Counted from the first letter of the stretch, positions 1 through 64,000 are shown. The stretch: 64,000 nt of DNA from Halobellus salinus (GCF_014646875.1 NZ_BMOC01000002.1:62001-126000); one strand, 5' to 3'. The notes: a model not told the origin generated them from the sequence alone. A program made the numbers and translations.

Positions 1-381
1 GTAACGGGCCCGCGCGCCGGGGCCGCCCCATTTTTTCGGTTCGGACTGCCGCACGTCGTTGACGAGCAGCGACCGGTCGAAGTCCATATACGCGTCGCGA
101 AGCTCGGCGTCGTTGAGATACTGCACCAGCCCGCGGGCGATCGCGGTTCGCACGGCGTCGGCCTGGCCGGCGAACCCGCCGCCGGCGACGCTGACGTCGA
201 TGTCGACCTGCGAGCGGAGGTCCTCGCCGGCAATGCGGAACGGTTCCAGCATCTTGAGGCGGGCTGTCTCCGGCTCGAACAGCTCGACCGGCTGGGAGTC
301 GATACGGACGCGACCCTCGCCGTCGCGCACGGTGGCGCGGGCGATGGCCGTCTTCTTCTTCCCCGATGTGTTGGTTACCAT
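1..381 (-). CDS. rps9: 30S ribosomal protein uS9 (3' end beyond window)
   Basis: Small-subunit ribosomal protein uS9. In this family the basic C-terminal tail reaches the P-site tRNA. 127 codons are present from the ATG at 381; the frame is open at base 1, and only the last few residues of the usual archaeal length of about 132 should be missing. The GGPGARARY stretch near the edge is typical of the uS9 C-terminal region. The first codons overlap the uL13 stop by 7 nt, so the two are probably translationally coupled in the rpl18e-rpl13-rps9 order found in archaea. Confidence 0.95.
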
Positions 382-812
382 GTGACGTTCGCACCCAGGT
401 TCTCGGATACCTCTCCGAGCGAGAGGAACTTGATGTTCGAGAGCCGATCCAGCGTGGTTCCCTCGAGGGCCTCGCCGTCCTCGTCAAAGGGGTTGCCGAC
501 GTAGACGCGGACGTTTTCGAAGGCCTCACGACCCCGACCGGTCTTGTACGGGACCATCCCGCGCACCGCGCGCTTGAAGATTCCGTCCGGCCGGGTCGGG
601 TAGTGCGGCCCGCGGTCGGAGCCTTGCTCCGTGCGGGTCCGATATTTGTCCATCACGCTCCCCTCGCGGCCGGTGACGACCGCGTCCTCGGCGTTGATGA
701 TCGCGACCCGCTCGCCGTCGAGGGCGCGCTGTGCGACCTCGCTGGCGACGCGGCCAACAATACAGTTTCGCGCGTCGACGACAACGTCGGCGTCGAACTC
801 GGCGAGGCTCAT
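375..812 (-). CDS. rpl13: 50S ribosomal protein uL13
   Basis: Large-subunit ribosomal protein uL13, 145 residues, the normal archaeal length. The start [16 protein letters not shown], the segment NCIVGRVAS and the central [14 protein letters not shown] are characteristic of the family. Its start overlaps the end of rpl18e by 4 nt and its end overlaps rps9 by 7 nt, which indicates one polycistronic message with coupled translation. Confidence 0.96.
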
Positions 813-1159
813 CGGATCACTCTCACGTTGCTGCCGCCGGGGTTCTCGGCGACGAGCTCCTCTAACGCCACCGTCTCCCCCACTTGTTCGATCTTGGTTC
901 GAGCGGACGACGAGAAGTCGACCGCCGCGACTGTGACATCCTTCTGCAGCACACCGCTGCCCAGCACCTTGCCGGGCACGACGACGGTCTCCTCCTCGCG
1001 GGCGTACCGTTCGATACGCCCGAGGTTGACCTCCGCGTGGGTGCGCCGTGGCTTCTCGAGCCGGTCCGCGACGTCCTGCCAGACGTTTGCGCCTGACTCG
1101 CGCGACACCGACTTCAGCTCGGCGATGAGACTGTTGAGTCTCGGATTCGTCTTACTCAT
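809..1159 (-). CDS. rpl18e: 50S ribosomal protein eL18
   Basis: Archaeal/eukaryotic-type large-subunit protein eL18, 116 residues from MSKTNPRL. An ATG 9 nt further upstream is in frame (MYIMSK), but the family start matches [12 protein letters not shown], so 1159 is preferred. The motif [13 protein letters not shown] is typical of the family. It is the first protein gene after the tRNA-Leu gene in the same direction and probably shares the ribosomal transcript or starts a sub-operon with uL13 and uS9. Confidence 0.95.
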
Positions 1160-1231
1160 AATGTACATCCTGTAAACGTCCGGAGTGCGGGCGTGACGCC
1201 CGTCGCTCTCCCGTACAATCGAGCACAGAAG

Positions 1232-1316
1232 TGCAGGGAGCAGGATTTGAACCTGCGGACCCCTATGGGACAGCGCCCTGAACGCTGCGCCGTTGACCTG
1301 ACTTGGCTATCCCTGC
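1232..1316 (-). tRNA. tRNA-Leu (CAG anticodon)
   Basis: Folds as a class II tRNA of 85 nt on the minus strand. The acceptor GCAGGGA pairs with TCCCTGC, the discriminator is A, there is a long variable arm, and the T-arm carries GGTTCAAATCC. The anticodon loop TTCAGGG gives CAG (Leu). CCA is not encoded. It lies between rpoD and rpl18e in the same orientation, so it may be processed from the operon transcript. Confidence 0.95.
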
Positions 1317-1474
1317 TCGCACTCCGTGCTATTGCGTGGCCCTTCAAACTCCTTTCGGTCTGGCAACGCCCGCGGATCGACGCCCCGAACGCGGGAGCGG
1401 CGGCACAGCTTGCTGCCGGTCGCGGCGGGGCGGAGCGCGGGCGTCGGGGTGGGAGTGAAGGGACAGTCATTGTG

Positions 1475-2260
1475 CTATATCGCGACTTTCGATTCGAGTT
1501 CGGCTGCGCGGTCGCCCAGCGTTTCGGCGGCGCGGAGCACCAGTTCCTCGACGCTGAACGAGCCGTCGGTCTCGACGTGGAAGACGAACGCGTCCGGCAC
1601 GTCGTGGACCTCGACCTCCTTGCCCGGATACCGGTTCGTGAGGTCGTTGTCGAACGCGTCCGTGGCGACGAGGTCGCCGTCCGTTGCGTCGGCGTCGGCG
1701 TCGGCGTGTTCGGCCGCCGCCTCCTCGATCACGCCGCGGAGGATGTTCGGCTCCTGTTCTTCGAACTCCCCGGCGTCACCGGCGACCTCAACCCGCTGGA
1801 GGTGGCGGTAACCGACCGACACGCCGCCTTGGTGTTTGGCGTGGGACTTCCCTGAATCGAGCACTGCGTCGGCTTCGAACTCGAGGTGCTGGCCGTCTTT
1901 GAGCTCGATGATCGGGATGTTCTCGTCGGCGGGTTGAACCATCGCATCCGCGGACTCGAGGTCTCCGGAGTAGGCGGTCGCCGGCCCCTCGACATCCAAC
2001 GCGAGGGTGACGACGTCACCCTCCTCGAAGTCGCCGATCGGGGTGGAAAGCGGGACCAACCCAAGCCGGAGCCCGATCATCTCGTCGAACATCACCGAGG
2101 AGTTCTCGACGAACCGGACGGTGTCGATGCTGAACGTCGGCACGTCCGCGACCATCGCCCGGCGGATACCGTTGGCGACGGCGGGCGATACGCCCCGAAC
2201 CAGGAACCTTGCCGACCGTTCGCCGGGTTCGATGAACTCGACCTCGAAGTCGTTCGTCAT
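1475..2260 (-). CDS. rpoD: DNA-directed RNA polymerase subunit D (Rpo3)
   Basis: Archaeal RNA polymerase subunit D, the counterpart of the bacterial alpha N-terminal domain and eukaryotic RPB3, which nucleates polymerase assembly with subunit L. 261 residues from [11 protein letters not shown]; the frame stays open further upstream, but this ATG sits between the rps11 stop and the conserved start. [19 protein letters not shown] is the alpha-like dimerisation motif. There is no cysteine at all, so the Fe-S cluster seen in subunit D of some other archaea cannot be present. A strongly acidic A/D/E insertion near residues 195-215 is a halophile trait. Confidence 0.96.
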
Positions 2261-2270
2261 GTGGAACTCC

Positions 2271-2666
2271 TCACAGTCGGCGGTTCTTCGGTGCGCGCGT
2301 CCCGTCGTGCGGGATCGGTGTGACGTCCTCGATGCGGCCGATCTCGAGTCCGGCGCGGGCCAGCGCACGGATCGTCGCTTGCGCGCCCGGACCGGGGCTT
2401 TTGATGTCGTTGCCGCCGGGGCCGCGAACGCGGACGTGCAATCCTTTGATGCCCGCGGCTTTGATCTCTTCTGCGACCGACTCCGCCATCTGCATCGCGG
2501 CGTACGGCGACGCCTCGTCGCGGTTCTGCTTCACCACGGCGCCGCCCGAGGACTTCACGATGGTCTCGGCGCCCGTCAGGTCGGTGACCGTGATGAGGGT
2601 GTTGTTGAACGATGCGTGCACGTGGGCGATGCCCCACTTGTCCCTGGAAGTCTCCGATTCGCTCAT
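2271..2666 (-). CDS. rps11: 30S ribosomal protein uS11
   Basis: Small-subunit platform protein uS11, 131 residues. The start [20 protein letters not shown] followed by [12 protein letters not shown], and the C-terminal [16 protein letters not shown], are highly conserved. Its ATG overlaps the last base of the rps4 stop, giving tight coupling in the archaeal rps13-rps4-rps11-rpoD order. Confidence 0.97.
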
Positions 2667-3193
2667 TACTCTTGTCCCTCCGCGCGCTCGGGGTGAAGAT
2701 CGTCCGAAAGCGGGCTGGTCCCGTCGAACTCGATCGCGTCCGCCTCTGCGACCTCGACCATCTTCGATGGCCGCGTGACGCGGGCGCCGTCGACGGTGAC
2801 GTGGCCGTGGACCACGAACTGGCGCGCCTGTTCGGGCGTGCTCGCCAGCCCGGTCCGGTAGACGACGGTCTGGAGCCGGCGCTCCAGGATGTCGGTCACG
2901 TCGAGCCCGAGGACGCGACTGATGTCGTTGCCCTCCGAGAGGATCCCGTAGCGGCGGAGCCGGGCGAGGAACTCCTCGCCAGCCGCCTCCGCGACCTCTA
3001 GGTCACCTTGGGCCTCGCCAATAAGCCGGCGGGCCTCCCGCCGGTAGTTCCGGAGCTCCGACTGTGCGCGCCACAGCTCCTCTTTGTTCTTCAGTCCGTA
3101 GCGGCCGAGCATGTCCCCCTCCTGGGCGATCCGCTCGCCCTGGTAGGGGTGGTTTGGCGTCTCGTACCGCTTTGTGTTGTTTCCGGTCGCCAT
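2666..3193 (-). CDS. rps4: 30S ribosomal protein uS4
   Basis: 16S rRNA-binding assembly protein uS4, 175 residues. It begins [20 protein letters not shown], as archaeal uS4 does. The S4 RNA-binding domain lies near residues 105-165 ([20 protein letters not shown], then [12 protein letters not shown]). Only 3 nt separate it from rps13 upstream, and its stop overlaps the rps11 start. Confidence 0.97.
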
Positions 3194-3196
3194 CGG

Positions 3197-3724
3197 TTAT
3201 TCGTCCTCGTCCTCGGCGGCGGCCTCCTCGGCCGCCTCCTCTTTGATCGCCTCGACGTTGACGCCGATTGTCCCTTCGGTCCGGCCGGTGGATTTCGTTC
3301 GCTGACCGCGGACCTTCTGGCCGCGCTTGTGACGCACGCCCTTGTAGGAGTCAATCATCTTCATGCGGTTGATGTCGTGGCGCCGCTTCTCCTCCAAGTC
3401 CGATCCCGTCTTGTGGCTGGTCTCGCCGGAGAAGAAGTCGTTCCGCCGGTTGGCCATCCACTCGGGGATGTGGTCTTCGAGGTTCTCGACGGCGTCGACG
3501 ACCGCGTCGATCTCGTCGTCGTCGAGCAAGCCGAACGTCGCCTGCCGGTCAACGGCGGCGGCGTCGGTAACGATGCGCGCCGTGCGCTTGCCGATTCCTT
3601 TCATCTCTCTGAGACTCCGCTCGACGCTTTTTGTCCCGTCGAGATCGGTGGTTCCGATCCTGACGAAATACCGGAGGTCATCGTCCTCCTCGTCGGCGGC
3701 GTCCTGTGGTTCTTCTGCACTCAT
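3197..3724 (-). CDS. rps13: 30S ribosomal protein uS13
   Basis: Small-subunit head protein uS13, 175 residues from MSAEEPQDAADEEDD. An in-frame ATG upstream at 3796 lies inside the tRNA-Ser gene and is rejected. Conserved parts include FVRIGTTDLDG, GIGKRTARIV near residue 45 and the tail SYKGVRHKRGQKVRGQRTKS. An acidic Ala/Glu tail of about 20 residues follows, a common halophilic extension. It is the first gene of the rps13-rps4-rps11-rpoD operon. Confidence 0.96.
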   Translation of the reverse strand: MSAEEPQDAADEEDDDLRYFVRIGTTDLDGTKSVERSLREMKGIGKRTARIVTDAAAVDRQATFGLLDDDEIDAVVDAVENLEDHIPEWMANRRNDFFSGETSHKTGSDLEEKRRHDINRMKMIDSYKGVRHKRGQKVRGQRTKSTGRTEGTIGVNVEAIKEEAAEEAAAEDEDE

Positions 3725-3744
3725 AGCTTTTGGATGTCCGGTGA

Positions 3745-3830
3745 CGTTGCGGCGGGGATTCGAACCCCGGAGGCGTGAACGCCACAGAGTTAGCAACCCT
3801 GCGCCTTGGGCCAGGCTTGGCTACCGCAAC
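3745..3830 (-). tRNA. tRNA-Ser (GCU anticodon)
   Basis: Class II tRNA of 86 nt on the minus strand. The acceptor GTTGCGG pairs with CCGCAAC, and the discriminator is G as expected for serine. The anticodon loop TTGCTAA reads GCT. It has a long variable arm, and the T-loop region is GGTTCGAATCC. It lies 20 bp upstream of rps13 in the same direction and is probably co-transcribed with the ribosomal operon. Confidence 0.95.
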
Positions 3831-3911
3831 GCGCGGTCTCGCACTGTCGCCCTTGCGGACTCGGGAGTCGATCTCCCTGCAACGTATTGCAGTCGGAACA
3901 AACCGTGTACG

Positions 3912-3921
3912 CTACTTAAGC
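3912..3921 (-). promoter_or_regulatory. TATA-like box for the tRNA-Ser/rps13 operon
   Basis: The minus strand reads GCTTAAGT here, a haloarchaeal TATA-like hexamer in a short AT-richer patch about 85 bp upstream of the mature tRNA-Ser 5' end. No better candidate lies between the tRNA and the divergent thioredoxin gene. Confidence 0.45.
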
Positions 3922-4054
3922 GTCACGATAGTGTGAGCGGGCGTGCGGCGTGTTCGCAGGGCCTGTGCGTTCGTCTCACACGCAACTCCGGTGTGACCGT
4001 CGCCGACAGCGGGACCGAACTCCGGTGGTGCGCGCGGCCGAACCGACCGCCGGC

Positions 4055-4063
4055 AGTATATGG
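4055..4063 (+). promoter_or_regulatory. TATA box of the thioredoxin-like gene
   Basis: AGTATATGG lies about 28 nt before the ATG at 4087. This is the spacing expected if transcription starts at or next to the start codon, as in most haloarchaeal leaderless mRNAs. Confidence 0.6.
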
Positions 4064-4086
4064 GTCGGGGTCCCCAACACTATCGT

Positions 4087-4467
4087 ATGAGCACAGATTT
4101 CCCGACGGAGTCGCCGCAACGTCCTGTCGGCCTCGACTCCGAAGCCGACCTCGACCGCTTCCTCGACGCCCACGACCGGGTACTCGTGGATTTCTACACT
4201 GACGGATGTTCGCTGTGTGCTGCGGTTGAGCCGGTCGTCGGCAACGTTGCCCGCGCACACGAGGACCTCGCGGTCGCGACCATCAACCCGCGGACGGATC
4301 CGCCACTGATCGAACGGTTCGCCATCACCAGCGTCCCGACGCTCGTGCTCTTCGAGGACGGCGCGGTCGTGGGTCGGCTGGCCGACGGGTTCCAGGGCGG
4401 GGATGCGATCGACGCGTTCCTCACGGAGACGGAGGACAACGAAGCCGGGCAGCCGGTCCGGGCGTAG
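4087..4467 (+). CDS. Thioredoxin-like protein
   Basis: Thioredoxin-fold protein of 126 residues, probably a cytoplasmic dithiol-disulfide reductase. The redox motif is CSLC (YTDGCSLCAAVEP) near residues 40-45 instead of the classical CGPC. The cis-proline region TSVPTLVLFEDG is intact near residue 88. The ATG at 4087 is supported by a TATA box at 4055. It is transcribed away from the ribosomal operon and converges on hutU. Family membership is clear; its partners are not. Confidence 0.88.
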   Translation: MSTDFPTESPQRPVGLDSEADLDRFLDAHDRVLVDFYTDGCSLCAAVEPVVGNVARAHEDLAVATINPRTDPPLIERFAITSVPTLVLFEDGAVVGRLADGFQGGDAIDAFLTETEDNEAGQPVRA

Positions 4468-4505
4468 GGCCGCCGAGCCCACGGCACGGGACCGGCGCAC
4501 GCCTG

Positions 4506-6245
4506 TCAGGACCGGTCCCGCATCGGGACCGCCACGTCGGACTGCTCGGCCTCGTCGATGGCGTCGTCGTAGCCGGCGTCGGCGTGACGAACCACCCCCA
4601 TCCCGGGGTCGGTGGTGTACACCCGCTTTGCGGTCTCGGCGGCGCGGTCGGTGCCGTCGAGCACGACGTGGTTGTTCGTGTGCAGGGAGTTTCCGATCCC
4701 GACGCCGCCGCCGTCGTGGACGGAGACGATGTCGGCGCCGGCCGCACAGTTCAGAAGCGCGTTCAGGATCGGCCAGTCTGCGACCGCGTCGGTGCCGTCC
4801 TTCATGGCCTCGGTCTCGCGGTTCGGGCTGGCGACGCTGCCCGCGTCGAGATGGTCCCGCGTCACGACCACCGGCGCGTCGATCTCGCCCTCCGCAACGA
4901 GTCGGTTGATCCGGAGCGCAAACCGTGCACGCTCCGTCAGCCCGTCGTCGTCGGTCTCGTAGCCCAGCCAACATACCCGCGAGGGGAGCCCCTGGAACTG
5001 GATCTGCTCCTGTGCCAGGTCGATCCACCGCAGCAACGCGTCCTTCTCAGGGAACAGTTCCCGGATCGCCTCGTCGGTCCGGTGGATGTCATCGGGGTTG
5101 CCGGAGAGCGCCGCCCACCGGAACGGCCCCTTGCCGCGGCAGAACAGCGGCCGGACGTACGCGGGGACGAACCCGGGGAAGTCGAACGCGTCGTCGCGGT
5201 CACAGTGTTCCTTGACCTGGCCGCGGAGGTTGTTACCGTATTCGAACGCGGTCGCGCCCCGCTGCTGGTGTTCGAGGATCGCGTCGACGTGGCGCTCCAT
5301 CGTGTCGATGCTCACTTCCCTGTACGTTTCGGGGGCCGACTCCCGGAGCGCGTCGGCCTCCGCGACTGTGTACCCGCTGGGGTAGTACCCCTCGAGTTCG
5401 TCGTGGGAACTCGTCTGGTCGGTGATGACGTCGGGGACGAAGTCGCGGTCGAGCATCGCTTCCAGCATGTCCGCGGTGTTCACCGGGACGCCGACGGAGT
5501 ACCGTTCCCCGCGCTCGGCCGCGGCTTCGGCCCGCTCGATCGCCTCCCCCAGATCCGCGACCTTCTCCTGGCAGTAGCCCGTCTCGATCCGGCGGTCGAT
5601 CCGCGCCTCGTCGACCTCGGCCGCGATGCAGACACCGTGGTTCATGGTGACCGCAAGGGGCTGGGCGCCGCCCATCCCGCCGAGTCCGCCGGTGACGACG
5701 ATCCGCCCTTCGAGGTCGCCGTCGTACTCCTGGCGGGCGAGTTCCGCGAGCGTCTCGTAGGTCCCCTGGATGATGCCCTGGGTCCCGATGTACGCCCACG
5801 ACCCCGCGGTCATCTGGCCGTACATGATCTTCCCCTCGGCTTCGAGTTCGTGGAAGTGCTCCCAGGTGTCCCAGTTGCCGACGAGGTTGGAGTTGGCGAT
5901 CAGGACCCGCGGCGCCCGCTCGCGGGTGGTGAACCGGCCGACGGGCTTGCCGCTCTGGATCAAAAGCGTCTCGTCGTCGCCCAGATCGCGGAGCTCCGAC
6001 ATAATCGCGTCGTAGGCGTCCCACGACCGCGCGGCCCGCCCCGTCCCGCCGTAGACGACGAGGTCCTCGGGATCCTCGCCGACCTCGGGGTCGAGGTTGT
6101 TGTTCAGCATCCGGAGCGCGGCCTCCTGGCGCCACCCCTCGCACTCGATGTCGGTCCCGGTCGGCGCGCCCTGGTAGTCGTACCACTGGTCGCTGGGTTC
6201 GCCGATGTGGTCGGTCTCGTCGTCGAACTCCTGTGTGCCAGCCAT
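4506..6245 (-). CDS. hutU: Urocanate hydratase
   Basis: Urocanate hydratase, the second step of histidine degradation (urocanate to imidazolonepropionate), NAD+-dependent. 579 residues, a normal length. Clear family blocks are [19 protein letters not shown] near the start, [25 protein letters not shown] (NAD-binding region) and [19 protein letters not shown]. The start at 6245 gives [10 protein letters not shown]; an in-frame ATG at 6272 lies closer to the expected transcription start from the TATA box at 6301 and is a fair alternative. hutH, hutI and hutG are not adjacent. The gene upstream in the same direction encodes a Gate-type membrane protein. Confidence 0.95.
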
Positions 6246-6300
6246 ACGGGTGGATATGCGACCGAGACGCATTACCCACTTACCCTCCACTCGGAGGACT

Positions 6301-6312
6301 GTTTAAATAATA
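6301..6312 (-). promoter_or_regulatory. TATA box of hutU
   Basis: On the minus strand this reads TATTATTTAAAC, an AT-rich island in otherwise GC-rich DNA, 56-67 nt upstream of the annotated hutU ATG and about 30 nt upstream of the alternative ATG at 6272. It shows that hutU can be transcribed separately from the membrane-protein gene upstream. Confidence 0.6.
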
Positions 6313-6374
6313 CACACGAATCGGTCGGCGGGCGGCGGGCCGGCCTCCGGACCGTCGGTGATCGACTGCCCGGA

Positions 6375-7805
6375 CTACAGCAGTCCCATCCCGACCACGA
6401 GGTGGGTGATCCCCGCGATCAGCGGCACCAGGATGACCGTCCGCATCACGAACAGCGCGACCAGGTCGCGGAACCGGATCGGGACGTCGGAGAACATATC
6501 CATCGCCATCGGCCCGACAGCCGAGAAGAAGATGAGCTGCGACACCGCGAGCACCGCAATGAAGAACCGGGCCATCGGCTCCGCCTCCACGACCAGCAGC
6601 ACGGGGACGTACATCTCGGTGATGCCGACGATGGTCGCGGGCGCCACGACCTCCGGGTTCGGGATGCCGAGCGCGCTGACGACCGGGACCAACGGTGCGC
6701 CCAGGATGTCGAAGGTGGGTGTGTTCGCCGACAGCAGCGTCGCCGCCAGCCCGACCGCCAGGATGGTGCCCAGGATCAGGCTGGTCAGTTTGAGGCCGTC
6801 GACGAACCCGCGCTTGGCCGCGCCGAGGAACGTCTCGCCCTCGGCGGCCTTCTCGACAGCCTCGCTGACCGCGAACCGGAAGTACTCGCCGGGTGACCCG
6901 CGGAACGGGATCTCCGGGTCGGGCTTGGCGATGTACTCGTCGGGCATCGTGCTGATCGGCGGGAGCCGGACCAGGATGGCCGCCGTGATCACGACACAGA
7001 CGAAGTACGCGCCGAAGATGACCGGGAACAGGTCGAGCATCTCCACGGTGGCAGCGACGACGCCGACGAACCCGATGCTCACCGTGGAGAAACACGTTGC
7101 GATGGTGAACACCTCCCGTTTGTTGTAGCCGCCGATCTCGAAGACGTTCCGTGTGACGTAGAACCCCACGCTGTAGGAGCCGACCCACGACGCGAGGCTG
7201 TCGAGCGCCGCCCGCCCGGGGAGTTTGAACAGCGGTTTCATCACCGGCCGCGCGAGCGTGCCGACGAACTCCAGTCCGCCGAGTTCGACGAAGATGGTGA
7301 TGAAGATCGCGCCGATCGGGATGATGACGCCGACGCTGTAGATCAAGGTACCCCACATAAATCCGCCGGTGCTGGGCGTGTGCAACAGCCCCGGCCCGAG
7401 TTTGAAGAACATAATCGGCGCCAACACCGCGCCGGCGATCCGGAGCGCCCAGAACAGGCCCGAACTCTCGAAGTACGACAGGTCGTAGCCGAACGAGACT
7501 ATGTCCCGGTCGTCGAGTTCGGCGAGCGTCGTCAGGACGCCGCCCGCGACGATGATCGCGAGGGAGTAGACCCCAACCGCGTCGGGGAACGTCTCCGTGA
7601 CCTGCGAGACCACGATGTCGAACGGCACCGTGACCTCCCCCTGCCAGGGGATCGGCAGGAGGAAGAAGAACGCTCCGATCGCGAACGCGGCCGCGAACTT
7701 CGCGACCGCCCCCGATTCGAACTCGTTGAGGTCGATGTCGGTGATACGTCTGGGCGATGGATCACTGTCGAGCGTGTAGACGCTGTCTTTCTGCTCCGTT
7801 GCCAT
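6375..7805 (-). CDS. YjiH-type nucleoside-recognition (Gate) membrane protein
   Basis: Polytopic membrane protein of 476 residues with about ten hydrophobic segments. Two related blocks (around LGPGLLHTPSTGGFMWGTLI and the later ATLLSANTPTFDILGAPLVP) fit the paired Gate / nucleoside-recognition architecture of YjiH-type proteins. The substrate is not known from sequence. Its place 129 bp upstream of hutU on the same strand makes a histidine or urocanate transport role possible, but that is inference from context. A perfect inverted repeat (7815-7833) lies just upstream of the ATG. Confidence 0.8.
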   Translation of the reverse strand: MATEQKDSVYTLDSDPSPRRITDIDLNEFESGAVAKFAAAFAIGAFFFLLPIPWQGEVTVPFDIVVSQVTETFPDAVGVYSLAIIVAGGVLTTLAELDDRDIVSFGYDLSYFESSGLFWALRIAGAVLAPIMFFKLGPGLLHTPSTGGFMWGTLIYSVGVIIPIGAIFITIFVELGGLEFVGTLARPVMKPLFKLPGRAALDSLASWVGSYSVGFYVTRNVFEIGGYNKREVFTIATCFSTVSIGFVGVVAATVEMLDLFPVIFGAYFVCVVITAAILVRLPPISTMPDEYIAKPDPEIPFRGSPGEYFRFAVSEAVEKAAEGETFLGAAKRGFVDGLKLTSLILGTILAVGLAATLLSANTPTFDILGAPLVPVVSALGIPNPEVVAPATIVGITEMYVPVLLVVEAEPMARFFIAVLAVSQLIFFSAVGPMAMDMFSDVPIRFRDLVALFVMRTVILVPLIAGITHLVVGMGLL

Positions 7806-7814
7806 ACACCACGG

Positions 7815-7833
7815 TATGTGGACTATTCACATA
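7815..7833. promoter_or_regulatory. Inverted repeat upstream of the Gate-protein gene
   Basis: TATGTG and CACATA form a perfect 6+6 inverted repeat around a 7-nt spacer, 10 bp upstream of the ATG at 7805. Its position over the transcription start suggests a regulator site. No regulator gene is adjacent. Confidence 0.4.
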
Positions 7834-7953
7834 GTAAGAACTGCCGCCGATCGGAGGGGGGTTTAAACTTAGTGGCCGCGTTCCAGGAGCGACCGGAACG
7901 TGACGCGGCGGAGCAGCGAGCGGAGGTGCGTGTGACCTGCGTCGCAGCCGCGT

Positions 7954-8958
7954 TCAGTCTGACGTTGCGACCGGCGCGTCGATGTACTTGTCGTTGACGA
8001 CCCACTCGCCCTCCTCTTTGATCATATACTCGCCGTAGTACGGCACCCGGTTCGCGACGGTCTCCTCGAACGTCTCGCGGATCTCATCGCGGGTCATGTC
8101 GCCCATCGACCGCAGGTCGTCGTTGCGGTTGAGACACCCCTTCAGGTACCCCTCGTGGGTAACCCGGACCCGGTGGCAGTTCGCACAGAAGTTGGGGTTC
8201 TCGACGGGGTCGACGATCTCGACCATGCCGGCGTCGGACCCGTCGTCGGCCCCTGGGTCACCCCCGACGTAGTACCGGCGGCGGTTGTGCATCTCGCGGG
8301 TCTCGACGTGGTCGGCCTTTCCCTCGAGCCAGTCGTGGACCCGCCCGATGTCGATGTTCCACTCCGGCCGGCCGGTGAGTTCGGGCATGTACTCGATGAG
8401 TTGGAGTTGGAGTCCGGGGTTTTCGGCAACGTGGTCGACCATCCCCTCAACGTAGCCCGCAGTGTGTTCGAAGACGACCATGTTCAGTTTCACCGGGGCG
8501 AGTCCGGCGTCCAAGGCGGCTTGGACGCCATCGATGACCTTCTCGTAGGCGCCGGACTTGGTGATCTCCGCGAACGCGTCGGGGTCGATCGCGTCCTGGG
8601 AGACGTTCACCCGTTCGAGGCCGGCCTCCTTCAGATCCTCCGCACGCCCGGGCAGGAACGTCCCGTTCGTCGTCATCGACGCCTCCATTCCGTCGGGGAC
8701 ACGCCGGATGATCTCCTCCAGATCACCTCTGAGCATGGGCTCCCCGCCGGTGAACTTCACCTTCTCCACCCCGTACTCGGCGACGACCTCCAGAAAGCGG
8801 ACCACCTCGTCGGCGGTCATCTCGTCGTCCTGCGGATCCATCGGGCCGCGGGTGTCGCCGAGTCCCTCGTTGTGGCAGTAGACGCAGTTGAAGTTACACC
8901 GGTCGGTCAACGAGACCCGAACGCCGGACACTTCTCGGCCGAAATCGTCTTCGAGCAT
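7954..8958 (-). CDS. moaA: GTP 3',8-cyclase MoaA
   Basis: Radical-SAM enzyme of molybdenum cofactor biosynthesis that converts GTP to the cyclic precursor used by MoaC. 334 residues. The N-terminal SAM cluster is C21-x3-C25-x2-C28 (CNFNCVYC) and the SAM-binding GGEP follows (KFTGGEPML). The second Fe-S cluster is visible near the C-terminus as FCANCHR...GCL. The frame is open further upstream, but the ATG at 8958 is 25 nt downstream of a TATA box, so the short form is chosen. Divergent from the Mrp gene. Confidence 0.95.
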
Positions 8959-8980
8959 TACGCGATGATTCTCCCCGACG

Positions 8981-8990
8981 GATATAAATT
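8981..8990 (-). promoter_or_regulatory. TATA box of moaA
   Basis: The minus strand reads AATTTATATC, ending about 23 nt before the moaA ATG at 8958. This is the spacing of a leaderless transcript and rules out the longer N-terminal reading. Confidence 0.7.
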
Positions 8991-9137
8991 CGGTGTCGCT
9001 AGGCGGGAGTTCGTAACCGAACAAAGTTACACAATTCGGGAATGTCGGGGCAAAGATACCGGTACCGTTCAAGCACGTCGCGGGGGGTCGTGGTCCCGTT
9101 CAAAACCCTTATCGCCCGCTCGCGTCCACTCGGAGGT

Positions 9138-10214
9138 ATGAACGAAGACGCCGTCCGCGAACGCCTCCGGTCGGTCGCCGACCCGGATCTCGGCGACGAT
9201 CGCGAGGCCCAGAGCGGTTCCGAATCGGACATCGTCTCGCTTGGGCTGGTCAACGCGATCGACGTTGACGACGACGCCGGGGTGATCCGGATCTCGTTGG
9301 CGCTGGGCGCACCGTACTCGCCCGCCGAAACCGAGATCGGGTCGCAAGTGCGGGACGCACTGGCCGACACGGGCTCCGACGTCGAACTCTCGGCGCAGAT
9401 CGCGCCGACGGTCGACCCCGAGGAGGACGTGTTGCCCGGCGTTGAGAACGTGATCGCCGTCGCCAGCGGGAAGGGCGGCGTGGGGAAGTCGACAGTTGCG
9501 GTCAACCTCGCCGCGGGGCTGTCGAAGCTCGGCGCCCGCGTCGGACTGTTCGATGCGGACGTCTACGGCCCCAACGTCCCGCGGATGGTCGCGGCCGACG
9601 AGGCGCCGAAGACGACCGGCGACCAGACCATCGTCCCGCCCGAAAAGTACGGTGTCAAGCTCATGTCGATGGCGTTTCTGGTCGGCGAGGACGACCCCGT
9701 GATCTGGCGCGGCCCGATGGTCCACCAGCTCCTCACGCAACTGGTGGAGGACGTCCAGTGGGGCGACCTCGACTACCTCGTGCTCGACCTCCCACCGGGC
9801 ACCGGCGACACCCAACTGACGGTGCTGCAGACCCTGCCGCTCACGGGCGCGGTGATTGTCACGACCCCCCAGAAGGTCGCCATTGACGACGCCAGAAAGG
9901 GGCTGGAGATGTTCGGTAAACACGACACCACTGTCCTCGGGATCGTCGAGAACATGTCGTCGTTCCGGTGTCCGGACTGCGAGTCGACACACGACATCTT
10001 CGGGACCGGCGGCGGCGAGGCGTTCGCCGCGAACAACGACCTCCCGTTTTTGGGGTCGCTGCCGCTGGACCCGTCGGTCCGGACCGGCGGCGACGGCGGC
10101 CGACCGGTGGTGCTCGACGACGGCGACACCGGCGACGCGTTCCGCGTGATGGCCGAAAACACCGCGGACATGGTCGGTGCGGTGCGGCGGCGCGACGCCG
10201 CGACGCGTCGGTGA
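9138..10214 (+). CDS. Mrp/ApbC-family iron-sulfur cluster carrier ATPase
   Basis: P-loop ATPase of the Mrp/NBP35 family, which carries Fe-S clusters to apoproteins. 358 residues. An N-terminal MIP18/DUF59 domain covers roughly residues 1-95, then the deviant Walker A GKGGVGKST at 111-119. DLPPGTGDTQLT is the Walker B region, and FRCPDC supplies the CxxC that binds the bridging cluster in this family. The ATG at 9138 has GGAGGT directly upstream and a TATA-like CTTATC about 30 nt before it. The longer open frame upstream is rejected. Confidence 0.93.
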   Translation: MNEDAVRERLRSVADPDLGDDREAQSGSESDIVSLGLVNAIDVDDDAGVIRISLALGAPYSPAETEIGSQVRDALADTGSDVELSAQIAPTVDPEEDVLPGVENVIAVASGKGGVGKSTVAVNLAAGLSKLGARVGLFDADVYGPNVPRMVAADEAPKTTGDQTIVPPEKYGVKLMSMAFLVGEDDPVIWRGPMVHQLLTQLVEDVQWGDLDYLVLDLPPGTGDTQLTVLQTLPLTGAVIVTTPQKVAIDDARKGLEMFGKHDTTVLGIVENMSSFRCPDCESTHDIFGTGGGEAFAANNDLPFLGSLPLDPSVRTGGDGGRPVVLDDGDTGDAFRVMAENTADMVGAVRRRDAATRR

Positions 10215-10535
10215 CGCCGGCTGGCGTGCCAGTAGCCGTCGATCGCTGCCTGCGACCGATCCCCGGCCGGACGTTTATCCCGGATCACGGGACCACACCC
10301 CTCGTGATCTGAGGGTCGCCCCGCGTCGGGTTGCGGTTGCCCGGCACGTCGGCGCGGGGACGAAGTGTGCCGGCTGTTCGCTCTCCGGAACAGCCCACAG
10401 GGCCTCGTCCGCTCGGAACGCGGACAGCCACCCGGCGGTCTCCAGCCGGGCGGGTTCGGGTGGCCGTTCCCCCTAACCAGTAGTGCGGCCTCGCTGAACC
10501 CGACACCTTTTGCCCGCGGCCCCGAATTCTCCGGT
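10215..10535 (+). ncRNA. Candidate structured RNA in a GC-rich gap
   Basis: No protein gene fits this 320-bp gap. It holds a run of perfect inverted repeats: GATCACG/CGTGATC around 10284-10310, CCCCGCG/CGCGGGG at about 10319-10359, GGCTGTTC/GAACAGCC around 10373-10394, GTCCGC/GCGGAC around 10408-10425, and GCCACCC/GGGTGGC around 10427-10463 enclosing CCGGC/GCCGG. A TATA-like GTTTAT at 10273 is suitably placed to start a plus-strand transcript. It matches no RNA I can recognise (it lacks the signature sequences of SRP RNA and RNase P). The second half also holds the promoter of the next gene (CCTTTTGC near 10506). Confidence 0.35.
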
Positions 10536-11171
10536 ATGGACGCCGGCCAGGACACCCTCGCGAACCCGTTCGGGATGGACGCGGAGTGCCGGAACTGCGA
10601 GGCGCTGTGTGACGTTCGCACGAACGTCGTCCACGGCTACGGTGACGTGGGCGCGGAGTTCTGTTTCGTGGCCGAACGACCCCACTCCGGCGCGGACCGG
10701 ACGGGCGTGCCGTTCACCGGCGACGACGCGGGGCGCCGGCTCCAGCGGATCCTCGGCGAGTTGGGCTTCGCACGATCGGATCCCGACGCCGCGGAGCCCG
10801 ACCTCCAAAACGCGTTCGTGACGTACCTCACCAGGTGTCGCCACTCCGACCGCCGGCCGACCGACGCGGAGGTCCGGACGTGCGAGCCGTATCTGAACGC
10901 GGAGCTCCGGATGATCAACCCCGAAATCATCGTCCCGATCGGCCAGCGCACGCTGGATGCGCTGGCGACCGACTACACCACCAACCGCCCCGGGGACATC
11001 GATGTCGAAGCGGCACACGCGACCACCGTCCGCGGACGCGGCTTCGAGTTGGTTCCGATGGTCGCCCTCGAAGCCCAGACCGACGCCCAGACGGACGCGT
11101 TCGTCGACCACCTGCTGGACAACGTGTTCTCGCGGGACTACCGCCAGACGAAGGGTCGCCGCGAACGGTAG
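10536..11171 (+). CDS. Family 4 (Fe-S) uracil-DNA glycosylase
   Basis: DNA repair glycosylase that removes uracil from DNA. 211 residues, typical of family 4 enzymes. The family Fe-S ligands are visible as CRNC (C18, C21) plus a second pair spaced C-x14-C in the segment starting RCRHSDRRP. The active-site region AERPHSGADRTGVPFTGDDAG corresponds to the GEAPG...GxPFVG block, with the usual GE-P start changed to AERP. The ATG at 10536 follows a TATA-like box by about 28 nt, so the longer upstream reading is rejected. Confidence 0.88.
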   Translation: MDAGQDTLANPFGMDAECRNCEALCDVRTNVVHGYGDVGAEFCFVAERPHSGADRTGVPFTGDDAGRRLQRILGELGFARSDPDAAEPDLQNAFVTYLTRCRHSDRRPTDAEVRTCEPYLNAELRMINPEIIVPIGQRTLDALATDYTTNRPGDIDVEAAHATTVRGRGFELVPMVALEAQTDAQTDAFVDHLLDNVFSRDYRQTKGRRER

Positions 11172-11204
11172 GGTGCGGACGGTCGGGTGGTGCGATCCGC
11201 ACCC
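11171..11204. other. Perfect 9-bp hairpin after the glycosylase gene
   Basis: GGGTGCGGA (11171-11179) and TCCGCACCC (11196-11204) form a perfect stem with a 16-nt loop that begins at the stop codon of the glycosylase gene. There is no T-run, so a classical terminator is unlikely. It could stabilise or process the 3' end. Confidence 0.4.
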
Positions 11205-11253
11205 GACACCCCGAAGCGCCGGCTTCAAGACCGCCGGTCGTCGATTGCGGATT

Positions 11254-12018
11254 ATGACAGTCGTCGCCGTCCTCGCCGACCCACCGCGTCCCGGACTCCT
11301 ACTGCCTCGGCTCGCTACCACCAGTCCACTGTCGGAGGCGGAGGCGGCGTCGCTGGCGGCGGCGATGCTCAAAGACACGTTGCGCGCGGTCGAAGCGTCG
11401 GGAGGAGATCTGCTCGTCAACTACCGTCCCGACGACCTGCTCCCGGACCGCCACGTCCGTCCTGACGAGTCCGCGGAGGCGGCGGTTCGCTCGCTTGCGG
11501 ACGACGCGCTCGACGACCCCGAGGCCGCGCGGTTCGAGGTTCAGGTCGGCTCGACGCGCTCGGCGCGCGCCGGCAACACGGTGACGCACCTTCTCGAAAC
11601 GGAGGGGGTGCAGTCCGCGGCTGTCGTCCGCGGCGACACCCCGCTGCTCAGGCGATCGACAATCGACTCGGCGGCGATGAACCTCCGGACCAACGAGGTC
11701 GTCCTCGGACCGTCGACTGACGGTCGGGTCTACTACGCCGGGTTCACCGCCCCGATCGACTTCGAGGGGGCGTTCGTCGAGCCCACGCTCGAGACGCTCG
11801 TCGACGGTGCCAACGACGCCGGTCACGACACGGAGTTCCTGGCTATGTTCCCGACGATCCGGACCGGGGCAGACCTCGCGACGTTGGTGTCGTCGGTCCG
11901 CGCTCGGTGGCAGGCCGGGCGGGTGGTTCCCGAACACACCGCGACGTTCGTTGTCGAGCACGGACTGACAGTCGCCAACGACGACGAGGACGGAACGCCG
12001 ACGCTCGTTCGGGACTGA
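11254..12018 (+). CDS. DUF2064-like glycosyltransferase-fold protein
   Basis: 254 residues. It begins MTVVAVLADPPRPG with a nucleotidyl/glycosyl-transferase-like first strand. The middle LETEGVQSAAVVRGDTPLLR resembles the D-x-P-x-L stretch of DUF2064 proteins, and later NEVVLGPSTDGRVYYAGF fits the same fold. Function is not known; the family is grouped with GT-A glycosyltransferases. The ATG at 11254 comes shortly after the hairpin that ends the preceding gene. Confidence 0.7.
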   Translation: MTVVAVLADPPRPGLLLPRLATTSPLSEAEAASLAAAMLKDTLRAVEASGGDLLVNYRPDDLLPDRHVRPDESAEAAVRSLADDALDDPEAARFEVQVGSTRSARAGNTVTHLLETEGVQSAAVVRGDTPLLRRSTIDSAAMNLRTNEVVLGPSTDGRVYYAGFTAPIDFEGAFVEPTLETLVDGANDAGHDTEFLAMFPTIRTGADLATLVSSVRARWQAGRVVPEHTATFVVEHGLTVANDDEDGTPTLVRD

Positions 12019-12059
12019 CCGGGGTCGGAAGCGAGTGGCACCGCTTCCCGACGTTGGAG

Positions 12060-12437
12060 TCGGGCTGTTCCGCCGGTGTCACCCGATCGTACTCGTGGGG
12101 CGATGAAGACTCATCGAGAATACTGGTGGTTCCAGCCACCAGATGAATCCGACAACAGTACACGCACAAATGCTGTAAGTGCCTTTGTGCGTGGACAACT
12201 GGCGGCTGAGTCGGTGTTTGCCACGGTCGTTGGCCGAAATACAAAGAAAGCCGACCGCGCCGGTAGTCGGTAAACAATCAGGCAACTCGAAGCCGTTTAG
12301 CGGGTAGGAGTAACGGCTTCGTGGCAAAGCCACTGGTTGACTGTCCAGCAAACCTGAGACTCCCAATCGTCGGGATTGACCTGCCCGGCCAACACCGGGT
12401 GGGAGGCCCGCGCCGTTAGCCGCGGGAGGATGTCACA
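12060..12437 (+). mobile_element. Relic of an IS200/IS605 (IS1341-type) element with right end
   Basis: The last bases, GCCGCGGGAGGATGTCAC, match the right-end pattern I know from haloarchaeal TnpB elements. Upstream are stacked hairpins typical of the omega-RNA/right-end region: a perfect 10-bp stem CGAAGCCGTT/AACGGCTTCG (12288-12321), GTGGC/GCCAC (12321-12333), CCCGG/CCGGG and CCCGCG/CGCGGG (about 12405-12427). Further left are CTGGTGG/CCACCAG (12123-12142) and CACGCACAAA/TTTGTGCGTG (12161-12193). No tnpA or tnpB frame remains, so this is a decayed or non-autonomous copy. The left boundary is a guess. Confidence 0.55.
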
Positions 12438-12466
12438 TCTCGGAGGTCGCAACGGGCTGACGACAC

Positions 12467-12695
12467 GTGGCGTCAAGTCTCCTCCCGAGTGTCGTGTTCT
12501 CTCTCGCAATCGGGGTGTTGCTGGGGACGGAAGCGCTCGGGGATCGTCACAGTCGAAACGTCCGGCGACGGCCTCGAGACGGTCGTCGGCCTGAGCGTGG
12601 CGATCATCGCCTTTGGCGGCGTGTTCGCCCTCCGGATCGAGCGGATCCGCGAGGCGTCGACGGCGTCGGGTGCGATGCAGACCAAAGGCTTGTAA
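12467..12695 (+). pseudogene. Frameshifted small two-helix membrane protein
   Basis: Two adjacent frames each encode one hydrophobic helix. From the GTG at 12467 the product starts VASSLLPSVVFSLAIGVLLG and then turns into Arg-rich nonsense. In the frame ending at 12695, VGLSVAIIAFGGVFALRIER follows and ends with a normal TAA. Joining them by a one-base shift near 12540 gives a plausible protein of about 75 residues with two membrane segments. It sits between the IS relic and the att site, where decay is expected. A sequencing error is the alternative. Confidence 0.4.
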
Positions 12696-12718
12696 CCGCG
12701 GGGTGAAAACAGGCGCTT

Positions 12719-12779
12719 GCGGTGGGATGGCAGAGCGGCCTATTGCGCCGGTCTTGAGAGCAGGTGGCCTTTGGCCTCC
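12719..12779 (+). other. attL: orphan 5' half of tRNA-Ser(UGA)
   Basis: 61 nt that match positions 1-61 of the intact tRNA-Ser at 24671 with three mismatches (positions 21, 32 and 34), then stop matching in the variable arm. Positions 12753-12779 are an exact 27-bp copy of 24705-24731, starting in the anticodon loop (CTTGAGA). Two of the mismatches break the anticodon stem, so the fragment is non-functional. It marks the left end of the integrated element. Confidence 0.9.
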
Positions 12780-12847
12780 GCATTACCCCGTCAGTTCACC
12801 CGGTAGACGGCTTCTACCAGATGCTCAGTTGACTGAGTGTTATAAAA

Positions 12848-13165
12848 CTATAGGTCTGTTGTGTTAGGACTAATCGTTCCTATCTTGACCCTTCGGGGGG
12901 GCTTCTTGCTACGTGCAAATGATGGGTCGCCTTTCGTGACGCCCCTGTATATGCCGCTGAAGCGGGCCTGTGCTCCTACGGTCAGCCCGTATGCGTAGAC
13001 TTCGTTTTCTCGTCCGAGAGAGCCGCATAGAGCGATTCCTTTCTCTGCCGGGTCGCTTTCCTTACGAAGCACGATCCTTACGAACAGAACGGTCGCTACG
13101 CCGTCTGCTGGTTTCGGGGATATGAGGGAACAGTTCTTGGAAAATTTTCCATAGACTGATACCAT
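12848..13165 (-). CDS. Hypothetical protein (doubtful)
   Basis: Open frame of about 105 codons on the minus strand from an ATG at 13165 (MVSVYGKFSKN) to a stop at 12848. The product is basic and contains GIALCGSLGRENEVYAYGL. It is not recognised. In favour: no other frame explains this 330-bp stretch next to attL. Against: the protein is basic in an organism with acidic proteins, no convincing promoter is seen, and the frame also runs antisense through the small acidic gene to its right, where it is surely not used. A TATA-like TTATAAAAC on the plus strand at 12840 is unassigned. Confidence 0.3.
   Translation of the reverse strand: MVSVYGKFSKNCSLISPKPADGVATVLFVRIVLRKESDPAEKGIALCGSLGRENEVYAYGLTVGAQARFSGIYRGVTKGDPSFARSKKPPRRVKIGTISPNTTDL
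13138..13151. promoter_or_regulatory. Perfect 14-bp palindrome
   Basis: TGGAAAATTTTCCA is a perfect palindrome 64 bp upstream of the small acidic gene. The 12-bp core recurs at 20781-20792 inside the ParB-methyltransferase gene of the same element. It could be an operator or a recognition site; no regulator is identified. Confidence 0.3.
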
Positions 13166-13214
13166 CGCTTCGTCCGGCACAGGAGGTATCAGTACGCCGT
13201 TCCAACAGTTGTGT

Positions 13215-13349
13215 ATGGTTGACCGTCCCGACGAGGACGCGAGTGCCGCTGAGATAGCGCGGTGGATGGAGGAAGACTTCGGTGAAGCCCTCGCGGAGGG
13301 GATCGAGCAGGCCACCGAAGAGGACGAAAACGACGAACAGGGCAAGTAA
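13215..13349 (+). CDS. Small acidic hypothetical protein (44 residues)
   Basis: ATG at 13215 to TAA at 13347-13349. The product begins MVDRPDEDASAAEIARW and ends EEDENDEQGK. It is strongly acidic with an amphipathic helix in the middle, unlike random frames and typical of haloarchaeal cytoplasmic proteins. It lies upstream of the PD-(D/E)xK gene on the same strand, 168 bp away. Function unknown; in this position a small regulator or antitoxin-like partner is possible but unproven. Confidence 0.5.
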   Translation: MVDRPDEDASAAEIARWMEEDFGEALAEGIEQATEEDENDEQGK

Positions 13350-13517
13350 GACGGCACGACGCGCTACGTCCTGTATGGAGTCGTCTGGATCCGCCTCCTC
13401 CCGACTCGAACCCCACACCAGAACCCGACAAAACCGATAGGCAGAACGCCTCAAACCGTTCTGAACTCCTCTTTATAGGTGGATTGAAGTAGAGGCCGAC
13501 ACTCACGGTCTGACATA

Positions 13518-14714
13518 ATGGATGGTGAGGCGGTCAGGAACTACGTTGAGCAGTCTCAGACGCTGTTGGAGGCCTCACCGCAGATGGACGAGGAGAACAC
13601 GAAGGTCAAACTTATTCAGCCGTTTGTGGACCTTCTCGGATGGAACTTCTACTCGACCGAAGTTCAACTTGAATACACCGTCCAGATGGGGACGCAGTCT
13701 TCGAAGGTCGATTACGCTCTGATGGTCGGTGATACACCAGTAGTGTTTATCGAGGCAAAGCCCGCACGGTCGGATCTCACCGAGAAAAACGTTCGACAAC
13801 TTCAGAGCTATATGCGACAGGAGTTGTCCGTCGACTGGGGCGTCCTAACGAACGGAAAAGAGTTCGAGATTCTCAGCGTCACCGGGGACGACAAACAAGA
13901 CGGGGAAACCTCGATTGCTACTTTCGACTTGGACGAAATGGCTCACAACCCCGATATTCCGGAGATACTGACGAAAGATGCTATTCAGTCGGGGAGAGCC
14001 GACGATATAGCACGGCAACTCACACAAACGAACCGGGCTATCCACCGACTGAGTGACCAAGAAGAATCGATTGCCGGACGAATTTCCGACGTGTTACAGG
14101 ACGAACTGGGTGAGACACCACTTGATTTCGAAGAACAGAGCCTCGACTTCGTCCACGGCCTTCGACACGCCCTCCGTGAACGACGTGAGTTCATAGGAGA
14201 ATCGACTGACGGCGAGGACGACACATCAGGTGACAACGTATCTGACGATGACCCCGATACGGAAGAAGTCGAGATTGAACCCGTCGAGAACAACGTCGCC
14301 GGGACGATACGTCGTACCGACATAGAAGGTGACGAGGAAGCACAAGTAGCCGTGTTCCCGACCCGTGAGTCCGGCCTTCCATTCCTGTTCGAGAACAACG
14401 CTTGGGGATTCGTTCGTATCGGACGAGATTTCGACTATGTGGCGATGTACGTCACGCAGAACGCTCGTGAAGTGCGTTACTTTGCTAAAGTCCGGGATAC
14501 CGTTGTGCCAGAGGATGCTAACCTCATTCGTGAACCAACCGAGTACGTCGATAGAGCCGAACTTGCTGATAACAAGATGGTAGTCAGGTTCGAAGCCGAC
14601 AGCCTCTATCAACTCGAAGATCCGATCCCATACGAGACTAAATACCCCCAAAGCCACCGATATACGACGCTTGGGGAGTTCAGAACAGCCGAAACAACCG
14701 ATAGTATACTTTGA
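13518..14714 (+). CDS. HsdR-N-type PD-(D/E)xK nuclease protein
   Basis: 398 residues with an N-terminal domain like the N-terminus of type I restriction subunit R. The PD-(D/E)xK core is visible as VDYALMVGD (D65) and VVFIEAKPA (E79-x-K81), followed by QLQSYM and WGVLTNGKEFEIL, typical of HsdR_N. There is no helicase motor. Residues about 230-270 form an acidic linker, and the C-terminal half (about 280-398, with RESGLPFLFENNAWGFV) is an unrecognised domain. A TATA-like TTTATAG lies at about 13471. It is the only rightward gene between attL and the type IIG gene, which converges on it. Possibly a stand-alone restriction nuclease. Confidence 0.8.
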   Translation: MDGEAVRNYVEQSQTLLEASPQMDEENTKVKLIQPFVDLLGWNFYSTEVQLEYTVQMGTQSSKVDYALMVGDTPVVFIEAKPARSDLTEKNVRQLQSYMRQELSVDWGVLTNGKEFEILSVTGDDKQDGETSIATFDLDEMAHNPDIPEILTKDAIQSGRADDIARQLTQTNRAIHRLSDQEESIAGRISDVLQDELGETPLDFEEQSLDFVHGLRHALRERREFIGESTDGEDDTSGDNVSDDDPDTEEVEIEPVENNVAGTIRRTDIEGDEEAQVAVFPTRESGLPFLFENNAWGFVRIGRDFDYVAMYVTQNAREVRYFAKVRDTVVPEDANLIREPTEYVDRAELADNKMVVRFEADSLYQLEDPIPYETKYPQSHRYTTLGEFRTAETTDSIL

Positions 14715-15178
14715 GGGTCGTCTCAGACGTTTGAGAAGATATGGAGGTCACACCGGAGTAGTATCCTCAACGGATTCAGCAACTCGGTCGAAAAACGCCG
14801 GAAACGGGCACAGTTGCAAGTGAGATGGAGAGGTTGTGACGCCCACAAATACTTCTACAGGTCGACGTGACACCACCGACCGGTGTATGAACTCACGCTG
14901 TATCGAGGCCAACAAGACGGTATAAATAGCATAAGAAAGGCTTGGTACTTTCACACCGTCTCTCGAGCACAGTAGTAGCGCGGGTTGCCGGCGGTAGTAA
15001 AGCGGGTCAACGAGGGTATCAGTAGAGCCAGCGAGCCACTCCCGTCATATTCTCCGGGGTGGGGGTTTTCGCTTGATTTCCGACTTCCAGATCTTCGAAG
15101 GGGGCGGTCAAGACAACCAGAGCAGATTTCGTGATTTCCCCCCGTGGGTGTCGATATGCCGATATTGAAATAGCGAAT
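14715..15178. other. Non-coding gap with TATA box and G/C strings
   Basis: 464 bp between two convergent genes with no convincing protein. It holds a strong plus-strand TATA box, GGTATAAATAG, at about 14919, which could start a short RNA of up to 250 nt. In 15050-15150 there are several G or C strings (GGGGTGGGGG, GGGGGCGG, CCCCCCGTGGG) spaced in AT-richer DNA. These recall the G-strings of haloarchaeal origin-recognition boxes, but no full box can be shown. A minus-strand frame of 68 codons (14748-14954) is basic and not convincing. Confidence 0.4.
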
Positions 15179-18106
15179 TCAGTAATCACTTAGCCGGGGG
15201 CTTTCCCGCGCCTCTCCAACCCCTTCAAGTTCGATTACTTCGCGCTCTTGTTCCCTTTCAATAAGAACTTCCGTATCGACACCACCCTCGCTCGCTCGCA
15301 TCTCCAAGAGGTGTTCTGCCGCTTGTTTTAGATCGTCCACTCGACCCTCAGCGTCGATAACAGACAAGACTGCTCTATCTAGTTCGTCTCGTGCCTTTTC
15401 TACTTCTTCGCCGTTGTCGGGGTCATCGGATTTGTCTTCGACTTCCATCAGATTTTCAAACGCAGATACAATCCGCCTTTCCTCTTCGTCGCTAACAGCG
15501 CGGGGGTCAACTATCGACAGTTGCTCTGTTTCATACAAAGCGAGTTCGGAGCGGTTCATCCCCTGTCCGCTAGCCTGCCGTCCCTCTAACTCTCGTGCTA
15601 ACCACACTAAACGTGAGTTCAGGATCCCACAGAGCAATCTCTCGCTAATATCTTCGTCCGCCTCAACGACGTGAAACTGGTAGTCAAAAAAGGCTCTTGC
15701 CTCATTCCATACAGACCTGTGTGCCGTCCACATAAATATCGGTAGTGCCAACTGCTGTCGATATTCATCGATTTCGCTGATGTTGAACCACACATCCCGT
15801 CGCTCGCATCTGTCGTGGTTGTGCCGTCCCTGCTCTTCTCCTTCCTCAATATATTCGAGTAAGGCTTCGTGACCATTCTTTGCCAACCATTCCTTCACGT
15901 GTTCTTCTTCTGTATCCCCGAACTCGTGTCCATCGTTGAGTGCCTCTCTCACTACTTCACGAGTATCGAGTACTGACCATTCACGAGCAGATTGTTCATC
16001 GAACCTAATCTTACTGATCTGCCCACTTGCTTTGATTGCTGGCGTTGTGTATTGGTCTAGTCCAAGTTCCTCCCATTCCTCTGTTCGATGATAGAAATAC
16101 GGATTTCCGCCAACCTTCTTTCCGGTATGAGCATTTGCGACTTCTTGGATCTCACATATATTCTTCCCACGTAGTAACTCGAAGTAAACTGGTGGGGCTT
16201 TGTAGTACATACCCCACTTATTATTCTCACGTAGAGCGGGTTGAGAGGTTACCAACATTCTGTACTCATCGGTTGCGACTATTTTCTCCGACTCAATCTC
16301 AGACTCTATTTCATCCGCAATATCGTCAACGCTGATATTGTCCTGTACTTTGAGGAACTTCACGTAGTTTTCTTCCCGCTCTTTGATGTCGTCACATTTC
16401 TCTACTATAATCACATTCGAACCGACAAGTGCGTCATTAAATGCTTGCGACGCAAACTGAATTACAGCCTCGATCTTGTAGTTGTCGAGTAGGAACTTCT
16501 GGATGTCCTCTCCGTATCTACTACTGAGCCAGCGGTCACTAGCAATAAACCCAAGTTTCCCTCCCTCTTCGAGAAACTGTGCTGAGTGCGTAATGAAATA
16601 GCAGTAGATATCCGCAAAACCAGATAGATACTCAGCGTCGACAGCAGATAGGTGGGAACGGACTTTTTCTTTATCTCCGATACTTTGATACCGGATATAG
16701 GGGGGATTACCTACTACAGCGTCGAACCCACCTACAGCACCGTTTGCGTCTCCGCTCTCCCATTCTGAACCACTCGCGTCTGCAACTACTCGCCCAAACC
16801 GTCTCGTGTCGGGTGCAACATCAAAGAAGTCGCTTACCTCGACGTTGACGTTCTCTGTGTGTTCTGTAAGGTCTTGGAGTGCAAGATTGATTGCCGATAG
16901 GTGCGCCGGGAAGCGGTTGATGTCCACACCCATCAACTGGTCAAGTATCACGTCGTGGTTGCCTTCCTGTTCAGGGAACAACTCTTTCTTGCGGTTGTAT
17001 GCAGAAATGAGAAAGCCGCCAGAACCGCACGCTGGGTCGAGAACAGTATCGTGGGCCTCATCGATTGTAAGTTGGGCTATCAAATCACAGATTGCAGGCG
17101 GTGTATAGTACTCGCCCATCTCCTTTCGACGCTCTGCTGGGATAACGCCCTCATAGATGCGGCCAACAACGTCCGAGTTGAACTGTGTCAGATCTTGTTC
17201 GTCCAACTCGATGATGAAGTCCCGGATCTGCTCAGACACGAGGTTTAGCGGGATTTCAGAGTAGATGTCGTCGTGCTCGAAAACCGCCTCGAAGTCGATC
17301 TCTTCTACGATGTGGTTGAAGTACTCCTCTAAGTCGGCCTGTACCCGGAACGGCGAGACAGCAAGCGGCTGTACCTCATCTGTATAGGTTGGAGAGGACT
17401 CCAAGATTTTGTAGAATAATATCTTATTAGTAAGGAGGTAAGCGGCCTGCTCCGCGAACTCTTCCAGAACGTCTTCTCGGTCACTTTCGTCTGCATCCTC
17501 GTATTCGATCCCCTGAGAGGCAGTCCACGCTTCGAAGTCAGCACGGAACTCATCGTCTTCTTCCAAGTTGTCTGCCAACGATTGGTATAGATCCGGCGTT
17601 ATCCGTTCGTGTAGGGACTTGATTCGTTCGACAAAGGCATCGTCATTAGCATCCCACTTGGCCTCTCCCCCTCGTATGCGGGCGATTTCGTCCAGAAACG
17701 ACCCAGCGAACTTCTCTAGACTGGTGATGTCGTAGGACTTCGTAGACCTCTGAAGGAGTGGCACACCCTCTTCGTATGCGTCGAATACGACGAGTCGGTC
17801 GCCGTTGAAGGTGGCGAAGTAGGGAGCACCGATGTCACCAGCATAGCGGAACGCCTGCCGGATGACCTTCGGAGAATAGGGGTCGATCTCCTTCCGCGAG
17901 CGGTTGCTACCATTCGGTGCCTTTGCTTCGATTACGACCGCTGGACTACCGTCCGCCTCAAACAGAACGAGGTCGGCAAAGCCATCAATATTCTCACCGT
18001 ATTCAGGCTGGATCTTCCCGAAGGTGGTTCCATTACGACGTGGTTCGTCATCGACTTCGTTAGCGAGGTGTCGGTAGAACTCAAAGTGGATACCTGCCTC
18101 ACTCAT
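15179..18106 (-). CDS. Type IIG restriction enzyme / N6-adenine methyltransferase
   Basis: Single-chain restriction-modification protein of 975 residues. The nuclease is N-terminal: GFADLVLFE (D45) and AVVIEAKAP (E60-x-K62). A helical connector follows, then the methyltransferase: GEYYTPPAICDLI near 331, SAM motif I DPACGSGG at 357-364, GVDINRFPAHLSAINLAL, and catalytic NPPY at 467-470. The region after about 640 (AHTGKKVGGNPYFYH and WTAHRSVWNEARAFF...) should be target recognition, with a coiled, acidic C-terminus. All catalytic residues look intact. DNA cleavage and self-protection need no partner gene in this family. The ATG at 18106 has a TATA-like ACTTAATC upstream on the minus strand at about 18135-18142. 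Confidence 0.92.
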   Translation of the reverse strand: MSEAGIHFEFYRHLANEVDDEPRRNGTTFGKIQPEYGENIDGFADLVLFEADGSPAVVIEAKAPNGSNRSRKEIDPYSPKVIRQAFRYAGDIGAPYFATFNGDRLVVFDAYEEGVPLLQRSTKSYDITSLEKFAGSFLDEIARIRGGEAKWDANDDAFVERIKSLHERITPDLYQSLADNLEEDDEFRADFEAWTASQGIEYEDADESDREDVLEEFAEQAAYLLTNKILFYKILESSPTYTDEVQPLAVSPFRVQADLEEYFNHIVEEIDFEAVFEHDDIYSEIPLNLVSEQIRDFIIELDEQDLTQFNSDVVGRIYEGVIPAERRKEMGEYYTPPAICDLIAQLTIDEAHDTVLDPACGSGGFLISAYNRKKELFPEQEGNHDVILDQLMGVDINRFPAHLSAINLALQDLTEHTENVNVEVSDFFDVAPDTRRFGRVVADASGSEWESGDANGAVGGFDAVVGNPPYIRYQSIGDKEKVRSHLSAVDAEYLSGFADIYCYFITHSAQFLEEGGKLGFIASDRWLSSRYGEDIQKFLLDNYKIEAVIQFASQAFNDALVGSNVIIVEKCDDIKEREENYVKFLKVQDNISVDDIADEIESEIESEKIVATDEYRMLVTSQPALRENNKWGMYYKAPPVYFELLRGKNICEIQEVANAHTGKKVGGNPYFYHRTEEWEELGLDQYTTPAIKASGQISKIRFDEQSAREWSVLDTREVVREALNDGHEFGDTEEEHVKEWLAKNGHEALLEYIEEGEEQGRHNHDRCERRDVWFNISEIDEYRQQLALPIFMWTAHRSVWNEARAFFDYQFHVVEADEDISERLLCGILNSRLVWLARELEGRQASGQGMNRSELALYETEQLSIVDPRAVSDEEERRIVSAFENLMEVEDKSDDPDNGEEVEKARDELDRAVLSVIDAEGRVDDLKQAAEHLLEMRASEGGVDTEVLIEREQEREVIELEGVGEARESPRLSDY

Positions 18107-18368
18107 ACATACACCAACGTTTTAGAGGGTATCGATTAAGTAGTTACGCACCGACCGTAGCCAGTCGTACAAGTTCTCGAAACGACTGTTATTGTGCTAT
18201 AGAACTATGCTACTGCCGCTACGAGGGGAGAGCGTTGATTACAGTCCAGCCTCTGCTCAAGAGCAAGCACTCACGAACGATGTTCAAAGGTAGTGTCCGC
18301 CGGATCCCAGCCGGCGAACGACAGGTGGACTCGAAGACGACGACGAGCACCCGAAGGAGGTGTCGTCT
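18107..18368. other. Divergent promoter region
   Basis: 262 bp between the type IIG gene (minus) and the helicase gene (plus). It contains the minus-strand TATA-like element at about 18138 and a GGAGG at 18356-18360 that sets the helicase start. No small gene is recognised. Confidence 0.4.
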
Positions 18369-20243
18369 ATGCCTGACGTAGAGACCGAGCGTAAAATACC
18401 TTCTTCTGTCCGGTTGATGTGGCACGAGACCCACAACCGGCTCGAAAGGTTGCTCAGTCGTGAGAGTCCTGTCGTGCTGAAAGCCGCGCCGGGTACGGGT
18501 AAGACGACGGCCCAGTTCCAAGTTGCCTACAACCACGACCGACAGATAACGGTTCTCGCGGCTCGGCACGATATGTACGACGACGCCAAAGAGAAAGCAC
18601 TCGACGCCGGGTTTGCCGAGGACGAAATCGCTACCTCATCTACTCCACACGAGGACTGTCCGACGTTCAGAGGCGACCACGGTGACGCAACGGCTGAGGA
18701 GTGGCGTTTGCTGTATCGTCTCGGGGTCAGCCCGTGGCTGTTGCACGAACGATTCAACGCTCCCTGTCAACCTGACTGTCCGTATATGGCGAACCGGATC
18801 GAGAATCCAGACCAGTACGACGTGATTATCTGCCACTACGTTAACGCACGGGACACGCAAAAAATCGAAGACCGTCTGGTGTTTATCGATGAGTTCCCCA
18901 GTTCTGCCTTCCTGACCTCATTCGGTACGCACAACGACGACGGGCTGAGTATCAGCGAGGCGCTGGACGGCTACTTCGACGCCACCGACTCCCTGCCGTG
19001 GGACAACTACGGTGACTTCATCTCCAACCTGAACGGTGAACGTAGAAGTCGTATCGCTTTCGATATGGAACAAGACGGACTGGACGTAGACGACAAAACC
19101 CTCGCTGAGTTAGACGAGTCCGACCGATACCACAAGATGGCCCCAGTCGTCGTGTTTGCCCTTCTACTGGCTGAAGATCTCGGAAACGGGTGGCACTACT
19201 GGGAAGCCAACCCGCCCCAGTCTCTTTACGTCAACAGTTTCCGTAAAGGGTGTAGTGGCCCCGAAGGTGTCGTTGTCGTCCGAAAGCAGGCTTCTTCACC
19301 CAAAGACGAAGAGGTACACATTCTCTCTCGTCCCGATCTATCCGCCGCTGACCAGATTATCGGGCTGGATGGAACGGCTCGGAAGCCGTTGTGGGACTCG
19401 ATTTTCCAGCACGAGTTCGAAGTGGAGGAGTACCACACGGGCGAGAAGATGCTTGATTACGTCACCGAGGTTCAGGACATCAAACTCGTCGCAACTGGCG
19501 ACGGAACAAAGCCATACAGTAGTGGGAACCACGTCGCAACGGAAGTTGACCCGACAGTTTCCCTGTGGACACGAGTAAACCACGGTAGGCCAGTTCTCAT
19601 AATCCCAAAAAAGGCTGGTATGCGGTTGAAGCAAACAGAACCAGAGATGTTCGAGAACGACCTCAAGCCCGCTCTTTCCGGCGATTACGAGTTTATGACT
19701 TTTGGGATGTTAGTATCGAACAACGACGCCGCAGGAACAAACGCCCTACACGTCTGTGGTTCAACCCATCCGGGCGACGGAGTTATCAAAAGGTGGGCGG
19801 CGCTGATGGGCGAAGGAGTTGAACGGAAAAAAGGAACCAAAGGAACGGATCTCGTCTACGAGCCTCAACAGATAGGCGACGTTCTACACCGATATTTCGT
19901 TCACGACCAGATCACACAGGCCATCCTCAGAGGACGGAAAAAACACCCAGACGATGATGGGGCTGTAGTGGTCGTGAATACCGAGGCGGTTCCAGAGTGG
20001 TTCGAGCCAGACGAAAGACTCCGTGTAGCGCAGGATTCCCCGTTTAGATCGAAGGACAGGCGTCAGTTCGTTCGATACTTACTCGATAAAGGGACAGCAG
20101 AGACGACCGACTTTGAGAACGAGTTTGACGTTCATAGCACGACGGTTCAAAGAGCGATGAGCGACCTCGAAGAAATCGGGTGGGTAGAACTGACAGACCG
20201 ACCCGGCCCTCACCCCACGCTGTACGAGTGGAAAGGTGAGTAG
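18369..20243 (+). CDS. XPD/DinG-like SF2 helicase with cysteine cluster and C-terminal winged helix
   Basis: 624 residues. Walker A is AAPGTGKTT (42-47 core). The Walker B region is RLVFIDEFPS with D174-E175, in place of the usual DEAH. Between them lie four cysteines, C97, C133, C137 and C155, in the place where XPD/DinG helicases carry a [4Fe-4S] cluster, and DVIICHYVNA matches the segment that precedes their DEAH box. AILRGRKKHPDDDGAVVVVN near the end of the motor resembles helicase motif VI. The last 60 residues (RYLLDKGTAETTDF...TTVQRAMSDLEEIGWV) form a winged helix. The ATG at 18369 is 8 nt after GGAGG. Probably an element replication or defence helicase; the family assignment is from motifs only. 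Confidence 0.65.
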   Translation: MPDVETERKIPSSVRLMWHETHNRLERLLSRESPVVLKAAPGTGKTTAQFQVAYNHDRQITVLAARHDMYDDAKEKALDAGFAEDEIATSSTPHEDCPTFRGDHGDATAEEWRLLYRLGVSPWLLHERFNAPCQPDCPYMANRIENPDQYDVIICHYVNARDTQKIEDRLVFIDEFPSSAFLTSFGTHNDDGLSISEALDGYFDATDSLPWDNYGDFISNLNGERRSRIAFDMEQDGLDVDDKTLAELDESDRYHKMAPVVVFALLLAEDLGNGWHYWEANPPQSLYVNSFRKGCSGPEGVVVVRKQASSPKDEEVHILSRPDLSAADQIIGLDGTARKPLWDSIFQHEFEVEEYHTGEKMLDYVTEVQDIKLVATGDGTKPYSSGNHVATEVDPTVSLWTRVNHGRPVLIIPKKAGMRLKQTEPEMFENDLKPALSGDYEFMTFGMLVSNNDAAGTNALHVCGSTHPGDGVIKRWAALMGEGVERKKGTKGTDLVYEPQQIGDVLHRYFVHDQITQAILRGRKKHPDDDGAVVVVNTEAVPEWFEPDERLRVAQDSPFRSKDRRQFVRYLLDKGTAETTDFENEFDVHSTTVQRAMSDLEEIGWVELTDRPGPHPTLYEWKGE

Positions 20244-20403
20244 ACCGTAGCGTGTGTGAGTGAGTCACAAGCCCTGCACTACGCATACTACTACTCTATA
20301 TGTGCTCTGCAGTCCTTCACAACCGTTACCACACCGAGCCAGCACGCTTAAAGTCGAAGGAGTCGGGGGAACGGATTTCAAGCATCCGAGTGTACCGTGG
20401 GGT

Positions 20404-21996
20404 ATGAGTGAGGACGGGACGGAAGAACTGGATCCAGACGACCTCGAAGACCACCCGAAGGTCGTGGACAGGTATCCGGCGGACGACGACCGAGAACTGG
20501 ACCTCGACGGCGAGCCACGGGACACTCCGAAGGTCACGGATGATAGTGCATACACAGACGCAGACTGGACGATTATCGATGGCCACCGCCGGATCGACGC
20601 ACTATCAGAAGCAGGAGCAGATACAGTTGAGGTCGAGGTCGTTGATACCGGCGACAGCAAGCGGGAAGAAATGGAGGCGATTCTCGAATACAACCAGACC
20701 CGTTGGAAGACGGAGGGGGAGCACGTTATTGATGCCGTCGACTGGATCCGAGTGTGGGAGGACTCCGTCGAGACAGATCTGGAAAATTTTCCGAGCGGCT
20801 ACCGCAACCGACTGGAGAAAAAATTCGACCTCAGTGGGAAGACGATTGAGCACGGCCTCCGGGTATGGTGGGCGGCGAAAGAGGGAGAGTACAAGGGAGA
20901 CAAACTAACCGATGAGGCACAGCAGGCGGCAGTAGAACTGTGGGAAGGGCTGTGCTCGAACGACGAATTGAACGACGGATTGAACGACGAGTCCTTCAAC
21001 AGCGCATACACGACGCTCAAAGACGACCTCTCGAAAGCCGTTCCCGGCACAACGAAACGCGACTACGAGGAGTGGATGGCGGGGGAGTCGATTTTCCCTT
21101 ATATCGGGTCGAAGAAAGACATAGTGGGCTGGTTTCTCTGGGAGGTTCCGGAGTATGGGCGTCTCGATAAGCCAGATCGACACACGCGACTCCCGGAGCA
21201 CTCCCGCTTTGTGGAGGTTTTCGGTGGGACAGCGACCGGTATCTACAATAAGCCGCCAAGCGGGGAGGAAGTCTACAACGACCTGAACGAAGACTATAGC
21301 GACTTCTTCGGGACGTTGCGAGACCACGGAGAGGAAATTAGCCGATTTCTGGAGGGTGTTCGATACACACGCGAACAGTTCGAAGACTGGACTCGGAAGT
21401 GGTATGATGAGAGTTGGCGTCCGAAAGACGACGTGAAACGAGCGGCCGTCTTCTTTTTCAACCGCTTCGCACAAATGCTCGGAAAAGAGCATCGGTTGTC
21501 TGGGTTTGACCGACCGGGTGCAAACCGGCCTGAGTCAAAGGAGTTCTACGAGAAGGTCGAACGGTTAGGAGAGTTCCAGAAACGGTTCAAGCGGGATGAC
21601 CCAGAGTACTTCCAGAAGCGGTTCGATTCCCCTATTGCTCCTCGCTTGGATAGTGAAGTTGAGGTTGAGAACTTGGATTACGAAAAGGTGCTCTCGAAGT
21701 ATGACTCGGAAGATACGCTGTTTTACTTCGATCCCCCATACGTGAATAAAGAGGAGTACTATCACGACGAAATCGACCACGACAGGCTGGTGACGAAAGT
21801 GAGCCAGTTGGAGGGCGACTTCATTCTGTCCTATGGCGAGAACCTCCCCGATGGTCTCGAACAATACCGAATTGAAGAACTGGTACACCCGACAGGGAGC
21901 AACGACAGACTCGAACGGCTCATCCTGAGTTTCCCTGAAGAGAAGGAAGGGACGTTTGAAATCCCGACTACGGCGGGGCCTGCCGACGAGTGGTAG
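20404..21996 (+). CDS. ParB-like domain fused to Dam-type (D12) adenine methyltransferase
   Basis: 530 residues. N-terminal ParB/sulfiredoxin-like part: VVDRYPADDDREL and DWTIIDGHRRIDALSEAGAD (about 20-80), then a helical region with EAILEYNQTRWKTEGE as in ParB proteins (about 90-150). A linker with a near-repeat (NDELNDGLNDESF) follows. C-terminal class alpha N6-adenine methyltransferase: motif X FPYIGSKKDIVGWF at 231-244, motif I FVEVFGGTATG near 269-279, and catalytic DPPY at 443-446. It would methylate adenine in DNA, with the ParB part perhaps guiding binding. The longer upstream frame lacks conservation. An AGTCGAAGGAGT stretch lies about 40 nt before the ATG. No cognate nuclease is adjacent on this strand. 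Confidence 0.85.
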   Translation: MSEDGTEELDPDDLEDHPKVVDRYPADDDRELDLDGEPRDTPKVTDDSAYTDADWTIIDGHRRIDALSEAGADTVEVEVVDTGDSKREEMEAILEYNQTRWKTEGEHVIDAVDWIRVWEDSVETDLENFPSGYRNRLEKKFDLSGKTIEHGLRVWWAAKEGEYKGDKLTDEAQQAAVELWEGLCSNDELNDGLNDESFNSAYTTLKDDLSKAVPGTTKRDYEEWMAGESIFPYIGSKKDIVGWFLWEVPEYGRLDKPDRHTRLPEHSRFVEVFGGTATGIYNKPPSGEEVYNDLNEDYSDFFGTLRDHGEEISRFLEGVRYTREQFEDWTRKWYDESWRPKDDVKRAAVFFFNRFAQMLGKEHRLSGFDRPGANRPESKEFYEKVERLGEFQKRFKRDDPEYFQKRFDSPIAPRLDSEVEVENLDYEKVLSKYDSEDTLFYFDPPYVNKEEYYHDEIDHDRLVTKVSQLEGDFILSYGENLPDGLEQYRIEELVHPTGSNDRLERLILSFPEEKEGTFEIPTTAGPADEW

Positions 21997-22217
21997 TCAG
22001 GACTGGTACTCGAACCGTTCTCCGGTGTCGCCGTACTGTTCGAAGCCGTGCTCCTCGGCAACGTCACGGACGAGGTGGAGGTCGTCGGGATCGAGCAGGT
22101 CGAACGTGACCCGCATACCCTGTTCCGTGCGGTCGGCGTTGATGTTCGCTACGTCGGCTTCTAAATCGGCGAGTCGTGCATAAGGTCGTTCGTACGTACT
22201 CCGAGGTCGTCGGTCAT
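21997..22217 (-). pseudogene. Small acidic protein gene with apparent frameshift
   Basis: From the ATG at 22217 (directly after GGAGGATGCT) the product starts MTDDLGVRTNDL and then stops early. The neighbouring frame carries an acidic, protein-like sequence: ARLADLEADVANINAD, then FDLLDPDDLHLVRDVAEEHG, ending FEYQS at the TGA (21997-21999). That second frame has no start codon before an internal ATG. A one-base shift near codon 12 would give a protein of about 70 residues. The stop abuts the methyltransferase stop on the other strand. Either a recent inactivation or a sequence error. Confidence 0.45.
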
Positions 22218-22424
22218 AGCATCCTCCGGAGCAGGCTCCTCAGTCAAAAGCGAATGGAGGCCATAGAACGCATACTCGAGATACAGAAATAGCGAGCCTG
22301 TCGACCCCGTCAGAGAGCGGCAAGACTGGGTTGAGAGCCAAAGGAGCGTAAGGGTAGGTCGGATGAGCCGAAGTAATCGGCTCCTTCACCGTTCTACAGA
22401 ATTTCACGACGAAAACAACAACTG

Positions 22425-23135
22425 TTAATCAGTCATCTCGTCCTCGCACCGTTGTGCAAAGTCCTTAGCGTTCGACTCAGGAGAGAATACCCCCACACCA
22501 GCTCCATATCCAGTAAAACAGACGCCGTTCGCGGTTCTAACCCATATCCTGTAACTGTCACCCTGCACAGTCATAAAGCCACCACCGCCGATTGAGACGC
22601 TATCTATTCCGGTGTTCTCCGGGCGAGCATCCTCCATAGCAGATTCCGCCTCCGAAACGGAACTGTATACTGTAACATTATATCTCAACGTGGAGTCAGT
22701 CTCAGAATTAAAATAAGTGGCTGTATTCTCTTCTTCGACGCCACCCTGCCAACCCGCCTCAAACGAATCTATCGTTGGGACGAGACCATCAGCAGACTGG
22801 TCGATTAATTCAGCCTCTCCTCCGTCCCCGTTCTGTCCGGTGTTTTGTCCAGTATCCGGGCTAAGCATAACTCCTCCAGCCCCGATTAAAATCACCACTA
22901 TAGCGACCGTTGCCCAACGATTTATCGAAACCCCCTGCGACCGCTTCAGTCGTGTTCTTACGATAGGTAGTGCGATTATCCCCGCTAAGAGAATGAGCAC
23001 CCCAGAAACGACGTTAGTAATTAATGAACCAAGCCCCGACAGAATCAGTAAACCTCCCACCGGATAGGCGATCAGTTTTCCTAAGGTGATGTTTATTCCA
23101 CCGTCCTCCTCCTCTTCAGCACTACTGTTAGACAT
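22425..23135 (-). CDS. Membrane-anchored protein with extracytoplasmic domain
   Basis: 236 residues. An acidic N-terminus (EEEEDGG) is followed by three hydrophobic segments: about 18-35, about 38-56 (TNVVSGVLILLAGIIALPIV) and about 72-91 (WATVAIVVILIGAGGVML). A T/N/G-rich linker leads to a C-terminal soluble domain of about 120 residues (YFNSETDSTLRYNVTVYSS... RIWVRTANGVCF) with two cysteines. A TATA-like TTATAT about 30 nt before the ATG at 23135 supports the start and a leaderless message. Similar small anchored proteins are common in haloarchaeal mobile DNA, but no function is recognised. Confidence 0.65.
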   Translation of the reverse strand: MSNSSAEEEEDGGINITLGKLIAYPVGGLLILSGLGSLITNVVSGVLILLAGIIALPIVRTRLKRSQGVSINRWATVAIVVILIGAGGVMLSPDTGQNTGQNGDGGEAELIDQSADGLVPTIDSFEAGWQGGVEEENTATYFNSETDSTLRYNVTVYSSVSEAESAMEDARPENTGIDSVSIGGGGFMTVQGDSYRIWVRTANGVCFTGYGAGVGVFSPESNAKDFAQRCEDEMTD

Positions 23136-23174
23136 ATGTAAATAAACCAGCGCTTACTAAAATATAAGTTTGGG

Positions 23175-23459
23175 TCAGAACCCAAACCGCCTAGCGCGTT
23201 CGTCTACGAGGTCGACAAGTTCCCGAATAGCACCCCACTTCCTGTCGTCGCGGGCCTCGTAGTCGAGGTCGGGCTCCACGACCGTCGCAACCCACTCTCT
23301 GCCCGTGTAACGGACGTGAATAGCGACCACGTCGTCCTCGGGACTGGCTTCGTCGGATAGGTTAGCGGCTTCCTCAACGCTATCTACGGCCTGTGTGTTT
23401 CCGTCTACGGTGACTCGGAGGTTTTTGACCACGGGCTCACCCCATCCTATCGAGGGCAT
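23175..23459 (-). CDS. Small hypothetical protein co-transcribed with the integrase
   Basis: 94 residues from the ATG at 23459 (MPSIGWGEPVVKNLRV), acidic: VDGNTQAVDSVEEAANLSDE, then YTGREWVATVVEPDLDYE, ending DLVDERARRFGF. It overlaps the 3' end of the integrase by 23 nt, so it is translated from the same transcript. The compact alpha/beta composition could suit a small excisionase-like or accessory protein, but no HTH is evident and the function is unknown. Confidence 0.6.
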   Translation of the reverse strand: MPSIGWGEPVVKNLRVTVDGNTQAVDSVEEAANLSDEASPEDDVVAIHVRYTGREWVATVVEPDLDYEARDDRKWGAIRELVDLVDERARRFGF

Positions 23460-24537
23460 CTCGACGGTCTTCAACCGGTGCTTGGTCGTACTTGGCCGTC
23501 GTCTCGATACTGTGGTGTCGTAGTTGGCTCTGTGCGGCGGCGAGGCCTTCCTCGCGGGCCATATATGTCCCCGTGGAGTGTCGGATCGCATACCACGATA
23601 TGTCTCTGTTAATCTCCGCGAGGTCACAGACAGCGTCGAGGACATACCGTAACGACGAACCGCTATACGGGTTCGAGTGACGCGTCAGCCACAGTCTGTC
23701 GGTGTCGTCGTACTTCTCGTATAGTTCGCGTTCTTCGAGCCACCGAGCCAGATATTCCGCCGTTTCCCGTCGAAGGCTGACCGTCCAATTGTCTTCGTTC
23801 TTCGAGGAGTCGTCCTCGGGAATCCGAAGTGTCGCGTTATCCACGTCAACCCAGTAAGTCCGAGCACGAGACACCTCGATAGGTCGCAGACCTGCGTCGA
23901 GGGCGGTGTGAACCAGACTGGGGTACTTGAAGCCGTTTGCCCGATCCCAGTCTTTTTTCGAGACCTCGGAAACGGGCTTTCCGTATCGTCGCGCCAACAG
24001 GTGTTTCCACTCCGTTCGTTCGTCGGGATCTAAAGCCGAGTAGGCAGGTACGGCTCCGTACTCTAACGCCCCTTCACGGAGTGCTGTTCGCTCCTCGTCC
24101 GAAAGGAAATTACGGGGTTGGGAGACTCCGGAGGATGAAGGGATAGTAATGTCCGGCTCCCACTTGTCGCCCGCGAAACGGAAGTATGTCATCAACGCCA
24201 GTTTGACGTTGTGGAGGTGCGACTGAGAGTACTCGTCGTCGGCCATAACTAACGACCGAAGGTAGTCTTCACCGGCGTCGTGGCTGATGTCGAGGGTGTA
24301 TCCGTACTCCTCCCAGACGTATCTATGAAACTTGTCGATAATGCTGGAGTAGTTCTTTGCGGTGTCGTGCGCGTATCCTTCGAGCGCATCCGGATTCTTC
24401 CCCTGCCGTGCGAGCCACTTTAGAAACTCCCGGCGGTGGCTACCGTATGCGACCAGTTTCCGCTCTGTAAGGAAATCCCGTGACGGCTCGGGAATAAGAA
24501 CGATACCTTCAACTTTGTCGGGTTTCTCCGTACTCAT
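23437..24537 (-). CDS. Tyrosine recombinase / integrase of the element
   Basis: 366 residues. A SAM-like core-binding domain covers about 1-135 and the catalytic domain about 145-366. Active-site residues visible: R218 (GLRPIEVSRAR), R319 in WYAIRHSTG (Tyr in place of the usual first His of HxxR), His341/342 in LRHHS, and nucleophile Y350 (TAKYDQ). The gene is intact and not split by the att site. Its ATG at 24537 is 134 bp from the tRNA-Ser gene. The frame stays open upstream across the tRNA and beyond, but that extension is antisense to DUF5785 and is rejected. It should catalyse integration at the 27-bp core. Confidence 0.93.
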   Translation of the reverse strand: MSTEKPDKVEGIVLIPEPSRDFLTERKLVAYGSHRREFLKWLARQGKNPDALEGYAHDTAKNYSSIIDKFHRYVWEEYGYTLDISHDAGEDYLRSLVMADDEYSQSHLHNVKLALMTYFRFAGDKWEPDITIPSSSGVSQPRNFLSDEERTALREGALEYGAVPAYSALDPDERTEWKHLLARRYGKPVSEVSKKDWDRANGFKYPSLVHTALDAGLRPIEVSRARTYWVDVDNATLRIPEDDSSKNEDNWTVSLRRETAEYLARWLEERELYEKYDDTDRLWLTRHSNPYSGSSLRYVLDAVCDLAEINRDISWYAIRHSTGTYMAREEGLAAAQSQLRHHSIETTAKYDQAPVEDRRDALDRMG

Positions 24538-24670
24538 AGTCCCTGTATGACGGCGATTTCGACGGTTTCGGAACGGTTCAATCGAGGCACGATGGAACGT
24601 GTCAGATTCATACAGTTCACCTGTGAAGCCGTCAAAATCGCGTGACGTAACGGGGACAGTCTGAAACCTC

Positions 24671-24757
24671 GCGGTGGGATGGCAGAGCGGACTATTGCGC
24701 CTGCCTTGAGAGCAGGTGGCCTTTGGCCTCCTGGGTTCGAATCCCAGTCCCACCGCG
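24671..24757 (+). tRNA. tRNA-Ser (UGA anticodon), integration target
   Basis: Class II tRNA of 87 nt. The acceptor GCGGTGG pairs with CCACCGC and the discriminator is G. The anticodon stem CCTGC/GCAGG encloses loop CTTGAGA (anticodon TGA), followed by a long variable arm and T-arm GGTTCGAATCC. The segment 24705-24731 is attR and is repeated exactly at 12753-12779. The 5' half of this copy was brought by the element and restores a functional gene. Confidence 0.96.
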
Positions 24758-24840
24758 TTTTCGGGGTAGACACCGGCGAGAGGACGTCGTAGTGCCGCTC
24801 GATGCGTAACGGCTTTGTCACGGCCGTCCAACACGGACAT

Positions 24841-25158
24841 ATGGATTGGCCACACAACCCCGACGGCGAACGCGGCTCCGAGGGCCGCCGCAAGTACGGC
24901 CACGCGGTGCTCGCGAAGAAGGTCGACGAAGCGGCGGATTTCCCGCTCGCCCGCGAGGAGTACGTCGAGCAGTACGGAGACCACCCGGTTCGCCTCGACG
25001 ACGACCGGGTCGTCTCGGTTGCCGACATCTTCGAACACGTCGACACCGACGAGTTCGAGGATTTCGTGGCGTTCCACCGGGCCGTCGGCCGGGCGATGCG
25101 TGAGCACGGCCACTGGTCCTACGAGGGTGCCGACCAGTTCGCCGACGGCGAAGCGTAG
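24841..25158 (+). CDS. DUF5785 family protein
   Basis: 105 residues, beginning MDWPHNPDGERGSEG and containing GHAVLAKKVDEAADFPL and HGHWSYEGADQF, the pattern of the haloarchaeal DUF5785 family. No enzymatic motif is visible and the function is unknown. It is the first chromosomal gene right of the integrated element. The ATG at 24841 is preferred over an in-frame ATG 39 nt upstream because the conserved part starts at MDWP. Confidence 0.75.
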   Translation: MDWPHNPDGERGSEGRRKYGHAVLAKKVDEAADFPLAREEYVEQYGDHPVRLDDDRVVSVADIFEHVDTDEFEDFVAFHRAVGRAMREHGHWSYEGADQFADGEA

Positions 25159-25160
25159 CG

Positions 25161-25688
25161 TCAGGACCGGTCGCCGAACTCCCGGATCGCGCGCCGGAAC
25201 GTCGCTTCGTACCCCGGTTCGATCCCGTCGCAGTCGACCAGTTGCTCGTCGGTGACAAACCGAGCGGCGTCGGCGTCCGACCCCGCGACCGGGTCACCCG
25301 TCGTCTCGCGGCGGTCAACGGCGTAGATCACGACGAGTACGGTCGGGGCGTCGTCGGGGTAGACGAACGCCGTATCGAACAGCGCCGGCGCCGCCACAGG
25401 GGCCGTCAGGCCCGTCTCTTCGGCCAACTCGCGGACGGCCGCGGCCTGCGGCGGCTCGTCCGCTTCGAGGAACCCCGCCGGGAGGCTCCACACCCCGGCC
25501 GGTGGGTTCGTCCGACGGATCAGAAGCACCGAGTCGCCGTCGACAACGAGGACGCCGGCCGCGGGCTTGGGGTTCCGGTAGACGGGCTCGTCGCACGCGT
25601 CACAGTAACTCCGGGTCCGGCCCTCGAGTCGCACCGTGGTGAGGCCGGACCCGCACGTCGGGCAGTAGCTCGCATCCCGGGTGACCAT
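25161..25688 (-). CDS. Nudix hydrolase with N-terminal zinc ribbon
   Basis: 175 residues. Two CxxC pairs (CPTCGSG... and YCDACDEP) form an N-terminal zinc ribbon. The full Nudix box follows: [20 protein letters not shown] then TGL, with all acidic metal ligands present. This architecture is that of NADH pyrophosphatase-like (NudC-type) and ADP-ribose-type hydrolases; the substrate is not fixed by sequence. It lies 8 nt after the neighbouring gene on the same strand and converges on DUF5785, with 2 bp between the stops. Confidence 0.9.
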
Positions 25689-25696
25689 CGAGTGTC

Positions 25697-26137
25697 TCAG
25701 ACCTCCGCGACCCACGCCCGGTAGTCGTTCGCCCGGTCGTAGACGTCGAGGAATACCCGATCCGCGAACGTCGCCAGCCGGTTCGGGTCCGAACGGGCGG
25801 TGACGCGGGCGTTGGTACCTTCCGCCTCCTCGGGTGACTCCAACTGCTGGATCCGGAACTCCGGGAACTCCCCGACCAACCCCTTCAGGTCGTCGAGTTC
25901 GGCGTCGGTCACGTCGAGGTTGAACGTGTTGTCGCCGAACTGGACCCACGGGCGGGCGGTGTCGTCGTCTCTATCCCCATCCTCGCCGGAGTCGGTGGCG
26001 GGTTCAAGCGCGTCTTGGCCGGAGTCGGTGTCGGCTTCGAGGGTGACGAACGGGCTTGCGCGCGTTCGGTGGGCGGCGATCGCGTCGGCGAACAGCTTCC
26101 GGCGGTCCCGGGGGTCGTCGGCGTCGAACCGTGTCAT
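25697..26137 (-). CDS. Conserved hypothetical acidic protein
   Basis: 146 residues, beginning [24 protein letters not shown]-rich acidic insert at about 35-60 separates it from a C-terminal part with [21 protein letters not shown] and a final [11 protein letters not shown]. No known motif. It is upstream of and probably co-transcribed with the Nudix gene (8-nt gap) and divergent from adk. Confidence 0.65.
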
Positions 26138-26270
26138 ACGGAGTACTCCATCCGCGTCCGTGAAAAGGTTCGGCAGGGTACGGGACCGCGCGTCGACCTA
26201 CCATCTCGAATCCGGCCACCCGCCGGACGGTTTTCTTCAACGTTATACGGACGGGGCGGGATCCGACGGT

Positions 26271-26909
26271 ATGAGCAAACACATTCTGCTCTTGGGCCCA
26301 CCGGGCGCCGGCAAAGGAACCCAATCGAAGCGGCTCGCCGAGGAGTTCGGCGTCGAACACGTGACGACCGGCGACGCGCTCCGCGCCAACAAGGGGATGG
26401 ACATCAGCGACATGGACACCGAGTACGACACCCCTGGCGAGTACATGGACGCCGGGGCGCTCGTCCCCGACACGGTTGTCAACGCCATCGTCAAGGAGGC
26501 GCTCACGACCGCCGGCGGCTACGTGCTCGATGGCTACCCCCGGAACCTCGACCAAGCGGAGTTCCTCTCGGAGATCACCGATCTTGACGCCGTGGTCTAC
26601 CTCGCGGTCGACGACGACGAGCTCATCACTCGGCTGACCGGGCGCCGGGTGTGTGAGGCGTGCGGCGAGAACTTTCACGTCGAGTTCGAGCCGCCAGAGG
26701 AACCGGGCGTCTGCGACGAGTGCGGCGGGGAGCTGGTCCAGCGGGAGGACGACACCGAGGAGACCGCACGCGAGCGGCTGAGTGTCTACGAGGAGAACAC
26801 CGCTCCCGTGATTGAGCACTACCGCGAGGCGGGCGTGCTGACCGATGTCAACGGCGAGGCGTCGCCCGACGCCGTGTTCGACGCGATCGTGGACGCCGTC
26901 GAATCGTAG
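26271..26909 (+). CDS. adk: Adenylate kinase
   Basis: Converts ATP + AMP to 2 ADP. 212 residues, long-LID bacterial-type form. P-loop GPPGAGKGT near the start, AMP-binding TTGDALR and [12 protein letters not shown]. The LID contains a four-cysteine zinc site (CEACG...CDECGG). The ATG at 26271 is chosen because the upstream open frame is antisense to the neighbour. First of a rightward run adk, DUF106, cmk, truB, an order common in archaea near secY. Confidence 0.96.
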
Positions 26910-26998
26910 CCGACGGTCTCCTGCAGCCGTGCCGAGCGCCGCACGCTGGGCACAGAGAGTAAAAGGTTCATTACGGCTGGCCGGCTACGACGTAGTAG

Positions 26999-27922
26999 AT
27001 GCCGCAAATCGAATCGAAAGTCCGCTCCCTGGTCGACGGCGACGAGGAGATGCGAGACGCGGTCGAAACGGTCCTCGACCGGGCCGACAACGGCGATATC
27101 AAGTGGCTCGACGTGAAGGGCGACCTCTCCTCGGGGCAGTGGGGTCGCCTCATCCAGAAGGGAATCCTCGTCGAGGGCGAGGAGGGGTTCCGGCTGGCCG
27201 ACATCGAGGCGACACAGGCCGGGCTCGGACCCGCTGCGACCCCGGGTGCGAGCGACTCCGGGAGCGATGACGACGCCGCGAGTGACGACGAGGGGTCGTC
27301 GTGGTCGACCTACGACAAGGGCGCGGCGGTCGTGACGCTCGGGTTGTTCGTCGGCTACTCGTGGAAGCCGCTCCGGGACGTCATCGGGACGGTGATGGAC
27401 GTCCCGCTCAGCCCGCTTCAGGAGGTGCTGCCGTTCTACGCGGTCGTCATGATCTTGGCGCTCGCGACCGGGCTGTACTCGACGCTGCTGCAGGCGAACC
27501 TCATGGACATGGACAAGATGTCCCAGTACCAAGAGCGGATGCAGGAGATCCAGGAGCGGCGGAAGGAGGCCAAGGAGTCCGGCGACGACGAGGCCCTAGA
27601 CGAGATCCAAGAGGAGCAGATGGACGCGATGGGCGACCAACTCGGGATGTTCAAAGAGCAGTTCCGCCCGATGGTGTGGATCATGTTCTTCACCATCCCG
27701 GTGTTCCTGTGGATGTACTGGTCGATCGGCGTCGGGGCGAACGCGTCCGCACAGATCGCGCTGGATTCGCTGGTGCTCCCGCTCATCGGTCGCGTCGAGT
27801 GGACGGAGTCGGTTCTGGGGCCGATCCAGGCGTGGATCATCTGGTACTTCGTCTGTTCGATGGGGTTCACCCAGATCATCCGGAAGAGTCTGAACATCGA
27901 CATCTCGCCCACGTCGTCCTGA
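26999..27922 (+). CDS. DUF106 / EMC3-type membrane insertase-like protein
   Basis: 307 residues. It has a soluble acidic N-terminus (1-100), hydrophobic segments at about 108-122, 143-165, 224-245 and 275-297, and a charged coiled-coil between the second and third (about 171-215: YQERMQEIQERRKEAKESG). This is the layout of archaeal DUF106 proteins, the Oxa1/YidC-superfamily relatives of EMC3/TMCO1 implicated in membrane protein insertion. Its position between adk and cmk agrees with a secY-linked context in archaea. Confidence 0.88.
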   Translation: MPQIESKVRSLVDGDEEMRDAVETVLDRADNGDIKWLDVKGDLSSGQWGRLIQKGILVEGEEGFRLADIEATQAGLGPAATPGASDSGSDDDAASDDEGSSWSTYDKGAAVVTLGLFVGYSWKPLRDVIGTVMDVPLSPLQEVLPFYAVVMILALATGLYSTLLQANLMDMDKMSQYQERMQEIQERRKEAKESGDDEALDEIQEEQMDAMGDQLGMFKEQFRPMVWIMFFTIPVFLWMYWSIGVGANASAQIALDSLVLPLIGRVEWTESVLGPIQAWIIWYFVCSMGFTQIIRKSLNIDISPTSS

Positions 27923-28027
27923 GCCGGGCTTCGAGCCGGCGACGCTCGCAGCCCGCCCGTCCCAGTGTGGTGGCGGCTGACGCCCCGCAAAGACAACCTC
28001 TTTTACACGCCTACACCCAGGTGGAGT

Positions 28028-28606
28028 ATGTTGGTGACCGTCTCCGGTCCCCCGGGGGCCGGAAAGAGTACGACCGTCGCGGCGCTGGCGAACGCGTTCG
28101 ACCTGGAACACGTCAGTGGCGGGAACATCTTCCGCGAACTCGCCGACGAGCGGGGGCTCTCGGCCGTGGAGTTCAATCGGCTCGCCGAGGACGACGACCA
28201 GATCGACCGCGACCTCGACCGCCGGCTCCGGACGGTCGCGCTCGAACGCGACGACGTTCTCCTGGAGTCGCGGCTGGCGGGGTGGCTCGCGGGCGACGCG
28301 GCGGACTTCCGGCTGTGGCTCGATGCCCCGATCGAGGTGCGCGCGGCCCGGATCGCCGACCGCGAGGACAAGTCCGCGGAGACGGCGCTGGCGGAGACCC
28401 GCGAGCGCGAGGAGAGCGAGGCGCTCCGCTACCGGGAGTACTACGGGATCGACATCGCGGACCTGTCGATCTACGACATCGCGCTGAACACCGCCAGGTG
28501 GGCCGAGAGCGATGTTTCGGACATCCTGACCGCCGCGGTCGAGGCGTACGATCCGGTCGGGGACGAGGGGACGTACCCGGTCGACGGCGTCTCCTACGAC
28601 TTCTGA
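28028..28606 (+). CDS. cmk: Cytidylate kinase
   Basis: CMP/dCMP kinase, 192 residues. P-loop SGPPGAGKSTT at the N-terminus, then HVSGGNIFRELADERG, RRLRTVALERDDVLLESRLAGWLA, and RIADREDKS in the lid region, all typical of archaeal Cmk. The ATG at 28028 matches the family start (MLVTVSGPPG). Immediately followed by truB (22-nt gap), as in other haloarchaea. Confidence 0.94.
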   Translation: MLVTVSGPPGAGKSTTVAALANAFDLEHVSGGNIFRELADERGLSAVEFNRLAEDDDQIDRDLDRRLRTVALERDDVLLESRLAGWLAGDAADFRLWLDAPIEVRAARIADREDKSAETALAETREREESEALRYREYYGIDIADLSIYDIALNTARWAESDVSDILTAAVEAYDPVGDEGTYPVDGVSYDF

Positions 28607-28628
28607 GCATGAGGAGGGAGCCCCGAAC

Positions 28629-29531
28629 GTGACGACCCGCCGAAGCGCCCCCGGAGAGCGGTCCATCGACGAGTTGCTGTCCTTCGGGGTGGTGAACCTC
28701 GACAAGCCCGCCGGCCCCTCCGCACACCAGGTGTCGGCGTGGGCCCGCGACGCCGCCGGCGTCGACCGGGCGGCACACGCCGGGACCCTCGACCCGAAAG
28801 TCACGGGGTGTCTCCCGACCCTTCTGGGTGACGCCACCCGGGTCGCACAGGTATTCCTCGAAGGCACGAAGGAGTACATTGCTGTCTTGGAACTCCACGC
28901 CCCCGCGCCCGCCGATCTCGACAGCGTGGTCTCGGAGTTCGAGGGCGAGATCTACCAGAAGCCGCCCCGGAAGAGCGCGGTCGCCCGGCGCCTCCGGAGC
29001 CGGACGATCCACGCGTTGGAGGTGCTTGAGGTCCGTGACAGGCAGGCACTCCTCCACATCCGGTGTGAGAGCGGGACCTACGTCCGGAAGCTGTGTCACG
29101 ACCTCGGGCTCGCGGCGGGCACCGGAGCGCACATGGGTCACCTCCGGCGGACCGCAACCGACCCGTTCGACGACACCGACCTGGTCTCGACGGCGGACCT
29201 GACGGACGCGTTGGCGTTCGCGGCCGACGGCGACGAGGCACCGCTGCGGGACGTCGTCGCCCCGGCCGAACGCGCACTGACTCACCTCCCGCAACTCACC
29301 GTCGCAGCGTCGGCCGCCGACCAGATCGCTGACGGGGCACCGGTGTACGCTCCGGGAGTCGTCGACGCCGACCCGGCGGCGGAGTCCGCGGCGGCGGAAG
29401 GGCCCAATACTGAGGCGCCGCTTGTGGTCTGTGTCACGCCAGACGGAACCGCGGTCTGTCTCGGCCGGCTGGTCGGGGATCCGGCCGCGGAGTCGGGGAC
29501 TGTGGCGTCGCTGGAGCGCGTTCTGGTTTGA
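28629..29531 (+). CDS. truB: tRNA/rRNA pseudouridine synthase (Cbf5/TruB family)
   Basis: Pseudouridine synthase, 300 residues from a GTG at 28629. The catalytic loop is HAGTLDPKVTG (Asp). GTKEYIAVLELH and CESGTYVRKLCHDLG are conserved, and the C-terminal about 80 residues match a PUA domain, as in archaeal Cbf5, which acts in H/ACA RNPs and can modify tRNA U55. An acidic A/E-rich insert lies near residue 250. The last 40 nt including the stop are copied in tandem downstream (see repeat), which leaves this frame intact. Confidence 0.94.
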   Translation: MTTRRSAPGERSIDELLSFGVVNLDKPAGPSAHQVSAWARDAAGVDRAAHAGTLDPKVTGCLPTLLGDATRVAQVFLEGTKEYIAVLELHAPAPADLDSVVSEFEGEIYQKPPRKSAVARRLRSRTIHALEVLEVRDRQALLHIRCESGTYVRKLCHDLGLAAGTGAHMGHLRRTATDPFDDTDLVSTADLTDALAFAADGDEAPLRDVVAPAERALTHLPQLTVAASAADQIADGAPVYAPGVVDADPAAESAAAEGPNTEAPLVVCVTPDGTAVCLGRLVGDPAAESGTVASLERVLV

Positions 29532-29585
29532 GCGCGGGGTCGGGGACTGTGGCGTCGCTGGAGCGCGTTCTGGTTTGAGCGCGGG
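29492..29585 (+). repeat. 47-bp tandem duplication across the truB stop
   Basis: The 47-bp unit starting at 29492 (GTCGGGGACTGTGGCGTCGC...) recurs exactly from 29539. Both copies contain the truB end GTTCTGGTTTGA, so the second copy is untranslated. The perfect identity suggests a recent slippage event. Confidence 0.93.
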
Positions 29586-29665
29586 GTCGACCTCGCGAGT
29601 CGGTGCGATGGGACGGGAAAAACGAAGCACTTAACGGTGGAACGGGCGTCAGCACAGTTGCACGC

Positions 29666-29736
29666 GGGACCGTGGGGTAGTGGTATCCTCTGCCGATGGG
29701 GTCGGTAGGACCTGAGTTCGACTCTCAGCGGTCCCA
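29666..29736 (+). tRNA. tRNA-Pro (GGG anticodon)
   Basis: 71-nt class I tRNA. The acceptor GGGACCG pairs with CGGTCCC and the discriminator is A. The anticodon stem TGCCG/CGGTA encloses loop ATGGGGT (anticodon GGG), and the T-arm carries GAGTTCGACTC. The D-arm is short. Confidence 0.93.
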
Positions 29737-29865
29737 CTCTTTGCGATGCGAAACGGACGATTCCTACGACCGCCGGCGTGTCCGTTCAGTTCACGCCGCT
29801 GTCGACTCGCCGAGCAGGTCGGATGACATCCGGGCGTAGGCCGCGTGCAGTCCCGGACGACCTTT

Positions 29866-29874
29866 TTTATATAC
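29866..29874 (+). promoter_or_regulatory. TATA box of the MscS gene
   Basis: TTTATATAC lies about 22-25 nt before the ATG at 29894. The in-frame GTG at 29882 would fall too close to it to be transcribed, so ATG 29894 is the start. Confidence 0.65.
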
Positions 29875-29893
29875 CGTTGCCGTGGTCGGTGGT

Positions 29894-30910
29894 ATGTGGC
29901 TGACCGCACCGTCCGCGGTGGCAGCCGGCGCCGTCCGCGGCGGAAACGGGTTGGTCACCGTCGCGCTGGGGTGGCTGACGTTTTCGGGGTGGCGGTGGGT
30001 CGCGGCGGCGGTCGTGGTCGCCGTCGGGGTCGTGCTTTCGCGGTACGCGGTCCGGTTGGCGGGCCGTCCGATCGCCAGGCGGTTCCGGAGGCAGAGCGTA
30101 GCACAGATGATGCTCCGGCTGCTCCGGCTGGGTATCGTCGCGGTCACTCTGGCTGTCGCAGCGGGGATTTTGGGGTTCGATCCGGGGAGCATCGTGCTGT
30201 CGGTCACAGTCTTTTCGGCGGTCCTGGGGATCGTGCTCGCCCCCATCGTCGGCAGTACAATCAACGGGCTGTTCATTCTCGCGGACCAGCCCTACGAGAT
30301 CGGCGACATGGTCGAACTCGAAGACGGCCGGCGCGGGTTCGTCGACGAGATCACCATCCGGTACACCAAAGTGATCACGCTCGACAACACCTCGCTCGTG
30401 ATCCCCAACTCCGTCATGCGGGAGCAGTTGGTGACAAACTACTCCGCGGAGGACGAGCGGGTGCGGCTGAGGCTGAACGTTCTCGTCACGTATGGCTCAG
30501 ACACGGAACGTGCGAAGACGCTGCTCCGGCAGGCCGCGAGGAACGACGAGGCGGTGATCGGCGGCGGCCCCGACATCCGGATCGGCAGCGCGCGGTACCC
30601 CGCCCGTCCCACAGTGTTGCGGTCGTCGTTCGCCGACGACGGGGTGCTGCTCAGGCTCCGGTACTGGGTCACGAAACCCTACAGGATCCCGACCATCGAG
30701 TCCCGGATCCGGGATCGGGTCTGGGACGCCTTCCGCACGGACGAGGCGGACATCAGGTTCGCCTACCCGCATCGACACCTGGTGTTCGACGACACCAGCG
30801 GCACGCTCAACACAACGGTTGGTGGCCGGGATCGGAGCGTCACGAGCGGCGGCGGGGCCGCAGAGGAGCACGACCCGGCAGGCGCCCGGCGTCCCGACGA
30901 GGAGCAGTAG
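29894..30910 (+). CDS. MscS-family mechanosensitive channel
   Basis: 338 residues. Hydrophobic segments lie near 7-30, 34-55 and 80-125. The last includes VTVFSAVLGIVLAPIVGSTI, which aligns with the pore-lining TM3 of MscS, followed by the beta-domain start FILADQPYEIGDMVEL and IPNSVM. It opens under membrane tension to release solutes after osmotic downshift. The C-terminal tail is disordered (G/A/D/E-rich). Start set by the TATA box. Confidence 0.92.
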   Translation: MWLTAPSAVAAGAVRGGNGLVTVALGWLTFSGWRWVAAAVVVAVGVVLSRYAVRLAGRPIARRFRRQSVAQMMLRLLRLGIVAVTLAVAAGILGFDPGSIVLSVTVFSAVLGIVLAPIVGSTINGLFILADQPYEIGDMVELEDGRRGFVDEITIRYTKVITLDNTSLVIPNSVMREQLVTNYSAEDERVRLRLNVLVTYGSDTERAKTLLRQAARNDEAVIGGGPDIRIGSARYPARPTVLRSSFADDGVLLRLRYWVTKPYRIPTIESRIRDRVWDAFRTDEADIRFAYPHRHLVFDDTSGTLNTTVGGRDRSVTSGGGAAEEHDPAGARRPDEEQ

Positions 30911-31119
30911 CCGCACGGGACGTCGTTGCGGTGCTGGCTCCGGTGGTTCGAGGCGGAAGCCCCGCGGGTTCAGTCGTGGGAGGCTGTCAGGGCGGGAGCG
31001 AGACCGGGGTGATCGCGTCGGGGTCCCGCCGACCACCGACCCAACCGAGTGCGCCCCTGACAACCCAGTACCGATGTGACCCCCGAAACCGTTAACAGCG
31101 CGACGCGAGACCGTGGGAT
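30911..31119. other. Intergenic region
   Basis: 209 bp. Only a TATA-like CCGTTAAC about 30 nt before the next ATG is seen. No gene or repeat. Confidence 0.3.
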
Positions 31120-31956
31120 ATGCCCCGGATCCCGTTCGGTGTCTCCCGCTTCGACAAGGTGATCAAGGGCGGCGCACCGCGGGGGACAGTGGTACTTCTC
31201 GTCGGCGACGCCGGCGCCGGCGCCCGGGAGTTCATGTACACCAGTGCGACGATGAACGCCGTCGCGCGCGCCGACACGGACCTGTTCGGGCTGCATTACG
31301 GGGACCTCCACGAGGACGCCGTTCTCCCGCCTGAGGTCCATTACCTCTCGTTTACCGACGACAGAACCACGATCCGCGAGGAGCTGTCGTACGTCCTCGA
31401 CGAGGATCTCGTTGACGCTGCAACCGAGCATATCACGGTTCGGGACTTCTCCCCTGAATACTTCCAGTTGAGTCCGGTCCCACGGGAGTGGTATCGGGGT
31501 GAGACGACCACACTCCAGGACCTCAGCGGCAGCGGAAACCGGAGCGACGTGTTGACCGCCCTCGGGAGCTACCTCAACGAACACGCGTCCGACAACCTGG
31601 TGATCATCGATTCAATCACCGACCTCGTGGCGGCGGCCTCCGACGAGATGGAGTGGAACGACGTCGCGATGCTCGTCAGGGGACTCGGGAAGGCCGCCCA
31701 CCGGTGGAACGGCCTGATCCTGACGTACGCGAGCCGAGAAATCCTTGAGGACACCCAACTCGGGCACCTGATGGACGCCGCGGACGGAACCCTCCAGTTC
31801 GAGTGGGAGTCCGGCGGCTCGAAACGCGCCCGCACGATGGTGGTCCAAGAGTTCAGCGGGGTGTTGTCGCAGATCGAACGCGAGAACATCGTGCGGTTCG
31901 AGACCGAGATCCACGAGGGCGGGTTCGACGTGAGCGACGTCCGGAAGATCAGGTGA
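31120..31956 (+). CDS. KaiC/GvpD-like RecA-superfamily ATPase (HTR-like)
   Basis: 278 residues in the RAD55/KaiC/GvpD family. It begins MPRIPFGVSRFDKVIKGGAPRG. The P-loop position reads GDAGAGAREF, so the usual GKS/GKT lysine is Ala-Arg. Walker B is NLVIIDSITDL. In haloarchaea such proteins ('HTR-like') accompany signalling genes. It converges on the histidine kinase gene next door. With a degenerate P-loop it may bind nucleotide weakly and act as a regulator rather than a motor. Confidence 0.8.
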   Translation: MPRIPFGVSRFDKVIKGGAPRGTVVLLVGDAGAGAREFMYTSATMNAVARADTDLFGLHYGDLHEDAVLPPEVHYLSFTDDRTTIREELSYVLDEDLVDAATEHITVRDFSPEYFQLSPVPREWYRGETTTLQDLSGSGNRSDVLTALGSYLNEHASDNLVIIDSITDLVAAASDEMEWNDVAMLVRGLGKAAHRWNGLILTYASREILEDTQLGHLMDAADGTLQFEWESGGSKRARTMVVQEFSGVLSQIERENIVRFETEIHEGGFDVSDVRKIR

Positions 31957-31995
31957 GGCAGTGACCGGTCGGCGTCCGGGCGCCGTGCGGCGTGG

Positions 31996-34398
31996 CTACC
32001 CGTCGCCGGAGTCGGTCCCCAAGGAACCGACGACGTCGACGCCGGTGATCTCGAAGCGGGCGCCGCTGTCCCCCGTCGTGACGCCGACGTCCCAGCCGTG
32101 GACCTCCGCACACTGTTTGACGATCGCGAGCCCGAGCCCCGTCCCGTTCGGGTCGGTCGAGTAGCCGTACTCGAAGACCGACCCCCGGTTCTCGGGTGGA
32201 ATTCCCGGCCCGTTGTCCTCAACGTAGAAGCCCCCGTTGAGCGCGCCGACCGCGATCTCGACCCCGTTACCGTCCGCGTCCGTTCGCCTGCCCGTTGATC
32301 CGTGTTCCACAGCACCCCCGCGACCATCGGAGCGCGGGTTCGCCGAGCCGTGTTCCACAGCGTTCCGCAGCAAGTTCTCAAGCAGGCGCTTGAGCCGCGT
32401 CCCGTCAGCTCGAACCGTCCGATCGGTCCGGATGTCGATCCGTGCGGACCCGGTGTCGACGTTCCCCCAACACGTACGGGCGATCGACTCCAGCCCAACC
32501 GGTGTCAGATCGATCTGCGTGTCGCACTCGCGAGTGAGAGTGAGTAGCTCGTCGATCAGCTCTGCCATCCGGTCGTGCGCCCGCGAGACCGCCGTGAGGT
32601 GCTCGCTGTCGGACTCCGCCCTCGCGAGTTCGAGCCGACCGTCGGCGACGTTGAGCGGGTTTCGGAGGTCGTGACTGACCACGCTCGCGAACTCCTCGAG
32701 CCGCGCGTTCTGCCGGGTTAACCGGCGTTCGCGCTCCCGAAGCCGGTCGGTCCGATCGACCTGTTCGAGCGCGGCCACGAGCGCGGTCGCGAGGACCTCG
32801 CCGAGCACCTCGTCCGACCGGTCGAACGCCCCGGTGGTCGGCGACCCCGCGATCAACACCCCGTAGTCGCCCAACGGGAGGCAGAGTTCGCCCCGAACCG
32901 GGGTGTCGTGGTTGTACCGATCCGGGTCCGTCCGCACGTCGTCGAGCGAGGCCGGTTCGCCGGTCTCGTAAACCCGCCACGCGATGCTGTCGCCCTCGCT
33001 GAACGTGGGGAGCGGGCCGATCAGCTCCCGGCCCGCCTCGGTTCCGGCGACCGGGACGAGCCCTGTCCCCGGCTCGAACAGGTGGATCGCGTTCAGGTCG
33101 AGCCCAAGCACGGAGTCGGCGGCCTCAACGCCGATCTCCGCAACCTCTTCGCGGGTCTCGGCCGCCATCAGCTCCCCGGCGGTCTCGTTCAGCGCCTCCA
33201 GGCGCCGCTCCCGCATCCGGCGGTCCGAGACGTCGTAGTAGACCCAAAGGTGCCCTGGGCCGTTGGGGAGTTCGATCGGCCGGTAGCTCCGCTCGAGGGC
33301 GTCGCCCGAACCGAGAACCAACTCCTCGTTCCACACCGGCTCCCGCTCGTCGGTCACTCGCTCGATCCGGTCGACGAACCGGTCCGCGTCGGCGAACCGG
33401 TCGGCCAACTCGGCCGCGAACGCCTCGCAGTCGGCGCCGACAACGTCATCAGGGTCCCACTCAAGCCCGAACAGGTCGAGCAGCCGGTCGTTGATCCGGA
33501 TCACCCTCCGGTCGGCGTCCTCGGCGAGCACGCCAACCGGAAGCGTCTCGAAGAGGGTCGATTCGAGGACGTCCTGCTCTTTGAGTTTCTGCTGCCGTTC
33601 GTGCGCGTCGGTCACGTCCTCGAACTGCGCGAAGATGGTGATGACCTCGCCGTCGTCGTCGGTCACGACACGGTTGTACCAGGCCGTCCGGCGGCGCTCG
33701 CCGTCCTTGGTCACGATGTCGTTGACGTTGTGAAACCCGGCTTGGTTCTCTCGGAGTCCCCGCTCAACCGCCGCAACCTCCAGCTCCTCGTCCTCGGGCA
33801 CGAACGGGGCCCACGACCCGCCGACCAGTTCCCCGGGTTCGTACCCCAGAACCTCGCACGCGGCGTCGTTGACCCGGACGATGGTGAACGTCTCATCGTA
33901 CTCGATGGTCCCCAGTGGCGACTGGTCGATGAACCGCGAGAGCCGCTCTTGGCTCTCCGACAGCGCGCGCCGGGACCGGTAGGTTTCGACCGCGTTCCGG
34001 ATCCGGTTTGCGAGCACTGCGTACTGGTCGGTTCCGGCCGACTTCTGGAGGTAGTCGGTCACCCCCGCGGAGACCGCACGGCTGGCGATGGTCTCCGAGC
34101 CCCCCCCGGTGAAGAGGATAAACGGCACGTCCGGATCGATCTCGCGGATCTGTTCGAGGAATTCCAGCCCCGTCGCACCGGGCATGTTATGATCGCTGAC
34201 CACACAGTCGAACGCTGACTCGCGGAACTGTTCGAGCGCCTCGCCCGGATCCGTCGACGTGCTGATCGCGAACGTCGGTTCCGACTTCCGGAGGAACGAC
34301 GCTGTGAGGTCGGTGAATTCGGGGTCGTCGTCCACGTGTAGGACTCGTATTTCCCCACCAGAGTCGCCTGACCGTCCTCTCTCAACGGTCCTCACCAT
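31996..34398 (-). CDS. Multidomain sensor histidine kinase (REC-PAS-PAS-GAF-HisKA-HATPase)
   Basis: 800 residues. Order: receiver domain (RVLHVDDDPEF, phospho-Asp in VVSDHNMPG) at about 18-130; PAS at about 150-265 (LGTIEYDETFTIVRVN); second PAS at about 280-395; GAF at about 410-555; HisKA with H576 in SVVSHDLRNPL; ATPase with N-box LLRNAVEHG, G1 DNGPGIP and GTGLGLAIV. No membrane segment, so it is cytoplasmic. A short DNA duplication inserts about 16 residues after the N-box. The ATG at 34398 is 26 nt downstream of a TATA-like CATATTT; the ATG at 34416 lies too near it. Confidence 0.93.
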   Translation of the reverse strand: MVRTVERGRSGDSGGEIRVLHVDDDPEFTDLTASFLRKSEPTFAISTSTDPGEALEQFRESAFDCVVSDHNMPGATGLEFLEQIREIDPDVPFILFTGGGSETIASRAVSAGVTDYLQKSAGTDQYAVLANRIRNAVETYRSRRALSESQERLSRFIDQSPLGTIEYDETFTIVRVNDAACEVLGYEPGELVGGSWAPFVPEDEELEVAAVERGLRENQAGFHNVNDIVTKDGERRRTAWYNRVVTDDDGEVITIFAQFEDVTDAHERQQKLKEQDVLESTLFETLPVGVLAEDADRRVIRINDRLLDLFGLEWDPDDVVGADCEAFAAELADRFADADRFVDRIERVTDEREPVWNEELVLGSGDALERSYRPIELPNGPGHLWVYYDVSDRRMRERRLEALNETAGELMAAETREEVAEIGVEAADSVLGLDLNAIHLFEPGTGLVPVAGTEAGRELIGPLPTFSEGDSIAWRVYETGEPASLDDVRTDPDRYNHDTPVRGELCLPLGDYGVLIAGSPTTGAFDRSDEVLGEVLATALVAALEQVDRTDRLRERERRLTRQNARLEEFASVVSHDLRNPLNVADGRLELARAESDSEHLTAVSRAHDRMAELIDELLTLTRECDTQIDLTPVGLESIARTCWGNVDTGSARIDIRTDRTVRADGTRLKRLLENLLRNAVEHGSANPRSDGRGGAVEHGSTGRRTDADGNGVEIAVGALNGGFYVEDNGPGIPPENRGSVFEYGYSTDPNGTGLGLAIVKQCAEVHGWDVGVTTGDSGARFEITGVDVVGSLGTDSGDG

Positions 34399-34505
34399 AC
34401 CGAACGCTACACCCATGGGGACAAATATGTTTGCTGAGGGACCCGGCCGCGTTTAGCTAACCACCACCGGTCGGCGACGGCTAGCAACCGACGACACGAA
34501 CCCGA

Positions 34506-35351
34506 TCAGACCGCCCGGGGCGGCGGGACGAGGAAGACGTTTCCAGCCGCTCTGGCGACGACTTCCTCGGAAACGCTGCCCAACAGCAGGCGTCGGATGC
34601 GGCTTCGCCCCTTCGACCCAACCACCACCGTCGACGGCGTCACGTCGGCTTCGACGTCGAGGATCTCGTCCGCGGGGTCGCCCTCCCGGACCTCGATCCG
34701 CGTCTCGATACCCCACCCTTCGAGTGTGCCGGCGTGCTCGGCCAGGCGCTCACGTGGGTCGGGGCCGGAGTCGGCGCCGGCGTCTTTCGACGACCGGACG
34801 TGAACAAGCGTCGCCTCCTCGGTCGCGGGGTGGAGGTACGAGAAGGCATCGAACGCCCGGTCGGCGTGTTCCGAGAAGTCCGTTGCAAAGAGGATCCGCT
34901 GGAACAGGTGTTCGCGGAGCACGTCCGGGTCGTCGGCCTCCCGCTCGACACGGCTGACCAACAGTGGCACGACCGTCGTTCGCGCGAGGTTGCGTGCAGT
35001 GGAACCGATGATGCGGTTTTCGAGCGGACTTTGCCCGCGTGAACTGACGACAGTGAGGTCCGCTCGGACCGTTTCGGCGATGCCGTTGATACGGCGATAG
35101 GGCGTGCCACGGACGACGTGGGTCTCGACTTCGAACCCGGCGGCCGCGATCACGTCACGGTACCGATCCAGCCCCTGCTGGCGGCGCCTGTCGAGGTTGA
35201 TGCCGGGCATTCCGGAGTGAACGTTCGCCGGGACAACCGTCACGAGGTGGATCGTACCGATGCCGATGCGACCCAGACAGTCGAGACACGTCTCGTTCTC
35301 TATTGCGGCCTCACTGGCGGCCGACAGATCGGTTGCACACAGGGCCCTCAT
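34506..35351 (-). CDS. Tandem UspA universal stress protein
   Basis: 281 residues, two UspA domains (about 1-140 and 150-281). The first begins MRALCATDLSAASEAAIE and ends with SRGQSPLENRIIGSTARNLAR. The second begins RILFATDFSEHADRAFDA and has the ATP-binding-type loop GSKGRSRIRRLLLGSVSEEV. Cytoplasmic stress-response family; the exact role is unknown. The ATG at 35351 matches the domain start; the upstream open frame lacks conservation. Confidence 0.9.
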   Translation of the reverse strand: MRALCATDLSAASEAAIENETCLDCLGRIGIGTIHLVTVVPANVHSGMPGINLDRRRQQGLDRYRDVIAAAGFEVETHVVRGTPYRRINGIAETVRADLTVVSSRGQSPLENRIIGSTARNLARTTVVPLLVSRVEREADDPDVLREHLFQRILFATDFSEHADRAFDAFSYLHPATEEATLVHVRSSKDAGADSGPDPRERLAEHAGTLEGWGIETRIEVREGDPADEILDVEADVTPSTVVVGSKGRSRIRRLLLGSVSEEVVARAAGNVFLVPPPRAV

Positions 35352-35562
35352 ACCGGGCTCTTCATCCGGCTTCCACAACAGAGTTCTGTTCACTCCGTGC
35401 GAGTCCGGCCACCGAACCGACACCGACCGCCCAACCGGGCTAGCGGATCGATATCCGACGCGTAACTTATGAGTACTCCCACCGAACTTACCCGGATATA
35501 GTATTGTACTCCATTCCCAAAACCGTTAAATCACTCAACCGGGTAGGGTGGAGTGAGCAGAA
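35352..35562. other. Divergent promoter region upstream of UspA and the TauE operon
   Basis: 210 bp. A TATA-like CGTTAAATC at about 35524 points rightward to the short upstream frame at 35563. Nothing else is recognised. Confidence 0.35.
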
Positions 35563-35622
35563 ATGTGCCAACACCGAATAACCGCGTTCCAAACTCTGAG
35601 TGAGAGCCGATGGCAGGGCTAG
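35563..35622 (+). CDS. Short upstream reading frame (19 codons) of the TauE operon
   Basis: ATG at 35563 to TAG at 35620-35622, product MCQHRITAFQTLSESRWQG. It begins about 33 nt after the TATA-like box, so it could be the first codon of the mRNA, and it overlaps the start of the next gene (35610) in another frame. A cysteine at position 2 and a downstream sulfur-compound exporter invite a leader-peptide idea, but translation is unproven. Confidence 0.35.
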   Translation: MCQHRITAFQTLSESRWQG

Positions 35623-35774
35623 CGGTCCCCACGTGGGATCCGGAGACAGCCGCGCTCATCGGGGCGATCCTGTTGGAAGCGATCGTGCTGTACGTAGGCT
35701 ACGGCGGACTCGAACGGCTCCTCGGGCCGTACCTCACGACACTCCTACTCGGGGGTGAGTCGGATGCTCAGTAG
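35610..35774 (+). CDS. Small membrane protein, DUF7512-like partner of TauE
   Basis: 54 residues: MAGLAVPTWDPETAAL followed by one hydrophobic helix (LIGAILLEAIVLYVGYGGLE) and LLGPYLTTLLLGG. It overlaps the start of the TauE/SafE gene (GTG 35755, ATG 35764), so the two are translated together. Single-helix proteins of this type occur next to TauE/SafE exporters in haloarchaea. Probably a subunit or chaperone of the exporter. Confidence 0.7.
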   Translation: MAGLAVPTWDPETAALIGAILLEAIVLYVGYGGLERLLGPYLTTLLLGGESDAQ

Positions 35775-36822
35775 CGTTCTCGGGGGCGGCGGGGTCCTGG
35801 GAACGAGCCCCGAGATGCTGGCGCTGTTCGTCGGCTTCGGCCTCGTCGTCGGCGTTCTGTTCGGGTTCTTCGGTATGGGCGGGTCGTTTCTCGTCACCCC
35901 AGCGCTGCTCATGCTCGAATACCCGGCACCCGTCGCGGTCGGGAGCGGGATGGCGTTCGTCTTCGGGACGGCCGTCATCGCGACGCTGAAACACCACGAC
36001 CTCGGGCAGGTCGACTACAAACTCGGTGTGATCATGATCACCGGGACGACCATCGGCATCGAGGCCGGGCGGACCATCGTCTACTACCTCGAGTCGCTGG
36101 GGCTCGCCGGCGGGATCATCAGTATCGCGTACGTCGTCCTGCTCGGCGGTGTCGGCGCGATGGTCACCCGCGACGCTCTCAAGAGCGACGGCGGCGGTGG
36201 CGTTGACCACGAGGCGGCTGACAAGGATCTCAGCGAGTACGAGGTCCCCGAGATCGCGAAGACGATCCAAGAGACGGTTCGGATCCCGCCGATGGTGACG
36301 CTCCGTGGTGACGTCCGCGTCTCCGCGTGGGTCATCACTGCGGTCGCGTTCGCGACCGGCCTCCTCTCGGGCTTTTTGGGCGTCGGTGGCGGCTTCATCC
36401 GGATGCCTGCGATGATCTACGCTATCGGTGTTCCGGTGCCGGTCGCGGTCGGCACCGACCTCTTCGAGATCGTGTTCTCGGGCGGCCTCGGCAGCTATCT
36501 CTACGGCCAAGGCGGTGGTGTCGACCTCGGCATCGTCGCGCCGCTGTTGTTCGGGAGCGCCCTGGGTGCGCGCATCGGTTCCGCGGCGACCGCCGTGGTT
36601 GACGCTGACGGGATCAAGGTCTACTTCGGCGGGATGCTCCTGATCGGCGCGATCGCAGTCGGGATCGGCGAGGTCGGCTCCTACCTCGGCAGCCCGCCGC
36701 TCGAACTGCTCGGGTTGGTGCTCGTCATCGGTGCGGCGGTCGTCGTCGCGCTCGCGATCGTCTACACCACCGTCTCGTCGCTACGCGAGACGCGCCGGCA
36801 GGGGACCGCGGCTGCGGACTGA
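35764..36822 (+). CDS. TauE/SafE (TSUP) family anion exporter
   Basis: 352 residues from the ATG at 35764 (a GTG at 35755 would add three). Two related halves carry the TSUP signature: GFFGMGGSFLVTPAL in the first and GFLGVGGGFIRMPAMI in the second, with about eight to nine membrane helices and an acidic cytoplasmic loop (about 140-175). Family members export sulfite, sulfoacetate or related organosulfur anions; the substrate here is not fixed. It lies between the small partner gene and a wHTH regulator. Confidence 0.9.
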   Translation: MLSSVLGGGGVLGTSPEMLALFVGFGLVVGVLFGFFGMGGSFLVTPALLMLEYPAPVAVGSGMAFVFGTAVIATLKHHDLGQVDYKLGVIMITGTTIGIEAGRTIVYYLESLGLAGGIISIAYVVLLGGVGAMVTRDALKSDGGGGVDHEAADKDLSEYEVPEIAKTIQETVRIPPMVTLRGDVRVSAWVITAVAFATGLLSGFLGVGGGFIRMPAMIYAIGVPVPVAVGTDLFEIVFSGGLGSYLYGQGGGVDLGIVAPLLFGSALGARIGSAATAVVDADGIKVYFGGMLLIGAIAVGIGEVGSYLGSPPLELLGLVLVIGAAVVVALAIVYTTVSSLRETRRQGTAAAD

Positions 36823-37008
36823 CCGGTCTGTGACCCGGCGGCAGGGCCGGGCTCCCACTCGTGCGCGATGGGGGGTCTTCGATTCCCGTTCGCCCGGGGT
36901 TCCCGGCTCCTCTTCCGGGACTGTTCCACGGTTGCCGTTTCGGCACGAAATTGTGCGAACCGTGCAAAAATCTTTTACTCTCTCGGCGTCTACGTCTCGA
37001 CGATACCA

Positions 37009-37413
37009 ATGCCAGATTCGATGTCCGAGCAACTCCGCCGGGACATGGAGTGCGAGGGGCTGCTAGCGTGTTTCCACGGGCTCAAAGAGCTCGACAAGGA
37101 GTGTTTCCGAGCGCTCGTCGGAGCCGAGAACCCCTTGACCGTCGACGAGATCGCCGACGCAGTCGACCGCGAGCGCTCGACCGCCTACCGTGCGGTCCAG
37201 CGGCTGCTGCAGACCGGCTTCATCGAGAAAAATCAGATCAACTACGACCAGGGCGGCTACTATCACGTCTACTCGCCGACGGACCCGTCGCAGATCGCGG
37301 ACGACATGCAGCGGATGCTCAACGACTGGTACGCGAAGATGGGTCAACTCATCCAGGAGTTCGAGACCAAATACGACCGTTCCGACGCCTCGGCGCCGCC
37401 CGTTGAGGGGTAG
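37009..37413 (+). CDS. TrmB/winged-helix transcriptional regulator
   Basis: 134 residues from the ATG at 37009 (MPDSMSEQLRRDMECEG). A winged helix covers about 35-95: CFRALVGAENPLTVDEIADA, then RERSTAYRAVQRLLQTGFIEK. A C-terminal helix EEF-like segment (DDMQRMLNDWYAKMGQLIQE) could dimerise. The 186-bp leader contains GCACGAAATTGTGC at about 36943-36956, an inverted repeat just upstream of a TATA-like CTTTTAC, so autoregulation is plausible. Its neighbour, the TauE exporter gene, is a likely target; this is inference. Confidence 0.8.
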   Translation: MPDSMSEQLRRDMECEGLLACFHGLKELDKECFRALVGAENPLTVDEIADAVDRERSTAYRAVQRLLQTGFIEKNQINYDQGGYYHVYSPTDPSQIADDMQRMLNDWYAKMGQLIQEFETKYDRSDASAPPVEG

Positions 37414-37636
37414 CCCGCCGCGTTTTCGTCGCCCGTAACCGTCCGGTCGTCACCGCCGTAAGCCCTGGCTCCCTCTGGGAGCGTTGCGAACGGTCACGAA
37501 CCCCGATTGTGGCGGACTGTGAACCACGGTCGTTCCGCCCGCAACCCTCGCTACACTTCCCGTTTCGAACCCTTCGTGACCGCTTCCGATTCCACGAACT
37601 CCTCGCTGTCGCTCGTCGTCGCGAGGAATCAGAAAG
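37414..37636. other. Intergenic region before tRNA-Val
   Basis: 223 bp, no convincing gene. Weakly repetitive C-rich sequence with stops in all frames. Confidence 0.3.
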
Positions 37637-37711
37637 TGGGTTGGGGCGGATTTGAACCGCCGGCCTCCTCCATGTCAAGGAGGTGTCATAACCGGACTAG
37701 ACTACCAACCC
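37637..37711 (-). tRNA. tRNA-Val (GAC anticodon)
   Basis: 75-nt class I tRNA on the minus strand. The acceptor GGGTTGG pairs with CCAACCC and the discriminator is A. The anticodon stem CCTCC/GGAGG encloses TTGACAT (anticodon GAC), and the T-arm carries GGTTCAAATCC. Confidence 0.94.
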
Positions 37712-37909
37712 GCCAGTCCGAACGCATCGCCGCTTTCGTCTTCGCAGTTCTGCGTTCCGTGGGGACATAATTTAAGGTTTCGTTTCGGCCACCGCGGCGC
37801 GCTGTCCGCCGGTTTTGCTCGCGTCCATCGCCGCGTCGGCGTGTGGATCCACCGTGACGAGGCTGACGGCGGTGTTTCCGGTAGTGCTGCTCCGACAGGC
37901 TTATACTGA

Positions 37910-37925
37910 TGAACGGATTTGTTCA
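37910..37925 (+). promoter_or_regulatory. Inverted repeat at the trp operon start
   Basis: TGAAC and GTTCA are arranged around a 6-nt spacer, directly after a TATA-like CTTATACTG (37900-37908) and 33 nt upstream of the trpD ATG. It covers the predicted transcription start and is a good operator candidate for tryptophan control. Confidence 0.5.
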
Positions 37926-37957
37926 CTACAACACGAAACCGTACATCGGTGACCACG

Positions 37958-38980
37958 ATGACACTCCAGGAATACATCGAACGCGCGGCCGACGGCGAGG
38001 ATCTGACACAGGACGAGTCCCGGGACGCCGTCCGGCTCGTCTTCGAGGCGGCGACCGAGGCCCAGATCGGCGCCTTGCTGGCCGCCCTCCGGGCGAAAGG
38101 CGAGACCGAGACCGAGATCGCGGGGTTCGCCCAGGGGATGCGGGACGCCGCCCGCACCATCACCCCCGACCGGGCGCCGCTGGTCGACACCTGCGGGACC
38201 GGCGGCGACGACCACGACACCATCAACGTCTCGACGACGAGTGCGATCGTCGCTGCGGGCGCCGGCGCCGCGGTCGCAAAACACGGGAACTACTCGGTCT
38301 CGTCCTCCTCGGGGAGTGCGGACGTTCTCACGGTCGCCGGCGCGGACGTCGACGCCGAACCGCCCGCAGTACAGGACGCGATCGAGCGCGACGGGATCGG
38401 CTTCATGCTCGCACCCGTGTTCCACCCCGCTATGAAGGCGGTCATCGGCCCCCGGAAAGAGCTCGGGATGCGCACGATCTTCAACGTTCTCGGCCCGCTG
38501 ACGAACCCTGCGGACGCGCAGGCGCAGGTGGTTGGTGTGTACGACCCCGGGTTGGTGCCGGTGCTCGCTCGGGCGCTCTCACACATGTCGGTCGACCGGG
38601 CCCTGGTCGTCCACGGCGCGGGGATGGACGAGATCGCGCTCCACGATGAGACCGTCGTCGCGGAGGTTGACGGCGGTACCATCGCCGAGTACACCATCGC
38701 GCCCGAGGAGATCGGGGTCGAGTCCGCGCCCGTTGAGGCGGTCGCGGGCGGTACGCCCGAGGAGAACGCCGCCGACCTCCGGGCGGTTGTGACCGGTGCG
38801 GTGACCGGCCCGAAGCGCGACATCGTCCTCGCGAACGCGGGCGCGGCAATCTACGTCGCCGGCCTCGCCGACTCCATCGCCGATGGCGTTGAGGCGGCCG
38901 CACAGGCAATCGACGGGGGCGACGCCGGGGAGACGCTCGCGGCGCTGTGTGGCGCCGTCGACGCCCCGGTGGAGGGCTGA
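37958..38980 (+). CDS. trpD: Anthranilate phosphoribosyltransferase
   Basis: Second step of tryptophan synthesis: anthranilate + PRPP to phosphoribosylanthranilate. 340 residues. The PRPP site is DTCGTGGDDHDTINVST, followed by AKHGNYSVSSSSGSADVL, and MLAPVFHPAM with LGMRTIFNVLGPLTNPA are conserved. First gene of trpDFEG, with a gap of 4 nt to trpF. Transcription probably starts near 37930. Confidence 0.96.
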   Translation: MTLQEYIERAADGEDLTQDESRDAVRLVFEAATEAQIGALLAALRAKGETETEIAGFAQGMRDAARTITPDRAPLVDTCGTGGDDHDTINVSTTSAIVAAGAGAAVAKHGNYSVSSSSGSADVLTVAGADVDAEPPAVQDAIERDGIGFMLAPVFHPAMKAVIGPRKELGMRTIFNVLGPLTNPADAQAQVVGVYDPGLVPVLARALSHMSVDRALVVHGAGMDEIALHDETVVAEVDGGTIAEYTIAPEEIGVESAPVEAVAGGTPEENAADLRAVVTGAVTGPKRDIVLANAGAAIYVAGLADSIADGVEAAAQAIDGGDAGETLAALCGAVDAPVEG

Positions 38981-38984
38981 CCGG

Positions 38985-39674
38985 ATGGTCCGGGTGAAGA
39001 TCTGTGGCGTGACGAACGGCGATGACCTGCGGGTGGTCGCACGCGCCGGCGCGGACGCAGTCGGGATCATCACCGACGTGTCAGTCGACACGCCACGGGA
39101 TGTCTCGCTCGAGAGAGCGGCGACGCTCGTCGACGCGGCGCCGCCGTTCCTCACGACGACGCTGGTGACGATGCCTGAGACCGTCGCGGAAGCGGTCGAG
39201 ACGGCCGAGGCCGTGCGGCCGGACGTGCTCCAGGTTCACGGCGGGTTCGCCCCCGGAGAGTTTCGGTCGCTCCGCGAGTCGATCCCCGCGAAGGTTGTCG
39301 GCGTCGTCGACGCCGAGGCGCCGGAGCGCGTGCGTGCCGTTGCGCCGGCGGTCGACGCCGTCCTCGTGGATTCGGTCGACGGTGCCGGCGCGGGCGGAAC
39401 CGGCGAAACCCACGACTGGGACGCGACCGCGGAGGTTGTGGCGACCGTAGAGACGCCGGTCATCCTTGCGGGCGGGCTGGCACCGGAGAACGTCGCCGAG
39501 GCCGTCCGGACGGTTCGGCCCTTCGCCGTCGACGTGGCGAGCGGCGTTGAGCGGACGGGCGGACGGAAGGATCGCGACGCAGTCAGGAGGTTCGTCGCGA
39601 ACGCGGTCGCCGCCGCTGACGGCGTCGATGGGTCCGAGACGCTCGAAGGAGCTCCCGAGGAGGTGCCGTCGTGA
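38985..39674 (+). CDS. trpF: Phosphoribosylanthranilate isomerase
   Basis: Third step of tryptophan synthesis, a TIM-barrel of 229 residues. N-terminal VKICGVTNGDD (catalytic Cys), central VLQVHGG, AVLVDSVDG (catalytic Asp region) and C-terminal ILAGGLAPENVAEAV with VDVASGVE. The start at 38985 follows the trpD stop by 4 nt. Its stop overlaps the trpE start (GTGA). Confidence 0.95.
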   Translation: MVRVKICGVTNGDDLRVVARAGADAVGIITDVSVDTPRDVSLERAATLVDAAPPFLTTTLVTMPETVAEAVETAEAVRPDVLQVHGGFAPGEFRSLRESIPAKVVGVVDAEAPERVRAVAPAVDAVLVDSVDGAGAGGTGETHDWDATAEVVATVETPVILAGGLAPENVAEAVRTVRPFAVDVASGVERTGGRKDRDAVRRFVANAVAAADGVDGSETLEGAPEEVPS

Positions 39675-41404
39675 CCGACCTCTCGCAGTCCCGGCCGGCG
39701 TTCGTCGACGAAGTCGGGGACGCGGCGGCCGAGGGCCCGGTGGTGGCCCACGTGACCGCCGCGATGCCGGAGGTGACACCGCTGGCCGCGTACGCTGCCC
39801 TGGCGGGGCGGAGCGACTACGGGTTCCTGCTGGAGAGCGCCGAGAAGACGCCGTCGAGCGACCCCGCGGGCGCGTTCGCGCCTGACCACGCCACCGCCGA
39901 CCGCCACGCCCGCTTCTCGTTCGTGGGGTACGACCCCGACGCGGTCGTCAGGGTCGGCCCCGCGGGCACCGAAGTCGAGCGGCTGGACGGACGGGCCGCG
40001 GCATACGTCGAGACGCCGGCGGCCGGCGGCGGTGTCGGGAGCGACAGCGCGGATGGCGCGGATGGCGCGACCAGCGCGACCAGCGCGGATGGCGCGGCCG
40101 ACCCCGACGTGCTTGACCGGCTCCGCGCGGCGTTCCCCGACCTCCCGCGGGTTGGGTTCCCTGACGACGACCGCCAGCAGCTCCGCGGCGGACTCGTGGG
40201 CTTTCTGGCGTACGAGGCGGTCTACGACCTGTGGCTCTCGGACGTCGGCGTCGACCGCCCCGACACGGACACCCCGGACGCGGAGTTCGTGCTCACGACC
40301 AAGACCCTCTCGGTCGATCACGCCGACGGGTCGGTGTCGCTAGTGCTGACACCGGTCGTGGCCCCCGACGACGACCCCGGGGCCGTCTACGACGACCTCC
40401 GAGCGGAGGCCCGGCGGGTCGCCGACGTGCTTGACGCGGCCGACGCCCCGGACCCGGACGGGTTCGTTCGCTCAGGGGAGTCCGCCGGTACGACGGCAGA
40501 CTACGAGGCGGCGGTGCGAGAGACCAAGCGCCACGTCCTCGACGGCGACATCTACCAGGGCGTTATTTCACGCGTGCGGGAGCTCCGCGGGGAAGTCGAC
40601 CCTGTCGGGCTCTACGAGGCGTTACGTGCGGTCAACCCCTCGCCGTACATGTACCTCCTGCGGCACGACGGCCGACACGTCGTGGGCGCCAGCCCCGAGA
40701 CGCTGGTGTCGGTCACCGGCGACCGGGTTGTCTCGAACCCCATCGCGGGTACCTCCGCCCGTGGGAGCAGCCCCGTGGAGGACCGACGGCTCGCGGGCGA
40801 GCTGTTGGCCGACGGCAAGGAACGCGCCGAGCACACCATGCTCGTCGACCTCGCGCGCAACGACGTGCGTCGGGTCTCCGAACCCGGGAGCGTGCGCGTT
40901 GAGGAGTTCATGAACGTCCTGAAATACAGCCACGTTCAGCACATCGAGTCGACCGTGACCGGGACGCTCGCTTCGGCGGACGATGGAGTGGGAACAGGCC
41001 GCGAGCGGAGCGCCGCCGACGCCTTCGACGCCACCCGCGCGACGTTTCCCGCGGGGACACTGACCGGCGCGCCGAAAGTGCGGGCGATGGAGATCGTCGA
41101 CGACCTCGAACCGGTTCCCCGGGGTGTCTACGGCGGCGGTGTGGGCTACTACTCGTGGTCCGGCGACGCCGACGTCGCGATCGTGATCCGGACCGCGACG
41201 GTCGACCGGAGCGGCGACACGGACACCATCTCGGTCCAAGCGGGCGCGGGGATCGTCGCCGACAGCGACCCCACTGCCGAGTATGAGGAGACCGAACAGA
41301 AAATGCACGGGGTGTTGGCCGCGATCGACCGGATCGAGCGGCCGTCTGGTGACCCCGACACCGAACCGGATGACGATCCCGACACCGAGGAGGTGGTCCG
41401 GTGA
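39671..41404 (+). CDS. trpE: Anthranilate synthase component I
   Basis: Chorismate-utilising subunit, 577 residues from a GTG overlapping the trpF stop. N-terminal domain with PLAAYAALAGRSDYGFLLES and RFSFVGYDPD. The catalytic C-terminal domain starts near DYEAAVRETKRHVLDGDIYQ, followed by SPYMYLLR, VGASPETLV, FPAGTLTGAPKVRAMEI and IQAGAGIV-like QAGAGIVADS. The linker near residues 125-145 is encoded by a 9-bp tandem repeat. The acidic tail is P/D/E-rich. It pairs with TrpG. Confidence 0.96.
   Translation: MTDLSQSRPAFVDEVGDAAAEGPVVAHVTAAMPEVTPLAAYAALAGRSDYGFLLESAEKTPSSDPAGAFAPDHATADRHARFSFVGYDPDAVVRVGPAGTEVERLDGRAAAYVETPAAGGGVGSDSADGADGATSATSADGAADPDVLDRLRAAFPDLPRVGFPDDDRQQLRGGLVGFLAYEAVYDLWLSDVGVDRPDTDTPDAEFVLTTKTLSVDHADGSVSLVLTPVVAPDDDPGAVYDDLRAEARRVADVLDAADAPDPDGFVRSGESAGTTADYEAAVRETKRHVLDGDIYQGVISRVRELRGEVDPVGLYEALRAVNPSPYMYLLRHDGRHVVGASPETLVSVTGDRVVSNPIAGTSARGSSPVEDRRLAGELLADGKERAEHTMLVDLARNDVRRVSEPGSVRVEEFMNVLKYSHVQHIESTVTGTLASADDGVGTGRERSAADAFDATRATFPAGTLTGAPKVRAMEIVDDLEPVPRGVYGGGVGYYSWSGDADVAIVIRTATVDRSGDTDTISVQAGAGIVADSDPTAEYEETEQKMHGVLAAIDRIERPSGDPDTEPDDDPDTEEVVR
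40046..40099 (+). repeat. 9-bp tandem repeat (6 copies) inside trpE
   Basis: Six consecutive 9-bp units of the form (A/G)GCGCG followed by GAT, ACC or GCC encode an S/A/D/G/T-rich linker between the N-terminal and catalytic parts of TrpE. Copy number changes would keep the frame. Confidence 0.85.
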
Positions 41405-42036
41405 CGCTCCGCTTGCTCGTGGTCGACAACTTCGACTCGTTCACATACAACCTCGTGGAGTACGCCTCCGAACAGCGGGTAGACGGCGAGCGCGTTGACG
41501 TGCTCGTGCGGAAAAACACCGCCTCACTCGAGGACCTCCGCGCGCTGGACCCCGACGCCATTGTGATCAGCCCCGGCCCGGGCCACCCGAAGAACGACCG
41601 GGACGTGGGCGTAACCAACGACATGTTGACGTCGCTGTCGCAGTCGATTCCGACGCTGGGGGTCTGTCTGGGGCTCGAAGCCGCGGTCTACGCGTACGGC
41701 GGGTCCGTCGGCCACGCCCCGGAGCCCATCCACGGAAAGGCGTTCCCGGTGGATCACGACGGCCACGGGGTGTTCGCCGGCCTCGACCAGGGGTTCCAGG
41801 CCGGGCGGTACCACTCGCTGATCGCGACGGCGGTCCCCGAGGCGTTCGCAGTGACGGCGACGACCGATCACGCCGCCGACGAACTCGTGATGGGGATCCG
41901 CCACCGCGAGCACCCCATTGAGGCGGTGCAGTTCCACCCCGAGTCGGTGCTCACGGGGGTCGGCCACGACATCATCCGGAACTTCGTTGCCCGGTGTGTG
42001 CGGTCGCGGTCGGAGGGGACGCCGACCCGGGCGTAG
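41401..42036 (+). CDS. trpG: Anthranilate synthase component II (glutamine amidotransferase)
   Basis: Glutaminase subunit that supplies ammonia to TrpE, 211 residues from a GTG overlapping the trpE stop. N-terminal LLVVDNFDSFTYNLVEY and ISPGPGHP. The nucleophile elbow reads GVCLGLE rather than the common GVCLGHQ, with the catalytic Cys kept. The His-Glu pair is in VQFHPESVLTG. Last gene of trpDFEG. Confidence 0.95.
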   Translation: MTLRLLVVDNFDSFTYNLVEYASEQRVDGERVDVLVRKNTASLEDLRALDPDAIVISPGPGHPKNDRDVGVTNDMLTSLSQSIPTLGVCLGLEAAVYAYGGSVGHAPEPIHGKAFPVDHDGHGVFAGLDQGFQAGRYHSLIATAVPEAFAVTATTDHAADELVMGIRHREHPIEAVQFHPESVLTGVGHDIIRNFVARCVRSRSEGTPTRA

Positions 42037-42095
42037 GCGGCCGGTCATGTCCGGTCGGTTTCCGGCCGCACGGCGCCGACAACGGGGCTGCCCCG

Positions 42096-42317
42096 TCAGA
42101 GGACGTTGATGCCGAAGAAAGAAAACACGAGCAGCGCGCCGATCACGACCGCGGCGATCGTGACGAGCCGCCACGCGATCTTCAGCGCGATCCGGCCGAC
42201 GAGGATCACGACCGCGATCGCGACGACGACGGCGAGCGCCTGTCCGAGCGGTTGGCCCAGCAGCCCGCCGAGCTGGAGCGGCAGGGCCGGGACTGCCGAT
42301 ACGAGTCCGGGAGTCAT
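42096..42317 (-). CDS. Small two-helix membrane protein
   Basis: 73 residues from the ATG at 42317 (MTPGLVSAVPALPL). Two hydrophobic segments: AVVVAIAVVILVGRI and LVTIAAVVIGALLVFSFFG. The charged residues between them (ALKIAWR) suggest a hairpin. It converges on trpG. Function unknown. Confidence 0.6.
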   Translation of the reverse strand: MTPGLVSAVPALPLQLGGLLGQPLGQALAVVVAIAVVILVGRIALKIAWRLVTIAAVVIGALLVFSFFGINVL

Positions 42318-42875
42318 ACCCGCTCGTCTCGCCGGCACCCGAATAAGTCTGTGGGAGGGCTCGCGGGTCGTGTTTAGTTACTCGACTTCTGACCAGAAAA
42401 CCCCCGACGGGCGGGAATGGAAGGGGCTTCCGAGGTCGTCACTCTACCATCTTCATCTATTTCACTCCTAACCAAATAGTACCGGCTCGCGACCGCGGGC
42501 GAGGCCGACACGACCGACTCGGTTCTCAATACATAACGGAACAGGCACATCCCCCGAGCGCGGGAGCGGTTCAGTCGCGGGTCGCGTGCGAACCCAACCG
42601 GATCGCTCCCTCGTGTGCCGGGGCCACGCTCCCGGCTGAGACCCCACCGGTTCGTCTGGATTATCGCACCACACCGGCGGTGTGTGTTGACTCAAAATCC
42701 ACTTTCACTCCGGTCTGGGTATCTTGATATCCCACTGGATCCAACGGGGTGCTGTCACGTCTGACGCGTGGCAGGGTCGGGAAGAGACCGCGGTCCCAAA
42801 AGTGATAGTTCACTGTACGGTACCGGGATCCCGAAGCGCTTAACCGACCTGCGTCACTCGGACTCACCGTTACAC
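42318..42875. other. Long intergenic region upstream of nrdJ
   Basis: 558 bp without a convincing protein. It contains a patch ACCCCCGACGGGCGGGAATG with flanking G/A-rich sequence at about 42400-42430, several AT-rich islands (42460-42480, 42720-42732), and at 42838-42846 a TATA-like GCGCTTAAC correctly spaced for the short frame at 42876. I cannot assign the 42.4-kb patch. Confidence 0.35.
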
Positions 42876-42947
42876 ATGATCGTAGTCGAACCAACCACCC
42901 GAACCGACGCGGCCCGGCGCCGACCCGCCGGCCCGGAGGCACAGTAG
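42876..42947 (+). CDS. 23-codon upstream reading frame abutting nrdJ
   Basis: ATG at 42876 lies about 30 nt after a TATA-like box, so it may be the first codon of the message. The product is MIVVEPTTRTDAARRRPAGP plus EAQ, and its TAG (42945-42947) directly touches the nrdJ ATG. A GGAGG inside the frame lies 10 nt before that ATG. The arrangement suggests a leader that couples or tunes nrdJ translation. Expression is unproven. Confidence 0.45.
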   Translation: MIVVEPTTRTDAARRRPAGPEAQ

Positions 42948-45900
42948 ATGAGTAACCGACCCGCAGGCGCCGACGAACTCGAGCTTCCGGTCAAGCGGAC
43001 CGAAGGCGAGACGCTCGAGGACCGGCTGACCGCCAACGCCTATCACAACATCCTCCCTGCGCGGTACCTCCGGAAAGACCCCGACGGTAATCCGCGCGAG
43101 TCTCCGGAAGAACTGTTCCCGCGCATCGCGAAGAACGTCGCCCTGGCGGAGGCGGTCTTTGAGGCCGACACCCGAGGCGTCGAGATCACGGTCACGCCCG
43201 ACCAACTGAAGCCGGACCACCCCCGGCGCGACGAACTCGCCGAGGAGGTCTTCGGCAAGGGGGCCACCGCCGCCGACGATGCGGAGACGGCACTGTCGGT
43301 CTACAACGTCAACAAGTTCGCGTACGACACCATCGTCCCCGAACTCCCCGACGAGGTCCGTGAACGAGTCGAGGCCAAACGCGAGGAGTTCGAGTCGCTC
43401 ATGGACTCGCTGTCGTTCATGCCCAACTCGCCGACGCTCATGAACGCCGGCGACGAGCTCCAGCAGCTGTCGGCGTGTTTCGTCGACTCCCCCGACGACG
43501 ACATCGACGACATCCACCAGACCGCAAAGGAGGCCGCACAGGTCTTCCAGTGTCTGACCGAGGATGCGACAGTCACTGTCGAGGGGAAGGGTATCGTCTC
43601 GATAGCCGACGTCGAGCCCGGTGATCGGATCGTGCAGCGCGACGACGACGGCCACCGCACCCGAACCGTCGACGAGGTTCACGCCTACGACGACGCGCCG
43701 ACGAACCGCCTCGTCACTGAGGGTGGCGTCTCGGTCCGTGGGACGCCGAACCACCGGCTCCTCGTCGACGGCGAATGGCGCGAAATCGGCGATGTCGAAC
43801 CCGGAGAGACGGTCTCGCTCAGGCTCGGCTGGCTCACGGACGAGGACGAAACACCTCCGTTGGAACCCGTCGCAGCCGGCGGCCAGTGGGAGAACGCCCG
43901 GACCGTCTCGAACGAGGCGATCGCGGAGCTCCACGCCGACGGACACAGCGACTACGAGATCGCCGCGGCGCTCGACTGCTCGCCTTCGACCGTCCAGCGC
44001 CGCCGCGCGAACGAACTCGACCTCCCGGCGAACGGGACCGGCGGCCGACCTGCCGGCGCGAGCTTCGACGAGGACGCCTTCGACACGCTGTACGACGAGG
44101 GGCACTCGGACGGCGAGATGGCGACAGCGCTCGACGTCAGCCCCGCGACGATCCAGCAACACCGGACCGCCCGGGGATTGGAAGCGAACGGGCAGCCGGT
44201 CAAGACGGTAACCCAGCCCGAGGAACTGACCGCCGATCTCGCGGAGTTGCTCGGGATCTGGATCGGCGACGGATCGGTCCACCAGGACGGGATCCGCTTC
44301 CACGTCAATCGTGACGACGTGCTCAACCACATCGACACGCTCTCGCGGGAGCTCTTCGACACCGGGATCGACTACACCTGGTCCGACGGCTGCTACGAGG
44401 CGGTAATCCACAGCCACGAGGTCAAACGCTTCTGGCTCCGGAACTTCGGCGACGCCAAGCCGTCCTCGGCGTCCGCGAGCGTTCCCGACCACATCCGGCA
44501 GACAGACCACGAACGGGTCTGCGCGTTCCTCCGTGGACTGTTTTCAACCGACGGGACGCTCACGAAGGGACGCTACCCCCGGCTCTACAACGCGTCGGAG
44601 GAACTCGTCGAGGGCACGCTGCAGTTGCTCCTCGGCGTCGGCATCCCCGCGACGAAGTGGGAGTGGGAGAACGACGACCGCGAGTATTTCAGCGTGGCGC
44701 CGACCGACTCGGTCGGTCTCGAGCGCTTCGCGTCGGCTGTCGGCTACGTCGACACGCGCTCGACGGAGCTTTCGGCGTCGCTCTCGGAGACGCCGCCAGG
44801 GCCGACCCAGTGCGGCACCGTCGTCAACGGGCACACCTGGGAACAGGAGGTCGTCGCCGTCGAGGACACCGAACCCGAAACCGTTTACGACGTCACCGTC
44901 GCTGGGAACCACGAGTACGTCGCCAACGGCGTCGTCTCCCACAACAGCGGCGGTGGGATGGGGTATGCGTTCTGGCGGCTCCGCCCCTACGGCGACGCGG
45001 TCGGCTCCACCGGCGGGATCGCGTCGGGCCCGATCACGTTCATGCGGACCTACGACCAGCTGTGCGAGACGATCGCGCAGGGCGGCGCGCGCCGCGGCGC
45101 CCAGATGGGCGTGATGCGCGTGTCCCACCCGGACGTCATCCAGTTCCTCCACGCGAAGAACAAGGACGTTTCGCTTGCCCACACCCTCCGGCTGAACGAC
45201 CCCGACGACTTCACCCACAACTCCTTCGCCGATGCCTTAGACGAGGCCCGCGAACTGATCGACGACGAGGGGCGCGTCCCCAAACACCTCCGGAACGCGG
45301 TCGAGGGCCACCTCTCGAACTTCAATATCTCCGTGGGGATCACAGACGACTTCATGGACGCGGTGTTCGAAGGCGAGGAGTTCACCTTCACCAACCCCCG
45401 GACGGGCGAACCGCACGTCGCGACCGCGGAGACGAAGGAGCTCTACGACATGTTCGATCTCGGCGAGCACGTTGAGGTCGGCGAGGAGCTGTCGGTCCCG
45501 GCGGAGACGCTCTGGGACCAGATCGTCGACGGCGCCCACGAGAACGGCGAACCCGGCGTGATCTACCTCGAACGCGTCAACAAGCAGCACTCCTTCGACG
45601 TGGAGGAGCATCCGGAGCATCAGATCCTGGCGACGAATCCCTGTGTCACGGGTGACACGCGAATCAGCACTGAAAACGGGCTCGTTCCGGCAGAAGAACT
45701 CTACGAACAGGGTGCTGCTCGCGATGTCGTCGTCGACGGCCGGCTCGCCGAGGACCGAGTCAAGGAGGCGAGCAGCGTCTACAAGACCGGTGAGAAGGAC
45801 GTCTACGAGCTGACGACAGCCGAAGGATACGAACTCCGGCTGACCGAGGACCACCGCGTCATGACCGACGACGGGTGGGTCGAGGCCGGGGAACTGGAAG

Positions 45901-48623
45901 CTGGCGATACTGTTCACGTCCAGAACCGGAAGGGCGAGTTCGGCCAACACGGATCCGCTGCCGAGGGACGAGTACTCGGTTGGCTCGTCGGCGACGGACA
46001 CGTCAAGGCCGGCGAGGAGCGCGCGGTGCTCAACTTCTACGACGAGGACGCGACAGTCTCCGACGCGTTCGCCAACGACGTGAACGAGGTCGTCAGGGAA
46101 CCGCTCGGCAACGCCGATTACGAGGTCGGCGTGAGCGAGACCGCCCGCGGCGACGACTACCGCGGTGCGGGAGCGGTCGAACAGCGAATTCGCTCGGCCC
46201 GGCTGTACGAGTACGCCGAGGCCACCGGCTTGGTCGACGAGAAACTACAGGTTCCCGAAGCCGTCGAGCGTGGCAGCGAGGAGATGGCTCGGGGATTCCT
46301 GCGGGCGCTCTTCAGCGCCGACGGCAGCGTTCAGGGCACGGTCGAAAAGGGTGCGTCCGTACGTCTCACCAGTACAAGTACCGACCTGCTCGCCGACGTA
46401 CAACGCCTGCTCCTCAACTTCGGGATCTTCAGCACGATCTACGAGGACCGCCACGAGGCCGGCGATGCGGAGCTCCCGGACGGGAACGGCGGCACGGCGA
46501 CTTACGAGACACAGGCGGACCACGACCTCGTAATCACGAAGGACAACCTCGTTCGGTTCGCCGAGGAGGTCGGTTTCCTACTCGACTCCAAGTCCGAGGC
46601 GCTCGAATCCCGGCTCGCAGACTACGATCGCGGCCCGTACGCCGAGCGCTTCGAGGCGACCGTTGAGTCCGTCGCGTACGACGGCCACGAGGCCGTCTAC
46701 GACCTGACGGAGCCCGACACCAACTCGTTCGTCGCAAACGGTCTCGTGGTTCACAACTGCGGCGAGCAGCCGCTCGAGGAGTACGAGGCGTGCAACCTCG
46801 GCCACATCAACCTCTCGACGCTCGTCGATGTCGACGCCCCCGACTGGCGGGTCTGGTACGACGCCCACGGCGACGACTACGACTCCTTCGAGGAGGCGGT
46901 CGACGCGTTCCTGGCGGAGGCCATCGACTTCGAGGAGTTCGACTACCGGATCGACCGCGGGACCCAGTTCCTCGAGAACGTGGTCACGATGTCAGACTTC
47001 CCGGTGCCGAAAATCGAAGAGACCGTCCGGCGGATGCGGAAGATCGGCCTCGGCGTTATGGGGCTGGCGCAGCTGTACATCCAGCTCGGGATCCAGTACG
47101 GGACCGAGGCGGGCAACGAAGTCGCCCGCCAGCTCATGACCCACATCAACCACGAGTCGAAGTGGACCAGCCACCGTCTAGCCGAGGAGCGCGGCACCTT
47201 CGCCGACTTCGAGGAGTCGAAGTACGCCGACCCGACGGCGTACCGCGAGTGGTTCGAGCACCACACCGGGCTCGACGCCGACGAGTGGGCGGATGGATTC
47301 CCGATCCGGAACCACAACACCACCACGGTGGCGCCGACCGGAACGACTTCCATGATCGGCAACACGACGGGGGGAATCGAGCCGATCTACAACGTCGCCT
47401 TCTACAAGAACGTCTCCGGCGACGTTCAGGGCGACGAGATGCTTGTGGAGTTCGACGACTACTTCCTCCGCGTGCTGGAGGCCAACGACATCGACGTTGC
47501 GGCGGTGAAAAAGGAGGCCCAAGACCAGATGGCCGAAAACGAGTTCGACGGCGTCTCGTCGCTGTCGACCGTGCCTGCGTCCATCTCGGAGCTGTTCGTT
47601 GTCACCGGCGACCTCTCGGGCAAACAGCACGCCGCGGTGCAGTGTGCCACCCAGGAGGGCGTCGATTCAGCCATCTCGAAGACCTGTAACTTCCCCAACT
47701 CCGCGACCAAGGAAGACATGGACGAGGTCTACCGGTACATCTACGAGAACGGTGGGAAGGGCGTGACCGTCTACCGCGACGGCACCCGCTCGAAGCAGGT
47801 GCTCACTACGCGCGCACAAAACACCGACTTCGCCGACGAGAGCGAGGCCGCCGAGACTCTAGTCGAACAGATCGAGGAGGTCTTCGGCGGGATCGAGGGC
47901 TTCCTCGACAACGAGGCGGTTCAGGCGGCTCTCGACGAGGAGGTCGAACGCCTGCTGTCCGCGGCGGACGGCGAGACCGATCTCGGGAAGAAGCGCCCGC
48001 GGCCGGACGTCCTCTACGGCGTCACCCAGCGGATCGACACGGGCTACGGAAAGCTCTACGTCAACGTTAATGAGGACGGCGACGGCCGTCCCTTCGAGCT
48101 GTTCGCGAATATCGGCAACTCCGGCGGGTTCACCGCCTCCTTCACGGAGGCGCTGGCGAAGACCATCTCGACTGCGCTGCGGTCTGGCGTCGATCCGAGC
48201 GAAATCGCGAGCGAACTCCAAGGCATCCGGAGCCCGAAGGTCGCCTGGGACAAAGGCGAGCAGATAAACTCCATTCCCGACGCAATCGGGACCGCGATGC
48301 GCCGCTATCTCGACGGCGAGATCGAGAAGGGATATCCCCAACAGCAGAACCTCACGGAGGTCTCCGAGGCGACCGAGGAAGACTCGGTGCCACAGCTCGG
48401 CCGCGAGACCGACGGCGGCGCATCGGTCGACGTGAGCGACGCCGACGTGGGCGGTGTTGACGCGAGCGGCCCCGATGCCAGCACTCGGGCAGCCGGCTCC
48501 GACGCCGCCGCCGATCTGCTTGAGGCGGGCGAGAGCCCCGAGTGCCCCGAGTGCGGGAGTATGTCGCTGTACTATTCCGAGGGCTGCAAGACCTGCGAGT
48601 CCTGCGGCTGGTCGGAGTGCTGA
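42948..48623 (+). CDS. nrdJ: Adenosylcobalamin-dependent ribonucleotide reductase with two inteins
   Basis: Class II ribonucleotide reductase precursor of 1891 residues. Removing the two inteins (residues 202-666 and 899-1270) leaves an extein of 1054. Extein signatures: FMPNSPTLMNAG, LSACFVDSPDD (redox Cys), the junction SGGGMGYAFWRLRP, QGGARRGAQMGVM, then after intein 2 CGEQPLEEYEACNLGHINLS, and ATNP before it. Later VAPTGTTSMIGNTTGGIEP is the phosphate-binding stretch. The C-terminal about 25 residues hold cysteine pairs (CPECG, CKTC, CGWSEC) like the zinc/thiol tail of NrdJ. Both inteins interrupt active-site segments (loop near the redox Cys, and NPC). The ATG at 42948 has GGAGG upstream. 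Confidence 0.95.
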   Translation: MSNRPAGADELELPVKRTEGETLEDRLTANAYHNILPARYLRKDPDGNPRESPEELFPRIAKNVALAEAVFEADTRGVEITVTPDQLKPDHPRRDELAEEVFGKGATAADDAETALSVYNVNKFAYDTIVPELPDEVRERVEAKREEFESLMDSLSFMPNSPTLMNAGDELQQLSACFVDSPDDDIDDIHQTAKEAAQVFQCLTEDATVTVEGKGIVSIADVEPGDRIVQRDDDGHRTRTVDEVHAYDDAPTNRLVTEGGVSVRGTPNHRLLVDGEWREIGDVEPGETVSLRLGWLTDEDETPPLEPVAAGGQWENARTVSNEAIAELHADGHSDYEIAAALDCSPSTVQRRRANELDLPANGTGGRPAGASFDEDAFDTLYDEGHSDGEMATALDVSPATIQQHRTARGLEANGQPVKTVTQPEELTADLAELLGIWIGDGSVHQDGIRFHVNRDDVLNHIDTLSRELFDTGIDYTWSDGCYEAVIHSHEVKRFWLRNFGDAKPSSASASVPDHIRQTDHERVCAFLRGLFSTDGTLTKGRYPRLYNASEELVEGTLQLLLGVGIPATKWEWENDDREYFSVAPTDSVGLERFASAVGYVDTRSTELSASLSETPPGPTQCGTVVNGHTWEQEVVAVEDTEPETVYDVTVAGNHEYVANGVVSHNSGGGMGYAFWRLRPYGDAVGSTGGIASGPITFMRTYDQLCETIAQGGARRGAQMGVMRVSHPDVIQFLHAKNKDVSLAHTLRLNDPDDFTHNSFADALDEARELIDDEGRVPKHLRNAVEGHLSNFNISVGITDDFMDAVFEGEEFTFTNPRTGEPHVATAETKELYDMFDLGEHVEVGEELSVPAETLWDQIVDGAHENGEPGVIYLERVNKQHSFDVEEHPEHQILATNPCVTGDTRISTENGLVPAEELYEQGAARDVVVDGRLAEDRVKEASSVYKTGEKDVYELTTAEGYELRLTEDHRVMTDDGWVEAGELEAGDTVHVQNRKGEFGQHGSAAEGRVLGWLVGDGHVKAGEERAVLNFYDEDATVSDAFANDVNEVVREPLGNADYEVGVSETARGDDYRGAGAVEQRIRSARLYEYAEATGLVDEKLQVPEAVERGSEEMARGFLRALFSADGSVQGTVEKGASVRLTSTSTDLLADVQRLLLNFGIFSTIYEDRHEAGDAELPDGNGGTATYETQADHDLVITKDNLVRFAEEVGFLLDSKSEALESRLADYDRGPYAERFEATVESVAYDGHEAVYDLTEPDTNSFVANGLVVHNCGEQPLEEYEACNLGHINLSTLVDVDAPDWRVWYDAHGDDYDSFEEAVDAFLAEAIDFEEFDYRIDRGTQFLENVVTMSDFPVPKIEETVRRMRKIGLGVMGLAQLYIQLGIQYGTEAGNEVARQLMTHINHESKWTSHRLAEERGTFADFEESKYADPTAYREWFEHHTGLDADEWADGFPIRNHNTTTVAPTGTTSMIGNTTGGIEPIYNVAFYKNVSGDVQGDEMLVEFDDYFLRVLEANDIDVAAVKKEAQDQMAENEFDGVSSLSTVPASISELFVVTGDLSGKQHAAVQCATQEGVDSAISKTCNFPNSATKEDMDEVYRYIYENGGKGVTVYRDGTRSKQVLTTRAQNTDFADESEAAETLVEQIEEVFGGIEGFLDNEAVQAALDEEVERLLSAADGETDLGKKRPRPDVLYGVTQRIDTGYGKLYVNVNEDGDGRPFELFANIGNSGGFTASFTEALAKTISTALRSGVDPSEIASELQGIRSPKVAWDKGEQINSIPDAIGTAMRRYLDGEIEKGYPQQQNLTEVSEATEEDSVPQLGRETDGGASVDVSDADVGGVDASGPDASTRAAGSDAAADLLEAGESPECPECGSMSLYYSEGCKTCESCGWSEC
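43551..44945 (+). other. NrdJ intein 1 (465 residues) with LAGLIDADG endonuclease and two HTH modules
   Basis: Residues 202-666 of the precursor. N-terminal splice block CLTEDATVTVEGKG, block B GTPNHRLLVDG, C-terminal block VYDVTVAGNHEYVANG then VVSHN followed by Ser. LAGLIDADG-type motifs: LLGIWIGDGSV and LRGLFSTDGTL. Between the splice part and the endonuclease are two helix-turn-helix repeats: AIAELHADGHSDYEIAAALD then CSPSTVQRR, and FDTLYDEGHSDGEMATALD then VSPATIQQH. All splicing residues (Cys1, His-Asn, Ser+1) are present, so it should splice. Confidence 0.93.
45642..46757 (+). other. NrdJ intein 2 (372 residues) with LAGLIDADG endonuclease
   Basis: Residues 899-1270 of the precursor. 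Starts CVTGDTRISTENG, block B LTEDHRVMTDDGW, ends VYDLTEPDTNSFVANG then LVVHN, followed by Cys. LAGLIDADG motifs: VLGWLVGDGHV and LRALFSADGSV. All splicing residues are present. Unlike intein 1 it has no HTH modules. It sits after ATNP, a conserved NrdJ insertion site. Confidence 0.93.
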
Positions 48624-48712
48624 AGCGGGTCGCGTCCCGGTAGCACGGGTGTCCCGTTCGGACCCTCTCCGAAACGGGAACCTTCTTGTCGGTTGCCGCG
48701 TCCCGTACTCCC

Positions 48713-48856
48713 GTGAGCGAACCGACCGAGTCGGAGACGGCCGTTTCACGGGGACGACCCTGCCCGATCTGTGACCGGCCGATGGCCCACCGTCACTGCA
48801 AATACGTCTGCCCCGACCACGGTGTCGTATACGACTGCAGTGACACGTTCTGGTGA
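48713..48856 (+). CDS. HVO_2523-like small zinc-finger protein
   Basis: 47 residues from a GTG at 48713. A disordered acidic N-terminus is followed by RPCPICDRPMAHRHCKYVCP, then DHGVVYDCSDTFW. Cysteines at 17, 20, 29, 33 and 42 plus histidines form one or two zinc sites. This matches the haloarchaeal HVO_2523 family of zinc-finger micro-proteins. The role is unknown; it may bind nucleic acid or a partner. It is 89 nt downstream of nrdJ on the same strand. Confidence 0.8.
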   Translation: MSEPTESETAVSRGRPCPICDRPMAHRHCKYVCPDHGVVYDCSDTFW

Positions 48857-48930
48857 GTCGGGGATCTAGTTAGAAACATGCCAAATCTTGCGGCCGCCGT
48901 GGTGCGGTCAGCCGCCGGTCGGCACGAAGG

Positions 48931-48939
48931 GTTATATGA
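48931..48939 (+). promoter_or_regulatory. TATA box of crtB
   Basis: GTTATATGA, 26-34 nt before the ATG of the short frame at 48965 and about 80 nt before crtB. The predicted transcription start is therefore at the short frame. Confidence 0.6.
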
Positions 48940-48964
48940 GTTCAGTCCGAAGCGTAATTGACAG

Positions 48965-49015
48965 ATGCGAGGTCGGACGCGACGGCAAGTAGCTGCCCTG
49001 ACGTGTAACCGCTAA
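48965..49015 (+). CDS. 16-codon upstream reading frame before crtB
   Basis: ATG at 48965, at the expected transcription start, to TAA at 49013-49015, two bases before the crtB ATG. Product MRGRTRRQVAALTCNR. It has the same layout as the short frame before nrdJ and would let ribosomes that finish it restart on crtB. Expression is unproven. Confidence 0.4.
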   Translation: MRGRTRRQVAALTCNR

Positions 49016-49017
49016 CG

Positions 49018-50049
49018 ATGGTCGAACAGGACCAGATCCGGCAGAGCAAGGCGATCCAACGCCGCACGGGGAAGACCTTCCACCTCGCGACGCGGGTCCT
49101 CCCCGAGCGCGTCCGGCACGCCACCTATGTGCTGTACGCGTTCTTCCGTGTGGCCGACGAGGTCGTTGACGCCGCCGACACCGCCCCCCCACCGGAGCAG
49201 CGGCAACGACTCGAAGACCTCCGCCGACAGGCGCTCGGGGAGGTGGAGACCGACGACCCCGTCTTGGACGCCTTTTCAGAACTCCGCGAGGCCCACGACA
49301 TCCCCGACGCCGACGTCGACGTTTTCATCGACGCGATGCTGTCGGACGTCGACACCGACCGCTACGAGACCTACGAGGAGTTGGAGACGTACATGGACGG
49401 GTCCGCCGCCGCGGTCGGGCGGATGATGACCCAGATTATGGAGACGCCGCGCGCTGAGGAGGCGATCCCGCACGCGACCGCGCTGGGGGAGGCGTTCCAG
49501 CTCTCGAACTTCCTCCGCGATGTCCGTGAAGACGTCGTCGAACGCGACCGGATCTACCTCCCCCTGGAGACGCTCCGGACACACGGTGTGACCGAACAAC
49601 AGGTGCTCGACTTCGAGTACGACGAGCGGTTCCGCGCGGCGATGGACGAGGAGCTCCGTCGGGCGGAGGCGCTCTACCGTGAGGGCGTTGTGGGGATCCA
49701 GCACCTCCCCGAGGACTGCCAGTTCGCGGTGCTGCTCGCGGCGGTGCTGTACGCCGACCACCACCGCGAGATCCGGAAACTCGACTGTGACGTGCTCTCG
49801 GTGACGCCGTCGCTGTCGACGTCGCGGAAACTGTACCTGCTGGCGAAGACCCGGCTCTACTGGGCGTTCGAGAGCGATCCCGTTGCGGTGTTCCGACGGG
49901 TGAGTGTCGTGCCGTACCCCGAGGACGGTGACACCACCAAGGATGCGGGCCACTCCGGGCCCTCGCGCGGCCGGACCTCGTGGCTCGGCGCCGGCCGGGT
50001 CGGCGGCCGCGTGTCGGGGTGGCTCCGGAGCTTCACGCGGAGCGAGTAG
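49018..50049 (+). CDS. crtB: Phytoene synthase
   Basis: Condenses two geranylgeranyl diphosphates to phytoene, the first committed step of carotenoid synthesis. 343 residues. The two Asp-rich metal sites are visible: FFRVADEVVDAAD near residue 45 and LRDVREDVVERDRIYLP near residue 165. YMDGSAAAVGRMM lies between them. A variable basic C-terminal tail follows. It converges on cruF (14-bp gap); together with the crtD-lyeJ-cruF set it makes bacterioruberin. Confidence 0.95.
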   Translation: MVEQDQIRQSKAIQRRTGKTFHLATRVLPERVRHATYVLYAFFRVADEVVDAADTAPPPEQRQRLEDLRRQALGEVETDDPVLDAFSELREAHDIPDADVDVFIDAMLSDVDTDRYETYEELETYMDGSAAAVGRMMTQIMETPRAEEAIPHATALGEAFQLSNFLRDVREDVVERDRIYLPLETLRTHGVTEQQVLDFEYDERFRAAMDEELRRAEALYREGVVGIQHLPEDCQFAVLLAAVLYADHHREIRKLDCDVLSVTPSLSTSRKLYLLAKTRLYWAFESDPVAVFRRVSVVPYPEDGDTTKDAGHSGPSRGRTSWLGAGRVGGRVSGWLRSFTRSE

Positions 50050-50063
50050 CGGCCGGTCGTGGC

Positions 50064-50957
50064 CTACCCTTTCGGGTCCGGGGTGTCGGACCCACGCCGC
50101 CACGGCGCCCCTGCTGTCGGTGCGTCGAACCGATCAGCCCTGACCAGTCCGGCCCCGAACACCACCGCAACCCCGACGGCGACCCAGTTACCGAACCACG
50201 CGTTGATCCCGCCCCACAGGATCACGAACGAGACCAGGTCGTCCAGCAGGAACTCACACTCGTCGAGTCGGTCGACCAGCGCGGTGTGGTCGTACCCCCA
50301 GTCCAGCGCGACCACCGCAACGGTGGCCGACAGCACCCACCCCGCGTAGTTCGACAGCGGCACGCTGTAGAACGCCCCTCCGTTCGGGTAGACCCAGAAC
50401 CCGAGCGCGACCGCGCCGGGGTCGAGGACGACGTCCATTGTCACAACCGTCGCGATCACTGCGAGCAGCCGGATCGCCGCGGCGCGGGCGCGGTCGCCGA
50501 GCAGGAGGAGACACAGCAGATACCCGTTCATCACGAGCGGCACGAAGAAGATCGGCAGTCCCAGCGGGACGCCCGCGACGACCGGCCCGAGGTCAACGCC
50601 GTAGAAGAACTCCCCGTACGGGACCCCGGTGTGGACGCCGACGTACTCAACCGTGTACGAGTAGGCCACGAGGAGTCCGACACCGGTGGCGGCGCGGCGG
50701 TCGGTAGCACGGAGCACCCCGACCACGAGCGGCGAGCGCATCACCGCAGTCCCGATGAGGATCAACAGGCCGTTGAACGAAAGCGGCGCAGGGAGCACCC
50801 CTTCGGCGCTCGCAAGCAGGAGAACGATCCCGTTCAGCGGGAAGAACACCGAGATGGTGAACCGGTTCTCCCGGACGAGTCGTTCCAGTCGCGCCTCCCA
50901 CTCCGCGCGGGTGCGGGGCAGTCGGGCCGTAAGCGCCGCTGCACCCGCCTCACGCAT
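50064..50957 (-). CDS. cruF: Bisanhydrobacterioruberin hydratase CruF
   Basis: Membrane enzyme of 297 residues with about seven hydrophobic segments, e.g. ISVFFPLNGIVLLLAS, YGEFFYGVDLGP and VMDVVLDPGAVALGFWVYP (the D-x3-P-x5-G-x-W stretch typical of CruF). In haloarchaea it adds water to bisanhydrobacterioruberin to give bacterioruberin. Its start overlaps the 3' end of lyeJ by 8 nt, so it is the last gene of crtD-lyeJ-cruF. Confidence 0.92.
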   Translation of the reverse strand: MREAGAAALTARLPRTRAEWEARLERLVRENRFTISVFFPLNGIVLLLASAEGVLPAPLSFNGLLILIGTAVMRSPLVVGVLRATDRRAATGVGLLVAYSYTVEYVGVHTGVPYGEFFYGVDLGPVVAGVPLGLPIFFVPLVMNGYLLCLLLLGDRARAAAIRLLAVIATVVTMDVVLDPGAVALGFWVYPNGGAFYSVPLSNYAGWVLSATVAVVALDWGYDHTALVDRLDECEFLLDDLVSFVILWGGINAWFGNWVAVGVAVVFGAGLVRADRFDAPTAGAPWRRGSDTPDPKG

Positions 50958-51786
50958 AGAGCAGCCTCCAGAGCCCTCCGAGTGTCAGAAGTGTCCCCAC
51001 GGCGGTGTTGAACGCGGGATACCACCAGTACGCCCGCTCGACGTCGATGTCGGAACGGAACACCGCCAAGACGACCACCGGGTACGCGACGAGCAACAGG
51101 CCGAGGCGGAGGTCAACCAGGGTGAAAACGGCCGCGGCCGCGAGCCAACACACGAGACAGTATGCGAAGGTCCAACGCTCGCCCAGGACCGTCGCGGTCG
51201 TGCGGATCCCCGCCGCGCGGTCGGGTTCGATGTCGGGAATCGCAGAGAACGTGTGCATCCCCATCGTCCAGAGCCACGCCCCGGCGAGTGCCCCTATGGG
51301 CGGGTGGACGCCGGAGACTGCGGCGTACGCCGCGGCCCCGGGGAGAATATACAATCCGTTCGAGACCGAGTCCGCGAAGGGGGTCGTCTTGAACCGCAGC
51401 GGCGGCGCCGAATACTGGGCGGCCAGGAAAAAAAAGCCCGCGAGGTACGGCCACGAGACGCGGGGCGTGAGCGCGAACGTCGCGATCCCCAAGAGCCCGA
51501 ACCCGACCACCACGGCGCTCACGGTCGGGTCCTCCTTCCACCGCGCCTCCCGACCCCCTTTCTTGGGGTTTTCGACGTCGACATCGGCGTCGAAGACGTC
51601 GTTGATGCCGTAGAGAAAGACGTTGGCCGGGAGCAGGAAGTACGCGAAAAGCGGGAGCGTGACCGGAGTGAACAGGCCGTCGGTCGAGGAGACGCCGAAC
51701 GGGACCGCGACCGCGATGGGACCGGCGAGGTAGAGCCAGAAGCGCGGCCGCGACAGCGTCAGCAGATACCGGAGTCGCCCGAGCAT
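50950..51786 (-). CDS. lyeJ: Lycopene elongase (UbiA-type prenyltransferase)
   Basis: UbiA-superfamily membrane prenyltransferase, 278 residues. The first Asp-rich motif is NDVFDADVDVENPKKGGRE and the second lies near IPDIEPDRAAGIRT. In haloarchaea it adds dimethylallyl units to lycopene on the way to bisanhydrobacterioruberin. It is 3 bp downstream of crtD, with which it is co-transcribed; cruF follows with overlap. Confidence 0.94.
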   Translation of the reverse strand: MLGRLRYLLTLSRPRFWLYLAGPIAVAVPFGVSSTDGLFTPVTLPLFAYFLLPANVFLYGINDVFDADVDVENPKKGGREARWKEDPTVSAVVVGFGLLGIATFALTPRVSWPYLAGFFFLAAQYSAPPLRFKTTPFADSVSNGLYILPGAAAYAAVSGVHPPIGALAGAWLWTMGMHTFSAIPDIEPDRAAGIRTTATVLGERWTFAYCLVCWLAAAAVFTLVDLRLGLLLVAYPVVVLAVFRSDIDVERAYWWYPAFNTAVGTLLTLGGLWRLLYA

Positions 51787-51789
51787 CCC

Positions 51790-53292
51790 TTACGCGACGG
51801 CTTCGGCCATTGATTCGGCGGTCAGTTGGCCGCTGATCAGGCACATCGGTACGCCGATCCCCGGCGTGGTGAACGATCCGGTGAAGTAGAGGCCGTCGAC
51901 CGCCGACGAGCGGTGCGACGGCCGAAACAGCGCGGTCTGGCGGAGGGTGTGGGCCAACCCCAGCGCAGTGCCCTGGGTGCTGTTGTACCGGTCGGCGAAG
52001 TCGTTCACGCAGAACTGCTCTTCGACCACGATCCGGTCGCGGAGGTCGACGCCGGTGTTCGCCGCGACGTCGTCTAAGATCATGTCCCGGTACTCCTGGC
52101 GGAGCTCCGGGGTGTCCTCCAACCCGGCGGCGATCGGCACCAACGCGAAGAGGTTGGAGTGGCCGTCGGGGGCGACGTCGTCGTCGGTCTGGGAGGGGAC
52201 ACACAGGTAGTACGCGGGATCATCGGGCCACGCGGGATCTTCGAAGATCTTCTCGAAGTGGGGGCCCCACTCGGTGGGGAGCACGAGGCTGTGGTGCGCC
52301 AAGGGGTCGACATCACCTTCCACACCCAGATACAGCAGGAACGCCGAGGGCGCGTACGTTCTGGAGTCCCAGTAGTCGGCGTCGTACTGTCGTTTCTTCT
52401 GGTCCAGAAGCTCCATTTCGGTGTGGCGATAGTCGGCGTCGCTGACGACATAGTCGGAGTAGAACTCCCGCCCGTCCTCGGTTCGGGTGACGAACGCGCC
52501 CTCGCGGCCCTTGATTTCTGCGGCCGGGGCGTCGGTGTGGAAGTCGACGCCGAGTTCCTCGCCGAGTTCCACCACGCCGTCGACGACGCCGCCCACGCCG
52601 TTTTCCGGGTAGTAGACACCCATATTGAAATCGACGTGGCTCATCAGGTTGTAGAGCGCGGGCGTGTTGTTCGGCGCGCCGCCGAGGAAAACCAGCGTGT
52701 ACTGCATGATCTGCTGGAGTTTGGGGTGTTGGAAGTACTTCTCGACGTGATCCTGCATCGACCCGATCAACGAGAGCCCCCGCGCGTTCTTCGCCACGTT
52801 CCAGTCGAGGTAATCCGAGATCGAGGCGCGGTCCTCGTAGACGAAATGCTCCATCCCGACCTCGTAGTTCTCCTTCGACTTCGCCAGGTACTCGTCGAAC
52901 CGCTCGCCCGCACCCGGTTCGTAGGACTCGAAGACCTCCCTGTTTGTCTCCAGATCCGGAACCATATCCACGCGGTCGCCGTCCTTGAAGAAGATCCGGT
53001 AGTGGGGGTCGAGCCGGGTGAGGTCGTAGTACTCCGAGGGCTCGTGGCCGAAGTGGCCGAAGAACCGCTCGAAGACGTCGGGCATCAGATACCACGACGG
53101 GCCCATGTCGAACCGGAACCCGTCGACTTCGAGGCGGCTCGCCCGGCCGCCGAGCTGTTCGTTCTTCTCGAGGAGGGTCACGTCGGCGCCCGCGTCGGCC
53201 AGGTAGCAGGCCGTCGACAGACCGCCGAAACCGCCGCCGATCACGACGACATCGGCCCCGTCAAGCGATTCGAGATCCGCGAGGGAGTTCAT
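51790..53292 (-). CDS. crtD: Carotenoid 3,4-desaturase (CrtD, phytoene-desaturase family)
   Basis: FAD-dependent desaturase, 500 residues. N-terminal dinucleotide fold VVVIGGGFGGLSTACYLADA and LLEKNEQLGGRASRLE. Central MQYTLVFLGGAPNNTPALY and C-terminal FTGSFTTPGIGVPMCLISG are family features. First gene of crtD-lyeJ-cruF, the order described for Haloarcula japonica, which supports the CrtD role over phytoene desaturase CrtI. Leaderless start at 53292 set by the TATA box at 53315. Confidence 0.92.
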   Translation of the reverse strand: MNSLADLESLDGADVVVIGGGFGGLSTACYLADAGADVTLLEKNEQLGGRASRLEVDGFRFDMGPSWYLMPDVFERFFGHFGHEPSEYYDLTRLDPHYRIFFKDGDRVDMVPDLETNREVFESYEPGAGERFDEYLAKSKENYEVGMEHFVYEDRASISDYLDWNVAKNARGLSLIGSMQDHVEKYFQHPKLQQIMQYTLVFLGGAPNNTPALYNLMSHVDFNMGVYYPENGVGGVVDGVVELGEELGVDFHTDAPAAEIKGREGAFVTRTEDGREFYSDYVVSDADYRHTEMELLDQKKRQYDADYWDSRTYAPSAFLLYLGVEGDVDPLAHHSLVLPTEWGPHFEKIFEDPAWPDDPAYYLCVPSQTDDDVAPDGHSNLFALVPIAAGLEDTPELRQEYRDMILDDVAANTGVDLRDRIVVEEQFCVNDFADRYNSTQGTALGLAHTLRQTALFRPSHRSSAVDGLYFTGSFTTPGIGVPMCLISGQLTAESMAEAVA

Positions 53293-53314
53293 ACTGGTCG
53301 GTTAGGACCTGACG

Positions 53315-53323
53315 GGTATAAAA
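53315..53323 (-). promoter_or_regulatory. TATA box of crtD-lyeJ-cruF
   Basis: The minus strand reads GTTTTATAC, ending about 23 nt before the crtD ATG: a leaderless promoter for the bacterioruberin operon. Confidence 0.65.
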
Positions 53324-53395
53324 CGACTGACCGGGCCACAGCGTGGAGCTGGCATCGGCGAGAATCTTTACCACTCCCCGGCTCTAACGGAGGGT

Positions 53396-54115
53396 ATGGA
53401 ACTCACCGACGCAACGGTTCTCGTGACGGGAACGAGCCGCGGGATCGGGCGCGCACTGCTCGCCGCGTTCGCCGCCGAGGGGGCCACGGTCGTGGGGTGT
53501 GCCCGCGACGAGGCGGCGCTCGAGACGGCCGTCACCGAAGCCACCACCAACGTTGACACTGACGGCCACGTCGAGGGCGTTGTCGCCGATGTGCAGTCCG
53601 AACAGGCGGTGGCGGACCTGGTCGACACCGCGATCGGGGCGGGCGACAGCGACGCGATCGACGTGGTGGTTGCCAACGCGGGCGTCAACCACGGCGCCCC
53701 CGGAGAGATGCCGATCGGAAGCGAGCCATACGACCGCTTCGACGACACGCTCGCGACCAACCTCCGAGGCGTCTTCGCGGTCGCAAAGGAGGCACACGCT
53801 GCGATGCCCGAGTCGGGCCGACTCCTGGTGCCGTCGGGGTCGATCGCGAACGAGCCGACGGAGGGGATGGGCGCGTACGCCGTCTCGAAGGCTGCCGTCG
53901 AGGGGTTGGTGAGGCAGTTCTCGGTCGACGTGGCGCAGGCGGCCACCATCGTGGATCCCGGGATGGTCGCGAGCGACCTCAGCGGCCCCGGGGGCCGTGA
54001 CCCCGAGGACATCGCGCCGATGTTCGTCTGGGCGGCGGCCGAGGCCGACGCCGAGGAGATCGACGGCGAACGCGTCGACCTCCGCACCTGGAAGCGCGCG
54101 ACCCGATCCCGCTGA
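53396..54115 (+). CDS. Short-chain dehydrogenase/reductase
   Basis: Classical SDR of 239 residues. NAD(P)-binding TGTSRGIGRALL near residue 11, VVANAGVNHG (NAG motif), catalytic Ser in PSGSIAN, YAVSK (Tyr and Lys), and VDPGMVASDLSG after it. The substrate is not deducible. Divergent from crtD; a TATA-like CTTTAC lies about 30 nt upstream of the ATG, which also has GGAGGGT. Confidence 0.92.
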   Translation: MELTDATVLVTGTSRGIGRALLAAFAAEGATVVGCARDEAALETAVTEATTNVDTDGHVEGVVADVQSEQAVADLVDTAIGAGDSDAIDVVVANAGVNHGAPGEMPIGSEPYDRFDDTLATNLRGVFAVAKEAHAAMPESGRLLVPSGSIANEPTEGMGAYAVSKAAVEGLVRQFSVDVAQAATIVDPGMVASDLSGPGGRDPEDIAPMFVWAAAEADAEEIDGERVDLRTWKRATRSR

Positions 54116-54158
54116 GTCGGCTGCCGGCCTCGTCGCTCCCGGGCCGCAACCCGATGGG

Positions 54159-54168
54159 TTTAATAAAA
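54159..54168 (+). promoter_or_regulatory. TATA box of the ZIP-like transporter
   Basis: TTTAATAAAA, 21-30 nt before the GTG at 54189, which supports that start and a leaderless transcript. Confidence 0.6.
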
Positions 54169-54188
54169 CCAGTCGCGACGATCATAAC

Positions 54189-55055
54189 GTGAGCGTTATT
54201 AATCGAGACGTGTATGTTCATACCATCACGGGGATCTCACGGATCGGCGTTCTCGCCACGCTCCTGCTCGCGGCGTTGTCGGTCTTTGCTGTCGTTACCG
54301 GGACGACCGGCGCGGAGAAGCTGGTGGGGATCTCGTGGATCGCCTTTCTCGCGATGGCCGCCGCGGTGCCGCTCGGCGCCCGGACCGGGGAGCGGAGCGC
54401 CGGGGGGTTGGTGTGGGGGTACGGGCTGGCTGCGGGTGCGATGGTGACGAGCGCGGCCGTCTTTTTAGTCCCGCAGGCCATTGGACAGCATCCCCGGTGG
54501 GGCGGGTTCGGGATCGCGTTCGGGCTGCTGGCCGGCTTCGCGTCACACACGATCGGCCACCGGCTGGCGCACATGGACCTCCCGATGGACCGCACCGTGG
54601 CCGAACTGACCGCCCACGCCGTCTCCGCCGGCGCGATCATCGGGATCATCTACGGGAACATGCCCGAGCTTGGCGTGTTGCTGGGGCTGGCGATCGTCTC
54701 TCACAAGGGCCCGGCGGGGTACGCCGCCGCGCGCCGGCTCGCCGACGCCGGTCGGAACCCGTCGGTCCTCCTGGTCCCCGCCACCGGCGTCGGGGTCGCC
54801 GGGATCGCGTCGTCGCTGATCTCGTTGCCCGCCGCGGGACCGGTCCGCGGGGTCGTGTTCGGGTTCGCCGCCGGCGTCTTCCTCCACGTCGCGATGGACT
54901 TTCTCCCCCGGTGTGAGATCGGGAGCGAGGTCCACGACCTGCTCTCGGTCTCCGGTGACGCCCACGCCCTGCTCGATCGGCTCCGGCTCCACGCGGTCGC
55001 GTCCACGTCGATCGGCGGGCTGGGCGTCCTGCTCGCGTGGCTCGTGATCGTGTGA
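54189..55055 (+). CDS. ZIP-like metal transporter family membrane protein
   Basis: 288 residues, seven to eight hydrophobic segments. Metal-site-like motifs in helices: FASHTIGHRLAH, LGLAIVSHKGPAGYAAARRL and GVFLHVAMDFLPRCE, the H-x3-D/E pattern of ZIP transporters. Probable uptake of a divalent metal; which one is not known. GTG start (VSVINRDVYVHTITG) chosen from the TATA box; upstream codons are within the SDR gene. Confidence 0.75.
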   Translation: MSVINRDVYVHTITGISRIGVLATLLLAALSVFAVVTGTTGAEKLVGISWIAFLAMAAAVPLGARTGERSAGGLVWGYGLAAGAMVTSAAVFLVPQAIGQHPRWGGFGIAFGLLAGFASHTIGHRLAHMDLPMDRTVAELTAHAVSAGAIIGIIYGNMPELGVLLGLAIVSHKGPAGYAAARRLADAGRNPSVLLVPATGVGVAGIASSLISLPAAGPVRGVVFGFAAGVFLHVAMDFLPRCEIGSEVHDLLSVSGDAHALLDRLRLHAVASTSIGGLGVLLAWLVIV

Positions 55056-55092
55056 GCGGTCGACGCGACGGGTACGAACAGCCACCGACCGC

Positions 55093-55647
55093 CTACCCCA
55101 GGAGGTACCGCATCCAGGGGTAGCGCTCGATCAGGGGCTGGCCGCCGGCCTCGTACTGCTCAACGGCCGCGTCGAGCCCCAGGATCCGGCCGGCACCGAA
55201 CGCCGCCACCGACAGGAACACCAGCATGTACGCGAAGTCGCCGTTGATGTAGCCGTGGGCGACGTTCCAGTTGCCGAGGTAGAACAACAGCATGAGGAAC
55301 GCGCCCCAGAACGCGGCGAGTCGGGCCAGCAGCCCCACGATGAGCCCGAGTCCGATCAGGACCTCGCCCCAGGGGACGGCGACGTTCACGAACGCCACGA
55401 ACCACTCGGTTCCCCCCATTGCAACGAACAGGTCTGCGGCCGGGCTGCCGTTGGCTGGGGGGGCGTTCTGGAGATATCCCGCGGCGTTGAATCCCCCCGA
55501 GAGGAGCTTGTCGGCTCCGCTCCACAGGAACGCGATACCCATCATCAGCCTGAGCGCCAGGATGAACCAGACGCTCAGTGTGTGTAACTTTCCGTCGGCG
55601 GTGAACCCGCCGACCGTGCTCGTGAGACGGATTTCTTGTGACGACAT
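55093..55647 (-). CDS. DoxX family membrane protein
   Basis: 184 residues with four membrane helices: LALRLMMGIAFLWSGADKL, WGEVLIGLGLIVGLLARL, AFLMLLFYLGNW and FAYMLVFLSVAAFGAGR. WSGADKL and GEVLIGLGLI fit DoxX/DoxD-type proteins, some of which are quinone-linked (thiosulfate:quinone oxidoreductase subunit) in other archaea. The role here is unknown. The ATG at 55647 is about 25 nt after a TATA-like GTATACTA. Confidence 0.85.
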   Translation of the reverse strand: MSSQEIRLTSTVGGFTADGKLHTLSVWFILALRLMMGIAFLWSGADKLLSGGFNAAGYLQNAPPANGSPAADLFVAMGGTEWFVAFVNVAVPWGEVLIGLGLIVGLLARLAAFWGAFLMLLFYLGNWNVAHGYINGDFAYMLVFLSVAAFGAGRILGLDAAVEQYEAGGQPLIERYPWMRYLLG

Positions 55648-55830
55648 AATGTGTCTGTACATCCACCACCCCGAGTAGTATACCCCTGTGTTGGTTCCCA
55701 GATCGCGAGATTCCGAGCGCCGAACGAGATCGGGACACACCAGGCGGTAGCCACACGCTCGTGTTCGTCACCACCGCGACCGGCCCGGTCGTACGGGTGG
55801 GTTTTTGTCCGCGCCGGCGGATGTCCGGAT

Positions 55831-56238
55831 ATGACCACGTACGTTGTCGCCACAGACCACGTGGATACGAGCGCCCGGCTCTGTGACTACCTGATCGACC
55901 GGGTTGACGCCGCCGACGAACTCCACGCCATCAACTCACTGCCAGGGGAGGACGAGACCGACAGCCGGGACGTTCGGGACGGCGAGGAGGCGCTGAACGT
56001 GATCTTCTCCCGGCTCGGCGGGTTCACCACGGTTGAGACCAGACAGCTCGTCCGCGGGAACGAACCCCACGAGGACGTGCTCGGAGAAGCCGAGTCGGTC
56101 GACGCCGACGAACTGGTGATCGGGATCCGCCAGCGGCGACCCGCAGCCAACATGGTGTTCGGAAGCACCGCCCAGCGGATCCTCCGTCGGTCGGACCGGC
56201 CGGTCGTGGCCGTGCCGCTGTCGGAGGAGGCGGTGTAG
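55831..56238 (+). CDS. UspA family universal stress protein
   Basis: 135 residues, one UspA domain. Begins MTTYVVATDHVDTSARLCDY and ends with IGIRQRRPAANMVFGSTAQR then ILRRSDRPVVAVP. The nucleotide-loop GSTAQ is present. Divergent from DoxX and unrelated in position to the tandem UspA gene at 34506. ATG 55831 chosen by family start; TATA-like GTTTTTG lies about 30 nt upstream. Confidence 0.85.
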   Translation: MTTYVVATDHVDTSARLCDYLIDRVDAADELHAINSLPGEDETDSRDVRDGEEALNVIFSRLGGFTTVETRQLVRGNEPHEDVLGEAESVDADELVIGIRQRRPAANMVFGSTAQRILRRSDRPVVAVPLSEEAV

Positions 56239-56292
56239 CGACTGGGAACGGGCGGAGGGCAGCCCGGACGGTCGGCACGACCGTCGGCCGAG

Positions 56293-57243
56293 TCACCGCG
56301 TCGTCGTGGCGTCGAGAAACGCGAGTCCATGGCGGACGCACCGGTCGAATCCCTCGCCGTCGTAGATGTCGAAGTGGTCCGCCGGAAGCCGGACCAACGT
56401 CGCGTCCGGCAGCGACTCTGCGGCCGCCTCGGCCGCTTCGACACCTGCCACGTCGTCGCGCGTGCCGCCGACGAGGAGCACCGGGCAGGTGGGCCGGCGC
56501 CGGTCGTCGGTCCCGGTGTGGCGCCACAGTCCGAGCAGGGACCGCGCCGGCGTTCGGTTGGCCCACTCGTCGCCACCGAGGTCGCGGTACGCCCGCGACG
56601 CACCCGGTGTCGACACCAGCGCGAGTCGCCCGCCGTCGACCCCGTCGGCCACAACCGGAACGGTATGAGACCGGCCGACCGCCGACGCGAGTCGGTCGCG
56701 GACGCCCGCGAGGAGACCGCCGGCGAGGAAGCCCAGCCCACGCTCCCGGAGGAACGCCCGCCCCGAGAGAACGGGCGTCGCCGCGACAACCCCGGCAATC
56801 CGTGGGTCGTCGGCCGCGACCGCGAGCGCGCCGTCGGCCGCGAGGCCGACACCCCACAGGACGGTACGGTCAGTCACGACGTCACCACGGCTGTAGAGCC
56901 CAGAGAGCGCCGCCTCCCAGTCGGCACGCTGCCGCGCCGGCGACACCAGGTTCCGGGGGGCGCCGTCGCTGTCGCCCGTGTGACGGAAATCGAACGCAAA
57001 GGCGGCGTACCCCGCTGCCGCCAGCCGTTCGGCGTAGGGCGACAGCGGTTGGCCACCCGCCCCGATCGGGCCACCACCCAGAACCGCCAGCGGCGGGTCC
57101 GACGGGTGGTCCGGCCGGTAGAGCCGACCGGCACACCGCTCGCCGCCGCTCCGGAAGGTCAGCCGGACACTCGAGAACTCGTACCGCGAGGGACGGTCGC
57201 GGGACACGCCGTCTCGTTCGGCCCGGGTGCCGGAATCCGTCAC
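56293..57243 (-). CDS. Alpha/beta-hydrolase-like protein lacking the nucleophile serine
   Basis: 316 residues from a GTG at 57243 that overlaps the preceding stop (GTGA). Hydrolase-fold features: LAVLGGGPIGAGGQPLSPYA, FAFDFRHTGDSDG, and C-terminal PADHFDIYDGEGF with a His in the catalytic position. Where the GxSxG elbow should be, the sequence is LWGVGLAADGAL, so Ser is Gly. It may be a non-catalytic relative or use another mechanism. Co-transcribed with the 116-residue gene upstream. Confidence 0.75.
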   Translation of the reverse strand: MTDSGTRAERDGVSRDRPSRYEFSSVRLTFRSGGERCAGRLYRPDHPSDPPLAVLGGGPIGAGGQPLSPYAERLAAAGYAAFAFDFRHTGDSDGAPRNLVSPARQRADWEAALSGLYSRGDVVTDRTVLWGVGLAADGALAVAADDPRIAGVVAATPVLSGRAFLRERGLGFLAGGLLAGVRDRLASAVGRSHTVPVVADGVDGGRLALVSTPGASRAYRDLGGDEWANRTPARSLLGLWRHTGTDDRRRPTCPVLLVGGTRDDVAGVEAAEAAAESLPDATLVRLPADHFDIYDGEGFDRCVRHGLAFLDATTTR

Positions 57244-57590
57244 TGCTCGTCCTCCGAGAGGGTTCCGATCACGCGCTCGGAGAACTCCTCCCCGCTGATG
57301 TCGTAGTTTAGATACTGTCGGAACCACTCGGCGTCCGCGTACCAGGTCCCGAGGGTGTCCTCCTGGTGGCGAAGCACCGTGGCCTCCACCCGCGTGGGCT
57401 CCCACTCGTCGTGCTCGGCGGCGTCAATGAACGTCCGGAGTGCCCGTCCCATCTCCTGGTGGTTCACGGAGAAGCCGGGAAACGCCGTGAGGTAGACCAA
57501 CTCGACCGTGTCGTCGCCCCACTCGATCGACTCCACGTCGACCGCGTTGGATCTGAGTTCGCCCTCGACCCCGGAGATGACGTCGTTCAT
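57240..57590 (-). CDS. Conserved hypothetical protein
   Basis: 116 residues: MNDVISGVEGELRSNAVD, WGDDTVELVYLTAFPGFSVN, HDEWEPTRVEATVLR, then DAEWFRQYLNYDISGEEF. A soluble alpha/beta mix without known motif. Its stop overlaps the GTG of the next gene, so the pair is translated together. Function not recognised. Confidence 0.7.
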   Translation of the reverse strand: MNDVISGVEGELRSNAVDVESIEWGDDTVELVYLTAFPGFSVNHQEMGRALRTFIDAAEHDEWEPTRVEATVLRHQEDTLGTWYADAEWFRQYLNYDISGEEFSERVIGTLSEDEQ

Positions 57591-57644
57591 ACCGGAGCCT
57601 TCGACGCGGGGGAAGTAAACAGTTGCCGCGGCACGCGGGGTGGA

Positions 57645-58385
57645 TCACACTTCCACTCGAAGCCCGTCGCTGGCGAACCGCACCTCGCCGTCGTACGCCC
57701 GCCCGACCGAGTCCAGCATCTCGTCGTGGCGACCCTCTGTGTGCGGGTAGAGGTGCGTGAGGTAGACGCGACCGAAGCTATGACCCGCGAGCGCCTCGCC
57801 CAGCTGTGCGGGTGTCGGGTGGGTGGCGACGTCGACGTCGTCGGGAAACGAGCAGTCGTGGGCGAGCACTGCGGCGCCGTCGGCGAACGACGCGAGCGAC
57901 GCCGACGCCTCGCCGTCGCCGGAGTAGACCACGTCGCCGTCGGCGCCGGAAACGCGGTACGCCAGACACTCCACCGAGTGGTCCATCCCGGTGGCGGCGA
58001 CGTCGAACCCTGCAACCGAGAACTCCGTCGGGCCGACCTCCCTGACACTCAGGTCAACGCGCCCGTCGAGGTAGTCGTGAACGCCGAGCAGGCCGTCGAG
58101 GAGGGATTTCGTCCCCGTGGGGCCGACAACTTCGAGATACTCCTCGCCCGCCAGCCACCGCGCCTTCAGAAGCGCCAGGAGGTCGGAGACGTGATCCAGG
58201 TGGCGGTGGGTCAAAAGCACCGACGACACCCCTTCATACCCCACGTCGGTGCCAGCAAGGCGGTGGAGGACGCCGCTGCCGCAGTCCACTAGCAGTGTTC
58301 GGCCGTCCGCTTCGAGCAGGAGCCCCGTCTGTGCCCGGTTGGGGACCGGCATCGCGCTGCCGGTTCCGAGGAACGTGAGACGCAT
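57645..58385 (-). CDS. Metallo-beta-lactamase-fold hydrolase, RNase Z-like
   Basis: 246 residues. MRLTFLGTGSAMPVPNRAQ at the N-terminus, the zinc motif LTHRHLDHVSDL, GMDHSVECLAYRV, VYSGDG and AHDCSF as further metal ligands. The overall pattern is RNase Z/arylsulfatase-like, but it is shorter than tRNase Z and lacks an obvious exosite arm, so the substrate is open. The ATG at 58385 matches the family start. Divergent from lhr. Confidence 0.85.
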   Translation of the reverse strand: MRLTFLGTGSAMPVPNRAQTGLLLEADGRTLLVDCGSGVLHRLAGTDVGYEGVSSVLLTHRHLDHVSDLLALLKARWLAGEEYLEVVGPTGTKSLLDGLLGVHDYLDGRVDLSVREVGPTEFSVAGFDVAATGMDHSVECLAYRVSGADGDVVYSGDGEASASLASFADGAAVLAHDCSFPDDVDVATHPTPAQLGEALAGHSFGRVYLTHLYPHTEGRHDEMLDSVGRAYDGEVRFASDGLRVEV

Positions 58386-58500
58386 CGTCTGAGCCACGGC
58401 GGCCCGCCGGATATGCGTTCGGGAGCGACTGGGGGTTCCGATCGGCACTGGCACCGGATCGGGCAGAACCCACTTACCCGTCGCACCCGACCTACGGGTG

Positions 58501-61329
58501 ATGGCCGAAACCGGGCGCGACCTGCTCCGGCGTGCCGCCGACCGGGCCGAAAACGACGTTGCTCGGGTCGGGGACACCGCCGGCGGCGACCCCGACGGAC
58601 CGGGAGCGTTCCCGTTCGACCCCGACACGGTTGACATCGCCGACAGCGACGTGCTCGATCGGCTCGACCCCGCGGTCCGGGAGTGGTGGGTCGACGAGTT
58701 CGGACGGTACGTCGGCCAGAACGGTGGGTTCTTCACCCCGCCGCAGCGGGAAGCGATCCCGCTGGTCGACGACGGCACCAACGCGTTGGTGTGTGCACCG
58801 ACCGGGTCGGGGAAGACGCTCGCGTCCTTCTGTGCGATCCTGAACGACCTGTTCGGCCGGGCGCGGGAGTCCGATGACGGCCTCGACAATTCGGTGTACT
58901 GCCTCTACGTCTCGCCGCTAAAGTCGCTCGCAAACGACATCCACCGGAACCTGACAGTTCCGCTTTCGGGGATCCGCGACCGGCTTGACAACACCGACGA
59001 CGACGTGGAAGTCCGCCACGCGATCCGCCACGGCGACACCGACAAAGCCGAGCGACAGCGGATGCTCGAGGAGACCCCGCACATCCTCAACACCACCCCG
59101 GAGACGCTCGCGATCCTACTGAACGCCCCGAAGTTCCGGGAGAAACTCCGGTCAGTGGAGTACGTGATCGTCGACGAGATCCACAGCCTCGCAGCGAACA
59201 AGCGCGGGACCCACCTGTCGGTCTCCGTGGAACGGCTGGAGACTCTCGCCGACACGTCGCCGACGCGAATCGGGTGCTCTGCAACGGTCGAACCCCTGGA
59301 GGCGATGGCGGAGTTCCTGGTCGGCCGCGACGACACCGGGTCGAGTCGGGCGTACGAGATCGTCGACACGCGGTTCGTCCGCGAGTTCGACCTCCAACTC
59401 GAATGTCCCACCGACGACCTGATCAACACCCCACGATCGGCGGTCCAATCGGGGTTCTACGACCGGCTTCACGAGCTGATCTCCACCCACGACAACACCC
59501 TTGTGTTCACCAACACCCGGTCGGGCGCCGAGCGGGTCCTGGAGAACCTCCGAAAGCGGTTCGACGCCTACGGCGACGGGAACTCGGGGTGTCACCACGG
59601 CAGCCTCTCAAAGGAGCGCCGGACCGCGGTCGAAGCGCGGTTGAAGGACGGGTCGCTCGACGTGGTCACCACCTCCACCAGCCTGGAACTCGGGATCGAC
59701 ATGCCGCACCTGGATCTGGTGGTCCAGGTCGGCTCCCCGAAGTCGGTCGCTTCGCTGCTCCAGCGCGTGGGGCGGGCGGGCCATCGCCTCGGCCAGGTGG
59801 TGGAGGGCCGGGTGATCGCCCTGGACCGCGACGAACTCGTTGAGTGTGCGGTGATGCTCGACAAGGCCGAATCCGGGTTCGTCGACCGGGTGTTCGTTCC
59901 GGAGAACGCCCAGGACGTCGCCGCCCAGCACGTCTACGGGATGGCGATCAACGCTGTGCGGCGCGAGAGCGAGATCCTTCGGACGCTCCGTCGGGCCTCC
60001 CCCTACCGGGACTACACCGACGCCGAGTGGGAGCGCTTACTGACGTACCTCACCGCCGACTACGACGGCTTGGAGGACAAAAACGTCTACGCGAAGGTGT
60101 GGCGTGACAAGAACGACCCACCCAACGGCGAGCACCACCACCCGGAGTTCGACGTGGGCGCGCCGCTGATGGGCAAGCGCGGGCGGATGGCCCGTGTTAT
60201 TTATATGACCAACATCGGGACTATCCCCGACTCGTTCACCTGCGATGTCCGGACCAGGCAGACCGACGAGTGGGTCGGGCAACTCGACGAGGACTACCTC
60301 GACACCTTGGAGAAAGGCGACGTGTTCGTGCTCGGCGGCGACCGCTTCGCGTACCAGTACCGCCGCGGGTCGAAGGTGTACGTCGATCGGACCACCGCCC
60401 AGCCGACTGTCCCCTCCTGGTTCTCCGAGCGGTTGCCGCTGTCGTACGACCTCGGACGGGAGATCGCGGCGTTTCAGGGCAACCTCCTCGACCGGCTAGC
60501 CGAGGGCGGGCCGCCGGCGGTCCGGGAGTGGCTCCGGGGGTTCCCGGTGGACGAGAACTCGGTGCGCGCGATCACCCGGCTGTTCGACGAGCAGCGCCGG
60601 TACGCGGGGACGGAGAGCGTCGCCACAGACGACCGGTTCGTGGTCGAGGAGGTGCTCGACCGCGAGCAGTACCGCCGGCAGTTCTATGTCCACTCCACGT
60701 ACGGCCGGCGGTTCAACGACGGGCTCTCCAGGTTGGTCGCCGCCCGGTGTGCCCGCCGCTCGAACGCCAACGTCCAGGTCGCGGTCGCCGACAACGGCTT
60801 TTCGCTGTCGATGCCGCTGAACAGGAAAGTCGACGTCGGGGCGGTGCTCCGCGACCTCGACCCCGAGACGGTTCGATCCGATCTCCGCGACGCGCTCCGG
60901 GGGACTGACCTCCTCCAGCGGTACTTCCGGATCAACGCCACCCGCGCGCTGATGATCCTGAAGCGGTACAAAGGCTACGAGAAGTCCGCGGCTGAACAGC
61001 AGGTGTCCGCGGAGATGTTGCTGTCGTTCGCGGAGGATCTCGACGAGTTCGCGGTGATCGAAGAGACCTACAGGGAAATCACCGAGGACAAACTCAATGT
61101 CGAAGCGATAGAAGACGCGCTCGCGGCGCTCGGCCGCGGCGACGTCGAGATCGTGACCACGGAACTCGACTCGCCAACGCCGCGGGCGTTCGGGCTGGCG
61201 ACGCTACTCGCGAGCGATGTCGTCCTCGCCGAAGACGGAAGCGCGGTGCTCCAGGAGTTCCACGAGCGCGTACTGGAATCGATCGATGACGGCGGCGAGG
61301 CCGAGGACGTTACGATTGAGGGCTCCTGA
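58501..61329 (+). CDS. lhr: Lhr-type SF2 DNA helicase
   Basis: 942 residues. Helicase motifs: CAPTGSGKTLAS (Walker A), VSPLKSLANDIHRNL, NTTPETLAILL, IVDEIHSLAANKRGTHLSVS (DEIH box), LVFTNTRSGAERVLENLR, STSLELGIDMPHLDLVVQVG and QRVGRAGHR. The Lhr-specific C-terminal region follows (winged helix and Lhr-CTD, about 400-900). ATP-dependent 3'-5' translocase implicated in DNA repair. Start ATG at 58501; a GTG three bases earlier is less likely. Converges on the Dna2-like gene. Confidence 0.94.
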   Translation: MAETGRDLLRRAADRAENDVARVGDTAGGDPDGPGAFPFDPDTVDIADSDVLDRLDPAVREWWVDEFGRYVGQNGGFFTPPQREAIPLVDDGTNALVCAPTGSGKTLASFCAILNDLFGRARESDDGLDNSVYCLYVSPLKSLANDIHRNLTVPLSGIRDRLDNTDDDVEVRHAIRHGDTDKAERQRMLEETPHILNTTPETLAILLNAPKFREKLRSVEYVIVDEIHSLAANKRGTHLSVSVERLETLADTSPTRIGCSATVEPLEAMAEFLVGRDDTGSSRAYEIVDTRFVREFDLQLECPTDDLINTPRSAVQSGFYDRLHELISTHDNTLVFTNTRSGAERVLENLRKRFDAYGDGNSGCHHGSLSKERRTAVEARLKDGSLDVVTTSTSLELGIDMPHLDLVVQVGSPKSVASLLQRVGRAGHRLGQVVEGRVIALDRDELVECAVMLDKAESGFVDRVFVPENAQDVAAQHVYGMAINAVRRESEILRTLRRASPYRDYTDAEWERLLTYLTADYDGLEDKNVYAKVWRDKNDPPNGEHHHPEFDVGAPLMGKRGRMARVIYMTNIGTIPDSFTCDVRTRQTDEWVGQLDEDYLDTLEKGDVFVLGGDRFAYQYRRGSKVYVDRTTAQPTVPSWFSERLPLSYDLGREIAAFQGNLLDRLAEGGPPAVREWLRGFPVDENSVRAITRLFDEQRRYAGTESVATDDRFVVEEVLDREQYRRQFYVHSTYGRRFNDGLSRLVAARCARRSNANVQVAVADNGFSLSMPLNRKVDVGAVLRDLDPETVRSDLRDALRGTDLLQRYFRINATRALMILKRYKGYEKSAAEQQVSAEMLLSFAEDLDEFAVIEETYREITEDKLNVEAIEDALAALGRGDVEIVTTELDSPTPRAFGLATLLASDVVLAEDGSAVLQEFHERVLESIDDGGEAEDVTIEGS

Positions 61330-61340
61330 CCGCTACGGGG

Positions 61341-64000
61341 TCACTGTCGCGCCCACGCCAGCAGCCCGGCGTAGAACGGATCCGTCGCGAGCGCGTCGGC
61401 GTCGCCCACCAGCGCGAGCGCCTTCCGCGCCCGCGTGAGCGCGACGTTCACCCGCCGGTGGTCCTCGAAGAGCGGGCCGTCGAGCGACCCGGTCGCGACC
61501 AACGAGACCACGATCACCTCCTTGGCGGACCCCTGGAACCGATCGACGGTGTCGACCGCCACCTCGGTCCGGCGGTCGATTTCGGCGACCTGCGCGCGGA
61601 ACGGCGCGATCACGCCGATGTCGTCGCGGTCGACGCCCGCACCGAGGTATGAATCCACAACGTCTGCCACGCGGTCGGCCTCAGCGGGGTTGGTGTTGCC
61701 GATGCGGTCGCCGTCGGGATCGACGAACGCGACCCGGTCGCGGAGCGACTCCGGAAGCGCCGACTCGTCAACGCCGAGATCCGAGAGCCGCTGCGCCGCG
61801 ACCGATCCGTCGGCCGGCCGAAGGGCCCCGTCGTAGAACTCCCGGGAGGAGAACGCCTGGATCCGCTGTGCCATCCGGTACTGGCGGTCGAGCAGCACCG
61901 ACGCCTCCGGGTAGGTCTCAATCAGTCGCTCGAACAGGGAGGTCTGGAGGTCGTTTTCGGCTCTGACGACGGGGGGAAGCTGCTCGTGATCGCCGACCAG
62001 CACGAACCGATCGGCGCGTGAGACCGCCGCCAGCGTCCCCGGTTCGGTCAACTGTGAGGCCTCGTCGATCAGCGCCACGTCGAAGGACTGCTCGCGCATC
62101 ACCCGTGACCCGCAGGTGGCGGTGGTTGCGGCGACGACCGACGCGTCCCGGAGCGCTGCGGCCCGTTCGTTGGGGTCGCCGCCCTGCTCCAACCGGACAT
62201 CGAGCATGTCCTCGCGGACCCCGTGTTCGGTGCCAACCCGGGCGAGCCCCGTGATACCTCGCTCGCGCACCGCATCCAGAGCGTTGTCGACTGCGCGGTT
62301 GGTGAACGCCGACAGCAACACGTCGTCGCCGCGACCAACCAGTTCCGCGACGATCCGGGCGATGGTGTGGGTCTTGCCGGTCCCCGGCGGGCCGTGGATC
62401 AGCGCGACGTCGTCGGCGTCGACCGCGAGTCGCACGGCCCGGTCCTGGGCGGCGTTGTTGGCGACGAAGGTCTCGCGGTCGCCGTCGGGGCCGAGCGATC
62501 GGTTCGAGAACTCCGGGTCCCGGCGGCCGAACAGCACGTCTTTCCGGTCGGGGTCGGCTTTCAGCACGAAGTCGTGGAGCGCGGTCAACATCCGGTCGAC
62601 CCCGATCTCGGAGGGGTAGACGTCGAGGCGGGCGAGATCCAGCGGTTCGTCGGCGGTGATTCGCACCTCCGCGCCCAACGCCACGATTCGGCAGAGTTCG
62701 GCGTGGCCGGCGACCGGGTCACCGTCGCTCGCTAACGCCACATCGCCCTCCCGGAGCTTCGAGACCGACTCGTCGGGCTTTCGCGCTCGCATCTCCCACC
62801 GGCCGTCGCCGCGTTGGGTGCGGTCGAGCGGTTCTAAGCCGATCAGCGCGCGGTCGTCGTCGGCTCTCTCCCGTGGGGACTGCTCCCACAACTTCCGGTA
62901 CTCAGCGTGGATCTGGCGGCGTTCGGCCTCGATCGCGTTGTAAAACCGCTCGAAATACTCGCGTTCTTCCTCGGGCACGGTCGCTCCGATCTGTCCCGCC
63001 TTCGACTCCTGGTCGAGCCGGCCCGACACCACCATACACGTGTCCTGCTCGAAGCAGTACTCACACCGGGCGTCGGCCTCGTACCCCGTCGGGACATCCG
63101 TTTCCCACTCCATCGCGGCGATTTCGTTTCTCGTCCGGACCACGAAGTCGAGCAGGCCGTCGCCGATCGAGAACTCCTTGGCGGGTGAGAGGTCGCCGGT
63201 CTCCTCGGTGCGCTCTACGGCGGTGTTTTTTGTGTACAACAGGGTGCCTGTGTCGGCGGGCACGCCGCGTTCGGCGAGCACCAGGGCGTACGCGGCCGCC
63301 TGGATCTTGTCTTGAAAACGTGGCTCCCGGTTGGTGTTCTTGCCAGTTTTGAGCTCTACCGGCATCCCCCGTCTGAGCGCGTCGGCCCGACCCTTGATCC
63401 CGAACGTCGGCGAGATCAGTGTGTACTCGGAGCGCCACGCGTCCTCCTCGGTGAGGGTACCCTGCGCGAGCCACCCCTCGATTGCGGCGGCGTTCCGGCG
63501 GACCTCATCGCGCACTTCGTCGGCTTCCCGGCCCAGCAACCCGAGTTCCAGCCCCGCCCCCTCGACCCGCTCGTCGATCGCATCCTCCAGATCCCGGTCC
63601 CGGAGGAGGTCGCCGAACACCTCGTGGACGATCGTTCCTTTCACCACGGGGTAGTTGAGTGGGATCCCCGAGAGCTTGTTGAGGTAGTACATCCGCGGGC
63701 ACTGCACCCACGACCGGATGTCGGTCACGTCGATCAAGAAGCCGGGTTCGAGCACCACCCGGGAGTCGCCGGTCGTCGCGTAGCCCGTTTCGCCGCGGTA
63801 CTCGGAGGTCTCGAGGTCGGTCGCCAGGAGTTCCATCCCGGGATCGGCGTGCTCAACCGTGTGGGTCCACTTCCCCCAGAGAGTGAGCCTGGCAGTGGCG
63901 TCTCCGACCGCGCCGCCGCCTTCGGCGTCGTCGACGCGGACTGTCACCTCCGCCAGCGACCGCGATCCGTACTCCGTGTCGACCTCGCGCTCGTCGCCGA
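61341..64000 (-). CDS. Dna2-like nuclease-helicase (5' end beyond window)
   Basis: 886 codons visible; the frame is open at base 64000, so the N-terminus is missing. Nuclease domain of RecB/Cas4 type with Fe-S cysteines: WVQCPRMYYLNKLSG, then PVELKTGKN (catalytic E-x-K), and ARCEYCFEQDTC. SF1 helicase: HGPPGTGKTHTIARIVAE (Walker A), LIDEASQLTEPG, VLVGDHEQLPPVV, DRQYRM and VDRFQGSAKEVIVVSLV, ending ALTRARKALALVGD. This is the Dna2 layout used in Okazaki-fragment and end processing. Haloarchaeal homologues are usually annotated only as AAA-domain proteins. Confidence 0.88.
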   Translation of the reverse strand, partial: GDEREVDTEYGSRSLAEVTVRVDDAEGGGAVGDATARLTLWGKWTHTVEHADPGMELLATDLETSEYRGETGYATTGDSRVVLEPGFLIDVTDIRSWVQCPRMYYLNKLSGIPLNYPVVKGTIVHEVFGDLLRDRDLEDAIDERVEGAGLELGLLGREADEVRDEVRRNAAAIEGWLAQGTLTEEDAWRSEYTLISPTFGIKGRADALRRGMPVELKTGKNTNREPRFQDKIQAAAYALVLAERGVPADTGTLLYTKNTAVERTEETGDLSPAKEFSIGDGLLDFVVRTRNEIAAMEWETDVPTGYEADARCEYCFEQDTCMVVSGRLDQESKAGQIGATVPEEEREYFERFYNAIEAERRQIHAEYRKLWEQSPRERADDDRALIGLEPLDRTQRGDGRWEMRARKPDESVSKLREGDVALASDGDPVAGHAELCRIVALGAEVRITADEPLDLARLDVYPSEIGVDRMLTALHDFVLKADPDRKDVLFGRRDPEFSNRSLGPDGDRETFVANNAAQDRAVRLAVDADDVALIHGPPGTGKTHTIARIVAELVGRGDDVLLSAFTNRAVDNALDAVRERGITGLARVGTEHGVREDMLDVRLEQGGDPNERAAALRDASVVAATTATCGSRVMREQSFDVALIDEASQLTEPGTLAAVSRADRFVLVGDHEQLPPVVRAENDLQTSLFERLIETYPEASVLLDRQYRMAQRIQAFSSREFYDGALRPADGSVAAQRLSDLGVDESALPESLRDRVAFVDPDGDRIGNTNPAEADRVADVVDSYLGAGVDRDDIGVIAPFRAQVAEIDRRTEVAVDTVDRFQGSAKEVIVVSLVATGSLDGPLFEDHRRVNVALTRARKALALVGDADALATDPFYAGLLAWARQ

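Follow-up and report, generated by a model that had tools for sequence, protein, structure and literature searches.

An element with an HSTV-2-like integrase in the single-copy tRNA-Ser(UGA) gene of Halobellus salinus, with strand exchange probably in the D-arm

Genes and features of the locus

The window, by which we mean the whole stretch of DNA analysed, comprises 64,000 nucleotides of the Halobellus salinus genome (GCF_014646875.1, NZ_BMOC01000002.1:62001-126000), and positions are counted from its first nucleotide. Between a DUF2064-like gene and a DUF5785 gene lies a segment with a GC content of 0.534, against 0.671 in the rest of the window, which begins with a partial copy of tRNA-Ser(UGA) and ends in the intact gene. 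Within the tRNA, position 1 corresponds to 24673 in the intact gene and to 12721 in the displaced copy. The features are the following.

10957-12018, plus strand: host gene left of the insertion, DUF2064-like; its orthologue adjoins an uninterrupted tRNA-Ser(UGA) in six congeners (L034, L035, L036, L037, L040 and L042)
12721-12779, plus strand: displaced tRNA-Ser(UGA) copy, positions 1-59; from position 1 to about 8-18 probably host, the rest probably attP of the element
12780-12870, plus strand: left arm of the element, with CTTCTACC (about 12811-12818) and TTATAAAA (12840-12847) conserved in an alignment of 12 elements
13518-14714, plus strand: 398-aa protein with an HsdR N-terminal domain (PF13588, E = 1.7e-12); 37% over 205 aa to an ORF of L100
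15179-18106, minus strand: 975-aa Eco57I-like N6 DNA methyltransferase, type IIG-like (PF02384, 1.1e-32; PF07669, 6.3e-29; PADLOC REase_MTase_IIG, 4e-39)
18360-20243, plus strand: 627-aa protein with a Walker-A-like motif and a C-terminal HTH, common to L064, L071 and, weakly, L067
20260-21996, plus strand: fusion of ParB-like and D12-class adenine methyltransferase parts, start codon uncertain (PF02086, 1e-10; PHROG DNA methyltransferase and weak ParB-like matches)
22425-23135, minus strand: 236-aa protein, N-terminal half apparently hydrophobic as judged by eye
23175-23459, minus strand: 94-aa ORF directly downstream of the integrase gene, conserved in the H. clavatus element
23437-24537, minus strand: tyrosine integrase of 366 aa, HSTV-2-like family (PF00589, E = 2.3e-16)
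24538-24672, plus strand: right arm of the element, between the divergent integrase gene and the tRNA, nearly identical in H. clavatus
24673-24756, plus strand: intact tRNA-Ser(UGA), the first 8-18 nt or so probably from the element and the remainder host
24802-25158, plus strand: host gene right of the insertion, DUF5785

In the six congeners the left gene, an uninterrupted tRNA-Ser(UGA) and the DUF5785 gene are directly consecutive, and a CCGACAA..CTTAG-type promoter motif stands at about -41 to -26 before the tRNA. A search of the whole H. salinus genome (3.07 Mb, 54 contigs) with the tRNA-Ser(UGA) sequence matched only the gene itself and 12719-12779; the gene is single-copy, and the second match is 95% identical to the first 61 nt of the intact tRNA, with exactly three mismatches (E = 9.7e-22). 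The window from 12.72 to 24.69 kb is an element integrated in tRNA-Ser(UGA): a displaced and a rebuilt tRNA stand at its ends, the site is uninterrupted in relatives, and a tyrosine integrase with candidate catalytic residues lies at one end. A preliminary description of this DNA had proposed such a 12-kb element, had reported the partial copy with its three mismatches and had named an empty site in related genomes as one check. The tRNA duplication, the low GC content and the empty sites in six congeners bear the proposal out, and the partial copy proved to be the sole second match in the genome. The intact gene had been placed at 24671-24757; it is real, but is called at 24673-24756, the earlier span adding a few flanking bases.

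Functions of the cargo genes are predicted from sequence similarity. The 627-aa protein is a putative ATPase/HTH protein; its structure model was unusable (pLDDT 43), and a profile search against the PDB matched only the C-terminal winged helix. The 236-aa protein gave no family match above the cut-off, and no virion structural genes were found among the window cargo ORFs searched. Among the related elements described below, Eco57I-like methylases are found in L064 and L066 as well as in the window, type I restriction-modification in L071 with close homologues in L072, GmrSD-like and HNH proteins in L100, and a Prim-Pol protein in L063. The element is ordinary in its cargo and unusual in the polarity of its att sites.

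The integrase and its relatives

The integrase ORF, with its PF00589 domain, is intact and starts 135 bp from tRNA position 1, in agreement with the preliminary description, which had given 134 bp; the ORF is likewise intact in the 14 relatives analysed alongside. At 44.7% identity over 98% to the HSTV-2 integrase, and with a single Phage_integrase domain (only PF00589 lay above the cut-off), it falls within the HSTV-2-like family, defined by at least 30% identity over 60% of the length to the representative (Badel 2021). The candidate catalytic residues R218, K246, R319, H341 and Y350 are invariant in an alignment of 11 sequences. No integrase in the plasmid and phage collections exceeded 60% identity to that of the window.

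Haloarchaeal genomes were searched with the window integrase as query. Where the tRNA could be found, the nearest relatives (98-54% identity) lie mostly beside the 5' end of tRNA-Ser(UGA) and are divergent from it, so that the same type of integrase, which the preliminary description had suggested looking for at this tRNA elsewhere, does occur there in other species. In a maximum-likelihood tree the 12 tRNA-Ser(UGA) integrases nearest the window form one clade with that of L098 (100/100 support), the latter lying without an adjoining intact tRNA. The integrase is distributed patchily over several haloarchaeal families, and in L143 a decayed integrase remnant adjoins tRNA-Ser.

Up to 20 kb around each integrase was taken, which gave 15 elements including that of the window. 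They measure 3.2-18.2 kb, have a GC content of 0.43-0.58 and share the integrase as their only universal gene. A second tRNA-Ser copy lies 3-18 kb away in all 15, and a 16th element is split over two contigs. The 5' part of the tRNA is duplicated in 11 of the 12 members of the tRNA-Ser(UGA) clade; L063 has two complete tRNA copies. Outside the main clade, at the same tRNA, L073 is of the 5' type, and L074 and L075 share a block of positions 6/7-84 and keep a complete tRNA at the far end. More distant integrases (about 50-55%) at tRNA-Glu(TTC), -Arg(GCG), -Met and -Gly(TCC) have the 3' part duplicated (13-75, 30-73, 15-75 and 24-71, respectively), which is the classical way. At tRNA-Arg(TCG) and tRNA-Gly(CCC), two other integrases have 1-52 and 1-44 duplicated and lie at the opposite end. 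The tRNA-Ser clade thus typically uses the 5' half, but some integrases outside it do so too.

A sister element occupies the same tRNA in H. clavatus CGMCC 1.10118, with an integrase 98% identical to that of the window. This element measures 9.9 kb. It matches that of the window over 1.59 kb at the right end (93.6%), over 0.70 kb at the left end (89.5%) and in two further short stretches; the main cargo genes are not shared, and the cargo is mostly different. Conserved ends around different cargo are the pattern expected of an integration module.

Position of the crossover

Exact repeats between the two tRNA copies in the window are found in two places.

12719-12738, plus strand: left copy of an exact 20-bp block, tRNA positions -1 to 18, within which the crossover probably lies; positions 8-15 are 12728-12735
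24671-24690, plus strand: the matching 20-bp block on the right; positions 8-15 are 24680-24687
12753-12779, plus strand: 27-bp exact repeat (positions 33-59) with its copy at 24705-24731; probably attP homology and not the crossover

The preliminary description regarded the 27-bp match, from the anticodon loop to the variable arm, as the likely crossover core and as defining the boundaries to the base. It is indeed the longest exact match, but the 20-bp block exists as well, and the comparison of related elements favours the D-arm. The only 8-mer identical in all 15 aligned att pairs is positions 8-15 (TGGCAGAG, D-arm), an identity that is partly expected because these positions are conserved in most tRNA-Ser genes. 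The exact block that holds them runs from -1 to 18 in the window and H. clavatus, 8 to 15 in H. persicum (L066), 0 to 18 in L069, 1 to 20 in L070, 1 to 30 in L073, 1 to 34 in L072 and 6/7 to 84 in L074 and L075. Identity ends at 18, 20, 30 and 34 in L069, L070, L073 and L072, respectively. Boundaries fixed to the base by the 27-bp match are not supported.

Alleles of the host tRNAs point the same way. Halorubrum relatives with U66 carry A7, and the stem CCGGT/ACCGG is present in nearly all of those sampled. The intact tRNA of H. persicum has G7 against U66, marking its 5' end as foreign, together with the host stem CCGGT/ACCGG; its displaced copy has A7 and the stem CCTGC/GCAGG. Because G7 is derived from the element and the CCGGT/ACCGG stem from the host, the exchange in H. 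persicum falls between positions 8 and 29. Halobellus tRNAs naturally combine positions 19 and 38 as A-G or C-A, and the intact tRNAs keep a natural pair (A19-G38 in the window, C19-A38 in H. clavatus) whereas the displaced copies do not, as expected if the intact gene is host from 19 on. The displaced copy of H. clavatus carries the variable arm of the window tRNA, and its own host tRNA differs at 49, 52 and 53; this part, being foreign to its host, is element DNA, and we rejected on this ground the idea that the whole left copy is what decay has left of the host gene. In the G480 genome the right arm of an element, on a contig of 250 kb, ends exactly after position 15 and is followed by unrelated DNA; the left end of this off-site copy was not found within 18 kb.

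Strand exchange within the 27-bp stretch, on the model of SSV1 or pTN3 and with the three mismatches of the left copy explained as decay after integration, is in our estimate unlikely. The exact block it calls for is present in the window, the characterised archaeal integrase IntSSV1 cuts at the anticodon loop according to the accessible text of PMC8371274, and the displaced Halobellus copies differ at 16, 19, 30, 32 and 38 and are identical from position 39 on. However, in four relatives identity ends at 18-34 although the first 18-34 nt are perfect, and a decaying remnant does not match perfectly over its first 20-34 nt and then lose all resemblance at once. The H. persicum alleles put the exchange upstream of position 30, and the three supposed mutations of the window all equal natural alleles of other species. 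Two cautions apply: the window alone has both the 20-bp and the 27-bp exact blocks, and the displaced copies of the window and H. clavatus differ at 16-38 and are identical over about the first 70 bp past position 38, which, read naively, would favour a later exchange point. At positions 16 and 38 both copies in each Halobellus genome agree with the host, which suggests gene conversion.

The crossover thus most likely lies in the D-arm, at about positions 8-18, a placement that we prefer by about three to one over the anticodon loop, and better limits for the element are 12728-12738 and 24680-24690. With a D-arm crossover most of the intact tRNA would be host, and only its first 8-18 nt or so and the upstream arm would derive from the element. 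The anticodon stem of the left copy is broken, as had been described, but under the D-arm model that part is attP and was never required to fold. The longest exact repeat, then, need not mark the crossover.

Proposed mechanism and known systems

The insertion, the duplication with its polarity, the conserved ends around different cargo and the family distribution are matters of observation. Our reading, to which we assign a probability of about 75%, is that a cargo element with an HSTV-2-like integrase sits in the sole tRNA-Ser(UGA), that exchange took place in the D-arm and that the tRNA was rebuilt with the 5' end of the element. The integrase would join the circular element and the host gene at tRNA positions of about 8-18, the exact cleavage sites being deduced from alignments. 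The host promoter region and the first nucleotides of the tRNA would thereby come to lie 12 kb to the left, where they are observed, and the right-hand tRNA would be rebuilt from the upstream arm and about 8-18 nt of the element plus the remaining 66-76 nt or so of the host. Arms and integrase would act as the conserved module, and cargo would be exchanged between them.

TATAAAA boxes are conserved in the left arms of the elements, and the conserved boxes there are a putative integrase arm site and/or promoter. In the right arm, the block at 24633-24655 is conserved across elements and lies where native tRNA promoters sit (about -42 to -20). The right arm probably drives transcription of the tRNA, and the block may instead, or also, bind the integrase. 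With no other tRNA-Ser(UGA) gene in the genome, the host presumably relies on the promoter of the element for as long as the element is integrated. The preliminary claim that the element carries its own 5' tRNA half and promoter therefore stands as to upstream sequence and a 5' part, though one of about 8-18 nt, with promoter activity a likely property of the arm.

Conserved ends and different cargo in two Halobellus species could also be produced in an old immobile island, in which cargo is swapped by homologous recombination between the ends and the integrase no longer moves the island; the integrase remnant beside tRNA-Ser in L143 would fit such a history. We consider this improbable, because the window integrase is intact with invariant candidate catalytic residues, both arms are intact, and the spread is patchy over several haloarchaeal families, with congeners that have uninterrupted sites. 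On the preferred reading of an integrase-driven element, the window element would probably still be mobile. A provirus or integrated plasmid is very improbable. In its favour, tailed haloviruses such as HSTV-2 have integrases of this family, L063 has its Prim-Pol, and a role in replication is conceivable for the 627-aa protein. Against it, no capsid, terminase, conjugation or recognised replication genes were found in the window element, and relatives are as small as 3.2 kb; we rejected a virus or plasmid identity for lack of virion and recognised replication genes.

The nearest likeness in site use is to pTN3 of Thermococcus nautili, which, in the accessible text of Cossu et al. 2017 (PMC5495485), integrates at tRNA-Leu with a minimal site of 2-44 and a disrupted integrase gene. 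As in pTN3 and pTN3-like elements (excerpts of PMC5495485 and PMC8371274), the att site lies in the 5' half of the tRNA and the rebuilt tRNA is parted from its original promoter. Unlike the pTN3 integrase, described there as 'suicidal', with its gene split and attP inside the gene, the window integrase stays whole, and its site is tRNA-Ser(UGA) with exchange probably in the D-arm. The 2021 review of archaeal tyrosine recombinases, in the sections available, calls pTN3-like integrases unique in archaea for their use of the tRNA 5' half and names the D-arm as a crossover sublocation only as a possibility. In the accessible part of Krupovic et al. 2019 (PMC6563490), one tRNA-Ser is listed as used at its 5' part; CalSub-E1 of Ca. 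C. subterraneum, from the same source, belongs to a different archaeal lineage from that of the window element. We found no description of the haloarchaeal 5'-half clade in freely accessible literature text, and earlier notice elsewhere is possible. Split integrases of the pTN3-like kind are already known to use the 5' half; a haloarchaeal clade that does so with an intact integrase would be a new variation on this pattern. Here another integrase family, with a whole and non-suicidal gene, uses the 5' half of one particular tRNA across a large part of the haloarchaea.

More tentatively, and with somewhat less than even confidence, we suggest that the haloarchaeal clade as a whole crosses over in the D-arm of tRNA-Ser(UGA), each integration putting a single-copy, presumably essential tRNA under an element-borne promoter, and that such elements retain themselves without a toxin. 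Once the displaced native half or promoter had decayed, imprecise loss of the element would be lethal. Elements of this kind allow one to ask whether control over a single-copy tRNA's promoter can give an element a hold on its host.

The HSTV-2-like integrases of haloarchaeal tailed viruses belong to the same family, while the window element has no virion genes. Most sampled sister HSTV-2-like integrases duplicate the 3' half of the tRNA, whereas the tRNA-Ser clade uses the 5' part; the clade and its mostly 3'-half sisters are natural pairs for studying changes in site position and polarity. Islands of Halorubrum ezzemoulense, as given in the accessible text of PMC11078007, are likewise low in GC and carry an integrase, hypothetical genes and some restriction-modification genes.

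Integrases at other tRNA genes

Integrases related to that of the window were found at tRNA-Arg(TCG) and tRNA-Gly(CCC) in two loci of other haloarchaeal genomes, L084 and L085, and the 5' half of the tRNA is duplicated here as well. In both, the integrase adjoins the displaced tRNA copy, so that orientation and the carried tRNA half vary independently. Three elements at tRNA-Glu(CTC) (L086, L138, and L141) have a second integrase-like gene directly behind the first and convergent with it, about 34–35% identical to the window integrase.

One right arm, in genome G480, lies off-site, with no tRNA gene near the junction.

L098 19053-19250 (on the 250-kb contig 2 of G480): right arm of an element and tRNA positions 1-15, fused to unrelated DNA

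Off-target integration, rearrangement, or truncation could each account for this junction.

DNA flanking tRNA-Ser(UGA)

The 3' end of the tRNA (approximately positions 60-84) recurs in short copies about 75-250 bp 3' of intact tRNA-Ser(UGA) genes, in places with two or three copies per site at similar spacing.

Short 3'-end copies in other haloarchaeal loci
L067 19489-19778
L083 2815-2837
L085 11936-11958
L143 51-174

Such copies were also found in 23 Halorubrum genomes, and tRNA-Gly has 3'-end copies of the same kind. The recurrent copies look like scars left by 3'-end integrations.

On the other side, the interval 12019-12718, which separates the left host gene from the displaced tRNA copy, includes about 620 bp that are missing in the Halobellus congeners; these have at the equivalent position a short gap containing the native promoter. 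The extra DNA, which holds a disrupted, apparently membrane-protein-like ORF, is possibly the remnant of an earlier 5'-side insertion.

A shared cargo protein

Three or four of the elements encode the protein of about 600 residues found at 18360-20243 (+) in the window. It has a Walker-A-like motif and a C-terminal winged helix, but the greater part of its sequence belongs to no named family.
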